Positions 1-64,000 of a stretch of DNA of 64,000 bases are shown here, piece by piece. Source of the stretch: Pseudomonas sp. SJZ074 (lineage in GTDB: Bacteria; Pseudomonadota; Gammaproteobacteria; Pseudomonadales; Pseudomonadaceae); assembly GCF_007828215.1 (NCBI RefSeq), contig NZ_VIUE01000001.1, positions 1 through 64,000 on the forward strand, given 5' to 3'. The stretch's first letter is position 1. Each line of letters begins with the position of its first letter. The position numbers and the translations under genes are program-made. Below the pieces are notes generated by a model. That model had not been told where the DNA came from and made no database searches. It saw nothing but the letters and a program-made list of their open reading frames with translations.

Positions 1-131
1 CCTCTCCAGATATCTGCACTGCCAAGAGCTGTGAGAGCTTTTGCTGCCTTGAAAAAGAATGGCTAAATAAATCATCCAAGACAGTTGCTCCCACAAGGGG
101 ATGGCGGTGACTTGATGGAGATTTGGCAGGC

Positions 132-168
132 AAAAAAAAACGGGAACCTGTGACGGCTCCCGTTTTCT
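132..168 (-). terminator. Rho-independent terminator after cheR
   Basis: An inverted repeat of AACGGGAnCC and GGnTCCCGTT is followed, in the minus direction, by a run of nine T. It lies 17 bases past the cheR stop codon. Bases 1-131 hold no gene that I can support. Confidence 0.8.
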
Positions 169-184
169 TGACCACCGGCGCGAA

Positions 185-1012
185 TCACTTCGCCTGGTAG
201 ATGATCCCCGGGCTGCACTGGATCATCTGGTAATGATCCGGCAAGCCGTTCAGCGCTTCGGATGCACCGAGGAACAGGTAGCCGCCCGGCTTAAGGGTGC
301 CGTGTATACGCAGCAGGATGTCCTTCTTCACTTCGGCGGAGAAGTAGATCAGTACGTTACGGCAGAACACGATGTCGAATTTGCCCAGGCTGGCATAGCT
401 GTCCAGCAGGTTGAACGAGCGGAATTCCACCCGGTTCTTGATCGGCGCCTTGACCACCCAGCGCCCCGGCCCTTTCGGATCGAAGTAGCGTTGCAGGCGA
501 TCAGGCGACAGGCCGCGGCCGATGGCCAGACTGTCGTACTCACCCGTCTTGCAGTTGTTAAGCATGGTCCCGGACAGGTCCGTGGCAACGATCTGCACGC
601 CACCTTTCAACTGGCCGATATTGGTCCGCTCGAACTCGTCGATGGACATCGACAGCGAATAGGGTTCCTGGCCCGACGAGCAAGCGGCCGACCAGATCCG
701 CAGGCGCTGGCCCGGGCTGGCCTTGATGGCCGCCGGCAGCACTTTGTTTTTCAATACTTCGAACGGATAGGTATCGCGAAACCACAGGGTTTCGTTGGTG
801 GTCATGGCATCCACCACCATTTCGCGCAAACCGCTGCGCGGCTGGGTCTGGATACGCTGCACCAGCTCGCCCAACGATTTGAGGCCCTGTTGCTCCATCA
901 ATTTGTTGAGACGGCTCGACACCAGATATTGCTTGTTTTCACCAAGCAATATGCCACAGGCTTTTTCCAGGAAGACCCGGAACTGTTCGAAATCCAAATT
1001 ACCCGTAGACAA
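185..1012 (-). CDS. cheR: Chemotaxis protein methyltransferase CheR
   Basis: SAM-dependent methyltransferase that methylates glutamates on chemoreceptors, setting adaptation in the cytoplasmic chemotaxis system. The 275-residue product has the alpha-helical CheR N-domain (about residues 5-80) and the catalytic domain. The SAM loop IWSAACSSGQEP and the later FDIVFCRNVLIYF strand are both visible. I chose a TTG start because AGAGGCGG lies just upstream and the usual N-terminus (STGNLDFEQF) follows; an ATG 14 codons upstream is in frame but lacks this spacing. It lies 54 bases downstream of cheV on the same strand and is probably cotranscribed. Family assignment is secure. Confidence 0.95.
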   Translation of the reverse strand: MSTGNLDFEQFRVFLEKACGILLGENKQYLVSSRLNKLMEQQGLKSLGELVQRIQTQPRSGLREMVVDAMTTNETLWFRDTYPFEVLKNKVLPAAIKASPGQRLRIWSAACSSGQEPYSLSMSIDEFERTNIGQLKGGVQIVATDLSGTMLNNCKTGEYDSLAIGRGLSPDRLQRYFDPKGPGRWVVKAPIKNRVEFRSFNLLDSYASLGKFDIVFCRNVLIYFSAEVKKDILLRIHGTLKPGGYLFLGASEALNGLPDHYQMIQCSPGIIYQAK

Positions 1013-1066
1013 GTTACCGCCTCTTTCCATTGTATTGATTTGCCGGGCGCACAACGCGCCCGACCT

Positions 1067-1993
1067 TTATCCAGCTGTCTTGATCCGATCGACCACCCGG
1101 GAAGCCAGGTCATCGGGGCGGAACTTGGCAAGAAAATCGTCGGCACCGACCTTCTTGACCATTGCCTGGTTGAAGACGCCCGACAGGGACGTGTGCAGGA
1201 TGATGTGCAGCTTTTGCATACGCGGATCGCTGCGAATTTCCGACGTCAGGGTATACCCGTCCATCTCCGGCATCTCGATGTCGGAGATCATCATCAGAAA
1301 CTCCTCTTCCGGCTTCTTGCCCTCGTCAACCATGTTTCGCAAGTAATCCAACGCCTGCCGCCCATCGTTCAGCGCAATCACTTCAACGCCGATCGTCTGC
1401 AGGCAACGGGTCACCTGCTTACGTGCCACTGATGAGTCGTCCACCGTCAGTACCCGCAACGAAATCGCCTTGTGCTGGGTTTCGGCATCCACCACACCGT
1501 GGGAAATGGTTTCCGTGGTCGGCGCCACTTCGGCGAGGATTTTCTCCACGTCGATGATTTCCACCAACTGGCCGTCGACCCGGGTTACCGCCGTCAGGTA
1601 GTGATCGCGGCCGGTGCCCTTGGGCGGTGGATGGATCTCTTCCCAGTTCATGTTGACGATGCGCTCCACCGAGCGCACCAGGAAACCCTGGGTCTTGGTG
1701 TTGTACTCGGTGATGATCACAAACGGATTGCTCTGATCCAGCAGCCGACCGGAACCGGTGGCCATCGCCAGATCGAGAATCGGGATGGTCGCTCCCCGGA
1801 TATTTGCCACACCGCACACGACGGGACTGGACTTGGGCATCAAGGTCAGCTTGGGGCATTGCAGCACCTCGCGCACCTTGAATACGTTGATCCCATATAA
1901 CTGCTGGCCATCGAGACGGAACAACAACAGCTCCAGGCGATTCTGACCGACCAGCTGTGTGCGCTGGTTTACCGAATCCATCACTCCCGCCAT
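1067..1993 (-). CDS. cheV: Chemotaxis coupling protein CheV
   Basis: Hybrid scaffold protein linking chemoreceptors to CheA, with its own phosphorylatable receiver domain thought to help adaptation. The 308 residues split into a CheW-like domain (about 15-160) and a C-terminal response-regulator receiver (about 175-300). The probable phosphoacceptor aspartate is in MMISDIEMPEMDG. The start at MAGVMDSV is preceded by TAGGAG at good spacing, so an ATG 19 codons upstream is not needed. It is divergent from flgA, separated by 78 bases, and followed by cheR. Confidence 0.93.
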   Translation of the reverse strand: MAGVMDSVNQRTQLVGQNRLELLLFRLDGQQLYGINVFKVREVLQCPKLTLMPKSSPVVCGVANIRGATIPILDLAMATGSGRLLDQSNPFVIITEYNTKTQGFLVRSVERIVNMNWEEIHPPPKGTGRDHYLTAVTRVDGQLVEIIDVEKILAEVAPTTETISHGVVDAETQHKAISLRVLTVDDSSVARKQVTRCLQTIGVEVIALNDGRQALDYLRNMVDEGKKPEEEFLMMISDIEMPEMDGYTLTSEIRSDPRMQKLHIILHTSLSGVFNQAMVKKVGADDFLAKFRPDDLASRVVDRIKTAG

Positions 1994-2045
1994 GCCCTGA
2001 CTCCTACCTAACGCTAATGTGTCCGACGCGCATTCATCACTAAAC

Positions 2046-2060
2046 GGCACGGGGCTTGCT
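2046..2060 (+). promoter_or_regulatory. Candidate sigma-54 promoter before flgA
   Basis: GGCAC and TTGCT elements are placed so that GG and GC are ten bases apart, matching the sigma-54 -24/-12 consensus. flgA belongs to the RpoN/FleQ-dependent flagellar tier in Pseudomonas. The caveat is that the -12 element lies only 12 bases from the annotated flgA ATG, giving almost no leader. Confidence 0.45.
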
Positions 2061-2071
2061 ATTCAACCGGC

Positions 2072-2836
2072 ATGAACGCACAAACGACATTTTCTCGACG
2101 CCTGACCACTCATTGCCGCCTCTGGCTCGGTATGCTGTTGGCTGTCTGCCTGTTCGCCTCGGGGGGACGCGCCCTTGCCGAAGCTCCGGTTACCTTGCCT
2201 GATCTCCTTATCGGCGTCACTCAGGGCTTTCTTGAATTCACCGTAGAAGACTATCTGGCTTCCAGTCAAACCGAAGGTCGCTACGAAATCGAAGTCAACC
2301 AGATCGACCCGCGCTTGCGCATGCCAATGTGTGACAAGGAATTGACTGCGTCCCTGGAAAGCCCTGCCAGGCCACTGGGACGGGTCACGGTAAAGGTCCG
2401 TTGCGACAGCGCGGCCCCCTGGACGGTCTTCGTGCCAGCCCAGGTACGCCTGTTTCGCGAAATCGTCACCACCACCCGCCCTTTGAAACGGGCCGGAATC
2501 GTCGAGCCCCAGGACGTGACGTTGCGTGAACGGGATGTCAGCCAGATCACCCAAGGGTTCCTGACTTCCGTCGATCAGGCCATCGGACAGAAACTTGTCC
2601 GACCAATGGTAGCCGACCAGATCGTGACTCTTTTGCACCTGGAACAGGCCGAAGTCGTCCGCAAAGGTGACCAGGTGGTGATCACGGCCCGTAGCGGCAC
2701 CCTGGCCGTGCGGATGCCCGGCGAAGCCCTGTCCAATGGCGGCATGAACGAACAGATTCGAGTGAAGAACCTAAATTCCCAACGCGTCATCAAGGCGCAA
2801 GTGATGGCCCCAGGCCAGGTGGAAGTGGCTATGTAG
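2072..2836 (+). CDS. flgA: Flagellar P-ring assembly chaperone FlgA
   Basis: Periplasmic chaperone needed to assemble the FlgI P-ring around the flagellar rod. The 254-residue protein has a Sec signal peptide: basic start, hydrophobic core around residues 17-32, and a probable cut after GGRALA. A C-terminal SAF-type/FlgA domain follows, with the characteristic LVRPMVADQIV and KGDQVVITARSG segments. No good Shine-Dalgarno sequence precedes the ATG; an internal ATG at codon 21 would destroy the signal peptide, so the longer form is kept. It heads the flgA-flgM-flgN group. Confidence 0.93.
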   Translation: MNAQTTFSRRLTTHCRLWLGMLLAVCLFASGGRALAEAPVTLPDLLIGVTQGFLEFTVEDYLASSQTEGRYEIEVNQIDPRLRMPMCDKELTASLESPARPLGRVTVKVRCDSAAPWTVFVPAQVRLFREIVTTTRPLKRAGIVEPQDVTLRERDVSQITQGFLTSVDQAIGQKLVRPMVADQIVTLLHLEQAEVVRKGDQVVITARSGTLAVRMPGEALSNGGMNEQIRVKNLNSQRVIKAQVMAPGQVEVAM

Positions 2837-2945
2837 TGATCCGGTAGAGACGGGTAGAAAGCTGGCGCTTGACCCTGCTGTTCCCTAGACTGTGCCTTAC
2901 GCAAGGCAAGCGCAGACGTGCGCACGCTCATTGAACAAATGAGCC

Positions 2946-2972
2946 TAAAGTTTTTTGGGGGATGGCCGAAAA
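2946..2972 (+). promoter_or_regulatory. Sigma-28 (FliA) promoter for flgMN
   Basis: TAAAGTTT and GCCGAAAA are separated by exactly 11 bases. This is a near-perfect match to the FliA consensus (TAAAGTTT-N11-GCCGATAA). It lies 36 bases before the flgM start and would give the usual late-class expression of the anti-sigma factor. Confidence 0.88.
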
Positions 2973-3008
2973 CATGGCAAGCGTCCAAATACCCAGAGGT
3001 TTTTTACC

Positions 3009-3314
3009 ATGGTCATCGATTTCAATCGTTTAAACAGCTCCTCACCATTGACAGGCACTACGCGCACCAACGCCAGCAAGGAAACTGAAAAATCCTCGCC
3101 GGCCGAGCAGGCCACCACTGTCAAGAACGGGGAGTCGGTACACCTCAGTGATGAGGCTCAGCAGTTGCAGAAGATTACTGACAAGCTGCGCGATCAACCT
3201 GTCGTCGACAACGCCCGCGTGGCCGAGTTGAAAGCAGCCATCGCCGATGGCAGCTATAAGGTCGACAGCAACCGTGTAGCCAGCAAACTGCTCAACTTCG
3301 AAGCCCAGCGCTAG
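3009..3314 (+). CDS. flgM: Anti-sigma-28 factor FlgM
   Basis: Binds and inhibits FliA (sigma-28) until the hook is complete, then is exported, coupling late gene expression to assembly. The product is 101 residues, the normal length. The N-terminal half is polar and disordered-looking (Ser/Thr-rich), and the C-terminal sigma-binding helices include [13 protein letters not shown] and [18 protein letters not shown] chose ATG at MVIDFNRL, preceded by an AGAGG-like site; the longer open frame runs into the promoter. flgN follows 46 bases later. Confidence 0.95.
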
Positions 3315-3360
3315 GCCGCCGCCAGCGCAGGCTTTTGGATGCTAAGACCCAAGGCCAGCC

Positions 3361-3828
3361 ATGCACGACACTCATTTATTGCAATTGATCATCGACGACT
3401 TTGTTCCAGCACAACAATTGCTGGAGCTGCTGCAGACCGAATCCCTGGCGCTGCATGGTCGCGACATGCCCTTGCTGGAAAATATCCTGGCACAGAAACA
3501 GGCATTGATCATTCTGCTCGATCAGCATGGCCGCAAACGCAGCGAGATTCTCGCCAGCCTCAATCTGCCCGCCAACAACGATGGCCTCGAGCAACTGGCC
3601 AGCCAGTCGACGATCGGCGATCAGTTGTTGTCCCAAAGCGCAGTGCTCAATGATCTGCTCGCCCAGTGCCAGGCGGCCAACGCCCGCAACGGCCAGTCGA
3701 TCCAACTCCAGCAAGCCGCTACCGCCAACCAGTTGCGCATCCTCAATGGCGGTGAAATCCCGACGCTTTACGATGCTCGCGGCTCGACCGCCAAGATGGT
3801 CAAGCACCGCCCGCTCAGCCAGGCATGA
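3361..3828 (+). CDS. flgN: Flagellar export chaperone FlgN
   Basis: Cytoplasmic chaperone for the hook-associated proteins FlgK and FlgL before type III export. The 155 residues are almost wholly helical and rich in Leu and Gln, as in the FlgN family; the segment MLLENILAQKQALIILLDQHG-like near residue 40-60 is typical. Position directly after flgM supports the call. The C-terminal tail is basic and probably disordered. Confidence 0.88.
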   Translation: MHDTHLLQLIIDDFVPAQQLLELLQTESLALHGRDMPLLENILAQKQALIILLDQHGRKRSEILASLNLPANNDGLEQLASQSTIGDQLLSQSAVLNDLLAQCQAANARNGQSIQLQQAATANQLRILNGGEIPTLYDARGSTAKMVKHRPLSQA

Positions 3829-3920
3829 AACGAACCATGCCTGCGCTCTATCAACCCGCGATAGATGCTGGCAAAATGCTGGCCATTCGTAGTCGTATTT
3901 TGCTTGGAGATTGACCCACC

Positions 3921-4667
3921 GTGTTCAATGCCTCAAACGCGGATGATGCTCCGCAACCGCCCAAGGTCCTTACCACGCCCCTGGAAATCTCCGGCAACCT
4001 GCGGATGCTGCAAGATAGCCACGATCCGTTGATCATTACCTTCCACGAACGCACCCAGCGCTTCCAGAGCTACCTGGTCGACGTCGATCGCGAGAAGAAC
4101 ACCATCGCCCTGGATGAAATGATCCCTCGCGACGGGGAGCGTTTCCTGCTCGCGGGCGAGCCGTTTCGGGTCGAAGGTTTCCATGATGGCGTGCGCATCG
4201 CATGGGAAGGCAAGGGTCCGCTGACGATCAATGAGTCCCACGATGGTCGCTGCTACCGTGGCGCCTTGCCCGACGAAGTGGTTTATCACCAACGTCGCAA
4301 CGCCTTCCGCGCAGCCTTGAAGCTGGCGCAACTGGTGAGCATCGAACTGGGCGGCGACAAGCTCAAGTCACCCGTGAGCGGCAAACTGCTGGATATCTCC
4401 GCCACCGGCTGCAAGCTGCGCTTCGATGGCGACATCACCGAGCGCCTGCAATTGGGCCAGGTTTACGAGCGCTTCATCGCCGCCCTGCCCTTTGGCAACA
4501 TGACGGCACCGGTCGAACTGCGCTACCTGCATTTCGAAGAACGCATCAACACCACCTTCGCCGGCGTGCGCTTCCACAATATCAGTGGCCTGGTGCAGCG
4601 GCAGGTCGAGCGTTTCGTCTATCAGCTGCAGCGCGAAGCGCGCCGCTTCGATAAAGACGATATCTGA
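3921..4667 (+). CDS. ycgR: Flagellar brake protein YcgR (PilZ, c-di-GMP binding)
   Basis: c-di-GMP receptor that slows flagellar motors when the second messenger is high. The 248-residue product has the N-terminal YcgR (PilZN) domain (about residues 15-115) and a C-terminal PilZ domain (about 120-235). The binding residues are visible as QRRNAFR (RxxxR) and DISATG (D/NxSxxG). Translation starts at GTG. It sits 92 bases after flgN and completes the motility cluster. Confidence 0.92.
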
Positions 4668-4705
4668 TCCCCAGCCCCGAATATTTTCTGCGCCTGGACC
4701 GACCT

Positions 4706-4780
4706 CATCGCGAGCAGGCTCGCTCCCATAAGGACTTGCGGTTTACCGCCCCCATATGGGAGCGAGCCTGCTCGCGATTG
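4706..4780. repeat. REP pair (REPIN)
   Basis: Two inverted copies of the palindromic GCGAGCAGGCTCGCTCCCA unit lie 20 bases apart, in the convergent gap between ycgR and the MFS gene. This is the GCAGGCTCGC subtype. Confidence 0.85.
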
Positions 4781-4797
4781 GCGACACCACTGCCTAC

Positions 4798-6135
4798 TTA
4801 CCTGGCTTGAGGTTCCTCAGCGTCAGCCCCCTCGGTGACCGGCTCTGCAACCGGCTCGACCTCCGGATTCGGCGTCACCTGCATCTGCTCTTGCACCACC
4901 TGCTCATCGACCCTCGGGTCGAGACACGCCACCAGCGGGGAACTGGACATGCTGTCGGGCATCGCCACGTGATGCAGCGGCGCGTCATCGACCTGATGCA
5001 GGTTGGTCACCGCTTTTGGCCGTATGCGCCACACCAGTACCAGTGCAAAGAAGGTGAAGAAGGCGTACAGCATGTGGCTGCCGAATGAGTTCATCAGCAC
5101 CCCGGCCACCAGCGGGCCAATACTCGCACCTACGCCGTACGTCACCAGCAGCATCGCTGTCAGCGACACCCGGCGATCCGCTTCGACGTGGTCGTTGGAA
5201 AACGCCACCGCCAGCGGGTACAGGCAGAATTGCATCAGCGAACAGAAAAAACCGGCGACGAACAGCACTTCCAGCGGCACCGTCGACAGGATCGCCAATG
5301 GCGACGCGAAGACTGCCAGGCACAATGCAAAGCAACGGATCAGCAGCGCCCGGTCGTAACGGTCGGACAGCCAGCCCAACGGCCACTGCACCAACAGACC
5401 GGCAAAGATGCAGCTGCCCATGAACAGCCCCACCTGTTCGGTCGACAGCCCTTGCTGGGACGCATACAGCGGCGCCAGACCATAGAACGAGCCGACGATC
5501 AATCCGGAACCCAGCACCGTGCTCAGCGACTGCGGCACGCGCTTGATGAAGAACCGTGGCTCCATGGGCGCCGGACGCAACGGCGCCGGGTGGATCCGTC
5601 GGGTCAACGCCACCGGCACCAGGCACAGGGCAAAACACAACGCCACCAGCATCAGCAGCTCCAACCCCAGGGCCGGGTGGATCACGAGGATCAGTTGACC
5701 CAACACCATCCCCAGGTACGAGGCGATCATGTAGCCGCTGAACACCACCCCACGCTGCTTGGCATCGGCCTGCTCGTTGAGCCAACTCTCGATGACCATG
5801 TACTGGCACATCATGCCGAGGCCGACGATAACCCGCAGCACCACCCAGGCCGGCAGCCAGCTCACCAGGCCGTGGCCCAGCACCGCCGCACCGACGATCC
5901 CGGCACAGGCCGAATAGGCACGGATATGCCCGACGCGGGCAATCAGCCGATGGCCGATCTTGCCACCCAGCACCAGGCCGAAATAGTTGGCGGCCATCAG
6001 CGCACCGACCCACAGGCTATCCACATGCTCGGCAGCCAGGCGCAAGGCCAGGTAGGTACTCAAAAGCCCCGAACCGATAAGCATCATCAGCGAGGCGAAA
6101 TAAAGCGCTCGAAAAGGTTTCCAGACTTGGCGCAT
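4798..6135 (-). CDS. Major facilitator superfamily transporter
   Basis: Inner-membrane secondary transporter of 445 residues with about twelve hydrophobic segments between residues 10 and 385. MFS loop signatures are visible between helices 2 and 3 (GGKIGHRLIARVG) and 8 and 9 (GWLSDRYDRALLI). It resembles the YcaD-like branch of uncharacterised Pseudomonas MFS carriers. After the last helix there is an unusual hydrophilic, acidic tail of about 60 residues rich in Glu, Pro and Val. Substrate cannot be inferred. An upstream AAGGAG is somewhat far from the ATG, so the start is likely but not certain. It lies 77 bases beyond the glutamine synthetase-like gene. Confidence 0.85.
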   Translation of the reverse strand: MRQVWKPFRALYFASLMMLIGSGLLSTYLALRLAAEHVDSLWVGALMAANYFGLVLGGKIGHRLIARVGHIRAYSACAGIVGAAVLGHGLVSWLPAWVVLRVIVGLGMMCQYMVIESWLNEQADAKQRGVVFSGYMIASYLGMVLGQLILVIHPALGLELLMLVALCFALCLVPVALTRRIHPAPLRPAPMEPRFFIKRVPQSLSTVLGSGLIVGSFYGLAPLYASQQGLSTEQVGLFMGSCIFAGLLVQWPLGWLSDRYDRALLIRCFALCLAVFASPLAILSTVPLEVLFVAGFFCSLMQFCLYPLAVAFSNDHVEADRRVSLTAMLLVTYGVGASIGPLVAGVLMNSFGSHMLYAFFTFFALVLVWRIRPKAVTNLHQVDDAPLHHVAMPDSMSSSPLVACLDPRVDEQVVQEQMQVTPNPEVEPVAEPVTEGADAEEPQAR

Positions 6136-6212
6136 CGGCGTTCCGAGCGGCTCCTTGAGATAAGTAGGGGCTGCCTCTGTAGACAGCCCGAATGCGACTT
6201 TACGTACAAAGC

Positions 6213-7556
6213 CTAGGCCTGGGCTGCCAGCACACGCCGTTCCCAGGGGGTGATTTCATCAAAGTAGCTGGTCAGTTCCAGGGTTTTCGTCGCAATGTAG
6301 CCTTCGATGAACTCCGTACCGAACAGTTCCTTCGCTAGAAGGCTACGTTTCAGACGCTCCAGGGCAGCGTGCAGGGTACATGGCAACGACAGATTATCCG
6401 GTACCTGGAATTCGCCCTGTATCGCAGCGCTCGGCTCCAGGCGATTTTCAATCCCATGAAGACCGGCCGCCAGGCTGGCGGCAATCGCCAGATAGGGGTT
6501 GGCATCCGCCCCGGGCAAGCGATTCTCGACCCGTCGGGCCACTGGCGAACTGGCCGGAATCCGTAACCCGGCCGAGCGATTGTCGTGAGACCAGCAGGCA
6601 TTGTTCGGCGAGGCGAACGGATGACACAGGCGCTGGTAGGAATTGACGTTCGGCGCGAACAGCGCCGTGAAGTCCGCCATGCCCGCCTGCTGTCCACCGA
6701 TGAAGTGCCGAAACGCTGCCGTCGGCTCGCCGACCTCGTCGCTGAACACATTACGACCGCTGTCCAGCTCGACGACACTCTGGTGAATGTGCATCGAACT
6801 GCCCGGCGTATGGGCCAGCGGCTTGGCCATGCATACCACGGTCAGGCCGTGCTTGAGAGCGACTTCCTTGAGCAGGTGCTTGAACAGGAACGTCTGGTCG
6901 GCCAGCAGCAGGGCATCGCCATGCAGCAGATTGATCTCGAACTGGCTCACGCCCATTTCATGCATGAAGGTATCGCGCGGCAACCCCAGGGCTGCCATGC
7001 ATTCATAGACCTCATTGAAGAATGGGCGCAGGCCGTTGTTGGAGCTGACACTGAATGCCGAGTGGCCGTCTTCACGACGCCCATCCAGGCCCACCGGCGG
7101 TTGGAATGGCTGGGTCGGATCCGGGTTGGGTGCAAAAACAAAGAATTCCAGCTCGGTCGCCACCACCGGTGCCAGGCCCCGGGCGGCGTACCGGGCGATC
7201 ACCGTCTTGAGCTGGCCACGCGTCGAGAGCCGGGAGCTTTCACCGGTCAGTTCGTCGGCATCGCAGATGGCCAGGGCGCGGGGATGCGAGCTCCAGGGCA
7301 GGCGGTGGATCTGTTTCGGGTCGGCCACCAACGCCAGGTCGCCATCGTCACTGCCATAGAAACGCGACGGCGGATAGCCGCCCATGATGCATTGCAGCAG
7401 CACGCCCCGGGCCATTTGCAATCGCCGCCCCTCCAGGAAACCCGCGGCGGTCATCACCTTGCCCCGCGGTACGCCATTGAGGTCCGGCGTGACACATTCA
7501 ATCTCATCAATGCCCGTCAGTCGCTGCGCGATTGAACATTGATCATCGGTCGTCAT
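6213..7556 (-). CDS. Glutamine synthetase family protein, gamma-glutamylpolyamine synthetase-like (PuuA/SpuI type)
   Basis: ATP-dependent ligase of the glutamine synthetase fold, 447 residues. The N-terminal beta-grasp region is followed by the catalytic domain with ATELEFFVF, HEMGVSQFEINLL, PGSSMHIHQSV and NPYLAIAASLAAG. The sequence type is that of the Pseudomonas enzymes that glutamylate putrescine or other polyamines, not of nitrogen-assimilating GlnA (it lacks the adenylylation region). AAGGA precedes the ATG. No pau/spu genes adjoin it here, so the amine substrate is uncertain. Confidence 0.85.
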   Translation of the reverse strand: MTTDDQCSIAQRLTGIDEIECVTPDLNGVPRGKVMTAAGFLEGRRLQMARGVLLQCIMGGYPPSRFYGSDDGDLALVADPKQIHRLPWSSHPRALAICDADELTGESSRLSTRGQLKTVIARYAARGLAPVVATELEFFVFAPNPDPTQPFQPPVGLDGRREDGHSAFSVSSNNGLRPFFNEVYECMAALGLPRDTFMHEMGVSQFEINLLHGDALLLADQTFLFKHLLKEVALKHGLTVVCMAKPLAHTPGSSMHIHQSVVELDSGRNVFSDEVGEPTAAFRHFIGGQQAGMADFTALFAPNVNSYQRLCHPFASPNNACWSHDNRSAGLRIPASSPVARRVENRLPGADANPYLAIAASLAAGLHGIENRLEPSAAIQGEFQVPDNLSLPCTLHAALERLKRSLLAKELFGTEFIEGYIATKTLELTSYFDEITPWERRVLAAQA

Positions 7557-7669
7557 GACGCATTCCTTGTTATGTGCGAGCCGCGAACGGCAACCCGTAC
7601 AAAATAGGCTTCAGCTGTTCGGAATATCAAGCACTCGGGGACAATAAACATCGAGCCTGGGGACACCCC

Positions 7670-7758
7670 TGTGGGAGCGAGCCTGCTCGCGATGGCGGCG
7701 GGTCAGCTCATACCGGATTGGCTGATACACCGCTATCGCGAGCAGGCTCGCTCCCACA
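7670..7758. repeat. REP pair (REPIN)
   Basis: Two inverted GCGAGCAGGCTCGCTCCCAC units enclose about 45 bases, between the convergent end of the kinase gene and the start region of the glutamine synthetase-like gene. Confidence 0.85.
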
Positions 7759-7797
7759 AGTATTTTGTGCTGTCGGGGCCACCTGCATGGAACAGGT

Positions 7798-8490
7798 TCA
7801 GGGCAGATAAATCCGGAACACGCCGCCCCCCAGCACACCGCCATTGGCAATTTCGGTCCGCCCGCACACGCCGCCGCGCTGGTGCAGCCCGGCGATCCGC
7901 GCGGCGAAGTAAAGGCCCAGCCCGGTGCTGCCGCTGCTGTGGTTGATACCTTGCACATAATCGGCCTGACGTTCGAGCATTTCAGGCGGATAGCCTTCGC
8001 CGTCGTCATTGATGGTGAGCACCAATTGCCCGGCTTCATCGCTGGCACTGATCAACAACGTCTGCCGGGCGTGGCGAATGGCATTGTTGATGCAGTTGTC
8101 GAGCACCGAAGCGATCAGCTCACGGTCGAAGAAGCCCAGTGGGCTCAACGGATCGACTTCATACGTGACCATGATCCCACGGCTGCGGAACACCTCCCGA
8201 TGGCCGGCCAGCTGCGCCTCGATAAAGTCGTCCAGCTCGTGGTAGGCCGGGTGCAGCGGCAACTGGTTGACACCCAGCTTGTACAGCCCCAGCAGCTGCA
8301 CCATCAAGCCATTGAGGTGGGCGAATTCGAACTCCATCACGCCCTGCTCGGAGGTCTGCTGCACCTCTTCAGGCAAGCGCTCGAGCCACTGCGCATGAGC
8401 CTGCATGAGCAAGGTCAGGGAGTTTTTCATGTCGTGCACGGTCGATGCGATCACCGTGGAAAAATCGAGTGCCTGTTCGCTGTCATTCAT
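7798..8490 (-). CDS. Soluble sensor histidine kinase
   Basis: Two-component kinase of 230 residues without any membrane segment or recognisable sensor domain. It starts almost directly with the phosphoacceptor helix (TVHDMKNSLTLLM, His near residue 19). An HATPase_c domain follows with the N box DNCINNAIRHA, G1 box NDDGEGY and G2 box STGLGLYFA. The ATG I chose overlaps the stop of the preceding TPR response regulator by eight bases, showing tight translational coupling. The regulator is presumably its partner. Signal unknown. Confidence 0.88.
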   Translation of the reverse strand: MNDSEQALDFSTVIASTVHDMKNSLTLLMQAHAQWLERLPEEVQQTSEQGVMEFEFAHLNGLMVQLLGLYKLGVNQLPLHPAYHELDDFIEAQLAGHREVFRSRGIMVTYEVDPLSPLGFFDRELIASVLDNCINNAIRHARQTLLISASDEAGQLVLTINDDGEGYPPEMLERQADYVQGINHSSGSTGLGLYFAARIAGLHQRGGVCGRTEIANGGVLGGGVFRIYLP

Positions 8491-10090
8491 CGCCAAATGC
8501 CTTGCTTCGCAGTTTCTGATAGCGCGCAAAACGCGCATCGGTGTCGGGCATCATGCCCACCAGTTTCAGGCAGGCGCGACATTCCTCCAGCAGCTCCGAT
8601 TCCACACTGGTATCGGTGCCATGCAGCAGGGATTGCGCCATATTCAGGGCAATACTGATGTTCTTCGGTTGCATCTTCAGCGCACGACGGAACAGCTCCC
8701 GTGCCTCGGGCAACGCGCCGGTCTTGTAGACCCGCACACCTTCGCGGTTCAGTTCGGCGGCGGCATTGCCTTGATTGAGGATGTTCGGGTCGTCGGTGAG
8801 CTTGGCAATACCCTGCATCACCGTCGGGTCATCCCCGTAGATTTCCGCGCAGTTCTTGAGCATCGATTCGCCGGCGCTGGTCTGGCCGAGCATCTGCAAT
8901 TGCTTGGCTACCAGCAGCGCGGCCTCGGCACTCATGAATTGCTCCATGCCATCGAGGCGCTGCAGGGCCTGCTCGGTGAGTTTTTCCGCGGTTTCGGCGT
9001 CGTTCAACAACAGGCTCGTGGCTTTCATCAGTCGCGCCCGGACCTGCAGTCCCGGGTCGTTGAGGTTTTCCTTCGCCACCGCGCTGAGGGTCGTGTTGAT
9101 CTCCAACCGGGTCCGGGTGTCGAGGCCCTTTTCGCTGCCCTTGCTGATAAGTGCATGGGCCAGGCCGAGGTTGCTTTCCGGATCCTTGAAACGCGACTGC
9201 GCGCCCTGCCCGACCGCCTGGCGATAGGCTCTGGAAGCGGTGTCGAAGTCTTCGTTGGCCATCGCCAACTTGCCCAGCAACGATTGCCGGCGAACCGCCA
9301 GGGGCGACAGGCGAACCGCTTCTTCCAGCACCTCCTGGGCCTGTTTCGTGTCGCCTTCGGCCACCAGCACATCGGCCATACCATCATACAAGGCAGGCAT
9401 CATCGGAAAGGCCTTGAGGGCCTTTTCATAGACAGCCTTGGCCTGCGTCACCTGACCGCGCTTGAACATCAATTTGCCCAGGCCCGCATAGGCCCAAGGC
9501 AACGGACGATCGGCCAGGATGGTGTTGTACAGGCGCTCCAGGGCTTCGTTCTGGTTCAGGTCCCGCAGCGCATCGGCCCGATAACGCAGACACAACGGCC
9601 CGTAGCGCGGATCCTGCTTGCACAGGGCGATGCAGGCATTGAGCACTTCCAGCGGCTTGCCACGATCCAGCGCCTGGAGAATCGGCTTGAGCAGGGTCTT
9701 GCGCTGCTCCAGCCGCTCCAACCGCTGGGCCAGGCCCGAACGGTTGAAAGGCTTGGTCAGGTACGCATCGGGCTCATGCTCCAGGGCACTGAGTACCATG
9801 GCCTGGCTGGTCTCGGCAGTCACCATGAGGAACACGCTTTCATGGCTGATGAGCTTCTCGATCATCAGGTCTTCCAGCACCTGCTGACCGTTCTTGCGGC
9901 CGTCGCCCAAGTGATAGTCCTGCAGGATGAAGTCATAGCGCTTCTGCGAACACATGCGCAGCGCCACTTCACCGGTATCGGCGGTGTCCACGTCCTTGAC
10001 GCCCAACTCACGCAACATGGAGCGGATCGAGCTGCGGAAATCCGAGAAATCATCGACGATCAGAAAACTTTTTTGGTGGTACGCCAGCAT
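8483..10090 (-). CDS. Response regulator with TPR output domain
   Basis: 535-residue protein. It has an N-terminal receiver domain (about 5-125) with phosphoacceptor Asp in ILQDYHLGDG and conserved Lys in YLTKPF. A long alpha-helical region of tetratricopeptide-like repeats follows (about 135-510; for example LPWAYAGLGKLMFKRGQ and PALYDGMADVLVAEGD). There is no DNA-binding or enzymatic output, so it probably works by protein-protein contact. It is cotranscribed with the soluble kinase downstream. ATG at MLAYHQKS is chosen because the receiver begins there; its ribosome binding site is weak. The gap 10091-10381 holds nothing I can identify. Confidence 0.85.
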   Translation of the reverse strand: MLAYHQKSFLIVDDFSDFRSSIRSMLRELGVKDVDTADTGEVALRMCSQKRYDFILQDYHLGDGRKNGQQVLEDLMIEKLISHESVFLMVTAETSQAMVLSALEHEPDAYLTKPFNRSGLAQRLERLEQRKTLLKPILQALDRGKPLEVLNACIALCKQDPRYGPLCLRYRADALRDLNQNEALERLYNTILADRPLPWAYAGLGKLMFKRGQVTQAKAVYEKALKAFPMMPALYDGMADVLVAEGDTKQAQEVLEEAVRLSPLAVRRQSLLGKLAMANEDFDTASRAYRQAVGQGAQSRFKDPESNLGLAHALISKGSEKGLDTRTRLEINTTLSAVAKENLNDPGLQVRARLMKATSLLLNDAETAEKLTEQALQRLDGMEQFMSAEAALLVAKQLQMLGQTSAGESMLKNCAEIYGDDPTVMQGIAKLTDDPNILNQGNAAAELNREGVRVYKTGALPEARELFRRALKMQPKNISIALNMAQSLLHGTDTSVESELLEECRACLKLVGMMPDTDARFARYQKLRSKAFGDE

Positions 10091-10381
10091 CGAGGATGTC
10101 CAGGCAAGTAAAAAGGTGCACCCAATGGCAGACAACGAAAATGCGGTCCTGCAACCCGTGGGCGCGCAGATGATAGCCACCAGCCATTATGGAGCAAGAG
10201 ATTTCCGAACCTCTTGCCCTGGCTGTGCCGTGGCGCACATTGCGAACCTTTCCGGCACACACAGGTGTGGGAGAAAAACGGGCTCATCAGGCTATCGGCT
10301 GAATTCGGCTTTCCGTTAAGCGGATCGCAAGGAAGAGATTAGAAGATTGTTACCCAGACGCAGGTGCCCGGGACAGGAAGC

Positions 10382-11308
10382 TCATTTGAAGATGTCAGAA
10401 ACCGAGGTCGACTCAGTGCTCTGCACCAGATCGATCAACCAGGTCCGGAATGCCACGACTTTTTTCGAGTTGGCAATTTCCAGTGGCGTCACCAGATAAA
10501 AGCCCAGATCGGACTTCAACTTGAGGTTGAACGGCGCTACCAGTCTGCCGGCTTTCAAATCGTCATCGACATAGGTGGAACGACCGATACACACCCCCAG
10601 CCCGTCGATTGCAGCCTGCACCGCCATCATCGCCAGATCGAACGTCAGCCGCGTGCCTTCAGCGAGCTTCTTCGGTTGCCCGGCCGCGCTCAGCCACATG
10701 TTCCAGTCGTTACTGGTCATGCCACTGACCTGCAACAGCGTGTGATTGACCAGATCGACCGGGCTTTTCAAGGCTTTGGGACCGGTCAGCAGCTTGGGAC
10801 TGCATACAGGAAATATCTCATCGGACATGAGCCAGTCCGCCCGCAAGCCCTTCCAGTCGCCGAAACCGTAGCGGATCGCGGCGTCGATGCCGCCCTTGCG
10901 AAAGTCGACCAATTCGGTTGATGCGGTGACCCGCACGTCAATATTGGGAAATGCGTCCTGAAAGGACGCCAGGCGTGGCAGCAGCCACTTGGATGCCAGG
11001 GAAACCAGCGTGCTGATGGTCAATACGCTGTTTTTGGTCGACTCGAGCAGCATTTCCGTGGAATAGCGCAACTCATGAAATGCCGAGCGAATACCCGGCA
11101 AATAAGCATGGCCTTCGGTGGTCAATGCCAGACCGTCCTTGAGCCGCAGGAACAGGCGGACGCCCAGCTCATCTTCAAGGCGGCGGATCTGATGGCTGAT
11201 GGCCGTCTGCGTGACATTCAGCTCTTCGGCGGCCTTGGTAAAACTCATATGGCGAGCAGCAGATTCAAACGCTTTCAATCCATTGAGAGAGGGAATTCTG
11301 GCGACCAT
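10382..11308 (-). CDS. LysR-family transcriptional regulator (GcvA-like)
   Basis: 308-residue regulator. The N-terminal winged HTH (MSFTKAAEELNVTQTAISHQIRRLEDELG, split here by eye at residues 20-50) is followed by a periplasmic-binding-like effector domain, with DAAIRYGFGDWKGL near residue 150. The sequence type is that of GcvA. It is transcribed divergently from a glutathione S-transferase gene 132 bases away, its probable target. Effector unknown. Confidence 0.88.
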   Translation of the reverse strand: MVARIPSLNGLKAFESAARHMSFTKAAEELNVTQTAISHQIRRLEDELGVRLFLRLKDGLALTTEGHAYLPGIRSAFHELRYSTEMLLESTKNSVLTISTLVSLASKWLLPRLASFQDAFPNIDVRVTASTELVDFRKGGIDAAIRYGFGDWKGLRADWLMSDEIFPVCSPKLLTGPKALKSPVDLVNHTLLQVSGMTSNDWNMWLSAAGQPKKLAEGTRLTFDLAMMAVQAAIDGLGVCIGRSTYVDDDLKAGRLVAPFNLKLKSDLGFYLVTPLEIANSKKVVAFRTWLIDLVQSTESTSVSDIFK

Positions 11309-11440
11309 AAGGCTGCGTAATGCTCATGAGATTTTGTCATAAGGTAGCGCCAAAGAAGTCCTTTGCAAAATGTTTTGCCGGTCATGGATCCTGGCGGCCC
11401 GCGCATTCGGGCTTACGTTACCGCCTATAAGGAAATCCCC

Positions 11441-12052
11441 ATGAAACTGTACTTTGCCCCCATGACCTGCTCACTGTCGCCGCACATCGTGCTGCGTGAA
11501 CTGGGCTTGCCTTTCGAATTGATCCGAGTCAACAACAAGACCAAAGCCACCGCCGACAGCCATGACTTCCGCGACATCAACCCAAAGGGTTACGTGGCCG
11601 CACTGATGCTGGATAACGGCCAGGTGCTGACCGAAGGTCCGGCCATCGTTCAATACCTGGCGGATCAAGTTCCGGGCAATTCCCTGGCGCCGGCCAACGG
11701 CACTTGGGAACGCACTCGCCTGCAGGAACTGCTGAACTTCATCACTTCGGAAATCCACGGTGGCAGCGCGCCGCTGTTCAATGTCGATATTCCTGAGCCC
11801 ACCAAAGAAATTTTCCGGCAGAAGCTGTTCAAGCGCCTGGACTACCTGAACAACGGCCTGATGAACAAAGACTATCTGTTGGGTGACTTCGGCCTGGCCG
11901 ATGCGTACCTGTTCACCGTGCTTAAGTGGCTGCCTTTCTTCAATATCGATATCGAGAAGTGGCCGAAACTTGAGTCATTCATGAATCGCATCGAAACACG
12001 TCCAAGCGTGCGCGCCGCCATAGCCGCGGAAGAGGCCACGCAACCGGTTTAA
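11441..12052 (+). CDS. Glutathione S-transferase, beta-class-like
   Basis: Cytosolic glutathione-conjugating or thiol-transfer enzyme of 203 residues. The N-terminal thioredoxin-fold domain has the active-site segment MTCSLSPHIVLRELG and the glutathione-binding TEGPAIVQYLAD. The C-terminal helical domain has LLGDFGLADAYLFTVLKW. The start is set by AAGGAAAT nine bases before the ATG; an upstream in-frame ATG at 11363 has no such site. It is divergent from the LysR gene. Substrate cannot be predicted. Confidence 0.9.
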   Translation: MKLYFAPMTCSLSPHIVLRELGLPFELIRVNNKTKATADSHDFRDINPKGYVAALMLDNGQVLTEGPAIVQYLADQVPGNSLAPANGTWERTRLQELLNFITSEIHGGSAPLFNVDIPEPTKEIFRQKLFKRLDYLNNGLMNKDYLLGDFGLADAYLFTVLKWLPFFNIDIEKWPKLESFMNRIETRPSVRAAIAAEEATQPV

Positions 12053-12154
12053 CAGCCGGTCGATGCTGGCTTCTGCTGATGCTTTGGAGAGTCGGGTTGG
12101 CACTGTACCGCTATCGACGAACGGTTCGAGAGGTTACGCCAACCTTTGATCATA

Positions 12155-12231
12155 TGGTGTCCCAGGGCAGGTTCGAACTGCCAACCTTCCCCTTAGGAGG
12201 GGGATGCTCTATCCAATTGAGCTACTGAGAC
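12155..12231 (-). tRNA. tRNA-Arg(CCT)
   Basis: Full 77-base cloverleaf on the minus strand. The acceptor GTCTCAG pairs with CTGGGAC, the T-loop is GTTCGAACC, anticodon stem TCCCC/GGGGA encloses loop CTCCTAA (anticodon CCT), and CCA is encoded. No direct copy of its 3' end is visible nearby, so it is not marked as an integration site here. Confidence 0.95.
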
Positions 12232-12615
12232 ACAGGTCGACCACGAGAAACGCGGTGCGATGGACGGCGTGCATGTTAACGGCCAGCCTGGCGTTTGTCA
12301 TGTCGTCCGTAGGCTTTTTAAGTGTAGGCAAATGCTGCAGCCCATAGCCCCCAGCCCGATGACACGGATAAACGGGACGCCGCTCATCCGCCCCCATCTG
12401 CCTCCGCTAGTAAATCGGCAAATTGCCACTATCCTATACAATACAAGGACAGCACCGGTCTTTGCTGCCGTTCCGGTTATCCGCCGGACGGTATGGCACA
12501 TAGACACGATGTGATGGTCATAGCATGCGGACCTGCTGATTTTCCAAACCAGTCCGCATTTTTGATGAAGAGTAATAGCAGAACGCCTTTACGCGGATCA
12601 ATATTTGTCACAGAA

Positions 12616-12625
12616 TTGGCGCCAA
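12616..12625. promoter_or_regulatory. Palindrome in the amrZ leader
   Basis: The 527-base gap before amrZ (12233-12759) has no credible gene. It contains the perfect palindrome TTGGCGCCAA. At 12675-12701 there is GAACAT-N16-TCCTA, a weak resemblance to an AlgU (sigma-22) promoter, of interest because amrZ is AlgU-dependent in P. aeruginosa. Both are suggestive only. Confidence 0.25.
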
Positions 12626-12759
12626 TGATCTGGCAATTTTGAGGCATGATGCGGGCCTCTTAACAATTCAGGTTGAACATTTGGCTACGGTGCTTGTCCT
12701 ATCGACATCCTGCGGCCAATCCCGAGAACCGCTCCCCTGAACTAACCGGTTAAATAAAT

Positions 12760-13089
12760 ATGCGCCCAATGACAAAGGCAATTTATTCCAGCCGTACGGC
12801 TGACAAGTTCGTCGTACGTCTGCCAGACGGAATGCGGGAACGCATTGCCGAGGTGGCTCGCAATCATCATCGCAGCATGAACTCTGAAATCATCGCGCGC
12901 CTTGAGCAAAGCCTTATCCAGGAAGGCGCGTTGGGTGAAGAACTGAGCATGCGCCTGGACAGCCCGGAGCTGTCATTGCATGAGCGAGAATTGCTTCAAC
13001 GCTTCCGACAACTCTCCCACCGCCAGCAGAACGCCCTCGTTTCGCTGATTGCCCACCAGGATGCAGAAATGGCCGCAGACGCGCCCTGA
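12760..13089 (+). CDS. amrZ: Ribbon-helix-helix regulator AmrZ (AlgZ)
   Basis: Global DNA-binding regulator of alginate, motility, biofilm and c-di-GMP genes in Pseudomonas. The product is 109 residues. The Arc-type ribbon-helix-helix spans about residues 10-55, with [18 protein letters not shown] and [17 protein letters not shown]-terminal oligomerisation region ends in [15 protein letters not shown]. The first ATG gives the MRP N-terminus known for AmrZ; a second ATG lies three codons later. There is no obvious Shine-Dalgarno sequence. It fits functionally with the motility genes at the left end. Confidence 0.95.
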
Positions 13090-13105
13090 TCGCACCGCAA
13101 TACCC

Positions 13106-13133
13106 AAAGCCAGCCTTATGCTGGCTTTTTTTT
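13106..13133 (+). terminator. Terminator after amrZ
   Basis: AAAGCCAGC-CTTAT-GCTGGCTTT hairpin followed by eight T, 16 bases past the amrZ stop. Confidence 0.9.
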
Positions 13134-13199
13134 GCCTGGGATTTGGGCTCGACTTGTATTTTCGAGCCCCAAAAAGCCGCCAGACAGGCGTAATACCGT

Positions 13200-13230
13200 T
13201 GTGGCGAGGGGATTTATCCCCTCGCCACAA
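13200..13230. repeat. Short palindromic repeat, TGGCGAGGGGATT family
   Basis: Near-perfect inverted repeat of TGGCGAGGGGAT around a short loop. A diverged, larger copy is at 30979-31110. Different in sequence from the REP elements. Confidence 0.7.
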
Positions 13231-13293
13231 CGAGCTGGGCAAGTCTTAAGTGGACAGCGTTACATCAGATAAGCGGTTTTTTTGACCAGCGAC

Positions 13294-14736
13294 TCAGAGC
13301 AGGAAGATGGTCGCCAGCCCGAGGAAAATAAAGAACCCGCCGCTGTCGGTCATGGCGGTAATCATCACGCTCGCGCCCATGGCCGGGTCACGCCCCAACC
13401 GGGCAAGGGTCATGGGGATCAATACGCCCATCAATGCCGCCAACAGCAAGTTGAGGGTCATCGCTGCCGTCATGACCACCCCCAATGACCAACTGCCATA
13501 GAGCAGATACGCCACCACACCGATCACCCCCCCCCAAAGCACGCCATTGATCAGAGCCACCGCCAGTTCCTTGCGCATCAATCGCGAGGTATTGCCGGTG
13601 CTGACCTGATCCAGCGCCATGGCGCGAACGATCATGGTGATGGTCTGGTTGCCGGAGTTGCCGCCGATCCCGGCAACGATGGGCATCAGCGCCGCAAGCG
13701 CCACCAACCGCTCAATGGAACCTTCGAACAACCCAATGACCCGGGAAGCAACAAACGCCGTGATCAGATTGATCGCCAGCCAGGCCCAACGGTTGCGCAG
13801 GGATTTCCAGACCGAGGCGAAGATGTCTTCCTCTTCACGCAGACCGGCCATGTTGAGGACTTCGCTCTCGCTTTCCTCACGAATCAGGTCGACCATTTCA
13901 TCGATGGTCAGACGGCCGATCAGCTTGCCGTTCTTGTCAACCACCGGGGCGGAAATCAAGTCATAACGTTCGAACGCCTGGGCCGCATCATAGGCGTCTT
14001 CGTCCGGATGAAAACTTACCGGATCGCTGGCCATGACGTCGGCCACCTGCTTTTCCGGGTCGTTGACCAGCAATCGCTTGATCGGCAGCACACCCTTGAG
14101 CACGCCGTCGTAGTCGACCACAAAAAGCTTGTCGGTATGCCCCGGCAGCTCCTTGAGACGACGCAGGTAGCGCAATACCACTTCGAGACTGACATCCTCA
14201 CGGATCGTCACCATCTCGAAGTCCATCAACGCACCGACCTGCTCCTCGTCATAAGACAACGCCGAGCGCACGCGCTCACGCTGCTGGCCGTCGAGGGCTT
14301 CCATCAGTTCGTGGACAACGTCCCGTGGCAGTTCAGGTGCAAGGTCGGCGAGTTCGTCGGCGTCCATTTCCTTGGCCGCCGCCAGCAACTCGTGATCATC
14401 CATGTCGGCGATCAGGGTTTCACGAACCGAGTCGGACACTTCGAGCAGGATGTCACCGTCGCGATCAGCCTTGACCAGCTGCCAGACCGTCAGGCGCTCT
14501 TCCAGCGGCAGGGCTTCGAGGATGTAGGCGACGTCGGCGGAGTGCAGGTCATCGAGTTTGCGCTGCAACTCGACGAGGTTCTGCCGGTGGACCAGGTTCT
14601 CGACCCGATCATGATGCGGGCCTTCCTGGCGATGCGTCAGGTCCTCCACGACCCGCTGGCGATGCAGCAGCTCAACGACTTGCGCGAGACGGTCCTGAAG
14701 GCTTTCCTGCGTTTTCTTTACTTCAATTTCGGTCAT
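13294..14736 (-). CDS. mgtE: Magnesium transporter MgtE
   Basis: Inner-membrane Mg2+ channel/transporter with cytosolic magnesium gating, 480 residues. It has the MgtE N domain (about 30-160), a pair of CBS domains (about 165-290), then five hydrophobic segments. The signature LMPIVAGIGGNSGNQ is in the first part of the membrane domain. The start at MTEIEVKK has GGAG upstream. No Mg riboswitch can be recognised in the 450 bases upstream. It is convergent with amrZ. Confidence 0.95.
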   Translation of the reverse strand: MTEIEVKKTQESLQDRLAQVVELLHRQRVVEDLTHRQEGPHHDRVENLVHRQNLVELQRKLDDLHSADVAYILEALPLEERLTVWQLVKADRDGDILLEVSDSVRETLIADMDDHELLAAAKEMDADELADLAPELPRDVVHELMEALDGQQRERVRSALSYDEEQVGALMDFEMVTIREDVSLEVVLRYLRRLKELPGHTDKLFVVDYDGVLKGVLPIKRLLVNDPEKQVADVMASDPVSFHPDEDAYDAAQAFERYDLISAPVVDKNGKLIGRLTIDEMVDLIREESESEVLNMAGLREEEDIFASVWKSLRNRWAWLAINLITAFVASRVIGLFEGSIERLVALAALMPIVAGIGGNSGNQTITMIVRAMALDQVSTGNTSRLMRKELAVALINGVLWGGVIGVVAYLLYGSWSLGVVMTAAMTLNLLLAALMGVLIPMTLARLGRDPAMGASVMITAMTDSGGFFIFLGLATIFLL

Positions 14737-15053
14737 AGGCGAACTCCACTCCCAGCAGTGGGGCACGCCGGAAGGATCAATCAGTCAATTCATGATTGGT
14801 GAAACGCGGTTTTGAGTAACTACTGGGTAAGTCCATGGAAGTATTCCAAAGCCCCGGCGGGGCTGACGGGCGCAATCATACACCGCTTGGCGTTTTAAAA
14901 CGTTAAAAAATCACGGCAAGAACAAGCGCTTGCGAGACAAACCTGAACGCAGGCTGAACCTGTGGAATTACGACGTTTTATCCTGAAAAGAAAACACACC
15001 ACCCGGCAAAAATGGAGCGGCTACCCTGAGGACAATCAACTGATCACAAGCCC

Positions 15054-15141
15054 GTGGGAGCAAAGCTTGCTCGCGATTGCAGACAGTCAATAGACAGCGA
15101 ATCGGCTGGTCTACCGCTGTCGCGAGCAAGCTTTGCTCCCC
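15054..15141. repeat. REP pair (REPIN), CAAAGCTTGC subtype
   Basis: Inverted units GGGAGCAAAGCTTGCTCGCG and its complement, 45 bases apart. The core differs from the GCAGGCTCGC and GCGGGCTTGC types seen elsewhere. The rest of 14737-15188 holds no recognisable feature. Confidence 0.8.
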
Positions 15142-15188
15142 GGGTAATGCATCAACTCCCACCTTTCATCCGCAAGGAAGGCGCTCGA

Positions 15189-15692
15189 ATGCCGCTCAAT
15201 CGCTATATGCTTCTGCTCGTCACCCTGTGCTGCCTGCCTTCGCGAGCGGCCGAGCACACCGTTCATCGCTGCGAAAACAGCGCAGGGCATGTCACCTTCA
15301 CCACCTTGAGCTGTGGCCCGGAAGAAAACCAGTCAGTGCAGCGAATCCATCCGTACAGCCCTGGCACAATAGCCCCCGCCGGCGAATCGCTGCTGCCCGA
15401 AGCAGAGCACCGACAAACATCCAGCAACAAAACCAGGCGCAGGGAACCGACGGTCGTTGGTCAGCTCGAAGAGCGCTGTGGAAATCTACTGACCGCCGGG
15501 CAGCGGCGCGATGCGATCATGGACAGGCGCATCGTCACGGGCATGAGCCAGCAGGACGTGGAAAGCGCCCTCGGCAAACCTGACTCAATCAAGATCCGGA
15601 ATTCGAGCACCCGCTACACCTACAAAGAGAAGAGCGGTCGCAGCGCAGAGGTCGTGTTCGATGAGAAAGGCTGTGTAAAAGGCAAATCGTAG
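15189..15692 (+). CDS. DUF4124-type envelope protein with BamE-like C-terminal repeat
   Basis: 167-residue exported protein of unknown function. It has a signal peptide (residues 1-20, cut near SRAAEH). An N-terminal region with two cysteines (VHRCENSAGHVTFTTLSCG) resembles DUF4124. The C-terminal segment ITTGMSQQDVESALGKPDSI-like (MSQQDVESALGKP is exact) is the helix-strand pattern of SmpA/BamE-like domains. AAGGAAGG precedes the ATG. A hairpin terminator follows. The role is not known; periplasmic location is inferred. Confidence 0.75.
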   Translation: MPLNRYMLLLVTLCCLPSRAAEHTVHRCENSAGHVTFTTLSCGPEENQSVQRIHPYSPGTIAPAGESLLPEAEHRQTSSNKTRRREPTVVGQLEERCGNLLTAGQRRDAIMDRRIVTGMSQQDVESALGKPDSIKIRNSSTRYTYKEKSGRSAEVVFDEKGCVKGKS

Positions 15693-15697
15693 GCAAC

Positions 15698-15726
15698 AAA
15701 AAGCCCGCGTTAAACGCGGGCTTCTT
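15698..15726 (+). terminator. Hairpin terminator after the DUF4124-type gene
   Basis: AAGCCCGCGT-TAA-ACGCGGGCTT perfect stem with only a short T-rich tail. It is flanked by A-runs on the left, so it may work better for minus-strand readthrough from the tRNA genes. Confidence 0.6.
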
Positions 15727-15732
15727 GATATA

Positions 15733-15809
15733 TGGTGCACTCGACAGGATTCGAACCTGTGACCGCTCGGTTCGTAGCCGAGTACTCTATCCAGCTGAGC
15801 TACGAGTGC
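15733..15809 (-). tRNA. tRNA-Arg(ACG), copy 1
   Basis: 77-base cloverleaf. Acceptor GCACTCG pairs with CGAGTGC, loop CTACGAA gives anticodon ACG, T-arm GGTTCGAATCC, encoded CCA. Identical to the copy at 15882. Confidence 0.97.
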
Positions 15810-15881
15810 AGGTTGTGGTTTTATACCAGATCACAACTGGTTGAAGCCAAGTTATTTGCATTGCTGCAAACGACTCTTAAA

Positions 15882-15958
15882 TGGTGCACTCGACAGGATT
15901 CGAACCTGTGACCGCTCGGTTCGTAGCCGAGTACTCTATCCAGCTGAGCTACGAGTGC
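15882..15958 (-). tRNA. tRNA-Arg(ACG), copy 2
   Basis: Same 77-base sequence as the tRNA 73 bases downstream of it. The spacer is unlike a repeat, so this is a tandem gene pair read from one promoter together with tRNA-Ser. Confidence 0.97.
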
Positions 15959-16066
15959 ATGTGTTGCCGCGCATTATAGGTCGTCGAATCTTTTTGTAAA
16001 GCGCTTTTTCCAGTAATTTCAACAACTTACTGAACAAGCCGGATCACAACGCACTACATGAATAAT

Positions 16067-16156
16067 GGCGGAGAACGGGGGATTCGAACCCCCGACACCC
16101 TTTTGAGGTGTACTCCCTTAGCAGGGGAGCGCCTTCGGCCACTCGGCCAGCTCTCC
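16067..16156 (-). tRNA. tRNA-Ser(GCT)
   Basis: 90-base class II tRNA with a long variable arm (ACACC...GGTGT). Anticodon stem CTCCC/GGGAG encloses CTGCTAA (anticodon GCT); encoded CCA. It lies 62 bases after rsmA, the arrangement known from Pseudomonas. Confidence 0.96.
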
Positions 16157-16218
16157 GCAACACGGGGCGTATATTAACCACCTTCATCCCCGTTTGCAAA
16201 CATAAAAATCGATAAAAA

Positions 16219-16407
16219 TTAATGGCTTGGTTCGTCGTCCTTCTCTTTCTTGATACGCAGGTAAATTTCCTCCCGGTGCACCGCGACCTCTTTCGGGGCG
16301 TTGACGCCAATACGCACTTGGTTTCCTTTGACGCCGAGCACGGTCACGGTGATTTCGCCATCGCCAATAATCAGGCTCTCTGCGCACCGACGAGTCAGAA
16401 TCAGCAT
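16219..16407 (-). CDS. csrA: Carbon storage / secondary metabolism regulator RsmA (CsrA)
   Basis: RNA-binding translational regulator of the Gac/Rsm pathway, binding GGA motifs near ribosome binding sites of target mRNAs. It has 62 residues with the full CsrA fold: [15 protein letters not shown] at the N-terminus and the RNA-contacting [15 protein letters not shown] segment. GAGGAGAAAGGT precedes the ATG. The lysC-csrA-tRNA-Ser order marks it as RsmA. Confidence 0.97.
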
Positions 16408-16593
16408 ACCTTTCTCCTCACGCAATTCAGTTCAGGGACTACAAGTCTGCAAAACAAGGGCGTCGGACCTGCAACCGCAACGGTCGCAGCCTACAGGCCT
16501 CAGTATTGACCAGCGCGAGCAAAAGAACAGTTTTGAGACGCGCCATTCAAAAAAACAAAGGGCGCGGTAGAACCGCGCCCTTGGGACAACGCC

Positions 16594-17835
16594 TTATTCG
16601 CCCTGTCGAGCGGCTGCGTCGAGTTCGAAAGCCGTGTGCAGGGCACGCACGGCCAGTTCCAGGTATTTCTCTTCGATCACCACGGAAACCTTGATTTCCG
16701 AAGTCGAGATCATCTGGATATTGATGCTTTCCTTGGCCAGGGATTCGAACATGCGGCTGGCCACGCCTGCATGGGAGCGCATGCCGACGCCGACGATCGA
16801 CACCTTGGCGATCTTGGTGTCCCCCACCACTTCCCGGGCACCGATCTCGGCTGCGGTCTTCTTCAGCACGGCTTCGGCGGCCTGGTAGTCGTTGCGGTGC
16901 ACGGTGAACGTGAAGTCGGTGGTGTTATCGTGCGCGACGTTCTGCACGATCATGTCGACTTCGATGTTCGCGGCACTGATCGGGCCGAGAATCTTGAAGG
17001 CCACGCCGGGGGTGTCTGGCACGCCACGGATGGTCAGCTTGGCTTCATCGCGGTTGAAGGCGATGCCGGAAATGATCGGCTGTTCCATGGATTCCTCTTC
17101 ATCAATAGTAATGAGGGTGCCCGGACCCTCTTTGAAGCTGTGCAGGACGCGCAGCGGAACATTGTATTTGCCAGCGAATTCGACCGCCCGGATCTGCAGT
17201 ACCTTCGAGCCGAGACTGGCCATTTCCAGCATCTCTTCGAAGGTGATCTTGTCCAGGCGCTGAGCCACGGGAACCACACGCGGATCGGTGGTGTAGACGC
17301 CATCCACATCGGTGTAGATCTGGCATTCGTCAGCCTTGAGAGCTGCCGCCAGCGCAACACCGGTGGTGTCGGAACCGCCACGACCGAGGGTGGTGATATT
17401 GCCGTGCTCGTCCACGCCCTGGAAACCGGCGACCACCACGACGCGGCCAGCCTTCAGGTCAGCGCGAATCTTCTGATCGTCGATCTGCAGGATACGCGCC
17501 TTGTTGTGCGCGCTGTCCGTCAGGATACGCACCTGGTTGCCGGTGTAGGACACCGCCGGCACGCCACGCTTCATCAGCGCCATAGCCAGCAAGGCGATAG
17601 TCACCTGCTCGCCGGTGGACACGATCACATCCAGCTCACGGGGAACCGGCTGCTGCTCGCCACTGATTTGCTTGGCCAGATCGATCAGACGGTTGGTTTC
17701 GCCGCTCATTGCCGACAGCACAACCACCAGGTCATCGCCCGCATCACGGAATTTCTTAACCTTGTCGGCGACTTGTTCGATTCTCTCGACAGTGCCGACC
17801 GAGGTGCCTCCAAATTTCTGTACGATCAAAGCCAT
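16594..17835 (-). CDS. lysC: Aspartate kinase LysC
   Basis: Phosphorylates aspartate, the first step to lysine, threonine and methionine. The 413-residue protein has the kinase domain with KFGGTSVG at the start and GRGGSDTTG for substrate and ATP, then two C-terminal ACT domains (about 265-410) for feedback inhibition. Start chosen at MALIVQKFGG with AGAGGCGG upstream. A second ATG with its own GAGGAA site lies in frame at 17088 and could give a separate small beta subunit. alaS lies upstream, rsmA downstream. Confidence 0.97.
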   Translation of the reverse strand: MALIVQKFGGTSVGTVERIEQVADKVKKFRDAGDDLVVVLSAMSGETNRLIDLAKQISGEQQPVPRELDVIVSTGEQVTIALLAMALMKRGVPAVSYTGNQVRILTDSAHNKARILQIDDQKIRADLKAGRVVVVAGFQGVDEHGNITTLGRGGSDTTGVALAAALKADECQIYTDVDGVYTTDPRVVPVAQRLDKITFEEMLEMASLGSKVLQIRAVEFAGKYNVPLRVLHSFKEGPGTLITIDEEESMEQPIISGIAFNRDEAKLTIRGVPDTPGVAFKILGPISAANIEVDMIVQNVAHDNTTDFTFTVHRNDYQAAEAVLKKTAAEIGAREVVGDTKIAKVSIVGVGMRSHAGVASRMFESLAKESINIQMISTSEIKVSVVIEEKYLELAVRALHTAFELDAAARQGE

Positions 17836-17922
17836 TTCAAAGCCGCCTCTGCCCATGAAGGGCGCCCAATAGTTACTACGGCGGTCGGGCCCGCGACTAG
17901 ACCGCGAGCCCGAAGCACCGCC

Positions 17923-20544
<2,622 letters not shown>

Positions 20545-20689
20545 TAGGTTCTTCCACGGAGGCTGCGGCCAAAGGCCTGTGCAAAACGTCAACAGACGAA
20601 GCAACGGCAAAGGGCCGCATTATATCGGCCCTGCGCTTGGGGTACAGCGTGTTATGCGATAGAAACTGTCAATTGGGTCGCTTAGGCGA

Positions 20690-21694
20690 TCAGTTGCCGG
20701 AAAATTCGACGAAAGTGGCGATCACCCGGTCGATTTGCGCAGCGCTGACGTCCAGGTGGGTCACCATCCGCAGGCGCGGCGCGGCAACGAGCTTGATGCC
20801 CCGCTCGGCGGCAAATGCCTTGAGCGCCTCGGCCCGTTCGCCCATGTGCACATAGACCATGTTGGTCTGCACCGGCTCGACCTCATAACCCGCCGCCTGT
20901 AACCCTTCGGCAAGGCGCCGGGCATTGGCGTGGTCGTCGGCCAGGCGCTGGACTTGATGATCGAGGGCATACAGCCCCGCTGCGGCCAGGATCCCGGCCT
21001 GGCGCATGCCGCCGCCAACCATTTTGCGCAATCGGCGCGCCTTGTCGATCAAGTCGACGCTGCCGCACAGGACCGAACCGATCGGCGCCCCCAGGCCTTT
21101 GGACAGGCACACCGACACCGAATCGAAATACTGGGTGATCTCCCGCGCGTCGACATCGAGCTTGACCGCTGCGTTGTACAACCGGGCGCCGTCCAGGTGC
21201 AGCGCCAAGCCGTGTTCCCGGGTGAAACGCCGGGCGCGGGCCAGGTATTCCAATGGCAACACCTTGCCTTGCATGGTGTTTTCCAGGGCCAGCAGGCGGG
21301 TGCGGGCAAAATGGAAGTCATCGGGCTTGATCGCCGCGGCGACTTGCGCCAGGTCCAGGGAACCGTCCGCCTGCACCTCAAGAGGCTGGGGCTGGATCGA
21401 ACCGAGCACCGCCGCGCCGCCGCCTTCGTATTTGTAGGTGTGGGCCTGCTGGCCGACGATGTACTCATCGCCACGCTCGCAATGGGCCATCAACCCCAGC
21501 AGGTTGCTCATGGTGCCACTGGGCACGAACAACGCCGCCGCAAACCCCAGGCGCCCGGCGAGTTCGGCTTCGAGACGATTGACAGTCGGGTCCTCGCCGT
21601 ACACGTCATCGCCGGTCGGCGCGCCGGCCATGGCATCCAGCATGGCGGCGGAAGGTTGGGTGACCGTGTCGCTGCGAAGATCAATAACGCTCAT
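20690..21694 (-). CDS. ltaE: Low-specificity L-threonine aldolase
   Basis: PLP enzyme that cleaves L-threonine and L-allo-threonine to glycine and acetaldehyde. The 334 residues have the fold-type I pattern: N-terminal [26 protein letters not shown], cofactor aspartate in [13 protein letters not shown], and the Schiff-base lysine in [17 protein letters not shown] site precedes the ATG. It lies 146 bases upstream of alaS on the same strand. Confidence 0.93.
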
Positions 21695-21864
21695 GAATCT
21701 GGCCTCGGGTGCTGGTGGAGGGAATTCCCTTTCGAAGGGTAATTACTGCGGGCATGGTGGGAATTAATCAAGGCTGATCCAGGGAAAAGACACAACACCC
21801 CTGCTCGCTCCCACAAAGGTTATGTGTTAAAAATCCTGCGCCGCCACACAGCGTAGCGGCAAAA

Positions 21865-22028
21865 CGTTCTCAGGGCGGGGTGTAATTCCCCACCGGCGGT
21901 AATTGCATGCAAGGTGCATAGCCCGCGAGCGCTTGGCAATGCACGGCTTTTGCGGTGCGGCGGCAAGGTCAGCAGACCCGGTGCGATCCCAGGGCCGACG
22001 GTCATAGTCCGGATGAAGAGAGAACGGG
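21865..22028 (+). ncRNA. FMN riboswitch (RFN element)
   Basis: All the conserved parts of the RFN element are in order: TTCTCAGGGCGGGG at the 5' end of P1, CCCCACCGGCGGT, AGCCCGCGAGCG, GGTCAGCAGACCCGGTG, GGGCCGACGGTCATAGTCC and the closing GGATGAAGAGAGAA. It lies 101 bases before the lumazine synthase gene and should shut that gene off when FMN is plentiful. Confidence 0.95.
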
Positions 22029-22129
22029 ATCGGCACCCAAGGACCGTTTGCGACTATCTGTGCGCGGCGTACCCTCGACTCCCCTTCGATTCATGACGCC
22101 CTGTTTTTCACACAAACAGGAACCAGAAC

Positions 22130-22636
22130 ATGCAACCCACTGCAATCGACAGCAAAATCAAACATCCGGGCGAGCGCGTTGCGTTCATCCAGGCCTGCTG
22201 GCACAAGGAAATTGTCGACCAGAGCCGTCACGGCTTCGTCGCGGAAATGATCAACCAGGGCTACCAGGAAAGTGATATCGACTGCTTCGAAGTCGGTGGC
22301 GCCTTCGAGATCCCGCTGCATGCCAAGCTGCTGGCCAAATCCGGCCGCTACGCCGGCATCGTCGCCGCCGGCCTGGTGGTGGATGGCGGCATCTACCGGC
22401 ATGAGTTCGTCGCCCAATCGGTGATCAGCGGCCTGATGCAGGTGCAGTTGGAAACCGAGGTGCCGGTGTTCTCGGTGGTGCTCACGCCGCACCACTTCCA
22501 CGCCGGGGAAGAGCACCAGAAGTTCTTCTTCGAGCACTTCGTGCACAAGGGTCAGGAAGCGGCGAAGACCTGCGCCGATACCCTGCACAAAACCCGGGCG
22601 TTGCGTCGCACTGAGCCGCGCGCCTTAGCCGTCTAA
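22130..22636 (+). CDS. ribH2: 6,7-dimethyl-8-ribityllumazine synthase, type II (RibH2)
   Basis: Condenses 5-amino-6-ribitylaminouracil with dihydroxybutanone phosphate, the penultimate step of riboflavin synthesis. The 168-residue product has the type II (Brucella-like decameric) sequence: RVAFIQACWHKEIVDQ, the substrate-binding FEVGGAFEIPLHAKLLA, and GGIYRHEFVAQSVISGLMQVQLETEVPVFSVVLTP-type core with catalytic His in LTPHHFH. It stands alone, without other rib genes, behind an FMN riboswitch. AGGA precedes the ATG. Pseudomonads also carry a standard ribH in the ribD-ribH-nusB cluster, so this is probably an extra copy. Confidence 0.92.
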   Translation: MQPTAIDSKIKHPGERVAFIQACWHKEIVDQSRHGFVAEMINQGYQESDIDCFEVGGAFEIPLHAKLLAKSGRYAGIVAAGLVVDGGIYRHEFVAQSVISGLMQVQLETEVPVFSVVLTPHHFHAGEEHQKFFFEHFVHKGQEAAKTCADTLHKTRALRRTEPRALAV

Positions 22637-22648
22637 CACTGGCCACAA

Positions 22649-22738
22649 TGTGGGAGCGAGCCTGCTCGCGATGACGGAGTGTCAGTCGCCATGATGTTGG
22701 CTGATAGAACGCTATCGCGAGCAGGCTCGCTCCCACAG
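22649..22738. repeat. REP pair (REPIN), GCAGGCTCGC subtype
   Basis: Inverted GTGGGAGCGAGCCTGCTCGC units with about 45 bases between them, right after ribH2. Confidence 0.85.
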
Positions 22739-22780
22739 GGGGCCTGCTTATCGCAAATATTGCAGCCACCACAAAACAAC

Positions 22781-22869
22781 TGTGGGAGCGGGCTTGCTCG
22801 CGAAGGCGGTGTGTCAGTAAACGATAATGTTGCTGATACACCGCTTTCGCGAGCAAGCCCGCTCCCACA
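22781..22869. repeat. REP pair (REPIN), GCGGGCTTGC subtype
   Basis: Inverted GTGGGAGCGGGCTTGCTCGC units. It lies 42 bases from the preceding REPIN of a different subtype, between convergent ribH2 and aruE. Confidence 0.85.
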
Positions 22870-22887
22870 TTTGGAATGCGACGCCTT

Positions 22888-23895
22888 TCAGACCAGGTTT
22901 TCGCCGGTGGCCGGCACGATCAGGATGCCGGCCCGCAAACCATTCTTCACCTTGGGGTTGGGGAAGATGATCCGCGCCCCCTCTTCTTCGATCACCCAAC
23001 GGGTCTGGGCGATGTCTTCGGCCAGCACATAACCTTTTCCCAGCTCCGAAAAGTTTTCGATATCCGCTGGCAGGTTCAGGCGGAAACTGTCGCTGTGCTT
23101 GATGATTTCCCGGGCCACGCTGAACAGCTGGAGGCCATCCAGCCCTTCGTCCAGCTCAGGTTCGTTGCCTTCGATGATCTGCTTCAGGCGGGTTTCCAGC
23201 AGGCTGACATTGACGCCTTCGTTCTCCCCGAACGGCCGCGCCTTGCCTAGTTCCAAAGTAAAGGATTCGGCCCCGAGCTGGTCGTAGGTGTAGGCGCTGA
23301 ACACGATGGACGGCTTGTTCTGCAGCAACACCGCTTCCATGCCCGCCGCACGCAGGCGGGCCAGCTCACGACGTGAATGTTGTCGACCTTCCTTCCAGGG
23401 GTACAGGGCGAACTGCTCGATCTTCGAGCCGCGGATGGCCGTGTGCAGGTCGTAATGCAAGCGACTGCGCTCTGGCCGGTTGAAGAAGCTGGCAGCCAGC
23501 CGCTCCAGCTCGCACGCCCGCAGCGCTTCCGGGCCGCCGCTCAGTTCATGACGGCCATTGAAAAGCCGGTTGACGTCCTGCTCGACGAAACGCTCACCGC
23601 GGCGGATGGCCTCGGGATTGCCGAACAGGAACAGAATACGAGCCCGAGGCTTCACGTCACCACGGGCGATGTCATGCAGCAGGCGGTCGAGCAATTCGAT
23701 GGGCGCGGTTTCGTTACCGTGGATCCCTGCCGATAACAGCAGGTCCAGGCCATTATCCCGGGCTTCGGGCGGCTTGACCTCCAGCGCACCCTCGCTCAAC
23801 CAGCGCATGCGCACGCCTTCGACAGTCAGTTGAGTCTTCTCCGCCGGTTCACGGCCGGCGAGGGTCAGTTCAAGCAGTTTGCCGAGGGCGAGCAT
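22888..23895 (-). CDS. astE: Succinylglutamate desuccinylase
   Basis: Last step of the arginine succinyltransferase pathway: hydrolyses N2-succinylglutamate to glutamate and succinate. Zinc carboxypeptidase-like fold of 335 residues. The ligands sit in GIHGNETAP (His, Glu) and YDLHTAI (His), with the likely catalytic Glu in [12 protein letters not shown]. Also called aruE in Pseudomonas. It is the last gene of the aru operon, 12 bases after the small His-rich gene. Confidence 0.95.
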
Positions 23896-23907
23896 AGCGC
23901 GGTTTCC

Positions 23908-24195
23908 TTAATGGTCGTGGCCGCAATCCGGGCCATGGACATGGTCATCGTCGCCGAGGTCGGCCGGTTCCATTTCCAGCTGCAGGCTGACCAGGTTGGT
24001 TGCCAACGGGCGCAACAACAGGTTGGCGTATTCCTCATCCCCTTCCTCGACATCCACGCCGATCAGCAGCTGACCGCGGCCGTCCTGCTGGATCCACAAC
24101 TCCTTGCCCTGCCACATCACCGCCACGCGGGTGCAAGAGGTTTCCAGCTGGGTGCCGTCGGTGTCTTCAAGAATCAGCTGCAGTGCATCGCTCAT
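23908..24195 (-). CDS. Small conserved aru-operon protein with His-rich tail
   Basis: 95-residue soluble protein of unknown function lying between aruB and aruE. A protein at the same place exists in P. aeruginosa (the PA0900 position). The acidic body has an LQLEMEPADLGDDD segment and ends in HVHGPDCGHDH, four histidines and a cysteine that look able to bind a metal. Some databases name such proteins topoisomerase II; nothing in the sequence supports that. A metal-delivery or stabilising role for AstE, a zinc enzyme, is only a guess. Confidence 0.75.
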   Translation of the reverse strand: MSDALQLILEDTDGTQLETSCTRVAVMWQGKELWIQQDGRGQLLIGVDVEEGDEEYANLLLRPLATNLVSLQLEMEPADLGDDDHVHGPDCGHDH

Positions 24196-24263
24196 GTTTT
24201 ACGTTCTCGTCTGGGGATAAGGCCACGCGCCCTGCTTTGACTGTAGTCAGGTCGCGCGCGCTT

Positions 24264-25610
24264 TCAATTGATCTGGAAAGGATAAACCGCGCCAAGTTTA
24301 AGGATTTGTGTCAGTTCATCCAGTGCCGACCGGCATTCGAGCAGCAATTGCGGGTCCGCCAGGTCGCTTTCGGTCATACGGTCGCGGTAATGACGCTCGA
24401 CCCATTGGGTCAGCGAATCGTACAACGGCGCCGTCATGATAACCCCTGGGTTGACGGCCGCCAGTTCGGTTTCATTGAGAGCTACGCGCAGCCTCAGGCA
24501 AGCCGGACCGCCACCGTTCTGCATGCTCTGCTTGAGGTCGAAGACCTTCACTTCGCGAATCACCCCGCCAGAGCCCGTCAGGCCTTGCAGGTATTGCCAG
24601 ACACGCGGGTTGCTGCGGCACTCTTCCGGCACGATCAACAGCATCGATCCGTCGGGACGCGACAGCAGCTGGCTATTGAACAAGTAGGAACGTACCGCGT
24701 CATCGACGCTGACCGCCGAACGCGGCACACACACAGACTGAAATGCCCCACCGACCTTGGCGAGTTTGCCGCTCAGTTCGGCCAGCATCTTGTCGGTCTC
24801 GAGAAACGCGTCCTCGTGATAGAACAACACCTCGCCATTGCCGACCGCGATCACGTCGTTGTGAAACACGCCTTGGTCGATCACCGACGGGTTCTGTTGC
24901 GCGTACACCACGCCCTCTTCCCGCAGGCCATGCAAACGAGCGACCGCGCGGGACGCTTCGAGGGTCTGGCGGGCCGGGTATTTCTGCGGCGCCGGGTAAC
25001 GGGTGTCGAAAGCACTGCGACCGAACACGAAGAACTCGACGCCCGCCTCACCGTAGCTCCGGCAGAACCGGGTATGGTTGGCCGCCCCTTCGTCACCGAA
25101 CTGCGCCACCGCCGGCAACGCGGCGTGATGGGCGAAGTACTGTTGATCGGCAAACATCGCCCCCAGTACGCGACTGGTGGTCGGATGCTCGATGCTGCGA
25201 TGGTATTTGCAGTTCAGGTTGGCGGCGGTGAAATGCACGCGGCCATCCGCGGTGTCGGCACTCGGGCTGACGGTGGCGGCGTTGGCCACCCACATGCTGG
25301 AGGCCGAGCAACTGGCGACCAGCAGCGGCATCGCTTCTTTCGCGGCCTGCTGGATGACCTCGGCATCGCTGCCGGCAAAGCCCAACCGGCGCAGGGCAGC
25401 CACGTCAGGACGCTCCTGTGGCGCCAGCACACCTTGCTGGAAGCCCATGTCCATCAGCGCTTTCATCTTCGCCAGGCCCTGCAACGCCGCTTCCTTGGGG
25501 TTGGAGCACGCCTGGCTGTTGCTCTGGGACGCGACATTGCCGTACGAGAGCCCGCCATAGTTATGGGTCGGCCCCACTAGACCGTCAAAGTTGACTTCAA
25601 AGGATTTCAT
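24264..25610 (-). CDS. astB: N-succinylarginine dihydrolase
   Basis: Second step of arginine succinyltransferase catabolism: converts N2-succinylarginine to succinylornithine, CO2 and two ammonia. The 448 residues have the amidinotransferase fold. The N-terminal [17 protein letters not shown] is characteristic, and the probable nucleophilic cysteine is in [14 protein letters not shown] near the C-terminus. aruB in Pseudomonas nomenclature. 142 bases separate it from astD, containing a REP pair. Confidence 0.96.
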
Positions 25611-25683
25611 CAGCGAGGCTCCACGAGGATCTGTTTTTTATAGGCATCAGGTAACGCGTTCGATCAAACACCGCGGCGCGGCC

Positions 25684-25749
25684 TTCGCGAGCAAGCCCGC
25701 TCCCACAAGGGTTTTTGCAGTCCTGTGGGAACGGGCTTACTCGCGAAGA
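25684..25749. repeat. REP pair inside the aru operon
   Basis: Inverted TTCGCGAGCAAGCCCGCTCC units between astD and astB. A hairpin of this type inside an operon may stabilise upstream mRNA or lower downstream expression. Confidence 0.8.
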
Positions 25750-25752
25750 GAG

Positions 25753-28241
<2,489 letters not shown>

Positions 28242-28287
28242 GCTATCTCCTCAGACGGGCCGCTCATGCCACCCGCGAAACTCAGAC

Positions 28288-29307
28288 TTAAACCGCCACC
28301 AGGCGCACGCTGGCGCCTTCGCCAACACCCAGTGCCTCGGCCGCTTCCATGTCCAGGATCACCGGTTTACCGGGCGCGTAATCGAGCTCGAGCAACACGG
28401 CGCGGTAATCCTGCAACTGCGCATTGGCCACCAGGTATTGCCGGCCGGCCCCCTTGACCGGTTCGCCGAGCTTGACCGGCACCACGCGGCTCTGGGCAAT
28501 CGAGCGAATCCCCGAGACGCGGGCATGCAGGGTCGGGCCGCCGTCGAAGATGTCGATGTAATGATCGGTCTCGAAGCCTTCGCGCATCAGGATGTCGAAG
28601 GTGATCTGCGCCCGCGGATGAACCTGCCCCATGGCCTCCTGGGCGGCGTCCGGCAGCAGTGGCACGTAGATCGGGTAATGGGGCATCAGCTCGGCCAGGA
28701 AGGTGCGGCTCTTCAGCCCGCACAGACGCTCGGCGGCGGCATAGTTGAGGTCGAAGAAGTTGCGACCGATGGCGTCCCAGAACGGCGAATCGCCATTTTC
28801 ATCGCTGTAGCCGACGATCTCGGTCACCACCGAATCGGCGAACCGCTCCGGATGGCTGGCGACGAACAGCAGGCGCCCGCGGGAATTGAGCTCCGCCCAC
28901 GGCGTGCCCACCAGGTCCCGGACCACATAGAAACTGGTCAGCAGGCTGTTGCCGGTCAGATCGTGGCATTGGGAGAGCACGTGGATCTTGTTGTGGATCT
29001 TCAGCTCACGGGAGGCATGGACGAACGTCTCGTTGCGAAAGCTGTAGAACGGCTCGGAATAACCGGCCGACGCGACGATGGCCGAACAGCCCACCAGTTT
29101 GCCGGTGGCCGTGTCTTCAAGGACGAAGAAATAGCTTTCTTCACCGTTGAAACTGACTTCGGCGGCAAACGAAGCCTCGCTCGCGGCGATCTTGTCGCTC
29201 AAGCGTTCCACGTCATCCGGCAGGGAAGTGACACCGATCGGACTGTCCGCAGCCAGACGCTGTACCTCGCCCAGATCCGCCATTTGCGCGGGGCGCATCA
29301 CCAGCAT
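28288..29307 (-). CDS. aruF: Arginine N-succinyltransferase, alpha subunit
   Basis: Partner of AruG in the first catabolic step. 339 residues, AstA family, with YSEPFYSFRNETFVHASRE and NSLLTSFYVVRDLVG matching the family blocks. AAGGAG is well placed before the ATG; another ATG three codons later is possible. It lies 204 bases after aruC, a gap filled by a REPIN. Confidence 0.95.
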   Translation of the reverse strand: MLVMRPAQMADLGEVQRLAADSPIGVTSLPDDVERLSDKIAASEASFAAEVSFNGEESYFFVLEDTATGKLVGCSAIVASAGYSEPFYSFRNETFVHASRELKIHNKIHVLSQCHDLTGNSLLTSFYVVRDLVGTPWAELNSRGRLLFVASHPERFADSVVTEIVGYSDENGDSPFWDAIGRNFFDLNYAAAERLCGLKSRTFLAELMPHYPIYVPLLPDAAQEAMGQVHPRAQITFDILMREGFETDHYIDIFDGGPTLHARVSGIRSIAQSRVVPVKLGEPVKGAGRQYLVANAQLQDYRAVLLELDYAPGKPVILDMEAAEALGVGEGASVRLVAV

Positions 29308-29396
29308 GGTGTCACTCCTTAACTTGAAATAAAGGGTTCGACCGAGGGGGTCGATACATGAAAAAAATACCGCACCGGCTACCGCATCCGGTCCAG

Positions 29397-29487
29397 TGTG
29401 GGAGCGGGCTTGCTCGCGAAGGCTGCTTATCAGTCAACATTTATGTTGAAAGTGATGGCCTCTTCGCGAACAAGCCCGCTCCCACAT
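29397..29487. repeat. REP pair (REPIN) between aruC and aruF
   Basis: Inverted GTGGGAGCGGGCTTGCTCGCG units with 50 bases between. One arm reads GCGAACAAGCCC, slightly degenerate. Confidence 0.85.
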
Positions 29488-29511
29488 GGGGTCCAGTTCA
29501 GCCTGTAGGAA

Positions 29512-30831
<1,320 letters not shown>

Positions 30832-30861
30832 TTATAGCGCCAACCCCCGTTTTCATTGGGT

Positions 30862-30877
30862 TTATGGCAATGCGACA
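30862..30877 (-). promoter_or_regulatory. ArgR half-site, aruC-distal
   Basis: Second exact TGTCGC-N8-AA match, 51 bases further upstream. The spacing is not the 21 bases of a classic tandem repeat, so the two may belong to separate dimers with weaker partners. Confidence 0.5.
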
Positions 30878-30978
30878 AATAGCGTCGCAAAGGCGCAGTT
30901 TAAACGTTGTCGGGGGACTTTAGGCGCCTGCTTGCACATTTCCGTTACCAGACACAGCAGCAGTTTGGGAGGGACACC

Positions 30979-31110
30979 TGTGGCGAGGGGATTTATCCCC
31001 GCTGGGCTGTAAAGCAGCCCCAAAACAGTCAACTCAATCTGCCTGGCACACCGAGGTGTCAGGGTTTGGGGTCGCTTCGCGACCCAGCGGGGATAGATCC
31101 CCTCGCCACA
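30979..31110. repeat. Large palindrome of the TGGCGAGGGGATT family
   Basis: Outer arms TGGCGAGGGGATTTATCCCC and its imperfect complement enclose 90 bases with a further GGGCTG/CAGCCC stem. Same family as 13200-13230. It fills the gap between convergent reading of the aruC leader and the argR end. Confidence 0.7.
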
Positions 31111-31140
31111 AATGAATCTCCCTGCCACCAGGGTCGCCGC

Positions 31141-32121
31141 TTAGCCCCGCTCGGCCGGCACAGAAGACAACTCGAACGGGCTGCTGCTGCGTCGCTGGTT
31201 GCGATCTTCCCGCGGCGTGGCGCCGAAGAAGTTGCGATAGGCGCTGGAGAAGTGCGGCCCCGAGGAGAAACCACAAGACAAGCCGATCTGAATGATGGAT
31301 TTGCTGGTCTGCATCAGCATCTGCCGGGCCTTGTTCAGGCGCAGTTCCAGGTAATACTGGCTCGGCACGCGGTTGAGGTATTGCTTGAAGATCCGCTCCA
31401 GTTGCCGGCGGGATACGCACACGTGCTGAGCGATTTCGTCGGTAGTCAGCGGTTCTTCGATGTTGGCCTCCATCAGCAGCACCGCCTGGGTGAGCTTCGG
31501 ATGACTGGAGCCGAGGCGATTCTGCAGCGGAATGCGCTGGCGCTCGCCGCCTTCACGGATGCGCTCGACCACCAGCTCTTCCGACACCGCCCCAGCCAGT
31601 TCCGCGCCGTGATCGCGCGACAGCACCGCCAGCAGCAGGTCGAGCACCGACATGCCGCCACAGGCCGTCAAGCGGTCGCGATCCCAATCGAACAAATGGC
31701 TGGTGGCGATGACCTTGGGGAAGCGCTCGGAAAAATCGTCCTGCCAGCGCCAGTGCACCGCGGCGCGGTAACCGTCGAGCAATCCCAATTGAGCCAAGGG
31801 ATAGACCCCGGCCGACAAACCACCAATCACACAACCGGCACGCACCAGTTGCTTGAGTGCGCTGCTCAGGTTGGAGGCCAATGCAGCCGGGGGCTCGTCG
31901 GCCAGCAGGAACAGCTTCTGGAGGCCTTCGAGCTTGCCCGCCCAAGGTTCGCCGGGTAACTGCCAGGCGCCCTCGCCCGCCGGCTCGGCCTGCAGGAACG
32001 ACAGTTCGTAGACCACTTCAGGATGCACCCGCTGAGCGACACGCAAGGCCTCCTCAGCCAGCGCCAGCGTCAAGGCTTTAGTGCTGGGCCAAATCAGGAA
32101 ACCAATTCGATGGGCAGTCAT
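31141..32121 (-). CDS. argR: Arginine-responsive AraC-family regulator ArgR
   Basis: Pseudomonas ArgR, unrelated to E. coli ArgR, activates aru and aot and represses biosynthetic genes when arginine is present. The 326-residue protein has an N-terminal DJ-1/GATase1-like sensing domain (about 5-190, with GGLSAGVYPLAQLGLL). The C-terminal AraC double HTH spans about 215-315 (TTDEIAQHVCVSRRQLERIF and IIQIGLSCGFSSGPHFSSAYRNFFG-type recognition helices). It is last in the aotJQMP-argR array, 113 bases after aotP. Confidence 0.95.
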   Translation of the reverse strand: MTAHRIGFLIWPSTKALTLALAEEALRVAQRVHPEVVYELSFLQAEPAGEGAWQLPGEPWAGKLEGLQKLFLLADEPPAALASNLSSALKQLVRAGCVIGGLSAGVYPLAQLGLLDGYRAAVHWRWQDDFSERFPKVIATSHLFDWDRDRLTACGGMSVLDLLLAVLSRDHGAELAGAVSEELVVERIREGGERQRIPLQNRLGSSHPKLTQAVLLMEANIEEPLTTDEIAQHVCVSRRQLERIFKQYLNRVPSQYYLELRLNKARQMLMQTSKSIIQIGLSCGFSSGPHFSSAYRNFFGATPREDRNQRRSSSPFELSSVPAERG

Positions 32122-32234
32122 GGCGGGCGATCCGAAACGAAAACAGTGTTAAAGCCAAAAGCGGCTGCAACCAAATTAGTCCATCTGGCACGTGGTGCGC
32201 AGCATGACCCAAATCAGGTGCGTAACGGGAGCAA

Positions 32235-32999
32235 TTACTTGAGGCTGCCCGAAAGAAATTGTTGCAGGCGCTCCGATTGCGGATTGACCAGCACTTCGCG
32301 CGGGTTGCCGCTTTCTTCGACGATGCCTTTGTGCAAGAACACCAGTTGGTTCGACACCTCGCGGGCAAAGCCCATTTCGTGGGTCACCACCACCATGGTC
32401 CGGCCTTCCAGGGCCAGGGCCTGCATCACTTTGAGCACGTCGCCCACCAGTTCCGGGTCGAGGGCCGACGTCGGTTCGTCGAACAACATGACTTCCGGCT
32501 CCATCGCCAGCGCCCGGGCAATCGCCACGCGCTGCTGTTCGCCGCCGGACATGTGGCCCGGATAAGCGTCCTTGCGATGGGCCACGCCCACTTTGCTCAG
32601 GTAATGCTCGGCCTTCTCACGGGCCTCGGCCTTGGCGACGCCCAGCACATGCACGGGCGCTTCCATGATGTTTTCCAGCGCGGTCATGTGGGACCACAGG
32701 TTGAAATGCTGGAACACCATCGACAGCCGCGAACGCATGCGTTGCAGTTGCCTGGGGTCCGCGGCCTTCAATCCACCATCCTTGCCAGCCACCAGTTTCA
32801 GCTCTTCGTTGTTGAGCAGAATCTTGCCGGCATGGGGCTGCTCAAGCAGGTTGATGCAACGCAGGAAGGTGCTTTTGCCGGAGCCGCTGGAGCCGATGAT
32901 GCTGATCACATCGCCGGCGGCAGCTTTCAGGGACACGCCCTTGAGCACTTCGTGACTGCCATAGCGTTTATGCAGGTCTTGGACTTCGAGCTTGTACAT
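32235..32999 (-). CDS. aotP: Arginine/ornithine ABC transporter, ATPase AotP
   Basis: ATP-hydrolysing subunit of the arginine/ornithine importer. 254 residues with Walker A GSSGSGKST, signature SGGEQQRVAIARAL and Walker B VMLFDEPTSALDP; polar amino acid uptake family. Start at MYKLEV; GAGAA upstream. In P. aeruginosa an extra gene, aotO, lies between aotM and aotP; here only 53 bases separate them, so aotO is absent. Confidence 0.95.
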   Translation of the reverse strand: MYKLEVQDLHKRYGSHEVLKGVSLKAAAGDVISIIGSSGSGKSTFLRCINLLEQPHAGKILLNNEELKLVAGKDGGLKAADPRQLQRMRSRLSMVFQHFNLWSHMTALENIMEAPVHVLGVAKAEAREKAEHYLSKVGVAHRKDAYPGHMSGGEQQRVAIARALAMEPEVMLFDEPTSALDPELVGDVLKVMQALALEGRTMVVVTHEMGFAREVSNQLVFLHKGIVEESGNPREVLVNPQSERLQQFLSGSLK

Positions 33000-33052
33000 G
33001 TCGGTTCTCACAAAACGTCAGTCGTTGGGCAGTCGATCGGATCGACGCGTTA

Positions 33053-33751
33053 TCAGTGCTTGCGCGGGGCCAGGTAACTCAGCCAGCGACGCTCGGCCAG
33101 CTTGAACAGGCGCACCAGGATGAAGGTCAGGCACAGGTAGAACACGCCGGCCGTGATGTAAGCCTCGAACGGCAGGTAATATTGGGCGTTCACCGTGCGC
33201 GCGGCACCGGTGATGTCGATCAGGGTCACGATGGAGGCCAGGCTGGTGGTCTGCAGCATCATGATCACTTCGTTGCTGTATTGCGGCAGCGCCCGGCGCA
33301 GGGCCGACGGCAGCAGGATCCGGCGATACAGTGTGAAACGCGACATGCCCATGGCCTTGGCCGCCTCGATCTCGCCATTGGGCGTGGCCCGCAGGCTGCC
33401 GGCGATGATTTCGGCGGTGTAGGCGCTGGTGTTGATGGCGAAGGCGAGACAGGCACAGAACGTCGCGCTGGACAGCCACGGCCAGAGGAAGCTCTCGCGC
33501 ACGAACTCGAACTGCGCCAATCCGTAGTAGATCAGGAACAGTTGCACCAGCATCGGCGTGCCGCGAATCACGTAGGTGTACAGCCAGGCCGTCATGTTCA
33601 CGACCGGCTGCTTGGACACCCGCATCAGCCCCAGGGGCAGCGCCGCCAGCAGCCCGAAGAACAGCGACAGCGCCAGCAACTTCAGGGTGGTCAGCAGGCC
33701 GCCGAAGTACAGCGGCAAGGCTTCATAGATGACGTTGTAGTCGAAGATCAT
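33053..33751 (-). CDS. aotM: Arginine/ornithine ABC transporter, permease AotM
   Basis: Inner-membrane permease of 232 residues, HisM-like, with about five hydrophobic segments. The ABC permease loop contacting the ATPase is GEIEAAKAMGMSRFTLYRRILLPSALR in the middle (EAA motif: EAAKAMG). It overlaps aotQ by four bases (ATGA), indicating coupled translation. Confidence 0.95.
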   Translation of the reverse strand: MIFDYNVIYEALPLYFGGLLTTLKLLALSLFFGLLAALPLGLMRVSKQPVVNMTAWLYTYVIRGTPMLVQLFLIYYGLAQFEFVRESFLWPWLSSATFCACLAFAINTSAYTAEIIAGSLRATPNGEIEAAKAMGMSRFTLYRRILLPSALRRALPQYSNEVIMMLQTTSLASIVTLIDITGAARTVNAQYYLPFEAYITAGVFYLCLTFILVRLFKLAERRWLSYLAPRKH

Positions 33752-34437
33752 AGATCAGCCGCCCTTACGCCTACCGAGTAGCGCTTCTCAAGGTGACGCA
33801 ATGCCAGCAACGAAACACTGGTGATCACCAGGTACATTGCCGCCACTGCCAGGAAGAAGGTGAAAGGCTCACGGGTGGCATCCGCCGCCTGCTTGGCCTT
33901 GAACATCATGTCTTGCAGGCCCACCACCGAAATCAACGCGGTCGCCTTGGTCAGCACCAGCCAGTTGTTGGTGAAGCCCGGAATCGCCAGGCGAATCATC
34001 TGCGGCACCAGCACCCGGAAGAACACCTGGAACCCGTTCATGCCATACGCCATGCCCGCCTCGGCCTGCCCCTTGGGGATCGCCATGAACGCGCCACGAA
34101 AGGTTTCCGACAGATAAGCACCGAAGATGAAGCCCAGGGTGCCGATGCCGGCCGCCAGGGGGTTCAGATCAATGTAGTCGTCATAACCCAGCATCGGCGC
34201 CACGCGGTTGAGCAGGTCCTGGCCGCCGTAGAAAATCAGCAGGATCAGCACCAGATCGGGAATACCGCGTATGACCGTGGAATACAGGTCACCCAACCAC
34301 GCCAGCCAACGCACCGGCGAGAGGCGCAACGCGACACCAATCAGTCCCAGGACGATGGCCAGAGCCATGGACGACAAGGCGAGCTGAAGCGTCAACCATG
34401 CGCCATCGAGGATGACAGCCCCGTAGCCTTTCAACAT
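33748..34437 (-). CDS. aotQ: Arginine/ornithine ABC transporter, permease AotQ
   Basis: Second permease, 229 residues, HisQ-like. TTVIRGIPDLVLILLIFYGG-type segment near residue 55 and the EAA loop (QAEAGMAYGMNGFQVF) are visible. Pairs with AotM in the membrane. It begins 90 bases after aotJ, with an apparent hairpin between them. Confidence 0.95.
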   Translation of the reverse strand: MLKGYGAVILDGAWLTLQLALSSMALAIVLGLIGVALRLSPVRWLAWLGDLYSTVIRGIPDLVLILLIFYGGQDLLNRVAPMLGYDDYIDLNPLAAGIGTLGFIFGAYLSETFRGAFMAIPKGQAEAGMAYGMNGFQVFFRVLVPQMIRLAIPGFTNNWLVLTKATALISVVGLQDMMFKAKQAADATREPFTFFLAVAAMYLVITSVSLLALRHLEKRYSVGVRAADL

Positions 34438-34463
34438 GATTCAGGTCCTCGAAAGTGGGATGA

Positions 34464-34507
34464 AAAAATGGCGCAAACCGCAGGGAGCCTGTTGCTTGCG
34501 CCATTTC
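34464..34507 (-). terminator. Hairpin with T-tract between aotJ and aotQ
   Basis: Arms AAATGGCGCAA and TTGCGCCATTT followed by T-run in the minus direction, 20 bases after the aotJ stop. Probably a partial terminator or mRNA-stabilising stem that keeps the binding protein in excess of the permease, a common layout in such operons. Confidence 0.7.
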
Positions 34508-34527
34508 GCACGAGTGGCGGAACGGTG

Positions 34528-35301
34528 TTACTTGCCGTAAATGTCGAAGGCGAAGTACTTGTCCTGGATTTGCTTGTATTTGCCGCTCGCGCGAATAGCA
34601 GCGATTGCGCCATTGATCTTGTCTTTCAAGGCATCGCCCTTGCGAACCGCGATCCCTACGCCGTCGCCGAAGTATTTGACGTCGGTGAAGGCCGGCCCCA
34701 CGAAGGCAAAGCCTTTGCCCGCATCGGTCTTCAGGAAACCGTCATCCAACAGGGTAGCGTCTGCCACGGTGCCGTCGAGACGACCGGCGGAGACGTCCAG
34801 GTAGATTTCGTTCTGCGAAGTGTACGGCTTGATCTCGGCACCCAGCGGGGCGAGGACTTCACGGGCGAAGCGCTCGTGAATCGAACCGCGTTGTACGCCG
34901 ATGTTCTTGCCCTTGAGCTCGGCCAGGCTGTCGCTGACCTGAGTACCGGCCTTCATCACCAGGCGGGCCGGGGTGTTGTAGTACTTGTTGGTGAAATCCA
35001 CGGACTTCTTGCGATCTTCAGTGATCGACATCGAGGAAAGGATCGCATCGATCTTGCGCACCTTGAGCGCCGGGATCAGGCCGTCGAACTCCTGTTCGAC
35101 CCACACGCACTTGACCTTCATCTCTTCGCACAACGCGTTGCCGATGTCGTAATCGAAACCGACGATGCTGCCGTCCGGGGCTTTCGAAGCAAACGGAGGG
35201 TAAGCCGCTTCGATACCGATCTTCAGGGGTTTTTCATCGGCGAATGTCGGCAGGGACAGCACGGACAATGCCAGGGCGCCAAGCAGCACAAGTTTCTTCA
35301 T
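34528..35301 (-). CDS. aotJ: Arginine/ornithine-binding periplasmic protein AotJ
   Basis: Extracytoplasmic ligand receptor for the Aot importer. 257 residues: signal peptide 1-21 (cut after TFA), then the SBP3 fold with [19 protein letters not shown] and [14 protein letters not shown]-like ligand segment ([14 protein letters not shown] exact). Ligand contacts follow in [18 protein letters not shown] precedes the ATG. First gene of aotJQMP-argR; an ArgR half-site lies 167 bases upstream. Confidence 0.95.
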
Positions 35302-35467
35302 CTTGGGACTCCATCGGTAAAGGGCAAAACGGCAGAGTGAGCAACAGCCCAATATGCGAATGGGTGAAACAAACGTAGGTGCTGCGTCCTAAGAAGCGGG
35401 CGTTTTTATCAACGCAGGCCACGACGAGCGAGTGATCGGCATTCTAACGACAGGCCCGAAGCCGATA

Positions 35468-35483
35468 TTTCTTCAATGCGACA
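35468..35483 (-). promoter_or_regulatory. ArgR half-site upstream of aotJ
   Basis: TGTCGC-N8-AA exact match in the aot leader (35302-35660). Supports autoregulation of the aotJQMP-argR operon by ArgR. Confidence 0.5.
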
Positions 35484-35796
35484 ACAAATTACAGAAGCAC
35501 CGAGAAACCAGTTCAAGCACATTGACAGCCCAGCAAATTCATGCAAGAGCAAAAGAAAGGAAACCAATACACATTGCAAATTGCGGGCCCATTATTCGCA
35601 AACCCTTCTAATCCGGCAAGCACAGCGTGTCGGCTAATTTTATCAAGAGGCTGCGAACGCCCTGAATCGGGACTCGACGTTTCCCATCGCCTCGGTACGG
35701 TGCCTTTGGTTACACATTAAAAAACATCGGTAACGCTGCGAAAGCTCTGATGTTGAACGTCGATATTTATTCGCAGGAAAAGCTATACACAAAACC

Positions 35797-35886
35797 TGTG
35801 GGAGCGGGCTTGCTCGCGAAGGCAGCCTGTCTGTGGATCCTGTGCTGACCGGAGCACCGTCATCGCGAGCAGGCTCGCTCCCACAG
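35797..35886. repeat. REP pair of mixed subtype
   Basis: Left arm has the GCGGGCTTGC core, right arm the GCAGGCTCGC core, so the two halves come from different REP subtypes. A further single half (GTGGGAACGAGCCCGCTCGC) is at 35931-35960. Confidence 0.75.
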
Positions 35887-35990
35887 GGGATCTGCGGCGA
35901 CTGGATATTTGGAGCCGCCCCGGACCAATGTGGGAACGAGCCCGCTCGCGATAGCGGTGGCTCAGCTTGCCATTGAGTAAAGGCAAGTCG

Positions 35991-36028
35991 AAAAAAAGCC
36001 CCGCCCGGCAATTACCGGGCGGAGCTTT
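35991..36028 (-). terminator. Terminator after acsA
   Basis: CCGCCCGG-TAATTG-CCGGGCGG stem with seven T in the minus direction, 20 bases past the acsA stop. Confidence 0.9.
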
Positions 36029-36047
36029 CAGGTGACACGAACCGTCG

Positions 36048-38003
36048 TCAGGCGACGTTCATGGTCTTGTGTGTCTCGATCAAATGCGCCACCACACCCG
36101 GGTCGGCCAGCGTGGAGATATCACCCAACCCGTCGTATTCCGCCGTGGCGATCTTGCGCAGGATACGGCGCATGATCTTGCCGGAGCGGGTTTTCGGCAG
36201 CCCTGGCGCCCATTGGATGACATCCGGCGAAGCAATCGGACCGATCTCCTTACGCACCCAGTTCTTCAGCTCCAGGCGCAGGGCTTCGCTGGTTTCTTCG
36301 CCGGCATTGAGGGTGACATAGACATAGATGCCCTGCCCCTTGATATCGTGCGGCACACCGACCACCGCCGCTTCGGCGACTTTCGGGTGGGCGACCATGG
36401 CGCTTTCGATCTCGGCCGTGCCCATGCGATGGCCGGACACGTTGAGCACGTCATCCACCCGACCGGTGATCCAGTAGTAGCCATCGGCATCGCGACGCGC
36501 ACCGTCGCCGGTGAAATACATGCCGCTGAAGGTCTTGAAGTAGGTATCGACGAAACGGTCGTGGTCGCCGTACAGCGTCCGCGCCTGGCCTGGCCACGAA
36601 TCGAGGATCACCAGGTTGCCTTCGGCCGCGCCTTCGATCAGGTTGCCGAGATTGTCCACCAGTGCCGGCACCACGCCGAAGAACGGACGCGTGGCCGAAC
36701 CCGGTTTCAACGCCGTGGCACCTGGCAGCGGGCTGATCAGCACGCCACCGGTTTCGGTCTGCCACCAGGTGTCGACGATCGGGCAACGTTCCTTGCCGAC
36801 GTTCTTGTAGTACCAGTCCCAGGCTTCCGGATTGATCGGCTCACCCACCGAACCCAGCAGGCGCAGGCTGCTGCCATCGGCGCCTTCGACGGCCGCGGTG
36901 CCCGAGGCCATCATCGCGCGAATAGCGGTCGGCGCGGTGTAAAGGATATTGACCTTGTGCTTGTCGATGACCTGGGCCACCCGGGTGATGTCCGGGTAGT
37001 TCGGCACGCCTTCGAACAACAGGGTGGTCGCGCCGTTCGCCAGCGGACCGTAGACGATATAGCTGTGGCCGGTGACCCAACCGACGTCGGCGGTGCACCA
37101 GTAGATCTCGCCCGGCTTGTAGTCGAACACGCGCTCATGGGTCATGGCCGCGTACAGCAGGTAGCCGGCCGTGGTGTGTTGCACGCCCTTTGGCTTGCCG
37201 GTGGAACCGGAGGTGTAGAGGATGAACAGCGCTTCTTCAGCGCCCATTTCCTTTGGCGCGCACACGGTGCCCGCCACCTTCATCAAGTCTTCGTACCAGA
37301 TGTCGCGATGCTGGTTCCACTTGATGTTGCCCGCGGTGCGCTTGCACACGATGACTTTCTGGATGCTGCTGGTTTCCGGGTTGGTCAGCGCGTCGTCGAC
37401 GTTAGCCTTGAGCGGGATCTTCTTGCCGGCACGAACGCCTTCGTCGGCGGTGATCACCACTTTGGATTTGCAGTCGATGATGCGACCGGCCAGTGCTTCC
37501 GGCGAAAAACCACCGAACACCACCGAGTGAATCGCGCCGATGCGGGTACAGGCCAGCATGGCGACCACAGCCTCGGGGATCATCGGCATGTAGATCGTCA
37601 CCACGTCGCCGCGATGCACGTCCTGGCCGCGCAGGGCGTTGGCGAACTTGCACACTTCTTCGTGCAGTTCCCGGTAAGTGATCTTGCGACTCTCGGCCGG
37701 GTCATCGCCTTCCCAGATAATCGCGACCTGATCACCACGCTCGGCCAGGTGACGGTCGAGGCAGTTATAGGAAACGTTCAAGGTGCCGTCGGCAAACCAC
37801 TTGATATCGACATGGTGATCGTCGAAGGACGTCTGCTTCACCGTAGTGAACGGCTTGATCCAGTCGAGGCGCTTGGCCTGCTCGCGCCAGAAGCCATCCG
37901 GGTTGACCACCGACTGTTGGTACATGGCCTTGTAGGTCGCCTCGTCAGTCAGCGTACTGGCTGCTACCTCGGGACGAACGGGATACAGAGAAGCCGCACT
38001 CAT
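36048..38003 (-). CDS. acsA: Acetyl-CoA synthetase
   Basis: Activates acetate to acetyl-CoA through acetyl-AMP. 651 residues, normal length. ANL-superfamily motifs: [34 protein letters not shown], and the acetylatable C-terminal lysine in [23 protein letters not shown] precedes the chosen ATG (MSAASLYPV). The 429 bases upstream hold a REP half at 38150-38176 and no gene. Confidence 0.97.
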
Positions 38004-38149
38004 GTTTCTTACCTCGGTGACATAGTTGTTTTTGTATGGTCCCGTTGTAGCCCGGGGCGGGCCTATAGAACCATTCGACGATGGTAGTAACAAGTCCCTA
38101 CAAAATGTCGGTACAAACGTGCAAGACCATAATCACAACCCATTCCCTT

Positions 38150-38176
38150 GTGGGAACGAGCCTGCTCGCGATGACG
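38150..38176. repeat. Single REP half-element
   Basis: GTGGGAACGAGCCTGCTCGC without an inverted partner in the leader between acsA and the DUF2790 gene. Confidence 0.65.
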
Positions 38177-38432
38177 CCAGCCAATCCAACACAGAGTTAA
38201 CAGGCACTCTTCAGCCGTCAGCGATTATTACCAAATCAACCAAAAGTCTTTATCAAAACCCGGTCTGTTTGCATCAATCCCCGCGCCCTAGAATCCATCT
38301 CGCCAACCGGCAAACATGATTGACGCAACACAGCCCCCACGAAGGCCGTTAATCAACTTCCCAAAACCTGCTCCACACGCAACCCCAAAAAGGTTGCGTG
38401 ACCCCACTCGACCTCAAGAAAGGTGAAATCAG

Positions 38433-38696
38433 ATGAAAGCTTTATGGGTCCTGGTCCTCGGCAGCCTTTGCGCAACGGCGACGGCAGACGAGGCCCCGAC
38501 CGATGTCGCCCGGCAAAAAACCGCCATTGAGGAGTACACCTACTCCACCCACCTGGACATCGCCAGAATCATCTCCATGAGCGCTGTCCCGAACGTCTGC
38601 GAAGTGGTCCCGGCAAAAATGGAATACGAAGACTCCAAGGGCCAACGTCATATCCTGCGCTACAGCGTCATGGGCAACGGCTGTTCGGACGGCTGA
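38433..38696 (+). CDS. DUF2790 family exported protein
   Basis: 87-residue secreted or periplasmic protein found in Pseudomonas, function unknown. Signal peptide (residues 1-18, cut near ATADE). The core EYTYSTHLDIARIISMS, a pair of cysteines (NVCEVV and MGNGCSDG) that may form a disulfide, and YEDSKGQRHILRYSVMG are typical of the family. AAAGGTG precedes the ATG. Confidence 0.85.
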   Translation: MKALWVLVLGSLCATATADEAPTDVARQKTAIEEYTYSTHLDIARIISMSAVPNVCEVVPAKMEYEDSKGQRHILRYSVMGNGCSDG

Positions 38697-38713
38697 TCAT
38701 TACCGCTATTTTT

Positions 38714-38737
38714 CAGGGCCCGATTTGATCGGGCCTG
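38714..38737 (+). terminator. Hairpin after the DUF2790 gene
   Basis: CAGG-GCCCGAT-TTG-ATCGGGC-CTG stem 18 bases past the stop, followed by GTTGTG rather than a clear T-run; a weak terminator. Confidence 0.5.
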
Positions 38738-38770
38738 GTTGTGTCTGGCGACGTCGAAAACCCTCCCCAA

Positions 38771-38786
38771 ACACAACATGTAGTGT
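38771..38786. promoter_or_regulatory. Candidate NrdR box upstream of nrdB
   Basis: ACACAACATGTAGTGT pairs in seven of eight positions and agrees with the NrdR consensus (acaCwAtATwTwGtgt type). It is 397 bases before the nrdB ATG. NrdR usually needs two boxes about 31 bases apart; I could not find a good second one. A TATAAT at 38955-38960 is a possible -10. Confidence 0.45.
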
Positions 38787-39182
38787 AAAAACGCAAAAAC
38801 AGGTCGTTTTTTGATCAAAAAATCATGTCATTCGATTCATGCAAAAAAAATCTATAACCGCCAAAGCCTTGTAAACCCTCGCTCCAACGCGAATACGCCC
38901 CCCCAGCACGCCCTCCGTGGGCGATTTCGCCGCACCACGTAGGCAAAAAAGTCCTTATAATGCCGCCTTAAACGGGCCTGCAATATTCCCTTACAGGGGA
39001 TCAAGCCAGCCTGAAGCCCACGCAAAGGCCCCTCGCCTTTTCGCGTTCACCGCCGCTTCAGCATGACCCGTACATTTTTCTGTTTATTGCCTGCGTCAGC
39101 TGCAAGAAACGATTTTCCAAGATCCACCGCCGCCAGCAGGCCCTTACCAGGCTTCTGGCCCTCACGCAGGAGACGACACGTC

Positions 39183-40430
39183 ATGCTGAGCTGGGACGAA
39201 TTCGACAAAGAAGATGGCGAAGTCGCTGTAAAAGGCGCCAATGCCGGCCACGCTTCTGAAGCCAACATGGACCGCCTCGACAGCGCCGGCGGTGCCGCCG
39301 CGCTCGAAGCCCGCGCCGTGACGGCCAGCGACTCGGCCGCGATCATTCGCGCCAAAGCCGCCCTCGACAAACTCGACGTCGCCGAAGGCCTCGCCGAACT
39401 CGAGGGCGCCTCCGCCCGTGTCGCCGTCGATGAAAAGCGCATGATCAACTGCCGCGCCGACCTCAACCAGCTCGTACCTTTCAAATACGACTGGGCCTGG
39501 CAGAAGTACCTGGACGGCTGCGCGAACCACTGGATGCCGCAAGAAGTCAACATGACCGCCGACATCGCCCTCTGGAAAAACCCGGAAGGCCTGACCGACG
39601 ACGAACGCCGCATCGTAATGCGCAACCTGGGCTTCTTCTCCACCGCCGACTCCCTGGTGGCCAACAACCTGGTCCTGGCCGTATACCGCCTGATCACCAA
39701 CCCGGAATGCCGCCAGTACATCCTGCGCCAGGCCTTCGAAGAGGCGATCCACACCCACGCCTACCAGTACTGCATCGAATCGCTGGCCATGGATGAAGGC
39801 GAAATCTTCAACATGTACCACGAGATCCCATCGGTCGCGAAAAAAGCCGCCTGGGGCCTGAAGTACACCCGCTCGATTTCCGATCCGAAGTTCGAAACCG
39901 GCACCCCGGAAACCGACAAGGAGTTGCTGCGCAACCTGATCGCCTACTACTGCGTCCTGGAAGGCATCTTCTTCTACTGCGGCTTCACCCAGATCCTCTC
40001 CATGGGCCGCCGCAACAAGATGACCGGCGTCGCCGAGCAGTTCCAGTACATCCTGCGCGACGAATCCATGCACCTGAACTTCGGCATCGACGTGATCAAC
40101 CAGATCAAGATCGAAAACCCACATTTGTGGGATGCCGAGATGAAGGAAGAAGCGACCCAGATGATTCTGCAAGGGACTCAGCTGGAGATCGAATATGCAC
40201 GCGATACCATGCCTCGCGGGGTGTTGGGAATGAATGCGGCGATGATGGAGGACTATCTGAAGTTCATCGCCAACCGTCGGTTGTCGCAGATTGGTCTGAA
40301 AGAAGAGTACCCAGGCACGACTAACCCGTTCCCTTGGATGAGCGAGATCATGGACTTGAAGAAAGAGAAGAATTTCTTTGAGACGCGGGTGATTGAGTAT
40401 CAGACGGGTGGTGCACTTAGCTGGGATTGA
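39183..40430 (+). CDS. nrdB: Class Ia ribonucleotide reductase, beta subunit (NrdB)
   Basis: Di-iron tyrosyl-radical subunit that powers deoxyribonucleotide synthesis by NrdA. 415 residues. Metal and radical residues are visible: [10 protein letters not shown] (Glu, His and the radical Tyr), LEGIFFY (Glu) and [10 protein letters not shown] (Glu, His). AGGAG precedes the chosen ATG (MLSWDEFD); the frame stays open 40 codons upstream but without homologous sequence. nrdA is not in the window: the next genes on the left are a DUF2790 gene and acsA. Confidence 0.95.
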
Positions 40431-40464
40431 TAATCCTGAGTTGCCTGTCAGTTGACGCTCTACT

Positions 40465-40491
40465 AAAAACCCCGTGAAAACGGGGTTTTTT
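40465..40491 (+). terminator. Terminator after nrdB
   Basis: AAAACCCCG-TGAAAA-CGGGGTTTTTT hairpin with T-tract, 36 bases past the stop. Confidence 0.9.
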
Positions 40492-40650
40492 GCATTTGCA
40501 GAATCAACCGTGTTTACGCCAGAACAGATTCTGGCTTCGAGATATCCCCTATCTGTTATTGAATCGGACGCGAGGCCAGGCGGTGTTAGCAAAGCCATGG
40601 TGGCGTCGGTTGCTTGAGGTGTTTCACGTGTCTCTGGGCATTCGGCATCC

Positions 40651-40699
40651 TAGGAGCATTCCGAGCGAAAGCTCAGTTTGTTATGTAGGAATTTTCATA
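40651..40699 (+). promoter_or_regulatory. Paired TAGGAA-type boxes before the HNH gene
   Basis: Two imperfect inverted repeats of the form TAGGAA-N2-TTCCTA: TAGGAGCATTCCGA (40651) and TAGGAATTTTCATA (40686), 35 bases start to start. A TATCGT at 40722 could be the -10. The same pair at the same spacing stands at 56054-56102. The shape resembles NarL/FixJ/RcsB-class operators. Confidence 0.45.
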
Positions 40700-40754
40700 G
40701 ACAGGGGTAATGGCCAGTCAGTATCGTCCGAGGATTTTCAACCTCCGCGGCTGT

Positions 40755-41468
40755 ATGGACACACCAACTGAAAAAAGTGGCTGGAGCGATGACGAGCTTG
40801 AGGCTTCGATCGATGCGTACTTGATGATGCTCGCCCGCGAGTTAAGCGGCCAGACATTCAAGAAGTCGGTTGAGAACCAGCTTTTACGTGATGGACCGCT
40901 GAGCAAGCGCAGTGCCTCATCGGTGGAATACCGTATGCAAAATATCTCGGCGGTGTTGGAACAGATGGGTTTGCGGCGCATCAGCGGCTACATGCCTGCC
41001 AAGAACATCGGGGCGGGTGTGGCTCAACGGATCCGCAAGGTACTCGCCAATAAGGTAATACCTGGCGCCGATGAAGTTGCTCCGACATCTGATCAACGAA
41101 CTTTGATCAGCCGAGCCTCCAGGCTTCAAAAAAACGGACTCAAGGTCGAGCCATCAGGGAATCCAAATCCGCCGCAGGTCAGCACGGCTACGACAGCCTA
41201 CGTTCGGGATCCGAAGGTTCGGGCGTGGGTTGCTGGGTTGGCGAAAGGTGTCTGCGAAGGTTGTGGCCAGAAGGCACCGTTCGAGGTGGATGGGTTGCCG
41301 TTCCTTGAAGTGCATCATGTGAAGCATTTGGCTCAGCGAGGGTCGGACAGTATTACTAATGCCGTTGCGTTGTGTCCGAACTGTCATCGGCGTTGTCATC
41401 TTGCCAGTGATAGAGAGGCATTTACTCTGTCGTTGTATGAAAGGGTTGAGCGGCTGATAGTTGAGTGA
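40755..41468 (+). CDS. HNH endonuclease, probable defence nuclease
   Basis: 237-residue protein. A helical N-terminal domain (about 5-95) contains YLMMLARELSGQTFKKS and SVEYRMQNISAVLEQMGL; this type is often found attached to HNH or other nuclease domains in restriction-like genes. The C-terminal HNH-zinc domain has CEGCGQKAPF, EVHHVKHLAQRGSDS and NAVALCPNCHRRCH (four Cys plus catalytic His). A longer start at 40710 is possible and has AGGGG only three bases away; I prefer 40755 because operator-like boxes lie just before 40710. It may restrict modified DNA; unproven. Confidence 0.8.
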   Translation: MDTPTEKSGWSDDELEASIDAYLMMLARELSGQTFKKSVENQLLRDGPLSKRSASSVEYRMQNISAVLEQMGLRRISGYMPAKNIGAGVAQRIRKVLANKVIPGADEVAPTSDQRTLISRASRLQKNGLKVEPSGNPNPPQVSTATTAYVRDPKVRAWVAGLAKGVCEGCGQKAPFEVDGLPFLEVHHVKHLAQRGSDSITNAVALCPNCHRRCHLASDREAFTLSLYERVERLIVE

Positions 41469-41549
41469 CGACATTTAGTTAAAGCGGGGCTGCTTCGCAG
41501 CCCCACGGGATGGGCAAGGCTTCAGTCCAACTTCTACTGGAGATATTTA

Positions 41550-41735
41550 ATGGCTAACGCGTTTAAAAGTGTGGCCTTCGAGTCGATTCATAGCTCGGCT
41601 GAAGCCCTGCTGAAAATCGGCGCTATCGACGAGACCACCATGGGCGAGTTCGACGAGGCGTGCATTGGTGAGGAGCCTGAAATCCCACCTGCTCAGATGT
41701 TCGGCGCTAACCCGCCGGCTTTCGCCGAGGCTTAG
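41550..41735 (+). pseudogene. Truncated HigA-like antitoxin gene
   Basis: 61-codon frame with a good TGGAG site. The first 50 residues (MANAFKSVAFESIHSSAEAL, IDETTMGEFDEACI, IPPAQ) match the N-terminus of HigA-type antitoxins of about 95-100 residues, but the HTH half is missing. The last dozen residues are read from the antisense of the neighbouring HTH gene, whose end it overlaps by 29 bases. This looks like a deletion junction. No HigB-type toxin lies upstream. It may still be translated. Confidence 0.6.
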
Positions 41736-42069
41736 CCCCACGAATCGGCGCGTTAGCGGCAGGCTTGCGCGGTTCAGGCGGCGGCGCATAAATGGTTTGG
41801 AGGGCAGTGGTCAGCCCCAAGCGCAGCCCGAACTTCCTCAAAATCGATTCGATGGTGCTAAGGGTCGGATTGCCCTTGTCCTTCTCGATCTGGTACAGGG
41901 CTTTGGTCGACATCTTACACATCAGTGCAAAGGTGTCTTGGTCTAGACCGGTCACCTCGAGCCTTAGCCGGCGAACAGCGGTTCCTAGGGTTTCGTTCCC
42001 CATCGCGTGCTGCATCACGATGTCTTCAATGAGCATCTTGCGCCGTTCGCCGGGATTCTCTTCCATCAA
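41707..42069 (-). CDS. HTH transcriptional regulator, HipB-like antitoxin
   Basis: Up to 120 residues (start could also be codon 2 or 12). A central HTH (LGTAVRRLRLEVTGLDQDTFALMCKMSTKALYQIEK in two pieces, about residues 28-85) is followed by a basic, proline-rich tail ending PRRKPAG. HipB-like proteins normally precede a hipA kinase toxin; here nothing follows except the truncated HigA-like gene. Probably an orphan antitoxin or a solitary regulator. Confidence 0.65.
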   Translation of the reverse strand: MMEENPGERRKMLIEDIVMQHAMGNETLGTAVRRLRLEVTGLDQDTFALMCKMSTKALYQIEKDKGNPTLSTIESILRKFGLRLGLTTALQTIYAPPPEPRKPAANAPIRGAKPRRKPAG

Positions 42070-42165
42070 AATTCTCGTTCAACCATAAGCAACAGCTATT
42101 CACTCCCAGCAATATAATTCCGGTTACATGAGCATTCGCACTCATATCCGGCATTATGATGCCGA

Positions 42166-42390
42166 TTACCCTATATCTTCGGTAGGCTGGTCAAAATCAG
42201 CAGATATCCAAATTTTCCCCTTCAACCGCCCAGGTTTACGCGCCCGAGATGAATCGACATGAGGCAACAGGTCCAGATAAGGCTTGCCGTCCTTGGTGAT
42301 CACCACCTTGTCGCCACGCCATGCACGCTCAGCCAGCAGGGAGAGCATGGACTTAGCTTCGCGCATGTTCACTTGTACCCGCTCACTCAT
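42166..42390 (-). CDS. Phd/YefM-type antitoxin, orphan
   Basis: 74-residue antitoxin of the Phd family: MREAKSMLSLLAERAWRGD (DNA-binding N-terminal half), VVITKDGKPYLDLLPH, and a short C-terminal tail that would bind the toxin. GGAGG is placed well before the ATG. The usual PIN or Doc toxin gene is missing on both sides; the 96 bases downstream lead only to the HipB-like gene. Confidence 0.75.
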   Translation of the reverse strand: MSERVQVNMREAKSMLSLLAERAWRGDKVVITKDGKPYLDLLPHVDSSRARKPGRLKGKIWISADFDQPTEDIG

Positions 42391-42472
42391 CCAACACCTC
42401 CATCGGATTAGCCAAGTTAACCTGAGCAGGATATTTTCGATAGGCAGAACGATCGGGCTGACTGTCTGACAT
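42383..42472 (-). CDS. Possible 29-residue leader overlapping the Phd gene
   Basis: Short frame starting MSDSQPDRSAYRKYP and ending PMEVLDE, its stop overlapping the antitoxin start by eight bases. It could be a translationally coupled leader, a remnant of a lost gene, or chance. No clear ribosome binding site of its own is seen. Confidence 0.25.
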   Translation of the reverse strand: MSDSQPDRSAYRKYPAQVNLANPMEVLDE

Positions 42473-42554
42473 TTTTACGATGCATTGAAAACATTCAGTG
42501 CAACCCGCCCCACCACTCGCTATTAATACCCTCCCCTCAAGGACCCGAGCCCTC

Positions 42555-43541
42555 ATGAAATTCGACCTCGCCTACTGCCTCAGCCTCGACGAAAAGCTGT
42601 CGATCTATGACGTGCGCGATTTGAATTTTGACGAGACGGTGGCCTTCGATTCCGCGAAAGAACATTTCCAGTGTCCCAACGATGCCTGTCGGGCGGCGTT
42701 TGATGTGGAGAATGTGCTGGGGACGTTCAATGCCAAGAACGTGCGCTACGTGCGTACGCCGCATTTCAAGAACATCCCCAGCACGCGGCACATAGAAGGC
42801 TGTCCTTACGTCAGCCTGAAAGCACCGGCCGCAGGGCTGGAGGCGGAAGGTGCGGAAATGGATGACGGTCGGGAGGAGCATTTTCCGTCGGAGTTGCTGC
42901 TGACTCGCCGTGAGTATGTGCGCAAGCCATCCAACCTGGCGGTGGTGGCGGACTCCATGGGCAATGAGCGAGCGCCTTCGCCTGCCAGTCATGTCGAGCA
43001 CCCGAGCCGTGATTCGGCGCCGGACAAGACCAGTGTCTTCGCCCACCCGGTGGAATGTTTTGTTTCGAACTTTGCCGACAAGGACCTGCTCAAGCGCATG
43101 CCGCTGAAGATTGGCGAACACACGGCGCCCTACGCGTCGTTCTTCAAGAAGATCGAGTACCTGCTGGATAACAAAGGGTTGATTTACTGGGGGAAGATCA
43201 AGGAGATCAAGGACTACACCCAGAGCTTTCGCATCGATTTCGAACAGAAGGTCTGGTTCAAGCAAGCGGACGACGCGAAGAAGAAGCCTTACTCGGTCAA
43301 CGTTTACCTGAGCAAGAAGCTGATCGACAACTACCGCAAGCGCAAGGCATTCCTGGAAGAGATCAAGCACGCCGTCGACAGTGAAGCGCCGTTGTATTGT
43401 TTCTTTTATGGCGTAACGCCGGGGTTCAAGCAGGTACCGAGCAAGAAAAATCCCGAACAGACGTTCGGGGTGTTCAGCGCCAATATCGAGAACCTGGACC
43501 ACTTCATTATTCGGGAGGCGCCGGGGTTGGCTGATGGCTAG
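42555..43541 (+). CDS. Protein of unknown function with putative zinc knuckle
   Basis: 328 residues, not recognised with confidence. The N-terminal part has CPNDACRAAFD, then TPHFKN and RHIEGCPYVS. This Cys-Cys/His/His-Cys arrangement resembles the zinc site at the front of CoiA-like putative nucleases, though no catalytic motif can be named. The middle (about 110-175) is low-complexity. The C-terminal half is basic and mixed alpha-beta (YAYFFKKIEYLL-like, KKLIDNYRKRKAFLEEIKHA). AAGGA is upstream of the ATG. It lies next to the antitoxin cluster and HNH gene, so it may be accessory. Confidence 0.6.
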   Translation: MKFDLAYCLSLDEKLSIYDVRDLNFDETVAFDSAKEHFQCPNDACRAAFDVENVLGTFNAKNVRYVRTPHFKNIPSTRHIEGCPYVSLKAPAAGLEAEGAEMDDGREEHFPSELLLTRREYVRKPSNLAVVADSMGNERAPSPASHVEHPSRDSAPDKTSVFAHPVECFVSNFADKDLLKRMPLKIGEHTAPYASFFKKIEYLLDNKGLIYWGKIKEIKDYTQSFRIDFEQKVWFKQADDAKKKPYSVNVYLSKKLIDNYRKRKAFLEEIKHAVDSEAPLYCFFYGVTPGFKQVPSKKNPEQTFGVFSANIENLDHFIIREAPGLADG

Positions 43542-43663
43542 GGTACCGCGCAGTGGCTTGGCTGAAGACCGCTGGTCATTGATCAAAAAAATGAGATTGA
43601 TCCGGCCTCAAAACAACTGTACAAAAACACAGTATTTTTGAATCCACTGCTTTGGAGAATCCC

Positions 43664-43981
43664 ATGGCCTCTCTCGCAATCAAAACCACCCTGGAACGCA
43701 TCGCTGTCTATCAATTCACCCCTGCCCACAGCGCACAGGCCCGCGCCATGCTGGGCTGGAGCGTCGAGGAGCTATCCCGACAATCCGGGGTTTCGGTCAA
43801 GGCTATCCGGCGCTTCGAAGCGGGAGGCGAGTTGCTCGATGTAACGCGCCTGGCGCTCGCATTCTGCCTTGAAGCCGAAGGCTTGGTGTTCTTCCCCGGC
43901 TTTGCACCGGGGCGTGGCATGAACATCAAGGGCGCCACGCCAGACCCGGCGGGGCGGCCCGACTACGCGATGATCGAATAG
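43664..43981 (+). CDS. Small XRE-family HTH protein
   Basis: 105 residues. The HTH is central: AQARAMLGWSVEELSRQSGV and VSVKAIRRFEAGGEL (about residues 25-60). The rest is short and has no recognisable effector domain. TGGAG lies before the ATG at MASLAIK; the ATG four codons upstream is inside that site, so it is not the start. Target and role unknown; such proteins are common beside accessory genes. Confidence 0.75.
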   Translation: MASLAIKTTLERIAVYQFTPAHSAQARAMLGWSVEELSRQSGVSVKAIRRFEAGGELLDVTRLALAFCLEAEGLVFFPGFAPGRGMNIKGATPDPAGRPDYAMIE

Positions 43982-44001
43982 CGGGATCGTTGCATCGGGT
44001 A

Positions 44002-45060
44002 TCAGGCCGCGCCAGCCTGGTTCTGATAGGCCGAGGCCTCTACATCCAGCCACCAGGCACGGCCACGATGCGGATGGGTCAGGGTGAAGGCTTCGCCCAT
44101 TTGCGGCGTGGTGATGGACACATTGCGCTCCCAGGCCAGGGCCAGGATGCGGTCGAAGGGTTCAAACCAGGCATGCATCGCCAGGTCGAAGGTGCCATTG
44201 TGAATCGGCAGCAGCCAACGGCCCCTGAGGTCGATATGAGCCTGGAGGGTCTGCTCCGGCTGCATGTGGACATGGGGCCAATCGACGTTATAGGCGCCGG
44301 TTTCCATCAGCGTGAGGTCAAAGGGACCGTATCGCTCGCCGATGCGCTTGAAACCGTCGAAATAACCGGTGTCGCCGCTGAAGAAGATCCGCGTGCCGCC
44401 GTCGATCATCACCCATGACGCCCATAACGTGCTGTTGCCATCGAACAGACCGCGGCCGGAAAAATGCTGCGACGGCGTGGCTATGAACTCGATGCCATCC
44501 ACTTCGGTACCTTGCCACCAATCCAGCTGACGTACCTTGCTGGTCTCGATACCCCATTTGACCAGGGTGTCACCCACGCCAAGGGGCGTCAGGAAGTACC
44601 GGGTCTTGGCGGCAAGCTTGAGGATGGCCTGGTGATCGAGGTGGTCGTAATGGTCGTGGGAAAGGATCACCGCCTCGATCGGCGGCAGCTCGTCCAGGCT
44701 GATGGGCGGCTGATGGAAACGCTTGGGTCCGGCCCACTGCACAGGCGAGGCACGGTCGGAGAAAACCGGGTCGGTGATCCAGAATTTGTCGCGCAATTTA
44801 AGCAGGACCGTGGAATGGCCGAGACGAAACACACTCTGGTTCGGCGCTGCCAACAGTTCGGCGCGTGTCAGCGGTTGGACGGTGATGGCACCCGCCGGAC
44901 GGGTGGTGCGCGGTTTGTGGAGCAGCATGTTCCAGATGATGCGCAGCATCTGGCCGAACCCTTCTCGTGGGGTATGGGCGTGATTGCGATACTTCCCTTG
45001 TTCGTGTCGGGAGGCAGGGCTGGCAGCCGTGCTGTCGGTCGAGGAAGCAGGAGTGCTCAT
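44002..45060 (-). CDS. Metallo-beta-lactamase-fold hydrolase (UlaG/NAPE-PLD-like)
   Basis: 352-residue metallohydrolase. An N-terminal extension is followed by the MBL fold with metal ligands in LSHDHYDHLDH (HxHxDH), TPSQHFSGRG, IFFSGDTGYFDG and LLPIHNGTFD. The group contains N-acylphosphatidylethanolamine phospholipase D-like and lactonase-like enzymes; substrate is unknown. Start at MSTPASST has GGAG upstream; an ATG 18 codons earlier is possible. It is divergent from a TetR gene with a palindromic operator between them, so it is probably repressed by it. Confidence 0.85.
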   Translation of the reverse strand: MSTPASSTDSTAASPASRHEQGKYRNHAHTPREGFGQMLRIIWNMLLHKPRTTRPAGAITVQPLTRAELLAAPNQSVFRLGHSTVLLKLRDKFWITDPVFSDRASPVQWAGPKRFHQPPISLDELPPIEAVILSHDHYDHLDHQAILKLAAKTRYFLTPLGVGDTLVKWGIETSKVRQLDWWQGTEVDGIEFIATPSQHFSGRGLFDGNSTLWASWVMIDGGTRIFFSGDTGYFDGFKRIGERYGPFDLTLMETGAYNVDWPHVHMQPEQTLQAHIDLRGRWLLPIHNGTFDLAMHAWFEPFDRILALAWERNVSITTPQMGEAFTLTHPHRGRAWWLDVEASAYQNQAGAA

Positions 45061-45154
45061 GGTGCGATAACTCCAAGGGCGTCGCCGAAAGTACGCTTCG
45101 CCGTTGCGGGACATGGGTGACTGCGAGATCTACACTCAGCCGCCCACACTAAAT

Positions 45155-45172
45155 CTACACCAATCGGTGTAG
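45155..45172. promoter_or_regulatory. Operator palindrome between MBL and tetR genes
   Basis: CTACACC-AATC-GGTGTAG, a perfect seven-base inverted repeat midway between the two divergent starts, the usual position and size for a TetR-family operator. Confidence 0.7.
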
Positions 45173-45241
45173 TTTCTAGATTGCATGAATCCCGGGAGCA
45201 AGTAAACTACCAAGTGTAATTCCACGCTCATCAACCGACGA

Positions 45242-45856
45242 ATGCCCATGACCGTACCGCAACGCCTTACCGAACGAAAACGCGAAGCCATTCTCCAGGC
45301 CGCGATTGCCGAGTTTCGCAGCAACGGTTTCGAGGTCACCAGCATGGACAAGATCGCGGCAACCGCCGGAGTGTCGAAGCGTACGGTGTACAACCACTTT
45401 CCCAGCAAGGAAGAGTTGTTCGCTGAAATCCTGAATCGGCTATGGAACAGCATTACCGCCGAGCAGGAGATGACGTACAACCCGCTGGAGCCTTTGCGTG
45501 AGCAATTGCATCGGTTACTGCAAGCCAAGCTGCGGGTGATGTCAGACGAGCACTTCCTCGATCTGGCGCGTATCGCTATCGCCGCGACCATACATTCTCC
45601 AGAGCGGGCCCAAAACATGGTTTCGCGCATGGGACAGCGTGAAGAAGGCCTCACCACCTGGATTCGCCAAGCCCAGGTCGATGGCCGGTTAAAGCCCGTG
45701 GAACCGGAATTTGCTGCCCAGCAAATGCACGGGCTGATCAAGACCTTCGCCTTCTGGCCACAGATTTCCATGGGTCAGCCGAGCCTGCCCCATGAAGAAC
45801 AAGCGCAGGTGATCGAGTCAGCCCTCGACATGTTCCTGATTTGCTACCAGGCTTGA
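45242..45856 (+). CDS. TetR-family transcriptional regulator
   Basis: 204-residue repressor. The HTH is at residues 10-60 (EAILQAAIAEFRSNGFEVTS then IAATAGVSKRTVYNHFPSKE). A C-terminal AefR-like ligand domain follows, with RIAIAATIHSPERAQ and LIKTFAFWPQ. A second ATG two codons in is possible. It likely controls itself and the divergent hydrolase through the palindrome at 45155. Confidence 0.9.
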   Translation: MPMTVPQRLTERKREAILQAAIAEFRSNGFEVTSMDKIAATAGVSKRTVYNHFPSKEELFAEILNRLWNSITAEQEMTYNPLEPLREQLHRLLQAKLRVMSDEHFLDLARIAIAATIHSPERAQNMVSRMGQREEGLTTWIRQAQVDGRLKPVEPEFAAQQMHGLIKTFAFWPQISMGQPSLPHEEQAQVIESALDMFLICYQA

Positions 45857-45884
45857 GCGCCTCGCCACGAACGCGGTATGAGGT

Positions 45885-46418
45885 TTACTGCTCTGGGGGC
45901 GTGTTGACAAATTTCTGGTGCATCTCAGTGGTCAAGCTGTCGATACGCTCCGTCAGTGCCTTGGTCATTTCCGTCAGGCGGGTGTTCTGCTCCAACAATT
46001 CGAGCAACTGCGCCGTATTGTGCGCGGCCTGGGCCTGACGCTCGGTATTGGCAATGGCCAGGGCTTCGCGATGTTGCGCATCGGCTTCCGCCTGGGCTTT
46101 GTCCCGAGCGGCCTGGCGGGTTTGCGCCAACAGGATCAGCGGGGCGGCATAGGCCGACTGCAGACTGAACGCCAGGTTGAGCAGAATGAACGGGTAGGCA
46201 TCGAAATGCACGACGCCCGACAGGTTCAAGCCTACCCAGATCAGCACGATCAGGGTTTGCGCGCCAAGGAACATCGGCGTGCCGAAAAAACGCGCGAACG
46301 CCTCCGCCCGTAGCGCAAAGCGATCATTCCCGAAGGTGGGTCCCAGATGCGCGTGAGGCCGATGAAAACGCAAGTGATCAACAGGAGCTACGGGGGTGGA
46401 TTGGTAAGGGGTCGCCAT
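45885..46418 (-). CDS. DUF1003 membrane protein
   Basis: 177 residues, function unknown. The DUF1003 core has two membrane segments (LGAQTLIVLIWVGLNLSG and PFILLNLAFSLQSAYAAPLI; about 50-95). After it comes a long amphipathic helix, probably coiled coil, rich in Ala and Gln (about 100-170). GGAG-like site precedes the ATG. It is convergent with the TetR gene. Confidence 0.85.
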   Translation of the reverse strand: MATPYQSTPVAPVDHLRFHRPHAHLGPTFGNDRFALRAEAFARFFGTPMFLGAQTLIVLIWVGLNLSGVVHFDAYPFILLNLAFSLQSAYAAPLILLAQTRQAARDKAQAEADAQHREALAIANTERQAQAAHNTAQLLELLEQNTRLTEMTKALTERIDSLTTEMHQKFVNTPPEQ

Positions 46419-46504
46419 GATGTTCTCCGCCTGAGGCTGGTGCTAAAGGCACTATAACTATTAGGCGATCATCATCTAACCCAGCGCGTTCCGCTCATGA
46501 AACA

Positions 46505-47389
46505 TCAGCGCTGCCGCAGACTACGCCCCAACTCGTCGAACAGTGTCACTACTGAACGCAAGGCGCGGCAGTCTGGCCGTGTCAGCAGCCAGAGCGCCGT
46601 GTCATGCCCATCCAGCGGCTCACCAAAGGGGATCAGTCCCTGACCTTCACCGATCAGAAAGTCCGGCAGCGCCGCGACGCCCAGACCGGCCCGCGCCAAC
46701 TCGGCGACAGAGAGCATGCTGTTGCAGCGATAGGCCGGCATCACCCCGGGAAAGTGTTGTCGGCGCCAGGCCACGGTGGGGTGATCGGGGAGGAAGTCGT
46801 CCGGCGCGATCCAGATCAGGGACGCCAAGTCATCCAGATTCGCGCCAGACAGGTATGTCGGACTTGCGCAGACTCGGTAGACGACATCGCCCAGATGTCG
46901 CCCCACCAGATGTTCCGGCGGTGTGCGGGTCAGGCGCAAGGCAATGTCGGCGTCGCGGCGACTCAGGTTGGCGAAGTCGTTCGAAGTGCTCAATTCGAGG
47001 GTCAATGCCGGATAGGCCGGCATGAACCGCGCCAGCGCGGGCAGCAGCAACGCTTGCAGGACCGAGTCGGTGCAGGTCAGGCGCACGGTGCCCGTAACCA
47101 CCTCACCGCCCTGCTCCACACCGATACGTGCCGCCTCCAGGGCCTGCTCGGCGCGCTCGGCCTGTTCGGACAGTGTCTGGGCCAGGCTCGTGGGCAAATA
47201 CCCGGCACGGCTTTTTTCGAACAAGGGTTGGCCCAGGGCCGCCTCAAGTCGGCGTACCGAGCGGAACACCGTAGACACATCCACGTCCAACAGCCGCGCA
47301 GCCCGAGCCAGCGAGCCGCCACGGACCAACGCCAGGATCAGGGAGAGATCGGAATACTCCAGACGATAATGCGCCGATGCATTGAACAC
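46505..47389 (-). CDS. LysR-family transcriptional regulator
   Basis: 294 residues from a GTG start, which gives a normal LysR length; no ATG exists near this point in frame. The HTH contains GGSLARAARLLDVDVSTVFR and SVRRLEAALGQPLFEKSRAG. The effector domain starts with GTVRLTCTDSVLQALLLPAL. It is divergent from the amidotransferase-like gene 77 bases away. That gap carries two AACGCCAAT repeats and a GTGGCGG that could be LysR contact sites. Confidence 0.85.
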   Translation of the reverse strand: MFNASAHYRLEYSDLSLILALVRGGSLARAARLLDVDVSTVFRSVRRLEAALGQPLFEKSRAGYLPTSLAQTLSEQAERAEQALEAARIGVEQGGEVVTGTVRLTCTDSVLQALLLPALARFMPAYPALTLELSTSNDFANLSRRDADIALRLTRTPPEHLVGRHLGDVVYRVCASPTYLSGANLDDLASLIWIAPDDFLPDHPTVAWRRQHFPGVMPAYRCNSMLSVAELARAGLGVAALPDFLIGEGQGLIPFGEPLDGHDTALWLLTRPDCRALRSVVTLFDELGRSLRQR

Positions 47390-47466
47390 TTGGATAAACG
47401 CCAATATTGAGTGCGTGAACGCCAATCTATAGTGGCGGTCAGCAATCAACAAGCGGTGAGCCCTCC

Positions 47467-48177
47467 ATGAAAATCCAGCGCCCTTTGCACATCGCCCTGA
47501 TCGGCGACCACGACCCGCAGATAACGGCCCATAGAGCCATTCCCATCGCACTTGACCTAGCCAGCAGGCAAACCGGCCATGACGTTGGCTTTCAATGGTT
47601 GGCGACGGATCTGATCACTGACGCTACCCCTCTGGCCGACTTCAACGGCATCTGGTGCGTACCCGGCAGCCCCTACCGAAACGAACAAGGCGCCTTGCAC
47701 GCCATTCGCTTTGCCCGCGAACAGCGTCGTCCATTCCTCGGCACCTGTGGTGGGTTTCAGCACGCCGTGCTGGAATACGCGCGCCACGTGATGGGCTGGA
47801 CCGATGCCGCCCACGGCGAAACCTCCCCAGAAGCGCAACGGGCACTGCTGACACCGCTGAGCTGTGCCTTGGTCGAAACCATCGACAGTCTTCAGCTTGA
47901 TGCGCAATCGCTGACTGCCAAGGCCTATGGCCGCCAGACAGTGTTCGAAGGCTATCGTTGCCGCTTTGGGGTCAATCCAGTGTTTGAGCGGGATTTGCTG
48001 GGTGGCCGCCTGCATGCCGTGGCCCGGGATTCGGCCGGCGAGTTGCGGGCCGTGGAGCTGCGAGATCATCCATTCTTTGTCGCGACCCTGTTCCAGCCTG
48101 AACGCGCAGCGTTGGAAAATCGGGTGCCGCCGCTGATCAAAGCCTTTGTCGAAGCGTGTGCGAGGGAGGCGGCGTGA
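47467..48177 (+). CDS. Class I glutamine amidotransferase-like protein (CTP synthase C-domain relative), triad His missing
   Basis: 236 residues resembling the glutaminase half of CTP synthase standing alone. The oxyanion and nucleophile strands are present (GIWCVPGSPYRNEQGA; FLGTCGGFQHAVLEYAR with Cys 94). The usual histidine of the HPE triad motif is replaced: the sequence reads FFVATLFQPERAA, so Gln 210 stands where His should be and Glu 212 is kept. Glutamine hydrolysis may be lost or work differently. Divergent LysR probably controls it. Confidence 0.75.
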   Translation: MKIQRPLHIALIGDHDPQITAHRAIPIALDLASRQTGHDVGFQWLATDLITDATPLADFNGIWCVPGSPYRNEQGALHAIRFAREQRRPFLGTCGGFQHAVLEYARHVMGWTDAAHGETSPEAQRALLTPLSCALVETIDSLQLDAQSLTAKAYGRQTVFEGYRCRFGVNPVFERDLLGGRLHAVARDSAGELRAVELRDHPFFVATLFQPERAALENRVPPLIKAFVEACAREAA

Positions 48178-48201
48178 GCGGCAAGCCCACCACAAATCCT
48201 T

Positions 48202-48236
48202 TGTGGGAGCGAGCCTGCTCGCGATAGCGGTGGATC
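48202..48236. repeat. Single REP half-element
   Basis: GTGGGAGCGAGCCTGCTCGCG without inverted partner, touching the end of the DUF3509 gene. Confidence 0.65.
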
Positions 48237-48561
48237 AGCCTTCGACCAACTGCCGCATCGCTACGATTTCCGGCAGGTCGCTGCGTGCCATGTACACCCG
48301 CAAAGGTTCGGTGAGGTTGAGACGATCATCGATGTTCTGGTCCAACAGCAGTTGGATCCGCTCGCGTTTGAGGATCATGGTGCCGTCCGTGACAGCCACC
48401 CAGACGAACTCGCAGGTCGGAATGATGCCGTCGGCGGCCACGTCCATGCCGAAGGCGTCTTCGCTGAAGCGCACGATGTATTGGCCGGTCTTGCGGTTCA
48501 GGCCGACAAAGCCCTTGAGTTGATCGGCGGCCTGGCAGATGAAGGTTGAAGTGGTGCGCAT
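48235..48561 (-). CDS. DUF3509 domain protein
   Basis: 108-residue soluble protein of a Pseudomonas-restricted family of unknown function. The full domain is visible: ADQLKGFVGLNRKTGQYIVR, CEFVWVAVTDGTMILKRERI and NLTEPLRVYMARSDLPEIVA. GAGG just before the ATG at MRTTSTF decides the start over an ATG four codons earlier. Confidence 0.85.
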   Translation of the reverse strand: MRTTSTFICQAADQLKGFVGLNRKTGQYIVRFSEDAFGMDVAADGIIPTCEFVWVAVTDGTMILKRERIQLLLDQNIDDRLNLTEPLRVYMARSDLPEIVAMRQLVEG

Positions 48562-48801
48562 GGTAAACCTCATGGATGCGTCCCGCGGGACGTCTGATCG
48601 ATGGTTTACACGCAGGGCAGGCGAATGTCGCTTCAGGTTTCCCTCTGCCGGGGAAACTGCTGCGGCCAAGGGTACTGCAAACCGCCTGCAAAGATGTGGG
48701 AAAAATCTGTTTCCCGAAGCTTTATGTAAGTTTGGCGATAGCGCTCAGAGCGTTCAGTTGTTAAAAGATAGGCTTTGCACAACGACGAAAGGATCTCGAG
48801 C

Positions 48802-49929
48802 ATGCCCGTCACCTTTACCCGTAGCGTGTTGATGTTGAGCCTGTTGCTCGGCGTCGGTCAGACATCGGCCGCCGAGGCGCCGAACCCCAAGGCCTTGGCC
48901 ACTCGCCAGGGTATTCCCCACCCGGCGGTGATCGCTCACCGTGGTGCTTCGTTCGATGCACCGGAATCCACCGCAGCCTCTTACAAGTTGGCCCGCGACC
49001 TCGGCGCCGATTATCTGGAACTGGACCTGCAACGCAGCAAGGATGGCGTGCTGTTCGTGTTGCACGATGACAGCCTGCTGCGCACCACGGACGTCGCGAC
49101 CAAGTTCCCCGAGCGCAAGGACAGCAGCGCCAACGCATTCACCATGGCCGAGCTCAAGACCCTCGATGCCGGCAGCTGGTTCAACACCGCCTACCCGGAC
49201 CGCGCGCGTCCCGGGTTCGCGGGGCTGAAGATCCTGACCCTCGATGAAGTCATCGACATCGCCGAGGGAAATCCGCAGCACAAACCGGGGCTGTACATCG
49301 AAACCAAGGAGCCGAAGCTGTTCCCCGGCATCGAACGCGACCTGAAGGATAAACTGCAGGACCGCGGCTGGCTGAGTCCGGCCGGCTCCAAGTTGGCCAA
49401 AAGTGCTACCGGCGTAGGCCAGGGCAAGGGCAAAGTGGTCTTGCAGACCTTCGAAAAGAGCAGTCTCGAACTGCTGCACAAAGAGATGCCGAAGGTACCG
49501 AAGGTCCTGTTGCTGTGGGTGGGTGAAGGCAACATAGAGCCCAAGTCCAAGGTGACATTTGCCGAGTCCGGTGAAACCGACAAGGCGGCTTACTACGCCA
49601 AGCAACAACCCAAGGACCGCGCCGAGTTCGAGAAATGGGTCCAGTACGCCAAGGCCCAGGGCGTCATCGGCACCGGACCATCCGCCGCGCTGACCCACGG
49701 CGGCAGCCAGAGTTATTCAGACCTGGTGCAGCCCTGGATGAACCAATACACCCACGATCAGGGTTTGCTGGTGCATGTCTACACTGTGGATGAGCCGGTG
49801 GACTTCAAGAAAGTGATGGAGGCCGGCGTGGATGGCATTTTCACCAACCGGGCCAGTGAATTGCTCAAGTATTTCAAGCGTCCCGAAACTGGCAGTGTGA
49901 CGCAGTTGCTGGAGAAGAACGGTTATTGA
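48802..49929 (+). CDS. glpQ: Glycerophosphodiester phosphodiesterase, periplasmic (GlpQ type)
   Basis: Hydrolyses deacylated phospholipid diesters to glycerol-3-phosphate and alcohol in the periplasm. 375 residues: signal peptide 1-23 (cut after TSA), then a TIM barrel with catalytic AHRGASFDAPEST, metal ligands in DYLELDLQRSKDG and FVLHDDSLLRTT, and GLYIETKEPKLFPG. AAAGGAT precedes the chosen ATG. A REPIN follows. Confidence 0.93.
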   Translation: MPVTFTRSVLMLSLLLGVGQTSAAEAPNPKALATRQGIPHPAVIAHRGASFDAPESTAASYKLARDLGADYLELDLQRSKDGVLFVLHDDSLLRTTDVATKFPERKDSSANAFTMAELKTLDAGSWFNTAYPDRARPGFAGLKILTLDEVIDIAEGNPQHKPGLYIETKEPKLFPGIERDLKDKLQDRGWLSPAGSKLAKSATGVGQGKGKVVLQTFEKSSLELLHKEMPKVPKVLLLWVGEGNIEPKSKVTFAESGETDKAAYYAKQQPKDRAEFEKWVQYAKAQGVIGTGPSAALTHGGSQSYSDLVQPWMNQYTHDQGLLVHVYTVDEPVDFKKVMEAGVDGIFTNRASELLKYFKRPETGSVTQLLEKNGY

Positions 49930-49933
49930 TCAA

Positions 49934-50023
49934 GTGTGGGAGTAAAGCTTGCTTGCGACGAACGATAATGCGGCTGTACTGAAACCGTACTGCCCACATC
50001 GCGAGCAAGCTTTGCTCCCACAG
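49934..50023. repeat. REP pair (REPIN), CAAAGCTTGC subtype
   Basis: Inverted GTGGGAGTAAAGCTTGCTTGCG and GCGAGCAAGCTTTGCTCCCA arms, the left one degenerate. Confidence 0.75.
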
Positions 50024-50154
50024 GCTGTCGCAGTTCTTATCCCAACAAACCTTACTTCAGCAGTCCCGCGCAAAGGTTTTTTCAAATTAAGGGTGAATTA
50101 AGTTGCCACAGTTAATCTGATCCCACTTAAACGACACACCCAAGGAAAGACCTT

Positions 50155-50472
50155 ATGAAAACTTTGACTGCCCTGTTCACCGCTGCGGCCCTGACCCTGA
50201 CTGCCGGCCTGACCCACGCGGATGATGATGTTCGACCTGAACATATCCCTCAATTGGTCAAGGAAGGCAAGATCCTGCCGATGGAACAGCTGAAACAAGA
50301 AGTCGAGAAGTTGCATCCGGGAGCGACCCACGGCCTCCCTGAGCTGGATAAGCGCTTCAACGGCTATGAATACGAAGTTGAAGTACGTTACCCCGACGGC
50401 AGAGAGTATGAAGTTGAGCTCAACGCAGCCACCGGCGGAGTCCTGAAAAACGAACTCGACAAAAAGGATTAA
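50155..50472 (+). CDS. PepSY domain exported protein
   Basis: 105 residues with a signal peptide (1-22, cut after THA). One PepSY domain follows (about 50-100), with YEYEVEVRYPDGREYEVELN and TGGVLKNEL. Such small periplasmic PepSY proteins are thought to inhibit proteases or accompany two-component systems; none is adjacent. AAGGAAAG precedes the ATG. Confidence 0.85.
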   Translation: MKTLTALFTAAALTLTAGLTHADDDVRPEHIPQLVKEGKILPMEQLKQEVEKLHPGATHGLPELDKRFNGYEYEVEVRYPDGREYEVELNAATGGVLKNELDKKD

Positions 50473-50511
50473 AAAGAGCCGCGCAATCGTCAGGTTGCGC
50501 GGCTTTTTTAT
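50470..50511 (+). terminator. Terminator after PepSY gene
   Basis: GCCGCGCAA-TCGTCAGG-TTGCGCGGC stem followed by TTTTTTA. Confidence 0.9.
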
Positions 50512-50629
50512 TCATCTATCAATCCGCTCCCACACCGCACAACTGTCACAAAACCATCAAGATTTCTTGCCATGATCTCGCCCAAGTGAACCTGTAGCCA
50601 CCACAGGCACTTCCCGCCAGCGAGCCTTC

Positions 50630-51652
50630 ATGAACCACAGCATTGACCAAAGCCACCGCGACCCGGACCTGTTCGGCCTGCTCTACGGGTTTCGTTTCCG
50701 TCCCGGCGAGCGCGGGCGGGAAATCGATTCGGCCCAGGCCCTGCAAAGCCTGCAGCAACCACAAGACAACGATGAATTCCTCTGGCTGCACCTGAACCTG
50801 GCGCATGCAGCCTGCGAGCGCTGGATGAAAAGTCAGTTGGCCTTGCCCCAGGAGTTTTTCGAAGCCTTGCACGAAGGTTCGCGTTCGACCCGCATCGAAC
50901 ATGTGGACTCGGCATTGCTGGCGGTGGTGAACGATGTCGTGTTCAACCTGAGCAACCTGGTCTCTTCGGACGTCTCGACCTTGTGGGTCTGCGTCCACAG
51001 CCGACTGATTGTCAGCGCACGCCTGCAACCCCTGCACTCGGTCGACAAGCTGCGCTCATCGGTCAAGGCCGGTGAGTGCTTTCGCTCACCCGTGGAACTG
51101 CTCGTGCACCTGCTGCGCGACCAGGGCGAAGTACTGACCCAGATCGTGCGCAAGACTAGCCTCAGCGTCGATCAGATCGAGGATCAGTTGCTCTCCTCGC
51201 GCCTGTCCACCAACCGCGCCGAACTCGGCGCCCAACGCCGGGTGCTGGTGCGCCTGCAACGCCTGTTGGCGCTGGAGCCCGGCTCATTGCTGCGCCTGCT
51301 GAACCGGCCGCCGCAGTGGCTGCAGAAAGAAGACGTCAAGGAGCTGCGCAAATCCACCGAGGAGTTCGCCTTGATCATCAACGACCTCACCGCGCTGGGC
51401 GAACGGATCAAGCTGTTGCAGGAAGAAATCGCCGCCAACCTCAACGAACAGACCAACCGCACCTTGTTCACCCTGACGATGGTCACGGTACTGGCTTTGC
51501 CCATCAACATCATCGCCGGTTTCTTTGGCATGAACGTCGGCGGCGTGCCGTTGGCCACTGACCCTGAAGGTTTCTGGATCCTCGTGGCACTGGTGGCGAC
51601 CTTCACCTTGATCGCCGGCCGCTGGGCATTTCGCAAGCAACAAGACCAGTGA
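50630..51652 (+). CDS. zntB: CorA-family metal transporter, ZntB-like
   Basis: 340-residue pentameric metal ion transporter. It has a long cytoplasmic N-domain and two C-terminal membrane helices. The family signature GMN follows the first helix (PINIIAGFFGMNVGG). The sequence type is that of ZntB, which moves zinc rather than magnesium. Which ion it carries is inferred from family. No strong ribosome binding site is seen upstream. Confidence 0.88.
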   Translation: MNHSIDQSHRDPDLFGLLYGFRFRPGERGREIDSAQALQSLQQPQDNDEFLWLHLNLAHAACERWMKSQLALPQEFFEALHEGSRSTRIEHVDSALLAVVNDVVFNLSNLVSSDVSTLWVCVHSRLIVSARLQPLHSVDKLRSSVKAGECFRSPVELLVHLLRDQGEVLTQIVRKTSLSVDQIEDQLLSSRLSTNRAELGAQRRVLVRLQRLLALEPGSLLRLLNRPPQWLQKEDVKELRKSTEEFALIINDLTALGERIKLLQEEIAANLNEQTNRTLFTLTMVTVLALPINIIAGFFGMNVGGVPLATDPEGFWILVALVATFTLIAGRWAFRKQQDQ

Positions 51653-51793
51653 GCTGACCTGTCTAGACAACCCCATCTGTCGGTACAACAGGATTTAAAA
51701 GTCTTTCTGTCATCTTTCCTGCGGTATCCTGCCCGGGCTTTACAGAAGCGAGGATCTACCAGATCTACCAACAGACTTTGCGAGGAGCGCGAT

Positions 51794-51937
51794 ATGCACG
51801 AGATTCCTAATCTCCCCTTCCCAAGCCTGCACGACACTGAGCAGACGACCACGCTACAGGCCGCAGGGCAACCAGACGCCCGGCAACCCGAGCCCAAAGA
51901 AGCCACTGAACGCCGCCAGGCCGACAGCGAAGACTGA
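51794..51937 (+). CDS. Small hydrophilic protein, 47 residues
   Basis: Not recognised. MHEIPNLPFPSLHDTEQTTT, then a tail rich in Gln, Pro, Glu and Arg ending ATERRQADSED; likely disordered. A strong GAGGAG site lies seven bases before the ATG, the main evidence that it is real. It is followed at once by the palindromic element at 51958. Confidence 0.55.
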   Translation: MHEIPNLPFPSLHDTEQTTTLQAAGQPDARQPEPKEATERRQADSED

Positions 51938-51957
51938 TCCATCAGCACCACCAGACC

Positions 51958-52130
51958 GTGTGGAAAGCGCAGGCTCTGGACGAAAAGCCTTGATACTCGT
52001 TCATGCTGCGTTGAAAACAGCCTCGCAATGCTCATGTACTCCAGTACACTGCGCTTGCCCGGCTGTTTTCGCCTTGCCTGACCTTCGTCTCAAGTCTTTT
52101 CGTACAGAGCCTAAGATGCGCTTTCCACAC
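51958..52130. mobile_element. MITE-like palindromic element
   Basis: 173 bases with nested inverted arms. Outer 14-base arms are GTGTGGAAAGCGCA and its exact complement. Inside these, 22-base arms begin GGCTCTGGACGAAAAGCCTTG on the left and GGCTCTGTACGAAAAGACTTG (reverse complement) on the right. The interior contains TCATGTACTCCAGTACACTG and no gene. The GGCTCTGTACGAAAA end resembles IS5-type termini, so it may be a non-autonomous element. Confidence 0.65.
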
Positions 52131-52152
52131 TGCCTGAATCCGAGCCCCGACC

Positions 52153-52341
52153 ATGACCGATGACAACTTCAGCGAAGCCCAGGCCAGTGTGCTGATCGGC
52201 ACCACTGAAAAAATGGTCGAGATCTGGACGCGCCTTTCGCCAGAGAAACAAGCCACGCTGCTGGCCCGTTTCGGCACCGAGGAAAATGCCCTCGCCGCGT
52301 TGGTCACCACACACCTGGTCGCCGGGCAAAACGAGGCCTGA
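52153..52341 (+). CDS. Small conserved-looking protein, 62 residues
   Basis: Unrecognised soluble helical protein (MTDDNFSEAQASVLIGTTEK; WTRLSPEKQATLLARFG; LAALVTTHLV). Ribosome binding site is weak, but amino acid composition and third-position GC fit coding. It starts 22 bases after the MITE-like element and lies 93 bases before the MFS gene. Confidence 0.55.
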   Translation: MTDDNFSEAQASVLIGTTEKMVEIWTRLSPEKQATLLARFGTEENALAALVTTHLVAGQNEA

Positions 52342-52434
52342 CAGGCAAATAGTTTTACTTTCCCACGCCTCATTTCTACGCGCGCCGTTATCATAAGCAG
52401 CCTATCTATCCAGCTGCTCCGTGGACCTTTTCCC

Positions 52435-53634
52435 ATGTCAGATTCCCAGCGCCCCCTGGCGGTCACGCTGCAAGTCGTTTCCATCGTTCTCTTCACCTTC
52501 ATCGGCTATTTGAATATCGGCATTCCCCTGGCCGTGCTGCCCGGGTTCGTCCATGGCGAATTAGGTTTTGGCGCGGTCATCGCCGGGCTGGTGATCAGTG
52601 TCCAGTACCTGGCCACCCTGCTCAGCCGCCCTTACGCGGGCAAGATCATCGACAACCTGGGCAGCAAGCGCGCCGTCATCTTCGGCCTGGCCGGGTGTGG
52701 GCTGAGCGGTGTGTTCATGCTGGTCTCGGCCTGGACTCATGACCTGCCGACGCTGAGCCTGACCAGTCTGCTGATCGGTCGCCTGGTGCTGGGCAGCGCG
52801 GAAAGCCTGGTGGGCTCAGGCTCGATTGGCTGGGGCATCGGCCGGGTCGGCGCCGCGAATACCGCCAAGGTGATTTCCTGGAACGGCATCGCCAGTTATG
52901 GCGCGCTGGCGATAGGCGCACCACTGGGGGTGTGGCTGGTCAAGTCCCTGGGACTGTGGAGCATGGGCGTCAGCATCATCCTGCTGGCCGTGCTGGGGGT
53001 GGCGCTGGCCTGGCCGAAAACCGCCGCGCCCGTGGTTGCCGGCGAGCGCCTACCGTTCATGCATGTACTGGGGCGTGTCCTGCCCCATGGCAGCGGCCTG
53101 GCCCTGGGTTCCATCGGTTTCGGCACCATCGCCACGTTCATTACCCTGTACTACGCGACCCAACATTGGGACAACGCGGTGCTGTGCCTGAGCCTGTTCG
53201 GTGCCTGCTTCATCGGTGCACGCCTGCTGTTCGGCAATCTGATCAACCGCCTGGGAGGCTTTCGGGTAGCAATTGCCTGCCTGTCAGTGGAAACCCTTGG
53301 CTTGTTGCTCCTATGGCTGGCACCCGATGCGCAGTGGGCACTGGCGGGCGCAGCGTTGAGCGGCTTCGGTTTTTCGCTGGTATTCCCGGCACTGGGTGTC
53401 GAGGCCGTCAATCTGGTACCGGCCTCCAGCCGTGGGGCGGCGGTGGGCGCTTATTCGCTGTTCATTGATTTGTCACTGGGGATCACCGGACCATTGGCCG
53501 GCGCGATTGCAGCAGGGTTTGGCTTTGCCTCGATCTTCCTGTTCGCGGCCTTGGCAGCGCTCGGCGGCCTGGCGTTGAGCATCTACCTGTACCGGCAGGC
53601 GCCGAGGTATCGCGAGGAACGCAATAGAAACTAA
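52435..53634 (+). CDS. MFS transporter (YhhS/arabinose-efflux type)
   Basis: 399-residue inner-membrane carrier with about twelve helices. Loop 2-3 has [20 protein letters not shown]; the periplasmic and helix 5 region has [23 protein letters not shown]. The sequence type is that of the YhhS family of putative drug or sugar efflux proteins. It is convergent with arfB, and their stop codons overlap by four bases (CTAA). Confidence 0.85.
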
Positions 53635-54044
53635 AAATCCACCTTGCCCCGCCCGGCCTTGATCGAACCACGCTTGCTCTTGGACTCCAGGCGACGCGTC
53701 TTCGAGCCCAGGGTCGGTTTGGTCGGACGGCGCTTCTTCTCGACCTTGGTGGCACTGAGGATCAGCTCGGCCAGGCGCTCCAATGCATCGGCCCGGTTCT
53801 GTTCCTGTGTCCGGTACTGCTGGGCCTTGATGATCAACACGCCATCGCTGGTGATGCGGCTGTCACGCAGGGCCAGCAGCCGCTCCTTGTAGAACTCGGG
53901 CAGCGACGAAGCAGGAATGTCGAAGCGCAGGTGCACGGCGCTGGAGACCTTGTTGACGTTCTGCCCCCCGGCGCCCTGGGCGCGGATGGCCGTCAGCTCG
54001 ATCTCGGCATCGGGAATGTGCACGTTGTTGGAAATCGCCAGCAT
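53631..54044 (-). CDS. arfB: Alternative ribosome-rescue peptidyl-tRNA hydrolase ArfB
   Basis: Releases stalled ribosomes by hydrolysing peptidyl-tRNA without a stop codon. 137 residues. The GGQ catalytic loop is in [20 protein letters not shown] (20 residues). The long basic C-terminal tail that enters the mRNA channel is present ([29 protein letters not shown]). Formerly YaeJ. Confidence 0.93.
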
Positions 54045-54088
54045 GGAAAGCGTCCGGTATCAGGCCCCACAGAATACCCCGAATCCTC

Positions 54089-54179
54089 TGTGGGAGCGGG
54101 CTTGCTCGCGAAAGCGGCGTGTCAGTCAGCAAAAATATTGAATGTAACAACGCCTTCGCGAGCAAGCCCGCTCCCACAG
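54089..54179. repeat. REP pair (REPIN), GCGGGCTTGC subtype
   Basis: Inverted GTGGGAGCGGGCTTGCTCGCG arms between arfB and the permease gene. Confidence 0.85.
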
Positions 54180-54196
54180 GGATTGGACTGGACCAG

Positions 54197-54228
54197 AAAA
54201 AAACAAACCCGGCATTCAGCCGGGTTTG
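54197..54228 (-). terminator. Terminator after the amino acid permease
   Basis: CAAACCCGGC-TGAAT-GCCGGGTTTG stem followed by T-run in the minus direction, 17 bases past the stop. Confidence 0.9.
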
Positions 54229-54245
54229 GGGTATCTCAAGGATGC

Positions 54246-55655
54246 CTACTTGGCAGCCGCTACGGTCAATCCATGCTGGGCACTGCGCTTGTTCTTGATC
54301 AGGTAGCACACCCACATGAACACCAGCCACACCGGAATCGCGTATACCGAAATCTGGATACCGGGAATCATCAGCATCACGCCGAGGATGAACACCACGA
54401 ACGCCAGGCAGATGTAGTTGCCATAGGGGTACCACAGCGCCTTGAACAGCGGCACCTGGCGAGTCTGGTTCATGTGCTGGCGGAATTTGAAATGCGAGTA
54501 GCTGATCATCGCCCAGTTGATCACCAGAGTCGCGACCACCAGCGACATCAGCAGCTCCAACGCATGCTGCGGGATCAGGTAGTTCAGCAAGACCGCCACC
54601 AGGGTCACCGCCGCCGAGGCAAGGATCGAACGCACCGGCACGCCGCGCTTGTCGATCCGGGCCAGGGCCTTGGGCGCATCGCCCTGCTCGGCCATGCCCA
54701 GCAGCATGCGGCTGTTGCAGTAGGTACCACTGTTGTACACCGACAGCGCGGCGGTCAGCACCACGAAGTTGAGGATATGCGCCGCCGTGTTACTGCCCAG
54801 CATCGAGAACACTTGCACGAACGGGCTACCGCTGTAGGCATCGCCGGAGGCATTGAGCGTGGCCAGCAAACTGTCCCAAGGGGTCAGGGACAACAGCACC
54901 ACCAGGGCACCGATGTAGAAAATCAGGATCCGATAGATCACCTGGTTGATGGCCTTGGGAATCACGGTTTTCGGCTTGTCGGCCTCGGCGGCGGTGAAAC
55001 CAAGCATTTCCAGGCCACCGAAGGAGAACATGATGATCGCCATCGCCATCACCAGCCCACTCACGCCATTGGGGAAGAACCCACCGTGTGACCACAGGTT
55101 CGTCAGCGAAGCTTGCGGGCCGCCATGGCCACTGACCAGCAGGTAGCTGCCCAAGGCAATCATGCCGACAATCGCCACGACCTTGATGATCGCGAACCAG
55201 AACTCGGCCTCACCGAAGACTTTGACATTGGCCAGGTTGATGGCGTTGATCAGGATGAAAAACGCCGCCGCCGAGGCCCAGCTCGGAATGTCCGGTGCCC
55301 AGTAATGGATGTACTTGCCCACGGCCGTCAGCTCGGACATGCCCACCAGGATATACAGAATCCAGCAATTCCAACCCGACAGGAACCCGGCGAAACCGCC
55401 CCAGTACTTGTGGGCAAAGTGGCTGAAAGAACCGGCTACCGGCTCTTCGACGATCATTTCGCCCAACTGGCGCATGATCATGAAGGCGATAAAGCCGCAG
55501 ATGGCGTAGCCCAGGATCATCGACGGGCCGGCTGATTTCAGCACCCCCGCCGAGCCCAGGAACAGGCCGGTACCGATCGCGCCGCCGAGGGCGATCAATT
55601 GAATATGTCGATTTTTCAGGCCGCGTTTCAGCTCGCCTGTATTTACACCGGTCAT
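54246..55655 (-). CDS. Amino acid permease, AroP-like (APC family)
   Basis: 469-residue proton-coupled importer with twelve hydrophobic segments. AAT-family signatures: KNRHIQLIALGGAIGTGLFL at the first helix and IMFSFGGLEMLGFTAAEADKP near residue 225. The closest sequence type is AroP/PheP for aromatic amino acids, but GabP or ProY-like substrates cannot be ruled out. A long palindrome at 55807, 150 bases upstream of the start, may be an operator. Confidence 0.88.
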   Translation of the reverse strand: MTGVNTGELKRGLKNRHIQLIALGGAIGTGLFLGSAGVLKSAGPSMILGYAICGFIAFMIMRQLGEMIVEEPVAGSFSHFAHKYWGGFAGFLSGWNCWILYILVGMSELTAVGKYIHYWAPDIPSWASAAAFFILINAINLANVKVFGEAEFWFAIIKVVAIVGMIALGSYLLVSGHGGPQASLTNLWSHGGFFPNGVSGLVMAMAIIMFSFGGLEMLGFTAAEADKPKTVIPKAINQVIYRILIFYIGALVVLLSLTPWDSLLATLNASGDAYSGSPFVQVFSMLGSNTAAHILNFVVLTAALSVYNSGTYCNSRMLLGMAEQGDAPKALARIDKRGVPVRSILASAAVTLVAVLLNYLIPQHALELLMSLVVATLVINWAMISYSHFKFRQHMNQTRQVPLFKALWYPYGNYICLAFVVFILGVMLMIPGIQISVYAIPVWLVFMWVCYLIKNKRSAQHGLTVAAAK

Positions 55656-55806
55656 GCGTCACCTGTTTGTTTTTATCTGTGACGAAATCGAACCCGACAC
55701 GCTTGTGGCGTGGCGGAATGAGCAAGGCGGATAACCTTGAAGGTGCGTGGGTACGCGAAGGGTCACAGTAAAACGCGGCGCATTGTACACCGCCGACCCT
55801 TGGCTG

Positions 55807-55858
55807 TAGTGGCCTGTACGGCTAATTTGAGTACACGAATTAGCCACACAGGCCACTA
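55807..55858. promoter_or_regulatory. Long composite palindrome upstream of the permease
   Basis: TAGTGGCCTGT ... ACAGGCCACTA outer arms (11 bases, perfect) and GGCTAATT ... AATTAGCC inner arms (8 bases, perfect) around a ten-base loop. It has no T-run, so it is more likely an operator or structured element than a terminator. Apart from this and the boxes at 56054, 55656-56336 contains no gene I can support. Confidence 0.55.
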
Positions 55859-56053
55859 GACACCTGACAAGGCATGAGGCGCATATGACCCTCCTCATGG
55901 ATTGGAAACAAGCCGGCCAACACCTTACGGCACGACGTATGAAAGGTCTGCTGGAAGCTTTTTCTTACATTCATCTGGAGGAGATTTACAAACCGAGCAG
56001 GCGCACGCTTTTCGTAAGCATTCCTTTACGATGCGTAACGAAATTTTTCCACG

Positions 56054-56102
56054 TAGGAATTTTCTGTAGTCCGTCTACAAATTGACGGTAGGAAGTTTCC
56101 TA
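56054..56102 (+). promoter_or_regulatory. Paired TAGGAA-type boxes before the peptide operon
   Basis: TAGGAATTTTCTGT (56054) and TAGGAAGTTTCCTA (56089, perfect palindrome) lie 35 bases apart start to start. A looser relative, TAAGCATTCCTTTA, is at 56015. A TTTAAA at 56127 may be the -10. Similar to RcsB/NarL-class boxes. A 100-base AT-rich stretch follows. Confidence 0.5.
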
Positions 56103-56336
56103 ACATCTGACCCCTGCAGGTGGCTGTTTAAAAAAGCAAAAAAATCTGCGAGAAATAGAATAAAAAGTTCATCTCAAAAAAAATAAAATTATTTTTTGCA
56201 TTCCAAAATCCCGTCGACTAGGTTTTAGCGACTTGCCCAGGCATCGTGCCGGCAAGCCCTGCGGGGCCTGATGCGGTCAGCTTTCACTCACCGGATTACC
56301 CGCAACTTTCCGTAAAAGTCATCTAGGAGATTCACT

Positions 56337-56474
56337 ATGCAAGCACTGGACAAAGACTTGGAAACCGAACTGCAACTGGACGAATGGTTTGAAGCGCCAA
56401 CCCATGAAGCCGCCGTTGAAATGATGCAAGCCGACGCCGTCGTTCCGTTCGGCACGGCGATGTGGCCTCTGTAA
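56337..56474 (+). CDS. Short acidic peptide, possible RiPP precursor
   Basis: 45 residues behind a strong TAGGAG site seven bases from the ATG. The front is acidic and helix-prone (DKDLETELQLDEWFEAP), like a leader peptide. The end is hydrophobic and unlike it: DAVVPFGTAMWPL, with Pro, Gly, Trp and Leu, like a core peptide. No signal peptide. The next gene, 90 bases on, is an M29-like metallopeptidase homologue with its own good ribosome binding site. I do not recognise the family; precursor function is inference. Confidence 0.6.
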   Translation: MQALDKDLETELQLDEWFEAPTHEAAVEMMQADAVVPFGTAMWPL

Positions 56475-56564
56475 GCGCAACCCGGCGGAGTTGATCCGGC
56501 CGGTCGGCTCCGCCACTTTCAGCAGGTTGTCAGGGACGCTCATTCATCAAGGAAGAAAACAAGT

Positions 56565-57530
56565 ATGGACACTCAACGAGCCATCTCACATTTCCTTTAC
56601 TACCTCGGACACCACCCCGCCCTGGCCGGCATCCAGCCCGCCAAGGTACTGCTCGGCCATACCGCCGACTACGAAGCCCTGACCGGCGCCATTGCCGAAC
56701 AAGCCGGCAACGGATCACCCTTCCGCTTCAGCGCCATGCGTCTGGACCTCGAATCCACCGAGCGTCTGTCCAAGGCCATTGCCGACAGCGATCTGTATAT
56801 TTTCTTCTACGACTCTTCCACCTTGCCCCATCCACGGCCTGACGGTCCGGACTTCGTCCGCGCCCTGCAAGGCGTGATGGCGGACAACTGGAAAAAATCG
56901 CTGTTGTTCAAGGACTACGGCGAATATTTCTACGACACCTTCAGCGTCATCCCGCAACGTATCGCCGGGCTCAACAGTCATCTTATCCGGCGCATGTCAC
57001 AAGCAAGCACGCTGAGCTTCCAGGACGAGCACGGCTCGTACTTCGATACGGCACTGGACAGCGTCAAGAAGTGGACCGACATCAACGGCCTCGGCAATTA
57101 CGACCTGGCCCCTGGTGAAATCGCCACTCACAGTGACACCATCAATGGCCGGGTGAGTTTCGTCGGCACATTCCTGAGCACCATCCCGTTCGCACGCAAA
57201 TATGGCGTGCTGCAGTCGCCCCTGGAGCTGTGGATCGAAGACTCCACCATTCAGAAAATCGCTACCGAGGTGCCAGGCCTGGAACACGACTTCAACCGCT
57301 ACCTGGACGCCAACCCGTCCAACCGGTGCATCGAAGAGTTGGGGATCGGCACCAACGAAGGGGTCAAGAGCCTGTATGCCCGCAACGCCGGGTTCGAGGA
57401 GCGACATTGTGGCCTGCACCTGGGACTGGGTGGCGGCGCCAAGGGCAGCCATCACCTGGATCTGATTTTCGAGAGCGGTATGCTGGCGCTGGATAATGAG
57501 CCGATGTTTGATGGGCGGTTTGTGTTTTAA
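56565..57530 (+). CDS. M29 aminopeptidase-like metalloprotein
   Basis: 321 residues. The N-terminal two thirds match nothing I can name. The C-terminal part follows the thermophilic aminopeptidase (AmpS/AmpT, family M29) pattern: APGEIATH, IEELGIGTNEGV, HCGLHLGLGGG and SHHLDLIF. The five metal ligands of that family appear as Glu 185, Glu 258, His 285, His 297 and Asp 299, so a two-metal site should form. It is shorter than typical M29 enzymes (about 410). AAGGAAG precedes the ATG. It lies alone with the short peptide gene, suggesting that it acts on that peptide. Confidence 0.65.
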   Translation: MDTQRAISHFLYYLGHHPALAGIQPAKVLLGHTADYEALTGAIAEQAGNGSPFRFSAMRLDLESTERLSKAIADSDLYIFFYDSSTLPHPRPDGPDFVRALQGVMADNWKKSLLFKDYGEYFYDTFSVIPQRIAGLNSHLIRRMSQASTLSFQDEHGSYFDTALDSVKKWTDINGLGNYDLAPGEIATHSDTINGRVSFVGTFLSTIPFARKYGVLQSPLELWIEDSTIQKIATEVPGLEHDFNRYLDANPSNRCIEELGIGTNEGVKSLYARNAGFEERHCGLHLGLGGGAKGSHHLDLIFESGMLALDNEPMFDGRFVF

Positions 57531-57605
57531 GGGCAGCGTTGAGCGGCAAGCTCAAGCGGCAAGCGAGGGGTGGGTCTGGAAGAGTATGGTTGGGACTGCG
57601 GGCCC

Positions 57606-57703
57606 CTTCGCGGGCAAGCCCGCTCCCACAGTTATCTCAGTGAATGGAAGGTTGGTGAACGCCACCGCCCCAATGTGGGTGCGGGATTGCTCGCGAAAGC
57701 GGT
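57606..57703. repeat. Two REP halves in degenerate arrangement
   Basis: TTCGCGGGCAAGCCCGCTCCCAC at 57606-57631 and GTGGGTGCGGGATTGCTCGCG at 57673-57703; inverted to each other but mutated, an old REPIN. Confidence 0.65.
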
Positions 57704-57734
57704 CTTAGCTACACCCCATCACTCAAGCCAGACC

Positions 57735-57769
57735 AAAAAAAAACGCCAACCCTACGGTTGGCGTTTTTT
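57735..57769. terminator. Bidirectional terminator
   Basis: CGCCAACC-CTAC-GGTTGGCG stem with eight A on the left and six T on the right, between the convergent M29-like gene and rluB. Confidence 0.9.
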
Positions 57770-57802
57770 CTTGCAGCTTGCCGCTAGCAGCTCAAACCCG
57801 CC

Positions 57803-59020
57803 TCACTCCGGCTTGCGACGCCCAAACCCAGGACGCTGCCCCGAACCCGCCGGTGCGCCACGACGCTTGCCCGACGGCGCGTCACGATCCACCAAGGTGA
57901 TGGCCGGGCGTTTCTTCGAGGTCGGCTTGGCCGGGCGCTTGACGTCGGCCGGGCGTTCAGCCACCGGGGTACCGCGACCTTCGCCACGCTCAGTCCGGCC
58001 GTTGGCCGGGCGCGGCGTGCGTGGACCACGCTCACCATCCTGACGAGGCCCCGGCTTGCGGGCCGGACGTTCGCCTTCGATCTGCGGCTCGCGTGGAGCA
58101 CGTGGGGCAGGCGCTGCGCCCTCAGCCGCTGGACGCAAGGTCCGTACGCGCTCGGTCTTGCCCATCGGGCGCGAGGATTTACGCTGCATCCGCTCCAGCT
58201 TGTCCTTGCTCTTGGCGGTCATCTGCGGCATTGCCACCGGCGCAAGACCAACTTCGGCCGACAGGATGTCGACTTCCTGCTGGCTCATTTCGCGCCAGCG
58301 GCCCATCGGCAGGTCGGAATTGAGGAACACCGGGCCGAAACGCACGCGCTTCAGACGGCTGACCACCAGCCCCTGGGATTCCCACAGGCGACGCACTTCA
58401 CGGTTACGGCCTTCCATCACCACGCAGTGGTACCAGTGGTTGAAACCTTCACCACCGGGCGCCTGCTTGATGTCGGTGAAGCGCGCCGGGCCGTCTTCCA
58501 ACACGACGCCGGCCTTCAAGCGCTCGATCATCTCATCGTCGACCTCACCGCGTACGCGCACGGCGTACTCGCGGTCCATCTCGTAGGACGGGTGCATCAG
58601 ACGGTTGGCCAGCTCACCGTCGGTGGTGAACATCAGCAAGCCGGTGGTGTTGATATCGAGGCGGCCGATGTTGATCCAGCGACCTTCTTTCGGACGCGGC
58701 ATCTTGTCGAACACGGTCGGACGGCCTTCCGGGTCGTCACGAGTGCAGATCTCGCCGTCGGGTTTGTTGTACATGATCACGCGGCGCACCGTTTCGGCGG
58801 CCTCTTCGCGCTTGATCACCTTGCCATCGATGGTGATGGCGTCGTGCATGTCGACGCGCAGGCCCAAGGTGGCCTCTTTGCCGTTGACCTTGATCCGGCC
58901 CTGGGTGATCCAGGCTTCCACGTCGCGGCGCGAGCCGACGCCGATACGGGCGAGGACTTTCTGCAGTTTCTCGCCTGCGGGACCGATTTCGTGGCTGTCG
59001 TTCTTGTCTTGGTCTTTCAT
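57803..59020 (-). CDS. rluB: 23S rRNA pseudouridine(2605) synthase RluB
   Basis: Isomerises U2605 of 23S rRNA. 405 residues: S4 RNA-binding domain (about 15-70, EKLQKVLARIGVGSRRDVEA), then the RsuA-type catalytic domain with Asp in INIGRLDINTTGLL. A very long basic, Pro/Arg/Gly-rich tail (about 280-405) is typical for Pseudomonas RluB and probably disordered. GGAGGTG precedes the chosen ATG. It is last in the scpA-scpB-rluB order. Confidence 0.94.
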   Translation of the reverse strand: MKDQDKNDSHEIGPAGEKLQKVLARIGVGSRRDVEAWITQGRIKVNGKEATLGLRVDMHDAITIDGKVIKREEAAETVRRVIMYNKPDGEICTRDDPEGRPTVFDKMPRPKEGRWINIGRLDINTTGLLMFTTDGELANRLMHPSYEMDREYAVRVRGEVDDEMIERLKAGVVLEDGPARFTDIKQAPGGEGFNHWYHCVVMEGRNREVRRLWESQGLVVSRLKRVRFGPVFLNSDLPMGRWREMSQQEVDILSAEVGLAPVAMPQMTAKSKDKLERMQRKSSRPMGKTERVRTLRPAAEGAAPAPRAPREPQIEGERPARKPGPRQDGERGPRTPRPANGRTERGEGRGTPVAERPADVKRPAKPTSKKRPAITLVDRDAPSGKRRGAPAGSGQRPGFGRRKPE

Positions 59021-59197
59021 GCTGGGCACCTCCCGGTGTGGTCTTGAAAAGGGTCGTTTGGCGCAAGGTTCGCCAAAGGGTCGCGAATCATACGCCCGTT
59101 GAGGCGTTTGCGCATCAGAGAGTAGCTGATCTATGGGTGCCCGACGCGATTTCCGCCGATCGGTTGCAAGCCATTTTCCATACTCTCCATATTCCAC

Positions 59198-59287
59198 TGT
59201 GGGAGCGGGCTTGCTCGCGAAAGCGGTGAGTCAGTTGGAGGTGATGTTGACTGTGCCGCCGTCTTCGCGAGCAAGCCCGCTCCCACA
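59198..59287. repeat. REP pair (REPIN) between scpB and rluB
   Basis: Inverted GTGGGAGCGGGCTTGCTCGCG arms with about 45 bases between, GCGGGCTTGC subtype. Confidence 0.85.
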
Positions 59288-59308
59288 GAGGGTGCAGTAT
59301 GAGCTGGG

Positions 59309-60247
59309 TCAATCGTCAAACTGGCGACGTTCGTTTTCGATCGCTTCAGCCAGCGCCCGGGCTTCGGCTTCCTCGTCGCTCAGCTCAGGCTCGGGTACGT
59401 GCGGCTCAAGGGCAGCTACAGCAGCCAGCAGTTTTTCCCGGGCTTCGGCAACTCCGAGCACGTCCTCTTCGGGTTCAGGCTCGGCCGCGGGTTCAACTTC
59501 ATTGTCAGGCGCCTCGCCCTCAGGTTCCGGACCGTCACGCAGCAAGTCGTCGAAATCGGTCTTGAGCCCCTCTTCCATAGTGTCCAGTTCCAGCAGCAAC
59601 GAATGGAAACTGGTTTCTTCCTTCGGCTCCTCCGGTTCGGCACTGGCATCGGCCAGGTCTTGCAAACCCTGGGGCACCGGGGCGTCGTCGAACTCGAGCA
59701 TCGGCTCGGGCTCCAGTTCCCGCAGTTCGGCCAGCGGAGGCAGCTCATCGAGGTTTTTCAAGTTGAAATGATCGAGAAAAGCCTTGGTGGTGGCGAACAT
59801 CGCCGGTTTGCCCGGCACGTCGCGGTAACCGACGACCCGGATCCACTCACGCTCAAGCAGGGTCTTGACGATGTGGCTGTTGACCGCCACGCCCCGCACA
59901 TCCTCGATCTCGCCGCGAGTGATCGGCTGGCGGTAGGCGATCAGAGCCATGGTTTCGAGCATGGCGCGGGAATAGCGCTGGGGCCGCTCTTCCCATAGGC
60001 GCCCAACCCACGGCGCGAATTTCTCGCGGATCTGCAGGCGATAACCGGAAGCCACTTCCTTGAGCTCGAAGGCCCGCCCCTCGCAGGATTTGCCCAACAG
60101 GGTCAGGGCTTTTTTGAACACGGCCGGTTCCGGCCGCTCGCCTTCTTCGAAAAGCTCGAACAGGCGCTCCATCGATTGCGGCTTTCCCGAGGCCAACAAA
60201 AAAGCTTCAAGCAAGGGGGCCAGCTCGCGGGGTTCAGTCAGATTCAT
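59309..60247 (-). CDS. scpB: Segregation and condensation protein B
   Basis: Kleisin-associated winged-helix subunit of the SMC condensin complex. 312 residues: two winged helices in the first 180 (LEAFLLASGKPQSMERLFEL; MALIAYRQPITRGEIEDVRG). A very acidic C-terminal extension (about 190-300) rich in Glu and Pro follows, much longer than in Bacillus. Follows scpA by 11 bases. Confidence 0.95.
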   Translation of the reverse strand: MNLTEPRELAPLLEAFLLASGKPQSMERLFELFEEGERPEPAVFKKALTLLGKSCEGRAFELKEVASGYRLQIREKFAPWVGRLWEERPQRYSRAMLETMALIAYRQPITRGEIEDVRGVAVNSHIVKTLLEREWIRVVGYRDVPGKPAMFATTKAFLDHFNLKNLDELPPLAELRELEPEPMLEFDDAPVPQGLQDLADASAEPEEPKEETSFHSLLLELDTMEEGLKTDFDDLLRDGPEPEGEAPDNEVEPAAEPEPEEDVLGVAEAREKLLAAVAALEPHVPEPELSDEEAEARALAEAIENERRQFDD

Positions 60248-60258
60248 TGATTTGCTCG

Positions 60259-61089
60259 TTATTCGGCTCGTGCCCGCACGTGGATCGCTGCGAACGGCTC
60301 ATTCTGCACCAGCTCGACCAAGGATTCCTTGACCAATTCCAGGATCGCCATAAACGTGACGACCACCCCCAACCGCCCTTCCTCGGCGGTGAACAGCTCG
60401 ACGAATGGCACGAAACCGCCGCCCTTGAGCCGCTCCAACACGTCGCTCATGCGTTCGCGGGTGGACAGCGCTTCGCGGCTGACCTGGTGGCTTTCGAACA
60501 TGTCGCCCCGGCGCAGGACCTCAGCCATGGACATCAGCAATTCTTCCAGGCTCACGTCCGGCAGCAACTTGCGCGCTCGTGCCTCGGGAGCATCGAGCTT
60601 GGGCACCACCACGTCGCGCCCGACCCGGCTCAAGCCATCGATGCCTTCGGCGGCGCCCTTGAAGCGTTCGTACTCCTGCAATCGCCGGATCAGTTCAGCA
60701 CGGGGATCGTCCTCCTCCGCTTCGACCTCGGCCGAGCGCGGCAACAGCATCCGTGACTTGATCTCGGCCAGCATGGCTGCCATCACCAGGTACTCAGCCG
60801 CCAGCTCAAGGCGCACCGACTGCATCAGCTCGACATAGCCCATGTACTGGCGGGTGATTTCCGCCACGGGGATGTCGAGGATGTTGATGTTCTGCTTGCG
60901 GATCAGGTACAGCAGCAGATCAAGGGGGCCCTCGAAGGCTTCGAGGAAAACCTCCAGGGCATCCGGCGGAATGTACAGGTCCAGGGGCATTTCGGTGACC
61001 GCCTGGCCGTAGACCATGGCGAACGGCAACTCCTGCTGGGCGCCGGCCTGGCTGTCTACGCTGTCCACCACGGCTTCCACGGCGGACAT
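60259..61089 (-). CDS. scpA: Segregation and condensation protein A
   Basis: Kleisin that bridges the SMC heads. 276 residues with the N-terminal helical domain (FLEAFEGPLDLLLYLIRKQN at about 48) and a C-terminal winged helix (VVVTFMAILELVKESLVELVQ). Its ATG directly follows the stop of the yciO-like gene (TGAATG), so the two are cotranslated. Start could also be a later ATG, but the adjacency favours this one. Confidence 0.94.
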   Translation of the reverse strand: MSAVEAVVDSVDSQAGAQQELPFAMVYGQAVTEMPLDLYIPPDALEVFLEAFEGPLDLLLYLIRKQNINILDIPVAEITRQYMGYVELMQSVRLELAAEYLVMAAMLAEIKSRMLLPRSAEVEAEEDDPRAELIRRLQEYERFKGAAEGIDGLSRVGRDVVVPKLDAPEARARKLLPDVSLEELLMSMAEVLRRGDMFESHQVSREALSTRERMSDVLERLKGGGFVPFVELFTAEEGRLGVVVTFMAILELVKESLVELVQNEPFAAIHVRARAE

Positions 61090-61719
61090 TCAGGCCTCGA
61101 CCAGAAACGGCGCCGGATCGCCGCAACCGACGCGCACCACCTGCGGCTCGCCGTCGGCCAGGTTGATCACGGTGGAGGCTTTCATGCCGCCATAACCGCC
61201 ATCGATGATCAGATCGACCTGATGTTCGAGCAACTGGCGCATTTCGTAGGGATCGGTCAGGGGATCGGTTTCACCGGGCATGATCAGCGTCACACTCATC
61301 AACGGCTCACCCAGTTCCGCCAACAGCGCCAGGGCAATGGGGTGGCTCGGCACCCGCAGGCCGATGGTGCGTTTCTTCGGGTGCAGCAACAGGCGCGGTA
61401 CTTCGCGGGTGGCGTTGAGAATAAAGGTGTAGGGGCCCGGTAGATGGGCCTTGAGCAGCCGGAAGGTGCCGGTGTCGATCTTGGCGAACAGGCCCAGTTG
61501 CGACAGGTCACTGCAGATCAACGCAAAGTTGTGCTTGTCGTCCAACTGACGCAGGCGCCTGACCCGTTCCACGGCATTCTTGTCGCCGATCTGGCAGCCG
61601 ATGGCGTAGGAGGAGTCGGTGGGATAGACCACCACCCCACCGCCACGAATGATTTCCACCGCCTGTTTGATCAGGCGCGCTTGCGGGTTTTCCGGATGAA
61701 TCTGGAAAAATTGACTCAC
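61090..61719 (-). CDS. yciO: YciO/Sua5/YrdC-family protein
   Basis: 209 residues from a GTG start with AGG upstream. Double-stranded RNA/nucleotide-binding fold related to TsaC, which makes threonylcarbamoyl-AMP for tRNA modification. Visible: [54 protein letters not shown] and [13 protein letters not shown]. The YciO branch is close to but distinct from TsaC, and its activity in vivo is less certain. It lies in the yciV-yciO-scpA order conserved in gammaproteobacteria. Confidence 0.88.
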
Positions 61720-61732
61720 GTGTTCTACCTGT

Positions 61733-62596
61733 TCAGACGGCGTCGGTAACAAGATCATGTTTGAATCTACACCAAAGTGGTGGCAGATCTTCGGGCAACG
61801 GGCGGTACTCGCCGATCTCGGACCAGCCTCCAGGGCCATGGAAATCACTGCCGGCGGTAACCAGCAGGCCAAACTCCCGGGCCAGAATCGCCAGGCTGCC
61901 GACCTGCTCGGCCGGCTGATGGCCATTGACCACCTCAATGGCGTGGCCCCCTGCTTGAATATAGTCGGCTATCAGGCGGCGACGTTTGCTACGGGTGAAA
62001 TCATAGTGCCAGGGATGCGCCAGGCTGACCCAGGCCCCGGCGGCCCGCAAAGTCTCAACCGTCTGTTCCAGCGTCGGCCAATGTTGCTTGACGTCCCCCA
62101 GCTTGCCGGCCCCCAACCATTTGCGAAACGCTTCGGCGCGGTCCTTGACGAAACCTTCGCGCACCATCCAATCGGCGAAGTGCGGCCGGGCCGGCGCATT
62201 GCCGCTGTCCCCCAGTTCCTGCTGGATCTGCCGGGCGCCCTCCAGCGCACCGGGCATGCCCTTGAGGGCCAGCTTGCGGCTGATCTCCTCGGCACGCAGC
62301 CAGCGCCCATCGCGCAATTCGGCGATGGCCTGCACCAGTGGCGGCGCACCGACATCGAAACCATAGCCCAGCACATGGATGGTCGCCCCACCCCATGTGC
62401 AGGACAACTCGACGCCGTTGACCAGCTGCATGCCCAACGCTGTCGCCGCGTCGCGAGCCTCATCGAGGCCTTCGAGGGTGTCGTGATCGGTCAGGGCCAG
62501 GACTCGCACGCCGTGCTCGAACGCCCGCGCCACCACAATCGCAGGCGCCAGGGCGCCATCGGAGGCCGTGCTATGGCAGTGCAAATCAACATTCAC
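61733..62596 (-). CDS. rnm: PHP-domain nuclease RNase AM (YciV)
   Basis: 5'-3' exoribonuclease that trims 5' ends of rRNA and small RNAs, and a 3',5'-nucleotide bisphosphatase. 287 residues with PHP metal motifs [11 protein letters not shown] at the N-terminus, [24 protein letters not shown] and GSDFHGPGG. Its stop is 13 bases from the yciO-like start. Divergent from yciB. Confidence 0.9.
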
Positions 62597-62683
62597 GGGG
62601 GGTTGTTACCTCAAATCAGCTGGCCCTATCACGGCCAAGGATGTTTGTTATTATGCCGCCACATCCTGCTTCTGGCTGCCATT

Positions 62684-63280
62684 GTGAAACAATTCATCGA
62701 CTTCATTCCGCTTCTGCTGTTTTTCATCGCTTATAAACTTGACCCACGCACCGTCGACATTGCCGGTCAGTCCCTGACCGTGGGTGGTATCTACAGCGCC
62801 ACCGCGGTGCTTATCATCAGTTCCCTGGTGGTCTATGGCGCGCTGTTCATCTCCCAGCGCAAGCTGGAAAAAAGCCAGTGGCTGACCCTGATCGCCTGCC
62901 TGGTGTTCGGCAGCCTGACCCTGGCCTTCCACAGCGATACCTTCCTCAAATGGAAAGCGCCGGTGGTCAACTGGCTGTTCGCCCTGGCCTTTATCGGCAG
63001 TCATTTCATCGGCGACAGCCTGCTGATCAAACGCATCATGGGCCATGCCGTCAGCCTGCCGGACGTGATCTGGACCCGCCTGAACATCGCCTGGATCGCC
63101 TTCTTCCTGTTCTGCGGCGGCGCCAACCTGTTCGTCGCGTTCACGTTCCAGGACTACTGGGTCGACTTCAAGGTCTTCGGCAGCCTGGGCATGACGCTGC
63201 TGTTCCTGATCGGCCAAGGCATCTACCTGTCCCGCCATCTGCACGATGCCGACACCCCCCCGCAAAAAACCGAGGACTGA
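62684..63280 (+). CDS. yciB: Inner membrane septation protein YciB (IspZ)
   Basis: 198-residue membrane protein with five helices, involved in envelope integrity and intracellular septation. GTG start gives the family N-terminus ([17 protein letters not shown]). Highly conserved [35 protein letters not shown] and [12 protein letters not shown]-type ([13 protein letters not shown]) blocks follow. It ends one base before the yciI start. Confidence 0.93.
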
Positions 63281-63281
63281 C

Positions 63282-63581
63282 ATGCTCTACGCAATCATTG
63301 CCACCGACGTCGCCAACTCCCTGGAAAAACGCCTGGCCGCTCGCCCCGAGCACCTGGCGCGCCTGCAGCAGCTCAAGGCCGAAGGCCGTGTCGTGCTGGC
63401 TGGCCCCCACCCTGCGGTGGACAGCAATGATCCAGGTGCCGCAGGTTTCAGCGGCAGCCTGATCGTGGCCGAGTTCGAATCCCTGGCCGTCGCGCAAGCC
63501 TGGGCCGAGGCCGACCCGTTCGTGACCGCTGGCGTCTACGCCAATGTCGTGGTCAAGCCGTTCAAGCAAGTCCTGCCATAA
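63282..63581 (+). CDS. yciI: YciI family protein
   Basis: 99-residue ferredoxin-like fold protein, dimeric in relatives, function unsettled. [20 protein letters not shown], then [13 protein letters not shown] and [19 protein letters not shown] with the conserved Asp-Pro-Phe. GAGGA precedes the ATG; follows yciB with one base between. Confidence 0.9.
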
Positions 63582-63677
63582 CCCGATGCGCAATGAGCCT
63601 TCATGGCTCATTGTTCTCATTTGCCTGCCGACAACCTGTCTAATCTGTCTAAACTCGAGCGGAATTCAGGAGTGACC

Positions 63678-64000
63678 ATGCGCAAAGGTCCGTTGTGCCT
63701 GTTGTTGATCATGTTGTCGATCGGGGCACCCGCCCATGGCGAAGAAAGCACCGAGGGCAGTCATTCGACGCCCTTGTCCCTGAGCGCGGGCGGCCAGCTC
63801 GCCGAGCTGCAGCAACGCTTGAAAGACAGCGAGCGCCTGCGCGAAGAACTGACCCAACAATTGCAGAACACCAACAGCGAACGCGAAACCGCACTGGTGA
63901 GCCGGTTGCGCCAGGAGAACCAGCGCCTGAAGCTGCAACTCAAGGAAGCCCAGTCAAGCACGCTGCCGCGCCTGTTGACCGATCAACAGCAATGGTTCGT
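63678..64000 (+). CDS. Exported coiled-coil protein, partial (cut by window end)
   Basis: First 107 codons of a gene that runs off the window. AGGAG precedes the ATG. Signal peptide (MRKGPLCLLLIMLSIGAPAH, cut near AHG), then a coiled coil from about residue 35 (GQLAELQQRLKDSERLREEL, ENQRLKLQLKEAQ). It follows yciB-yciI. Function cannot be told from this part. Confidence 0.7.
   Translation, partial: MRKGPLCLLLIMLSIGAPAHGEESTEGSHSTPLSLSAGGQLAELQQRLKDSERLREELTQQLQNTNSERETALVSRLRQENQRLKLQLKEAQSSTLPRLLTDQQQWF

Follow-up and report, generated by a model that had tools for sequence, protein, structure and literature searches.

A conserved gene pair of Pseudomonas and Burkholderia-type bacteria, a short acidic peptide and an M29-derived metalloprotein, as a possible minimal RiPP-type cassette

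Background

The M29 aminopeptidases (AmpS, AmpT and PepS) have a common fold with a metal site of six ligands, and their solved chains comprise 397-413 residues. NicX, a 2,5-dihydroxypyridine dioxygenase (7cn3, 7cup), has a small ring compound as its substrate and is not known to be linked with a peptide gene. PQQ and mycofactocin are made by RiPP cofactor pathways, in which a short precursor has a core that is nearly constant between species. The proteins to which we liken ours most closely are those of crocagin biosynthesis, for which we draw on PMC10070186. According to this paper, CgnB-type proteins bind the substrate peptide, and in crocagin itself a basic leader meets an acidic patch. 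CgnB, with the same ligands as M29 enzymes, gave no aminopeptidase activity; it is proposed to remove by elimination the Tyr hydroxyl introduced by CgnC, whereupon the indole nitrogen of Trp attacks. Roughly 100 genomes, those of Beta- and Gammaproteobacteria among them, were reported to carry homologues of CgnB and CgnE; the single-copy homologues have intact metal sites and precursors predicted by RiPPER, and every crocagin-like cluster except crocagin's own carries a glycosyltransferase. The word Pseudomonas does not occur in the text of PMC10070186 as searched. Judged by its entry, no match listed in our literature search besides this paper appeared relevant to the pair described here, and the string VVPFGTA from the end of the peptide was not found in that search.

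The locus that we analysed lies in a stretch of 64,000 nt of Pseudomonas sp. SJZ074 DNA, called the window here as a whole, and consists of a short peptide gene followed by a gene for an M29-derived metalloprotein. The enzyme has the same six metal ligands as CgnB (6zsv), judged by the residues given in PMC10070186. CgnB and CgnE have chains of 304-310 residues against 321 aa here, and a shortened M29 frame is probably common to them and our enzyme. As in crocagin, the gene adjoins a short peptide gene and a Trp lies near the peptide end, where it is invariant in our set. The crocagin precursor, however, is basic and 21 aa long, whereas the peptides here are acidic and have 38-45 aa; its core ends Tyr-Trp, whereas here the Trp is not last and has no preceding Tyr; and neither CgnC nor a second CgnB/CgnE copy was found at the 14 loci compared. 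Since these precursor and partner features are not shared, we take the working of the pair to resemble that of CgnB and do not class the pair as a crocagin pathway. The predicted fold and the six-ligand site also recall the M29 aminopeptidases, but the window enzyme is about 80 residues shorter than their solved chains and is tied to a peptide gene. NicX is the best fold match. As in PQQ and mycofactocin, the peptide has a core that hardly varies between species; unlike those pathways, it has no linked radical-SAM enzyme or leader-recognition protein, and the enzyme family is unrelated.

The kind of locus is thus known in outline from the homologues, intact sites and precursors reported in PMC10070186. 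As far as we have seen, the strict two-gene layout, the invariant acidic precursor, a second type of pair and a flipped gene order are additions.

Results and discussion

The locus and its surroundings

Direct reading of the window bore out the initial annotation in its coordinates, the 45-codon gene with a strong ribosome binding site, the 90-nt gap, the protein of 321 residues and the peptide sequence itself (Table 1). The peptide gene starts with ATG at 56337 and has its stop at 56472-56474, and the spacer occupies 56475-56564 between two genes of the same strand. By their translations, an amino-acid permease gene on one side and a rluB-type gene on the other flank the pair, both on the minus strand. 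Palindromic repeats 3' of the enzyme gene (57590-57720) are presumably REP-like elements of the Pseudomonas kind. No Rfam family was found in 55700-57800. The genome carrying the window is 6.25 Mb in size, and the enzyme is 96-98% identical to those of P. corrugata and P. mediterranea.

Table 1. Features of the peptide-metalloprotein locus (positions in the window)
Feature	Position	Strand	Basis and remarks
Upstream block (probable promoter or control region)	56192..56237	+	Three short conserved elements; alignment of 17 chosen Pseudomonas loci
Shine-Dalgarno AGGAG of peptide gene	56325..56329	+	Sequence; AGGAGA kept in the 17-locus alignment
Peptide gene, 45 codons	56337..56474	+	Acidic front, neutral end AVVPFGTAMWPL; sequence, co-occurrence, selection, conservation
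G+C-rich hairpin GGCGGAG...CTCCGCC in spacer	56484..56514	+	Folding and survey of 103 distinct spacers
Probable Shine-Dalgarno AGGAAG of enzyme gene	56550..56555	+	Sequence
M29-derived metalloprotein, 321 aa	56565..57530	+	Ligands E185, E258, E279, H285, H297, D299

The upstream block is probably a promoter or control region, and its elements, TTTTTTGCA (56192-56200), ACTAGGTTTT (56217-56226) and CTTGCC (56232-56237), fit no promoter type that we recognised; a sigma-70 scan gave no plus-strand site within the block. The spacer hairpin is absent from the list of the terminator scan. G+C-rich stems were nevertheless frequent when spacers were folded. For 103 distinct Pseudomonas spacers the folding energy had a median z of -1.9 and was under -2 in 47 spacers; 67 of the 103 contained a stem of 7 or more pairs, versus 33% of shuffles. 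A T-rich stretch lay 3' of the stem in 29 of 82 spacers. Together these figures suggest, without proving, a partial terminator; the hairpin is possibly that or a stabiliser of the transcript end.

When the genes near the pair were compared at 14 loci from 7 lineages, the enzyme gene was the only one common to all, with one enzyme per locus. No protease, transporter or oxygenase was common to all lineages in this comparison. A response-regulator-like protein occurred near the pair in 4 lineages at scattered distances and looks generic. At one locus (L166), the sequence GATAATGATAATCATTATT at about 8370-8410 resembles a Fur box. It adjoins a gene for an FTR1-like permease and lies some 0.5 kb before the peptide gene.

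Co-occurrence within Pseudomonas

The enzyme was found in 143 of 398 genomes of the same genus, near full length in 141 (including G216 and G306, where the gene is in two pieces) and as a remnant only in 2. A separate peptide search of 398 genomes of the genus returned the same 141 at E below 1e-18, plus one more, G377, the two genome lists being compared by hand. Left out of the count were chance peptide matches in G022 and G156 (E 0.06-0.07), second matches of low significance in G334 and G361, the enzyme remnants of G034 and G250, and four genomes of the genus that were met in another search (G524, G533, G567 and G607). In all 127 Pseudomonas loci read, some of which represent one genome counted twice, the peptide gene lies 59-94 nt upstream of the enzyme gene; the enzyme start was placed by alignment in a few cases, and individual spacer lengths could therefore err by some bases. 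Among the named carriers are P. corrugata, P. mediterranea, P. brassicacearum, P. koreensis, P. protegens and P. chlororaphis.

Only short pieces of the enzyme are left in G377, where the peptide gene still stands beside the remains (L140, 6064-6365). The peptide of this genome is altered at A34 and V36, both unaltered in every other 45-codon Pseudomonas peptide read. Enzyme pieces without a peptide were an N-terminal piece in G250 and in G570 and a 30-residue C-terminal piece in G034.

The pair beyond Pseudomonas

The pair also occurs in another genus of the same family (G398 and G415), in G930, one genome out of three from a distant family (f105), in three named Burkholderia records and in a family taken for Enterobacteriaceae (f181). 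In a genus of 65 genomes that we take for Burkholderia by sequence likeness (the genus of G1228), 51 genomes have the enzyme, one of them as a fragment only in an assembly that is 82% complete. The other 50 contain 54 enzymes, 49 belonging to type A and 5 to type B, and the peptide search found 54 peptides, again 49 and 5, in the same 50 genomes. For 26 of the 49 type A pairs the DNA was read (L183, L188-L207 and L215-L219), and the rest come from both searches. The initial annotation had tied the enzyme to the peptide, and within its own subfamily the enzyme is indeed not widespread without it: the count is 141 of 141 in Pseudomonas and 54 to 54 in the Burkholderia-type genomes.

All six type B loci read share the variant peptide end SAVIPFATALWA. 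In the tree, which included three of the five Burkholderia type B enzymes, these three cluster with the enterobacterial type B enzyme at a support of 100/100. Given this grouping and the common variant peptide end, the two genes have apparently moved and been duplicated as a unit. Each of the six type B loci has a third gene further downstream in the same orientation (L208:7455-8918, L214:7999-9435 and matching places in L209-L212), which none of the other loci compared contains. In its product, TPR repeats are seen below threshold, as is a glycosyltransferase-9-like part (E 0.04 and 0.06). The window's own genome gave no match to this gene, an empty answer that shows little in a search of this kind. 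With its glycosyltransferase-like third gene, the type B pair offers a natural comparison.

In the genus g308, the peptide was found in 8 of 30 genomes, each time with the enzyme nearby on the same strand. The gene order varies there: the enzyme comes first in five of the eight pairs and the peptide in three. All 30 genomes were searched by peptide only, a design in which peptide-free enzymes other than that of G1202 would escape. In G1202 the enzyme gene abuts a contig end, and neither the 480 nt before it nor the search of the whole genome gave a peptide.

Enzyme relatives for which no peptide gene was detected are more distant or damaged. Weak M29-like matches with E of 1e-9 or weaker occur in G692, G823 and G662, where the flanks were searched for the peptide motif, and in G1011. 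A relative in another family of the class (G638, L161/L167) is broken by in-frame stops, and no peptide was found with it. Two distant M29-like proteins, P0003 (L112:7353-8471, minus strand) and P0004 (L113:7001-8128, plus strand), have identities of 24 and 21% and keep all six ligands. Both end in acidic, Cys-containing C-terminal tails with a CCG motif, and P0003 is encoded near cupin and HMGL/DmpG-type aldolase genes.

Metal site, family and fold of the enzyme

The five ligands named in the initial annotation are present, and E279 is added as the sixth, which completes the M29/CgnB set; we take this six-ligand site to be the M29 site. The ligands (EEEHHD) are kept in 21 of 21 aligned relatives, including the distant, peptide-free P0003 and P0004. 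Like the peptides, the enzymes are net acidic. The window enzyme matched nothing in Pfam (including PF02073, Peptidase M29), NCBIfam or PADLOC, nor any of 50,697 phage records; among 14 members, only P0004 matched PF02073, at E 0.4. A profile of 16 relatives gave one weak match in the PDB, 6zsv (E 0.13), over a short stretch with the ligands in register, and a second profile gave 6zsv again (E 0.14), ranked above two plainly unrelated matches and not significant. The Foldseek label of 6zsv is crocagin protein CgnB.

Predicted models were poor, with a mean pLDDT of 56.2 for the enzyme alone and 54.5 for the enzyme fused to the peptide; in the fused model all peptide blocks had a pLDDT of 31 or lower. 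Owing to the shallow alignment (22 rows), neither fold detail nor docking can be read from them. Fold searches with the fused model, poor as it is, placed NicX, M29 peptidases, CgnE and CgnB at Z 10.5-14.3 (CgnE 11.1, CgnB 11.0), the next unrelated row being at 6.9, and Foldseek matches to the same groups had E values of 2e-11 to 3e-5. NicX was the top match of both models, at Z 14.3 at best. With the likewise poor enzyme-only model, NicX and M29 peptidases stood out, and CgnB and CgnE (6zsv, 6zsu) were absent among 50 rows. As far as such models go, the fold searches support the superfamily and do not discriminate between its branches.

Conservation and selection in the peptide

The conservation of the peptide end, which the initial annotation could consider in one strain, extends far beyond it. 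Residues W17, M30, A34, T40 and W43 are invariant in 173 of 173 peptides (duplicates included, the drifted G377 peptide excluded), and the distance from W17 to W43 is 26 positions in every one of them (W-x25-W). The lengths of 38-45 aa reflect 10 to 16 residues before W17 and one or two after W43. P37, F38 and A41 are not absolute, since P37 is replaced by Ala in three Pseudomonas loci, F38 by Val in seven and A41 by Ser in one. The end reads TA(M/L)W plus one or two residues, with TSMW in one peptide. Rare ends are TALWAV in one Burkholderia-type genome (L217, G1326) and VVAFGTAMWPF in three Pseudomonas loci (L117, L119 and L120). The net charge is -7 to -10 in the front and 0 or -1 in the last 12 residues. 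No Pfam, NCBIfam or PADLOC family matched the peptide.

Over codons 13-33 the uncorrected pN/pS was 0.053, and over codons 34-45 it was 0.061; the free codons 1-12 had 0.40, the whole peptide 0.12 and the metal-site region of the enzyme 0.10. The peptide values come from 98 distinct 45-codon peptides (123 of 127 loci, four with 44 codons being dropped) and the enzyme value from 109 distinct stretches (124 of 127 loci). By these codon comparisons, conservation of the peptide exceeds chance and reflects strong constraint at the protein level. A correlation between enzyme and peptide distances (r 0.96, 16 rows) was set aside, as it mostly restates species relatedness.

A possible RiPP-type cassette

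The pair is strict, and its two genes are inherited together and apparently also duplicated and transferred together. They almost certainly form a functional unit. Our preferred explanation, which we hold to be more likely than not, is that the enzyme modifies the peptide covalently or cleaves it, as in RiPP pathways, so that the pair would be a stand-alone RiPP-type cassette. The short gene would then encode a precursor; the CgnB-like protein would bind the acidic front of this precursor (W17 to about residue 33) and, with its metal site, act on the neutral C-terminal stretch AV(V/I)PxGTA(M/L)W. At T40/W43 the enzyme may carry out a dehydration or close a ring, or it may cut nearby. Because the C-terminal stretch hardly varies, the product would probably be one fixed molecule (a signal, a cofactor or a metal ligand) rather than a diversifying antibiotic, and a core that is hardly allowed to change suggests one defined, useful role. 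The hairpin between the genes could let the cell make the peptide in excess of the enzyme.

Several observations favour such a cassette. The G377 peptide has drifted at A34 and V36 where the enzyme has decayed. The matching of enzyme and peptide types, seen in type B sequences, points the same way, as may the type B glycosyltransferase-like gene by analogy with the crocagin-like clusters of PMC10070186. Also in favour are the co-occurrence counts, the five invariant residues with their fixed spacing, the six ligands kept as in CgnB, the presence of CgnB and CgnE among the top fold matches of the poor fused model, and CgnB as the top, though weak, PDB profile match. Counting against it are the missing common protease, transporter or oxygenase, the net acidic charge of both enzyme and peptide, unlike crocagin, and the G1202 enzyme, for which no peptide was found. 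CgnB and CgnE are also missing from the enzyme-only fold rows, and the CgnB profile matches are not significant. To our knowledge, a core this constant is unusual for RiPPs.

The initial annotation had proposed a minimal RiPP system. The strict pair and the conserved peptide end speak for that idea, whereas its remark that no described pathway has this layout was too strong, given the single-copy CgnB/CgnE homologues with RiPPER-predicted precursors in PMC10070186. If the pair is a RiPP pathway, it would be about the smallest possible, with one precursor and one enzyme, and a frequent one, in 141 of 398 sampled genomes of the same genus and 50 of 65 Burkholderia-type genomes. It would also isolate the chemistry of the CgnB family; in crocagin, CgnB works only together with partner proteins.

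A more specific version, which we consider a long shot, is a one-enzyme reaction. T40 has a natural beta-hydroxyl, so a CgnC-type oxygenase would be unnecessary, and with T40 and W43 both invariant, dehydration and Trp capture by one enzyme become conceivable. A CgnB-like di-metal enzyme would dehydrate T40 and the W43 indole would capture it, giving a Thr-Trp ring that might serve as a fixed, shared signal or cofactor.

The peptide may instead be a permanent small subunit, an inhibitor or a metal-delivery partner of an enzyme that acts on another substrate, as NicX does. We judge this unlikely. NicX tops the fold matches of both models, and the whole 27-residue block from W17 to W43 is kept at fixed length, which would fit a folded small subunit too and to that extent speaks against the cassette. 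Yet it is the neutral C-terminal end that is most constant (A34, T40 and W43), the usual place of a RiPP core. CgnB-type proteins, moreover, bind their substrate peptide (PMC10070186), and the spacer hairpin, if a partial terminator, would suggest peptide excess and not a 1:1 complex.

A second alternative to the cassette, and in our view an improbable one, has the enzyme work as a genuine peptidase to trim the peptide or clear it away, the product being an unmodified signal peptide. All six ligands of the catalytic M29 aminopeptidases are kept, and M29 peptidases are among the top fold matches. CgnB, however, showed no aminopeptidase activity with the same ligands, according to PMC10070186; the N-terminus, where an aminopeptidase would attack, is where the peptide is conserved least; and no exporter was common to the lineages of the 14 loci.

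The small size and linkage of the two genes and their scattered distribution among species would also suit a toxin-antitoxin or defence pair, which we regard as very improbable: neither protein matched PADLOC, the enzyme had no match among the 50,697 phage records, and in the Pseudomonas loci with flanks examined the pair keeps a constant place beside the permease gene. We give next to no credence to the short gene as a cis-acting leader peptide at which ribosome stalling would control the enzyme gene through the hairpin, and rejected such an attenuator on the g308 gene order: a short upstream gene, a spacer hairpin and a conserved end whose W and P adjoin the stop would suit it, but the peptide gene lies downstream of the enzyme gene in five of the eight g308 pairs, which excludes it there, the spacer varies in length from 59 to 94 nt, and the constraint acts at the protein level over some 33 residues.
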